A program made the position numbers and the translations under genes. A stretch of DNA of 10,514 bases, from the NCBI GenBank assembly GCA_021157745.1, contig JAGGWA010000069.1, positions 1-10,514 on the forward strand. The letters run 5' to 3'. The notes beneath the pieces were generated by a model. That model had not been told where the DNA came from, made no database searches, and saw nothing but the letters and a program-made list of their open reading frames with translations. This DNA is from Thermoplasmata archaeon (GTDB lineage Archaea; Thermoplasmatota; E2; UBA202; JdFR-43). Positions 1 to 10,514 of the stretch are shown here, in pieces (within the stretch, counting starts at the first letter, position 1; each line of letters opens with the position of its first letter).

Positions 1-1818
1 CGGCTTTTCTATTTCCACATTCACCTCAATTTTATTTCCTGGCTCCTTTATCTCTACCATTGGATCTCCGAAAAGATTTGTTTCATAATAGGTCCATCTC
101 ATTCCGTTCTCATCGATACGCCATACATTATCCTCCTTCGAGTAATGATTTGCTCTTCCTATTTCCCTTATATTCTCTTGGAATAAAGCTTTGAAGAAGG
201 ATAAATCATAACGCTCTCCAGGCGAATCTGTGCTGTTTTCCCGTCCCAAGCCGTAGCGGGCATTCATTATGCATGCAAATGCTCCATGCTCATCGAGTGT
301 TAAATGCTCTGCAAAACAGTCATCCTCGTAATAATGATTCTCTGGGTACCAGTTATCGAAAGAACCCGCCAGACATGTTTGTGAGTAAAGGAAGAAATAT
401 TTTGTATTGTTGAGCAGGTGCAAATCATAATTTCTCATTTTTAGTGCATATGTGGTCCATCCATGGCCATCGTGGTTAACGATGTTGACACCATTATTCA
501 ATTTTTTAGCGAGGCCATATTTACTCCATTGAGAAATTCTATCATACAAAGTTGTTATGTTATATGAATATGGAATGAATGGAATAACATTATCCTTATG
601 ATTTCCTCCCCATTCTGCTTCCCCTCCAAATCCAAGATACTCGCCAAGCAAAAGAATTTGCATTATGTAGCGATCGTCTTCGCTGCTTTCTTCATATGAA
701 ATTGTCTTATTCATGAAATTGTTTATTTCTTTTATGCTATCAACGCAAGCCCTTCCAACCCATACCTCTGCATACAAATCTGCTTCATCTTCATGAGTAG
801 CAGAATTGCCACTCGCATTTTCCCCCCATTTGTCATCTTCATCGGTATTAAAATCTCCATCGAGACAGGCGTAATATACATCGGATGGAATGTAGGCTTC
901 AAGCTTATCAGCTTTTCCCAAAGGCAGGCCATAGCATGTCGCATACAAATAGCGGGGCGGTATTATGTTGCTGCTTTCGTTGGCGACGTCGCCATCGCCG
1001 CCGAGCAGAACGTATTCGATGCCCCAATTTTGATATGCGTATCTTATGAAGCGCCTTATTTTAGCCTGTGTATCGTTGAATAATGGATTGGCATTCCAGA
1101 ATGAGCTGTTTGCGATTATTTCTTCAACTGTAGCAATCTTTGTTTTTATTCCATGCTCCTCCTTATATTCAGCGAATTTCTGGAAAGCATTTTTGAATTT
1201 CTCGCCCGTTATTATCAGATATTCATATGTTTGGCATGACTCTTTCGTTGGATATTCATCCAGCATCCATGGATTATCGATGTATCGCTTAACCCATTCT
1301 CTATCTCTTTCCATGCCTCTATATAGCTCATTTATCTCTCCATCCTTCAAATTTATCTCAACTCTTATCCTGCTATAATAATATGTTTTTCCATTTTTAT
1401 ACTCGAGAGGCAGGATATTCAAAACAAGTATTCTATAGCCCCTGAGCCAGTACTCGCCCACTTTTTGATACATTGGTGTTGCTTTTTCATAGTCTGCTTT
1501 TTCTTTTATTTTGATTCCATTCAAAATCAATGGTTTTGCTTCAACTGGCTTATATTCTCCAAAATAAACTTTTTTGCCAGTCACCTTTATTTTTCCTGCA
1601 TCCTTCCCATATGGCAACAAAATATGCAATGGTTTTGCTGGAAGAATGAGTCCATTTACATCCATACTCTTGCATCCTTTCATTTCAATGCCTTCATCGC
1701 CAATAACTGGCTTATCGAAAGTTAGATTTAAAACAATCCTGCCTTCATTTTTTGGCGAGACTGGAAAAGTTACCAAAAAAAGGATTGCTATTCCTATTGC
1801 AGCAATCTTTTTTATCAT
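1..1818 (-). CDS. Secreted gingipain-like cysteine peptidase (family C25), 3' end outside the window
   Basis: The frame is open from ATG at 1818 to the window edge and gives 606 residues, so the C-terminus is missing. Residues 1-20 look like a signal peptide (MIKK followed by a hydrophobic stretch). Residues about 25-190 are beta-rich and resemble the C25 propeptide. The catalytic domain starts near residue 198 (YEYLIITG). The expected clan CD dyad is present: His452 in NHDGHG and Cys482 in SQTCLAGSFD. An acidic loop at 320-329 (DGDFNTDEDD), followed by WGE, looks like the calcium-binding loop common in these proteases. The role is extracellular endopeptidase, probably activated by loss of the propeptide. 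The region upstream has a TATA box but no Shine-Dalgarno. The gene is divergent from cdc6. Domains after residue 606 (Ig-like, PKD or anchor) cannot be seen. The family is well supported; substrate specificity (Arg, Lys or other) is not readable. Confidence 0.9.
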   Translation of the reverse strand, partial: MIKKIAAIGIAILFLVTFPVSPKNEGRIVLNLTFDKPVIGDEGIEMKGCKSMDVNGLILPAKPLHILLPYGKDAGKIKVTGKKVYFGEYKPVEAKPLILNGIKIKEKADYEKATPMYQKVGEYWLRGYRILVLNILPLEYKNGKTYYYSRIRVEINLKDGEINELYRGMERDREWVKRYIDNPWMLDEYPTKESCQTYEYLIITGEKFKNAFQKFAEYKEEHGIKTKIATVEEIIANSSFWNANPLFNDTQAKIRRFIRYAYQNWGIEYVLLGGDGDVANESSNIIPPRYLYATCYGLPLGKADKLEAYIPSDVYYACLDGDFNTDEDDKWGENASGNSATHEDEADLYAEVWVGRACVDSIKEINNFMNKTISYEESSEDDRYIMQILLLGEYLGFGGEAEWGGNHKDNVIPFIPYSYNITTLYDRISQWSKYGLAKKLNNGVNIVNHDGHGWTTYALKMRNYDLHLLNNTKYFFLYSQTCLAGSFDNWYPENHYYEDDCFAEHLTLDEHGAFACIMNARYGLGRENSTDSPGERYDLSFFKALFQENIREIGRANHYSKEDNVWRIDENGMRWTYYETNLFGDPMVEIKEPGNKIEVNVEIEKP

Positions 1819-1838
1819 GATGTTGTAATAGTTGGCGA

Positions 1839-1846
1839 AATATAAT
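1839..1846 (-). promoter_or_regulatory. TATA box of the C25 peptidase gene
   Basis: Read on the minus strand this is ATTATATT, within GAATTATATTT. Its centre lies about 24 bases before the ATG at 1818. Archaeal transcription starts about 25 bases after the TATA centre, so the mRNA would begin at or next to the start codon. No Shine-Dalgarno is present, which agrees with a leaderless transcript. Assigned by eye and position only. Confidence 0.5.
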
Positions 1847-1926
1847 TCTATCGTTAGATTTGGCTGTTAGCTAAAAACTTTTTTAAAGCAAGCTAATTTC
1901 ATTCCATTTAAACATGCCTCAAAAAG

Positions 1927-1967
1927 TTTATTTACTGCTCCGCATTTTAATTCAGTTTTTGGGGAGG
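1927..1967 (+). promoter_or_regulatory. Promoter and Shine-Dalgarno of orc1/cdc6
   Basis: A TATA-like TTTATTTA at 1927-1934, inside AAAGTTTATTTAC, predicts a start near 1955. A strong Shine-Dalgarno GGGGAGG follows at 1961-1967, seven bases before the ATG at 1975. The AAAGTTTATnTAC pattern also occurs before the zinc-ribbon gene at 4555. The rest of the 1819-1974 divergent gap is AT-rich. It holds one perfect 8-base palindrome, TTAGCTAA (1867-1874), and nothing else I can name. Confidence 0.6.
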
Positions 1968-1974
1968 AAAAAGA

Positions 1975-3198
1975 ATGGAAGAGGATATATTCAAGGGTTT
2001 ACTATCGTCAAGTCAAATATTCAAGAATAAAGAGGTGTTACGTCCATCATATGTGCCGAGTTTTCTTCCTCATCGTGAGAAACAGATAAGGGAGCTTGCT
2101 TCAATACTTGTTCCAGCCTTGCGAGGGGAAACACCATCCAATGTTTTTATATATGGTAAAACTGGAACTGGAAAAACAGCTGTTGCAAATTTTACAGGTA
2201 AAAAACTTATGGAAAAAGGAAAAGAGATGGATGTGCCAATTCATTTCATATATATAAATTGTGAAATCGTAGACACACAATACAGGATATTGCAGAACAT
2301 AACAAATCATTTCATAAGGGGATGGAACGAACGTGTCCCATTCACAGGCTGGCCCACAGATGAGGTATATGCAAGGCTGATAAAATCAATAGATAAGGCG
2401 AGAGGGGTGACGATCATTGTTCTTGACGAGGTGGACAAGGTTAAAGGGGATGAGGTGCTATACAATCTTTCTCGAATAAATAATGATTTAAAGGTTGGGA
2501 GAGCTTCCGTTATTGGCATATCCAATGATTTAAAGTTCACAGAATTTCTGGATCCCAGGGTAAAATCATCTCTTGGAGAAGAAAATCTCGTTTTCCCTCC
2601 ATATACTGCTGATGAGCTAAAAGACATTCTTAACGAGAGGGTAAAGCTTGCATTCAAAGAAAATACAATCGATGAAAGCGTCGTTGCGCTGTGTGCAGCC
2701 AAGGCGGCGCAGGAGCATGGCGACGCCAGGCGCGCCCTTGATTTGCTCCGTGTGTCAGCTGAGATAGCGGAAAGGCTCGGAGATACTGTTGTCAAAGAAA
2801 AGCATGTCAGGCTTGCTGAAGACAAGATAGAACTTGATAGGATAACTGAGATAATAAGAACGCTGCCTATACAGACAAAAATTGTTTTGAAGGCAGCCGT
2901 TATAGGAACGAAAGTTTATGAGGAGCTGAATACAGGGGATCTTTACAACATTTACAGGGACATATGCAAGGAAGGCGGTTACAATGTGCTTACTCAGAGG
3001 AGAATTGCCGATATAATATCGGAGCTTGACATGATGGGGATACTGAATGCGAGGGTAATATCAAAAGGAAGATATGGAAGGACGCGCCAGATAGAACTTT
3101 CAATGCCTTCAAAAATAGAAGAAATACTTGAAAGAGATTCATCTATTCCGAGATTGAAGAATTATGTGCCGAGGCAATCGAAGCTTGATTATATTTGA
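1975..3198 (+). CDS. cdc6: Orc1/Cdc6 replication initiator ATPase
   Basis: A 407-residue AAA+ protein, the usual length for archaeal Orc1/Cdc6, which binds origin DNA and helps load the MCM helicase. Visible motifs are Walker A GKTGTGKT (61-68), Walker B IIVLDEVDK (147-155, with Asp151 and Glu152), sensor 1 GISND (181-185, Asn184) and sensor 2 GDARRALDLLR (249-259, Arg252). The C-terminal 290-390 region is the winged-helix DNA-binding domain (TQRRIADIISELDMMGIL near 340-357). The start is fixed by the strong Shine-Dalgarno seven bases upstream. Archaeal origins often lie next to such genes, but no origin-recognition repeats are evident in the short upstream gap. The gene ends exactly where the convergent signal peptidase gene ends. 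No motif is missing, so it is expected to be active. Confidence 0.96.
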   Translation: MEEDIFKGLLSSSQIFKNKEVLRPSYVPSFLPHREKQIRELASILVPALRGETPSNVFIYGKTGTGKTAVANFTGKKLMEKGKEMDVPIHFIYINCEIVDTQYRILQNITNHFIRGWNERVPFTGWPTDEVYARLIKSIDKARGVTIIVLDEVDKVKGDEVLYNLSRINNDLKVGRASVIGISNDLKFTEFLDPRVKSSLGEENLVFPPYTADELKDILNERVKLAFKENTIDESVVALCAAKAAQEHGDARRALDLLRVSAEIAERLGDTVVKEKHVRLAEDKIELDRITEIIRTLPIQTKIVLKAAVIGTKVYEELNTGDLYNIYRDICKEGGYNVLTQRRIADIISELDMMGILNARVISKGRYGRTRQIELSMPSKIEEILERDSSIPRLKNYVPRQSKLDYI

Positions 3199-3208
3199 TT
3201 ATATTTGA
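3185..3208. repeat. 10-base tandem repeat at the cdc6/signal peptidase junction
   Basis: The unit TTGATTATAT occurs at 3185-3194 and 3195-3204 and continues with TTGA, about 2.4 copies. It contains the TGA stop of cdc6 (3196-3198) and, on the other strand, the TAA stop of the signal peptidase gene (3199-3201). Removing one unit would leave both stop codons usable but make the genes overlap by about ten bases. There is no room for separate terminators between the two genes. Confidence 0.85.
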
Positions 3209-4023
3209 GCTCTTTTCTTTCTCCAGTCTTTTATGAAATTGTATATGTCCCATGATGAGGGCACAACAATTATGAAAAACAATGAGATGCCAAGGCAAAT
3301 CCATTCGTCTTTGGGAGCGACAGCATATCCTATCCTGACTGCATCTTTGCCACTATATCCCCATTGCCCTTCTGTGTTGCCTGGAGGAAAAATAAGCTTT
3401 ATCAGACCAAACCATGGTAACTCGCCCCTTGCCTTTCCAACTATCCATTCAAGCTTTACTGGGGATGAAAGACCACCTGCCTGATCACATTCATTGTTGT
3501 TATCTCCTTTAGTTATGAATCCACTGTGGGGGGGCTTATAATTTTCATATGAACTGTGATATGGCAGAGCAAGACCGAGTTCAACCAAATTTATGCTTTT
3601 TGCATTATGTATTCCATATTCCTCTATATCATATGTTCCATTTGGATTCCTTTCAATATAGCATATTGCACGATGTATGATTGGAGTGCTGCTTTTATCT
3701 CCATTGGGATAGTATATTATCACATCCCCATAATCTCCATATGTTTTATGTTTTGTGTGCGGATTCAATGGATCTCCTCTCGTTATGATATCATTTCTGC
3801 TATAAACTTTTTTTACTAAAACAAGGTCACCAGGATCGATCGTTCCAATTCTTCCAAAGGGCTCATTCTCATGCATCATACTGCTTGAAGTAACAACCAC
3901 CATGGGCGTGTGAGGAAATTGCCCTGTATAAGCCCATAAGGCAGCGAGTATGATTCCGACGATTGCTATCGCCAATAAAATCTCTCGAATGAGCATTATT
4001 GTTTTTTCCTGCAAATCTTCCAT
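3199..4023 (-). CDS. Signal peptidase I, archaeal/ER type (S26B)
   Basis: A 274-residue membrane protease that removes signal peptides from exported proteins. An N-terminal transmembrane helix spans about 11-33 and a second hydrophobic segment near the C-terminus about 241-256. Box B is TSSSMM, with catalytic Ser48 just before Met49. His117 (PIIHRAI) takes the place of the bacterial Lys, as in the archaeal and ER enzymes. The GDNNNECD motif (173-180) supplies conserved Asp174 and Asp180. A longer insert (about 125-165) separates the His and Asp boxes. The ATG overlaps the stop of the dCMP deaminase gene by one base (TAATG), so the two are probably cotranscribed and translationally coupled. 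No Shine-Dalgarno is seen. It would serve the exported proteases encoded at the window ends, although one general enzyme serves all exported proteins. Confidence 0.93.
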   Translation of the reverse strand: MEDLQEKTIMLIREILLAIAIVGIILAALWAYTGQFPHTPMVVVTSSSMMHENEPFGRIGTIDPGDLVLVKKVYSRNDIITRGDPLNPHTKHKTYGDYGDVIIYYPNGDKSSTPIIHRAICYIERNPNGTYDIEEYGIHNAKSINLVELGLALPYHSSYENYKPPHSGFITKGDNNNECDQAGGLSSPVKLEWIVGKARGELPWFGLIKLIFPPGNTEGQWGYSGKDAVRIGYAVAPKDEWICLGISLFFIIVVPSSWDIYNFIKDWRKKRAQI

Positions 4024-4478
4024 TATGGCTGAAATTGTCTCACCTTTATATTACTTTTCTTCAAAATCTCTTTTGAAAGCTCGTCAGGATAATCATTCAA
4101 GAACACAACTTCCTTAATTTCAGCATTCACAATCATTTTTGCACAAACGCTGCAAGGAAAATGTGTTACATATAAAGTTGCTCCTTTTATCGAAACCCCA
4201 AATACGGCAGCCTGAATTATTGCATTTTGCTCTGCATGCAATCCTAAACAAAGCTCATGACGCTCCCCCTCTGGAATACCAAGTTTTTCTCTCACGCAAC
4301 CGATTTCATCGCAATGGGGAAAACCTTTTGGAACACCATTGTAGCCAGTGGATAAAATGTGTTTATCTTTTACAATTACGGCTCCAACTTGGCGGCGCAA
4401 ACATGTGGAGCGCTTTGCCACAATCTTTGCTATTTCCATGAAATATTCATCGAAGCTTGGTCTAACCAATTTTTCCAT
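4023..4478 (-). CDS. dCMP/CMP deaminase family protein (ComEB-like)
   Basis: A 151-residue zinc-dependent cytidine deaminase-fold protein. The signature is HAEQNAI (His81 binds zinc, Glu83 is the proton shuttle) followed by PCSVCAKMI (Pro108, zinc ligands Cys109 and Cys112). The N-terminal part ([22 protein letters not shown], then [10 protein letters not shown]) is typical of deoxycytidylate deaminase, which makes dUMP from dCMP for thymidylate synthesis. Extra Cys/His residues at 55-77 (HCDEIGC, RHELCLG) match the second metal site seen in several dCMP deaminases. It is the first gene of a unit with signal peptidase and is divergent from the zinc-ribbon gene. Substrate choice between dCMP and a related nucleotide cannot be proven from sequence. 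Confidence 0.92.
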
Positions 4479-4495
4479 GCATGAATATAAAATTT

Positions 4496-4503
4496 TTTTA
4501 AAA
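4496..4503 (-). promoter_or_regulatory. Probable TATA box of the dCMP deaminase-signal peptidase unit
   Basis: On the minus strand this reads TTTTAAAA, centred about 21 bases before the ATG at 4478, in a strongly AT-rich tract. No Shine-Dalgarno precedes the ATG, which again suggests a leaderless or very short leader. A second A/T tract (TTTTATATT at about 4485-4493) is too close to the start codon to be the TATA box unless the leader is absent and the true start codon is further in. Confidence 0.4.
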
Positions 4504-4517
4504 CAACTATCGTAAAG

Positions 4518-4525
4518 TTTATATA
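4518..4525 (+). promoter_or_regulatory. TATA box of the small zinc-ribbon gene
   Basis: TTTATATA in the context CGTAAAGTTTATATAC is a near-ideal archaeal TATA box with an A-rich BRE-like stretch in front. Its centre is about 35 bases before the ATG at 4555. Transcription should therefore start near 4546-4549, inside the palindrome at 4535-4551, leaving a leader of fewer than ten bases. Confidence 0.7.
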
Positions 4526-4534
4526 CAAAAATTA

Positions 4535-4551
4535 GCTATCAATTTGATAGC
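4535..4551. promoter_or_regulatory. Perfect palindrome over the predicted start site (candidate operator)
   Basis: GCTATCAA at 4535-4542 and its exact reverse complement TTGATAGC at 4544-4551 flank a single central base. The element lies between the TATA box and the ATG of the zinc-ribbon gene and covers the predicted transcription start. A dimeric repressor bound here would block initiation. One half-site core, CTATC, recurs at 4507-4511 upstream of the TATA box. The transcript would begin inside the palindrome, so it cannot act as an RNA hairpin in the mRNA. DNA binding is therefore the better reading. Confidence 0.55.
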
Positions 4552-4554
4552 AAA

Positions 4555-4686
4555 ATGATGACGAAAGAAGGAATGCGCTGCCCCGAATGCGGTAGCAAAA
4601 TGATAAAGCATGAGTTTGGAGGTAGAGTGTACTATATCTGCCCAAAATGTGGAAAGGAAATTGTGATGCCATTATCTTTCCTCTAA
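4555..4686 (+). CDS. 43-residue zinc-ribbon protein of unknown function
   Basis: The protein begins MMTKEGMRCPECGSK and ends PLSFL. Two CPxCG knuckles (Cys9/Cys12 and Cys29/Cys32), separated by a short basic and aromatic stretch (IKHEFGGRVYYI), form a four-cysteine zinc ribbon that makes up almost the whole protein. Coding status is supported by a strong TATA box, an intact zinc-ligand pattern and a clean stop. The initiator could be either of two adjacent ATGs (4555 or 4558). Its last 15 bases overlap the end of the convergent TatD-like gene. Zinc ribbons of this kind occur in transcription and ribosome-associated proteins, but I do not recognise a specific family. A regulator, an RNA-binding factor or a metal-responsive protein are all possible. 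Confidence 0.75.
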   Translation: MMTKEGMRCPECGSKMIKHEFGGRVYYICPKCGKEIVMPLSFL

Positions 4687-5508
4687 CTCTATACCATAAA
4701 TCTTTTCAGGATTTTCCTTGTTTATTCTGTAAACATCATCTTCATTTATGAGCCCATTTGAAAGCAACTCATTTATTCTGCGGGGCACAGTCCGCAAAGA
4801 AAGCACGGCTCCAGGGCGGCGCTTATCATCCAGATAATCTGTTTCAAGCATGAAGTAATGTCCTTTTTTGAAAGCCTCACTTGCATATTCTTTTCTGGCG
4901 AGAACAGAGGGAAAAATGCCGAAATTTTCCTCTTTCTTTACTATTGGAGGAGAATAATGTTTTATAACCTTGCTCCTTTCAATTCCAATTTCATCTGCCA
5001 TCTCCGCCAGTTCTTTCATGTTTTGTTTACTTGCTGCTTCCATATGAAGCAAAACAGGGCAACCAGCATCTTTTGCAAGAGCCATTCCATATTTCATTAT
5101 CTCTATGCTTTCCTGCCATGTTTGCTCAGCCACCTTGAAATGTGGTCTTCCAATCTCGCCTATGGCGATGGCTTTCCCTTCAATGCAAAGTTTATAAGCT
5201 TCTTCCATTCCTTTTTTCATCAATTCCATCGCCTTTTCTTTTCCAATGATTTCTTTCATTTTTAAATAATCTATTGGATATGGGCCAATGGTTAAAAAAA
5301 TCTTAACCCCTGTTTTTTCCTCTGCTTCAGAAGCAAGTTTTATGCCATCTTCATATATTCCCATGTAACTTTTTTCCTTCAGCACTCGCCTATAATCTGT
5401 ATATGGGCAGAAATTGAGGTGTGTGCCACCATGCCTTTTGAAATCCTTTATGGCGTCGATGAAAAAGCCATCATGCCGTAAATGCATGTGGTTATCGAGG
5501 ATAATCAT
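4672..5508 (-). CDS. TatD-related metal-dependent hydrolase (TIM barrel, COG1099-like)
   Basis: A 278-residue amidohydrolase-fold protein. Metal ligands fit the TatD pattern: His7 and His9 (DNHMH), Glu118 (AIGEIGRPH), His155 (VLLHME), His184 (IKHYSPP) and Asp224 (LETDYLDD). The C-terminal NPEKIYG matches the NPxKxFG ending of the family. TatD proteins are metal-dependent nucleases or hydrolases; the archaeal branch seen here has no assigned substrate known to me. It is the last gene of the csl4-rpoL-truD unit, starting nine bases after the truD stop with no Shine-Dalgarno. The context suggests an RNA or DNA processing role, but this is inference. The 3' end overlaps the convergent zinc-ribbon gene by 15 bases. 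Confidence 0.88.
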   Translation of the reverse strand: MIILDNHMHLRHDGFFIDAIKDFKRHGGTHLNFCPYTDYRRVLKEKSYMGIYEDGIKLASEAEEKTGVKIFLTIGPYPIDYLKMKEIIGKEKAMELMKKGMEEAYKLCIEGKAIAIGEIGRPHFKVAEQTWQESIEIMKYGMALAKDAGCPVLLHMEAASKQNMKELAEMADEIGIERSKVIKHYSPPIVKKEENFGIFPSVLARKEYASEAFKKGHYFMLETDYLDDKRRPGAVLSLRTVPRRINELLSNGLINEDDVYRINKENPEKIYGIELEER

Positions 5509-5517
5509 ATTTGGAAA

Positions 5518-6765
5518 TCAATAGCTGTATATATCTGCTTTCATGAATTCTCTAAGCAAAGAAGTGGCATAGCAACCTTTTGGCAGGAAAAACTGCATGA
5601 AAATGCTGCTGCCTTCTATAGCCCATGCTATCCTTTTTAATGGAACGAAAAGGGAGCGGCGCATGCCGGGCGACGCAAGCCATGGCATATATGGCATTTT
5701 AAATTTAGATGGCTCTATGTCCTCTTCCTCCAGTATCCTCGCTTCTATTTCTCCCATTTCTCCCTTTGCAATTTTGCTTTCATAGCCTATTATGACGCCT
5801 GTTGGAAAACATTTCCCTTTTTTGATCCCTCTGTTTATTCTTGCTATGTTCTTCTCGTTTACATACACTCCTTCACTGGAATTTAGCTCTTTCGTAACAA
5901 TGTCTCCCAGAATCGCCTCATTTATAGGAAGGCCTTCTTTTATTCTGGCTGATAGAATTCTATTGAAGATGTAGGATTGGTATGCATGTATGAATATTCT
6001 TATTAAATTTGGAGGAAGTGTTTTAATTGCATTCTCCCAGTCGCCCGGATTTTTTGCAAGATGCTCTATTATTCTTCGCTCAAACTCAAGTTTTTTTGGA
6101 TAAATCTTTAAAGCTTCTTCAAAATCACGGCTTTCTTTCAAAAATTTCCTTGCTTTGTAGCTTTCTTCATCTTCTCCTTCAAAAGGCTCCGCAATATATG
6201 TCATGACAGCCTTTTCGATGTCATTCTCGATCAAATATTTTCCAACCAGATGTGTTATTGGGCGGGCTATCCCAAATCTTTGCACCCCAAAAAAATTTGG
6301 AAAGCTCTTATGGCCATCGATCTCCTTTAAAATTTTGTAGAACTGGCGCGGATTTTCAACATTTCTTATCCATATCCTGAATTTATTTCCAATGAGCATT
6401 CCATGCATTATTGGCTTATTTGTCACATACAAAGGCTCTATTTCCACATCTCTTATGCTTGCATTCAAAATTTTGTGCATTGGAGAAGCTATTGTCATGA
6501 TTTGAACTGTAACCGCTCTTTTATCTTTAATTCCAGCATATCCTATTGCTTTTGGAGATATTTTTATTGCCTTTGCAAGTTGCTCTATAAGCTTATTTGT
6601 CTCCCAATTTTTTGATTTTATCCTTACCACAACATGCTTTCCTTTTGCTGGCTTTGGATATATTGGTAGTTCTTCCACAAAAAAATCTTCAGGATTTTCT
6701 TTTATTTTGCCTTTTATTCCTTCTTCTTTCGTTAAATATACTTCTATTCCAATATCTTTTTCCAT
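5518..6765 (-). CDS. truD: tRNA pseudouridine synthase TruD
   Basis: A 415-residue protein of the archaeal TruD family (the bacterial enzyme makes pseudouridine at tRNA position 13). The catalytic motif GYAGIKDKRAVTVQ lies at 75-88, with nucleophile Asp81. Further family motifs are SFPNFFGVQRFG (154-165), the helix FIHAYQSYIFNRIL (258-271) and the C-terminal FFLPKGCYATSLLREFMK. The start is supported by GGAGG at 6776-6780, in the tail of rpoL, with an 11-base spacing. The first residues run straight into the conserved GKIKENPEDFFVEE segment. It is cotranscribed with csl4, rpoL and a TatD-like gene. In archaea the target may be position 13 and, in some species, position 35 of tRNA; the sequence does not tell which. 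Confidence 0.96.
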   Translation of the reverse strand: MEKDIGIEVYLTKEEGIKGKIKENPEDFFVEELPIYPKPAKGKHVVVRIKSKNWETNKLIEQLAKAIKISPKAIGYAGIKDKRAVTVQIMTIASPMHKILNASIRDVEIEPLYVTNKPIMHGMLIGNKFRIWIRNVENPRQFYKILKEIDGHKSFPNFFGVQRFGIARPITHLVGKYLIENDIEKAVMTYIAEPFEGEDEESYKARKFLKESRDFEEALKIYPKKLEFERRIIEHLAKNPGDWENAIKTLPPNLIRIFIHAYQSYIFNRILSARIKEGLPINEAILGDIVTKELNSSEGVYVNEKNIARINRGIKKGKCFPTGVIIGYESKIAKGEMGEIEARILEEEDIEPSKFKMPYMPWLASPGMRRSLFVPLKRIAWAIEGSSIFMQFFLPKGCYATSLLREFMKADIYSY

Positions 6766-6771
6766 GGGATA

Positions 6772-7038
6772 TTATTCCTCCAATTGGTCAAGCAATTCCT
6801 TAAAATCGCTTTTAAGCTCCTCTATAGCCTTTTTCAAAAAATCTCTCGCCTTTCCTTTTCTTACTCTTAAATAAAACTCTGGATTGCTTATCAATGGATG
6901 ACTCACGCGCCATTCCACAAATTCAACCTCGTTGTATTGCAGCAATTTATTTTTTAAAGGATTGAGCAGGGTCTTTTCTCCAATAACTTCAAACTCGATC
7001 TCCTTTTCCTCATCTTTTTTAATTTTAACTTCCATCAT
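6772..7038 (-). CDS. rpoL: DNA-directed RNA polymerase subunit L (Rpo11)
   Basis: An 88-residue protein matching the archaeal Rpo11/RpoL family, the homologue of eukaryotic RPB11. RpoL pairs with RpoD as the alpha-like assembly platform of RNA polymerase. Diagnostic segments are LLNPLKNKLLQYNEVEFVEW, then RVSHPLISNPEFYLRV, then a C-terminal helix rich in Lys and Glu (DFLKKAIEELKSDFKELLDQLEE). The ATG overlaps the csl4 stop in an ATGA arrangement; a second ATG follows directly, so the true start may be one codon in. A GGTGG just upstream can act as Shine-Dalgarno for either. Linkage of csl4 and rpoL joins transcription and RNA decay genes and is seen in other archaea. Confidence 0.93.
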   Translation of the reverse strand: MMEVKIKKDEEKEIEFEVIGEKTLLNPLKNKLLQYNEVEFVEWRVSHPLISNPEFYLRVRKGKARDFLKKAIEELKSDFKELLDQLEE

Positions 7039-7613
7039 ACCACCCTATCAATATTTCCCATTCCATAATCATCTGCAATTTTTCTTTCTTCCTTTCTCCC
7101 ACAAACAGGGCATTCAAGAGTATTGCCTTTTTTTATTAAAGGTTTTCTACAATTTGTGCAAAATGCTTTTATAACTCCAAGCTCCTTTCCTTTTGTTGAA
7201 ATCTGGATGAGGGGATCAACTTTTATGACTTTCGCCCTTATTATATCTCCTATCCTGTATTTGGTGCTTGGATGTGTGACAAATTCATCACTTATGTTTG
7301 CAATGAATAGGGCTGCGTCATGCTCTCCTGCAATCTGCCTTTTTTTACCTGCCACATGAATTATATCTGTTAAAACAAGGTTGTCCATCCATTGTTTGAC
7401 TTCGCAAATAACCGTATCTCCTTCTTTAAGGACAAGTGGTTTTGCAGTAAGTGGCTCAACAATGGCAAGCATTTTTTTCCTATCTACTTTAAATCTTCCC
7501 AGCATGCTGCTCCTTATTGCTCCATCATCTTGGAATGTGCCTTCTCCAGGCATAAGCTCTTCAGCCATCGCAACGACATCGCCAGGCATTACAATGCTGC
7601 CCTCTTTTATCAT
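7035..7613 (-). CDS. csl4: Exosome RNA-binding subunit Csl4
   Basis: A 192-residue cap subunit of the archaeal exosome, which recruits RNA and partners such as DnaG to the Rrp41-Rrp42 degradation ring. The N-terminal domain (1-62) has the family pattern MPGDVVAMAEELMPGEGTF. An S1 domain follows (about 66-145, GDTVICEVKQ to IQISTKG). A C-terminal zinc ribbon has Cys152, Cys155, Cys168 and Cys171 (CTNC and CPVC). All four zinc ligands are intact. It is the first gene of a four-gene unit. A TATA box 27 bases before the ATG and the lack of a Shine-Dalgarno suggest a leaderless mRNA, which supports this start over any internal ATG. Confidence 0.95.
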   Translation of the reverse strand: MIKEGSIVMPGDVVAMAEELMPGEGTFQDDGAIRSSMLGRFKVDRKKMLAIVEPLTAKPLVLKEGDTVICEVKQWMDNLVLTDIIHVAGKKRQIAGEHDAALFIANISDEFVTHPSTKYRIGDIIRAKVIKVDPLIQISTKGKELGVIKAFCTNCRKPLIKKGNTLECPVCGRKEERKIADDYGMGNIDRVV

Positions 7614-7635
7614 ACAATCCCATAAAAAACCTTGC

Positions 7636-7644
7636 TATATATAT
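7636..7644 (-). promoter_or_regulatory. TATA box of the csl4-rpoL-truD-TatD operon
   Basis: The minus strand reads ATATATATA here, flanked by GG upstream and GC downstream. Its centre is 27 bases before the csl4 ATG at 7613, the distance expected between TATA box and transcription start. Transcription would begin at the start codon. The promoter is back-to-back with that of the plus-strand RNA gene, their TATA boxes being about 42 bases apart. Confidence 0.6.
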
Positions 7645-7677
7645 CCATCGCATGCTGCATCATACATCATACAAAAA

Positions 7678-7686
7678 TTTTATATT
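7678..7686 (+). promoter_or_regulatory. TATA box of the H/ACA RNA gene
   Basis: TTTTATATT lies in an A/T-only tract. Its centre is about 25 bases before the first paired base of the downstream RNA (G at 7707), which places the predicted start right at the foot of hairpin 1. No open reading frame of interest starts there, so the promoter fits a non-coding RNA. Confidence 0.6.
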
Positions 7687-7705
7687 TTAATGAGCATTGT
7701 TTTAA

Positions 7706-7820
7706 TGCCCCATTCGAAGGCCCCTATGAGCAATGATTAGGGGAGCAAGCGTGGGGCAATATGGCGCCTATGGGCCCCTGCGGGATTTGATGACCAGCAG
7801 GCCAACCTAGGTGCCAACAT
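7706..7820 (+). ncRNA. Two-hairpin archaeal H/ACA pseudouridylation guide RNA
   Basis: Hairpin 1: lower stem GCCCCA (7707-7712)/TGGGGC (7752-7757); pocket strands 7713-7720 and 7744-7751; upper stem CCCCTA (7721-7726)/TAGGGG (7738-7743). Its 11-base loop TGAGCAATGAT has UGA facing UGAU, as in an L7Ae kink-loop. The box ATA is at 7759-7761. Hairpin 2: lower stem GGCGCCTA (7763-7770)/TAGGTGCC (7808-7815) with one G-U pair; pocket strands 7771-7776 and 7802-7807; upper stem CCTGC (7777-7781)/GCAGG (7797-7801). Its loop can form GG/CC plus tandem G-A pairs (7784-7785 with 7792-7793) and a bulged A7796. The box ACA is at 7817-7819. Both boxes sit exactly 15 bases below their upper stem, in the 14-16 range of the family. 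The gene is about 59% G+C in AT-rich surroundings and ends in TTTT. It would guide Cbf5-Nop10-Gar1-L7Ae to two uridines in rRNA. Exact ends are estimates. Confidence 0.78.
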
Positions 7821-8688
7821 TTTCCATTTCTTTGATAATTTTCGTTAACACTATGTTATAGCATGCTTTTATTCCATGCTTTTTTCCGACGCTTGCTATC
7901 GCCCCATTTATTTCCTCTATTTCCGTTCTCTTGCCATTCATCACATCCTGCAACATTGAAGAATAGTTATCGGCTGTTTTTTCTATAATTTCCATTGTTT
8001 TTTCAAAAGCGTCGTTGATAACATATCCTTCTTTTCTCGCTATTTTGCTCCCTTCATCACATATTTCCCTGATTAAATTTTCGTATTTCATTATGGCTCC
8101 ATTTTTGCATTTGAAAATCGTTGTAAGAGGATTTATGGCAGAATTTATTATGGCTTTTCTCCATATTTCTTCTTTTATTCTCTCGCTAATCCTTGTTTCA
8201 ATTCCTGCTTCGCTGAAGGCTTTAGCTATTTTTCTTACTCTATTACTCATCTTTCCATCCATCTCGCCTATTATCGTTTCTCCATAGCCAGCGTGTCTTA
8301 TTTTTCCATAATCAATGAATGTTACGCCATGATTTGTTATCCCTCCAATCACATTTTCTTTTCCAACAATGCTCGCTATCTCCTCCTCATTGTTTAGTCC
8401 ATTTTGCAAGCTTAAAAAAGGCAATTTCCCAAATCTTTCAACAGCTTCCTCCACAGCTTTTTTTGTATCGTAAGCTTTCGTTGTCAATATGATAAGCTCA
8501 TACTTGCTTCCATCCCATCTCGTTTTGGGATGAAATATGCCGTTGGTTAGTCCTTCGACGACGAGCCCATTTTTTTCTATAGCTTTTATATGCTTTTCTC
8601 TCCCAACAACCAAAACATCATGCTTTTTTGAGAGCAGGGCAGCGAAAAGCGATCCCAGCGCGCCGGCGCCGTAAACAATTATTTTCAT
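7807..8688 (-). CDS. panE: 2-dehydropantoate 2-reductase (ketopantoate reductase)
   Basis: A 293-residue enzyme that reduces ketopantoate to pantoate with NAD(P)H for coenzyme A synthesis. The N-terminal Rossmann motif is GAGALGS (7-13). Family residues fall where expected from the E. coli enzyme: Lys71 (TTKAYD), Asn96 (LQNG), catalytic Lys178 with Asn182 and Asn186 (WRKAIINSAINPL), Ser244 (YSSMLQD) and Glu256 (GKRTEIEEING). It begins ten bases after the ferredoxin stop with a GGGAGAGG Shine-Dalgarno region directly upstream, so it is likely cotranscribed with it. In archaea pantoate then goes to pantoate kinase and phosphopantothenate synthetase, neither of which is in this window. The last 13 bases or so are antisense to the H/ACA RNA. 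Confidence 0.95.
   Translation of the reverse strand: MKIIVYGAGALGSLFAALLSKKHDVLVVGREKHIKAIEKNGLVVEGLTNGIFHPKTRWDGSKYELIILTTKAYDTKKAVEEAVERFGKLPFLSLQNGLNNEEEIASIVGKENVIGGITNHGVTFIDYGKIRHAGYGETIIGEMDGKMSNRVRKIAKAFSEAGIETRISERIKEEIWRKAIINSAINPLTTIFKCKNGAIMKYENLIREICDEGSKIARKEGYVINDAFEKTMEIIEKTADNYSSMLQDVMNGKRTEIEEINGAIASVGKKHGIKACYNIVLTKIIKEMENVGT
7820..7823 (+). terminator. Short T-run after the ACA box
   Basis: TTTT begins one base after the ACA box at 7817-7819, inside the 3' part of the antisense panE gene. Archaeal RNA polymerase can terminate at short T-runs, and mature H/ACA RNAs end about three bases after ACA. This is weak evidence on its own. Confidence 0.35.
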
Positions 8689-8698
8689 TCCTCTCCCT

Positions 8699-8875
8699 TC
8701 ATTTTTCCTCCCAGTCTATGCAGACTTCAGGGCACACATCTATGCATTCCCCACAATCTATGCATAGCTGCTCATCTATTATGGCAACATCATCCAAAGA
8801 AATTGCTCCAACTGGACATTCATCTACGCAATCGCCGCATCCAATGCAGCATTGCTCATCTACAACGACAGGCAT
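8699..8875 (-). CDS. Small 2x[4Fe-4S] ferredoxin
   Basis: The 58-residue protein starts [16 protein letters not shown]. Two classical cluster motifs are present, [12 protein letters not shown] and [12 protein letters not shown], each followed by a short acidic strand. This is the compact clostridial-type ferredoxin that carries electrons between oxidoreductases, including those that oxidise amino-acid-derived 2-oxoacids. An in-frame ATG at 8938 would add 21 residues, but that extension is unlike any ferredoxin, would overlap the end of the upstream gene and would contain the TATA box. The ATG at 8875 is therefore chosen. Cotranscription with panE is likely; a direct functional link to panE is not evident. 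Confidence 0.93.
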
Positions 8876-8893
8876 AATTGAAAATGAGTCAGC

Positions 8894-8902
8894 ATTTATA
8901 TG
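8894..8902 (-). promoter_or_regulatory. TATA box of the ferredoxin-panE unit
   Basis: The minus strand reads ACATATAAA, centred about 23 bases before the ATG at 8875. No Shine-Dalgarno is seen between it and the ATG. This supports the shorter ferredoxin and a leaderless mRNA separate from the PKD-peptidase transcript upstream. Confidence 0.5.
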
Positions 8903-8930
8903 TATAATGCATGGAAAATATGAACAAGAT

Positions 8931-10502
8931 TTAATCAAACTTCGTCACATCAAGCTCACCAGCATATCCATCGTAGAGCTGTGGGTGCTGTCTATACTGT
9001 GGAGAGTATTTTCTTTCAGTGTATTTAACGACATTATCATATACATATGGGAATGCTTCTTCAGCAGATACCCATCCGTTGTTGTTCCTGTCTAAACTTT
9101 TTTTGTTTAAAGCTCCAGCAGATGGATCAGCGAGATAGTAAAAGAGTATCGAATTTCTTAATTCTTTTCGCCAATGTGATGTTTCGTCTTCTTTACAAGA
9201 AGTCATTATCACTCTCCCTTCTTTTGCAAGGAACTGTATCGCCCCACCAGAGCCACATGTGCTTATCGGTATAAATATTCCCTTTGCTCCACAGTTATCA
9301 AGCCATGGTCCCATCGCAGTTTTGTACTGAACCGCCATATCCTTGACAGCAAAACCATACTTTCCTCCATGGGATTTTATTGCCACTAAATCTATGTCAT
9401 CCATATCATCAACACTCGCAAGCCATTCCATCGCATTTTTTACATCATTGAATGTTGGAGATATCACTACTTTGATATAGCTCGGATCCCATCCATGGCT
9501 CACGAGGGTGTCTCTTAAATCGTAGGCATCGGCATCAGCGCAATAGCTTATCCCCATGAAGGTATCAAGGCAGCCAAATATCACAGCCCATCTTTCTTCG
9601 ACGCCATCAGGTTCATCTCCTGTTTTGTGCCCATATGTTTTGAAACAGAAGTCTTTTCTTGTATCTTCGTTCCATGTTCCTTCATAATTGTAACTGCTTC
9701 CTCTATCATAGGGATCTCCGCTACCATAATACCACTTGTAATACTGCCATTCACTTCCTCCAGTTTGATATACAACTATGTAATAAGTCTCTCTCGGATC
9801 AAGTTCGGTTTCAAAATCAATACGTATCCAGCTTCTCGATCTGCTTATATCTTGAGGAGAGAATACCTTTTCCACTATCTTTCCGCTGTGGCTCAGACTG
9901 CTGTATAGTCCTACCACAAGATCTCCGACAAAAAATTGGTTAGTCTCGCCAAATCTGAAAATTTTAGAAAGCATTCTTCCTATCACGCTAAAAATATTAT
10001 CATAGCTTGCTATCCCTTTCCTTTCAATGAGAATATCGAAGCCCTCGAGCCCAATCATGCTTGGTTTGAAGCTCTGGGCATATTTTTTGTTTCCATATAT
10101 CTTCACAAAATCATCTGCTTTTTCCTGACTTTGATCTACTTCTCCTTTTGCTGCATTCTTGATGACAACTCTCGCTATGCATTCATCGGTAAATTTTCCA
10201 TCACTTACCTGTAATCTAACAAATCCATTGTATGGTGTATGATATGTATGTGCTATCTCGGGAGACATCATCCATGGTGTATCATATATGCCATCATTAT
10301 CAAAGTCCCATCTGTAATAAAGCTTATCTCCATTAGGATCGTAACTTGCTGATGCATCGAAGATTATGGGTTCTCCTATTCTTCCTTCATAGCTACCATC
10401 GAGAATAGCAACTGGAGAATAATTTCTCATTTTTATAATGATGCGATGGATAAAACTGGAAAAGAAATTGCTTGTGAAACCCTGCATATCATTTTCCTTC
10501 AT
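8931..10502 (-). CDS. PKD-domain protein with C-terminal caspase-like (clan CD) cysteine peptidase domain
   Basis: A 523-residue reading from ATG at 10502. Residues 29-116 form one PKD domain ([12 protein letters not shown], then ASASYDPNG, then [10 protein letters not shown]). Residues about 135-291 are a beta-rich domain ending DFCFKTYG, with an aromatic-rich tract ([14 protein letters not shown]), which I do not recognise by name. Residues about 303-500 show a caspase/legumain-like fold: core strand RWAVIFGC, helix [15 protein letters not shown], His378 in IKSHGG and Cys416 in ISTCGSGG as the catalytic dyad. An EF-hand-like loop [12 protein letters not shown] (471-482) is probably calcium-binding. 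No signal peptide is visible after this ATG. The frame stays open to the window edge, so the real start may lie upstream and the gene may be 5'-partial. It is probably extracellular, because PKD domains usually are. It could be a protein-degrading enzyme or an autoprocessing surface protein. Confidence 0.82.
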
Positions 10503-10514
10503 GCTGTTTTTATC

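Follow-up and report, generated by a model that had tools for sequence, protein, structure and literature searches.

Described guide RNAs of the HgcG type

Archaeal box H/ACA guide RNAs share a few geometric rules: the lower stem has 7-9 bp, the ANA box lies 14-16 nt from the pair that closes the pocket, and the K-turn or K-loop is situated ten stacked layers from the pocket (PMC4652768). The Thermococcales H/ACA sRNA known as HgcG, Pab40 or Pf7 consists of three hairpins. The first, Pab40.1, is the guide for L2588 (PMC4652768, PMC6138745), L1932 is given as the target of the second, Pa40.2 (PMC4652768), and the third guides the helix-69 U at E. coli position 1915 (PMC2584109). Pseudouridine 1915 is tabulated for all three domains, archaea, bacteria and eukaryotes (PMC2584109).

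Other archaea have related RNAs. As described, the Afu4 RNA of Archaeoglobus fulgidus (Af4.1, Af4.2b, Af4.3) is a multi-hairpin H/ACA RNA like the one presented here; in it, Af4.3 closely resembles Pab40.3, and Af4.2b reportedly guides L2601 (PMC4652768). Af4.1 has a listed target in 16S rRNA, unlike the hairpins of the window, both of which have predicted targets in 23S rRNA. The H/ACA hairpins Hvo1 and Hvo2 of Haloferax, directed at L2621 and L1956/1958, are related to Pf7-II and Pf7-III and are separated by a long spacer, which the RNA presented here does not have (PMC2584109). In yeast, snR10 guides Psi2923, the equivalent of U2554, which adjoins Um2921/Gm2922 (E. coli 2552/2553) in the A-loop (PMC9045821, PMC2584109).

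The stretch of DNA analysed here (the window) is 10,514 nucleotides long. Its plus strand between 7706 and 7819 very probably encodes a two-hairpin box H/ACA guide RNA for the U at E. coli position 2496 and for U2554, homologous to hairpins 1 and 2 of HgcG/Pab40/Pf7 and lacking hairpin 3. Structure, covariation, distribution and guide-target complementarity were all computed in this work.

Architecture of the two hairpins

The features of the locus are listed in Table 1. When compared with shuffled sequences, the folding energy corresponds to z = -3.35 for 7706-7761, z = -3.32 for 7763-7819 and z = -3.03 for 7700-7825, which bears out the succession of lower stem, pocket, upper stem and kink-loop that had been proposed for each hairpin from the sequence alone.

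Table 1. Features of the guide RNA locus, numbered as in the window
Feature	Positions	Strand	Basis or remark
Exosome-type gene, ECR1_N/S1 domains	7035-7613	minus	one flank of guide RNA
Promoter-like element: A-rich stretch and TATA-like TTTTATAT	7672-7685 (TATA-like 7678-7685)	+	sequence
Predicted guide RNA, two hairpins	7706-7819	+	sequence, folding, covariation
Hairpin 1	7706-7758	+	fold z; both-sided changes in lower and upper stem
Hairpin 1 lower stem, 7 bp	7706-7712/7752-7758	+	
Hairpin 1 5' guide, TTCGAAG	7713-7719	+	pairs with CUUCGA, E. coli 2498-2503 equivalents
Hairpin 1 upper stem, 6 bp, then U.U	7721-7726/7738-7743	+	
Hairpin 1 K-loop, two facing G.A positions	G7728A7729/G7735A7736	+	
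Hairpin 1 3' guide, GCAAGCG	7745-7751	+	pairs with GCUUGC, E. coli 2490-2495 equivalents
ANA box 1, ATA	7759-7761	+	
Hairpin 2	7763-7815	+	fold z; both-sided changes
Hairpin 2 lower stem, 8 bp	7763-7770/7808-7815	+	
Hairpin 2 5' guide, ATGGGC	7770-7775	+	pairs with GCCCAU, A-loop stem, E. coli 2557-2562 equivalents
Hairpin 2 upper stem, with bulged A7796	7777-7783/7794-7801	+	
Hairpin 2 K-loop	G7784A7785/G7792A7793	+	
Hairpin 2 3' guide, CAACCT	7803-7808	+	pairs with GGGUUG, E. coli 2548-2553 equivalents
ANA box 2, ACA	7817-7819	+	
panE/ketopantoate reductase	7807-8688	minus	Pfam PF02558/PF08546; other flank

Both lower stems are within the 7-9 bp range of H/ACA RNAs and are followed by a pocket with two open sides. 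The sequence-only reading had placed the ANA boxes exactly 15 bases below the upper stems. The coordinates confirm this spacing for both boxes when the count starts at the final Watson-Crick pair of each upper stem (7743 and 7801, respectively); counted from the non-pairing layer, it is 14 nt. In each hairpin, a count by eye gives ten layers from the pocket to the second G.A, with the mismatched one included. The box distances and the layer counts of both hairpins thus conform to the archaeal H/ACA rules.

The bases immediately beside the pockets, G7720/A7744 and C7776/C7802, are unpaired in the window. In the alignment of the class the same layer is paired in none of 61 rows for hairpin 2 and in 23 of 60 rows for hairpin 1, where 21 of the 23 are G.U. 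The outer guide bases of hairpin 2, A7770 and T7808, can alternatively pair with each other within the lower stem. At the foot of the upper stem of hairpin 2, CCU:AGG (7777-7779/7799-7801) hardly varies over the 61 copies found in the class; a single pair is changed, in one of 60 rows. In the f4 relatives the upper stem of hairpin 2 is longer.

Distribution and covariation

A DNA search of 59 genomes found a match in 12, that of the window included. One match, of 20 identical bases in G020, was judged to be due to chance and was dropped, and the remaining 11 sequences, including the window, were aligned and used to build a covariance model. The model finds one copy in each of 61 of the 80 genomes of the class and has no match in the other 19. 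With a threshold of E<=1e-4, 70 of the 389 genomes of the phylum match, including ten that do not belong to the class. In named genomes, a pattern scan hit 14 contigs, 13 of them with Thermoplasmata, Thermoplasmatales or Thermoplasmatota in the title and one with "archaeon".

In the MAFFT alignment of the 11 sequences, 96.5% of the cells are paired. Seven pairs vary on both sides (20 cells), a value reached by none of 500 shuffles; the count of further pair types is not above that of shuffles (122/500). In the 61-row alignment, which was fitted to the model, both-sided changes occur in 24 of 26 pairs (346 cells; 0/500 shuffles). Compensatory changes, which the sequence-only reading had proposed to look for in related genomes, are present in all four helices.

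The pocket cores CGAAG, GCAA, GGGC and CAACC are invariant among the 11 aligned sequences, whereas the apical loops are variable, and box 1 is ACA in seven of these sequences, ATA in three and AAA in one. The hairpin 1 guide pattern GAAG[AG]...GCA[AGT] is found in 59 of the 61 class copies and that of hairpin 2, which joins both guides and includes [CT]AACC, in 57. Four f10 rows (L037, L038, L042 and L043) have TACCC as the 3' guide of hairpin 2 in place of [CT]AACC. In G012 (L034) the guides of hairpin 1 are altered on both strands and those of hairpin 2 are unchanged, so that hairpin 1 has been either retargeted or has decayed; in G018 (L103) the hairpin 1 guides are not recognisable.

Targets in 23S rRNA

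The genome of the window gave no rRNA match. The targets were therefore sought in G016, which belongs to the same family (f1), and in other relatives; an LSU sequence was found in 21 of the 80 class genomes. The target strings that had been written out in the sequence-only reading gave no outstanding rRNA site. Because the bases beside the upper stems are unpaired, these strings assume one base too many on each side, and the guides with an rRNA match are correspondingly shorter. With this correction both pockets match 23S rRNA.

Hairpin 1 pairs with GCUUGC-UA-CUUCGA (6+6 bp), which presents the U at E. coli position 2496, a C in E. coli itself. Hairpin 2 pairs with the A-loop, GGGUUG-UUC-GCCCAU (6+6 bp), with the spacer at 2554-2556. 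Energies were calculated as a simple stacking sum for the guides of the window against the LSU of G016 and the SSU of G019. The hairpin 1 site has -22.0 kcal/mol, a value that no shuffled rRNA of 1000 attains under any pocket definition (four definitions with two spacers each; closest value -21.7), and the hairpin 2 site has -23.8 kcal/mol, reached by 16 of 1000 in the same test. With the chosen pocket definition, whose boundaries were fixed after a first target scan, neither value is reached in 400 shuffles.

The guides of other genomes were ranked against their own LSU locus, with SSU left out and the spacer fixed at 2 nt for hairpin 1 and 3 nt for hairpin 2. For hairpin 1 the site comes first in all 12 genomes, which are related, so that the ranks are not independent. 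The hairpin 2 site ranks first in 10 of 11 related genomes and second in G022; the twelfth genome, G032, has an LSU fragment that stops before the A-loop. A search for rRNA targets had been suggested in the sequence-only reading, and it thus ended in 23S rRNA for both pockets.

The target spacer of hairpin 2 has 3 nt, compared with the usual 2; a third unpaired target nucleotide is tolerated by Hvo2a (PMC4652768). The guide base that faces position 2557 is U in 44 of the 61 class rows and C in 17, either of which can pair with G. In G035 and G068 hairpin 2 makes only 5+2 bp, the 5' guide contributing 2 bp, and the A-loop stem there has A-U for G-C. U2554/U2555 is almost universal among archaea except Thermoproteota (PMC9976906).

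An unlikely variant of the guide assignment is that hairpin 2 is aimed at 23S U2609 (E. coli numbering) through AGGUUGG-UU-GCUC, the base adjacent to the upper stem being included in the 3' guide. This site is the second best for the guides of the window in the rRNA of G016 (-20.9 kcal/mol, 7+4 bp) and it has the canonical 2-nt spacer. However, it is not conserved, being replaced by GGUUUG, GGUUGGUUU or GGUUGGAUG in the LSUs other than that of G016, and the extra guide base that it needs is A in 42 of the 61 rows. The A-loop pairing of hairpin 2, in contrast, is kept across families f1, f2, f4 and f5.

The hairpin 1 target is probably the counterpart of P. abyssi U2588, the target of Pab40 hairpin 1. 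Two comparisons suggest that L2588 corresponds to E. coli 2496. The 5' guide of hairpin 1 in the RF00064 consensus, CGAGG, is complementary to CCUCG at E. coli 2498-2502, the region that is also complementary to hairpin 1 of the window; and the U residues at 2493, 2496 and 2511 in G019 are spaced like the pseudouridines 2585, 2588 and 2603. A different numbering, in which P. abyssi U2669 is E. coli 2552 (PMC2584109), does not fit the 2588/2496 offset. In this part of the rRNA, the position of E. coli 2504 is occupied by C in G019 and G017 (L014, L049) and by U in the other LSUs read.

Proposed mode of action

In the reading preferred here, that of a guide RNA for 2496 and 2554, Cbf5-Nop10-Gar1 would bind each hairpin at its pocket and ANA box, and L7Ae would bind at the K-loop. 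Hairpin 1 would then capture its 23S segment and isomerise the U at the 2496 position, and hairpin 2 would capture the A-loop and isomerise U2554, with U2555 as the less likely substrate. Both predicted edits, from uridine to pseudouridine, fall in the catalytic centre of the ribosome. U2554 makes contact with C74 of the tRNA in the A site. The genome of the window encodes Nop10, which scores above the cut-off (of Cbf5, Nop10, Gar1 and L7Ae, the search covered Nop10); this is consistent with the presence of the machinery. We infer that the RNA is transcribed and assembled into an RNP, that the modification takes place, and that U2554 is chosen over U2555. Guide function had been put forward as an inference in the sequence-only reading, and the covariation and the 23S targets now make it the best explanation.

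It is improbable, and more so than the U2609 assignment, that the RNA is shaped like an H/ACA RNA and acts as a folding chaperone or processing factor of rRNA, its targets remaining unmodified. The A-loop duplex would open helix 92, and pre-rRNA processing is also said to involve yeast snR10, which targets the same nucleotide of the A-loop (PMC7991803). A pure chaperone, however, would need none of the features that are kept, namely the ANA boxes, the geometry of the pockets, the K-loops and the unpaired U in each predicted duplex.

Relation to HgcG and other guides

With the Rfam HgcG model (RF00064) the window scores 37.5 bits (E 1.4e-7). A search with an archaeal H/ACA covariance model, proposed in the sequence-only reading, thus finds the RNA at the expected place, but with a score below the cut-off of 77. 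Under the stricter filters of the class scan, 16 of 80 genomes match RF00064, none of them above the cut-off, and the genome of the window is missed. A relative from another class of the phylum (L125) scores 92.7 bits over all three hairpins, above the cut-off of 77, and further relatives score 72.5, 69.1 and 68.2 bits. Through these relatives homology to HgcG is well supported, while the RNA of the window falls short of the curated membership score.

Hairpins 1 and 2 of HgcG/Pab40/Pf7 align with the RNA of the window in both order and sequence. Hairpin 2 of the HgcG consensus has GGUCCCC and AACCC, as do relatives of the window RNA. The differences are the third hairpin, which guides helix 69 in HgcG/Pab40 and is lacking here, and the target of hairpin 2, which is given as L1932 for Pa40.2 (PMC4652768) and is predicted to be the A-loop for the window. 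By the arithmetic of the numbering, L2601, the target of Af4.2b, could be the A-loop U. Yeast snR10 is directed at the same A-loop nucleotide as hairpin 2, and its likeness to the window RNA is functional only.

One RF00064 match, in G036, was considered as a copy of the guide RNA and was rejected, as it is positioned apart from that genome's own match to the covariance model of the guide RNA. This locus (L127, C111:2432-2611) has a different, single H/ACA-like hairpin with an A/T-rich stretch upstream and an HgcG score of 32.7 bits.

Genomic surroundings

The RNA had been described from the sequence as lying in a gap between genes. This holds for most of its length, but the stop and last codons of the minus-strand panE gene cover the 3' end of the RNA, so that 13 nt (7807-7819) are shared. 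In six f1 loci (L018, L019, L020, L025, L030 and L032), where panE also overlaps the RNA, the stop codon of this gene lies antisense to where the 3' guide of hairpin 2 begins. A panE-like gene is found downstream of the RNA in 20 of the 61 class loci, about half of the loci having only 500 nt of flank.

That the hairpins serve panE as an antisense element or a terminator, or regulate neighbouring genes, is hardly credible: the RNA 3' end does overlap the panE end in the window and in other f1 members, but a panE-like gene lies beside the RNA in just those 20 loci, and the persistence of the RNA, its pockets and its covariation in loci without the overlap largely refutes such a role. A terminator-like site was not found on either strand in 7600-7900.

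The TATA-like TTTTATAT starts 28 nt before 7706, close to the roughly 25 bases given for a TATA box in the sequence-only reading, and a T-rich box occupies the same aligned columns in the 11-sequence alignment. Class-wide, a crude TATA pattern occurs upstream of 18 of 60 copies, compared with 115 of 868 random 25-mers (13%). A promoter shared across the class is therefore weakly supported. About 1 kb from the guide RNA the window also contains a gene for a TruD-type tRNA pseudouridine synthase (5518-6765).

Probable loss of hairpin 3 and the state of helix 69

A model of hairpin 3 was built from six sequences, four from outside the class (G095, G103, G110 and G126) and two from within it (G023 and G024). 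It matches nine of the ten relatives outside the class, four of which are in the model; G090 is the exception. Within the class it matches 3 of 80 genomes, namely G023 and G024, which are among its six sequences, and G027, with a score of 33.6 bits. The genome of the window, which is 85.5% complete, has no match at E<=0.1 in the stricter-filter scan; low genome completeness and the stricter filters could conceal some copies of hairpin 3. A pattern search downstream of the 61 class copies found hairpin 3 in one, that of G023. Against their own helix 69, the hairpin 3 guides make 6+6 bp in G023 and 8+6 bp in G024.

Helix 69 was read in 18 class genomes by means of a downstream anchor, as a pattern with U1915 fixed had missed many. 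All three genomes with a hairpin 3 match have U1915. Position 1915 is C in 12 of the 18 genomes, ten from f4 (L052, L053, L055, L057, L059, L068 and L069-L072) and two from f2 (L014 and L049), and none of the 12 has a hairpin 3 match. One of the 12, G078, has two LSU genes, one with U1915 and one with C1915, and no match to the guide RNA; contamination is possible there. G016 (L048), the only f1 genome with a readable LSU, has U1915 and C1916 and no hairpin 3 match, and G025 and G029 (f7) likewise combine U1915 with no match. As the sole f1 genome read keeps U1915, the co-loss is not established for the window itself.

The rRNAs of two of these genomes have further peculiarities. In G078 (L051, L068) the 23S gene with U1915 also has C at 2503, and the other has C1915. 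In G033 (L059) the 23S match extends over 3616 bases, compared with about 2920, and the sequence diverges after TAAGGTAA, just downstream of helix 69, possibly owing to an intron.

The balance is even for the broader proposition that a large part of the class has dropped the helix-69 Psi1915, the guiding hairpin 3 having been lost and its target U1915 having become C in the sampled f2 and f4 genomes, while the same RNA guides the A-loop pseudouridine at U2554, the site of yeast snR10.

Implications

The kind of RNA is known. What would be new is its two-hairpin form, the assignment to the A-loop and the co-loss of U1915 in related families. No archaeal A-loop guide is named in the titles or abstract openings of the literature surveyed, and no work on pseudouridine guides of Thermoplasmatota appears in the titles and abstract openings searched, a sample to which most subscription journals do not belong. 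The A-loop guide may have a forerunner in the L2601 guide of A. fulgidus.

The finding would extend a guide RNA of the Thermococcales type to Thermoplasmatota, with both predicted targets in the peptidyl transferase region, and it suggests that archaea and yeast aim the H/ACA machinery at the same A-loop nucleotide. According to a 2021 review, it is not clear whether archaeal pseudouridines have A-site roles like those of eukaryotes (PMC7991803). The predicted A-loop site would provide a named position at which such roles can be tested. The joint disappearance of U1915 and of the hairpin that guides helix 69 would be a natural experiment on a ribosomal modification common to the three domains; if true, it would place a natural co-loss of guide and target together with an archaeal A-loop guide.
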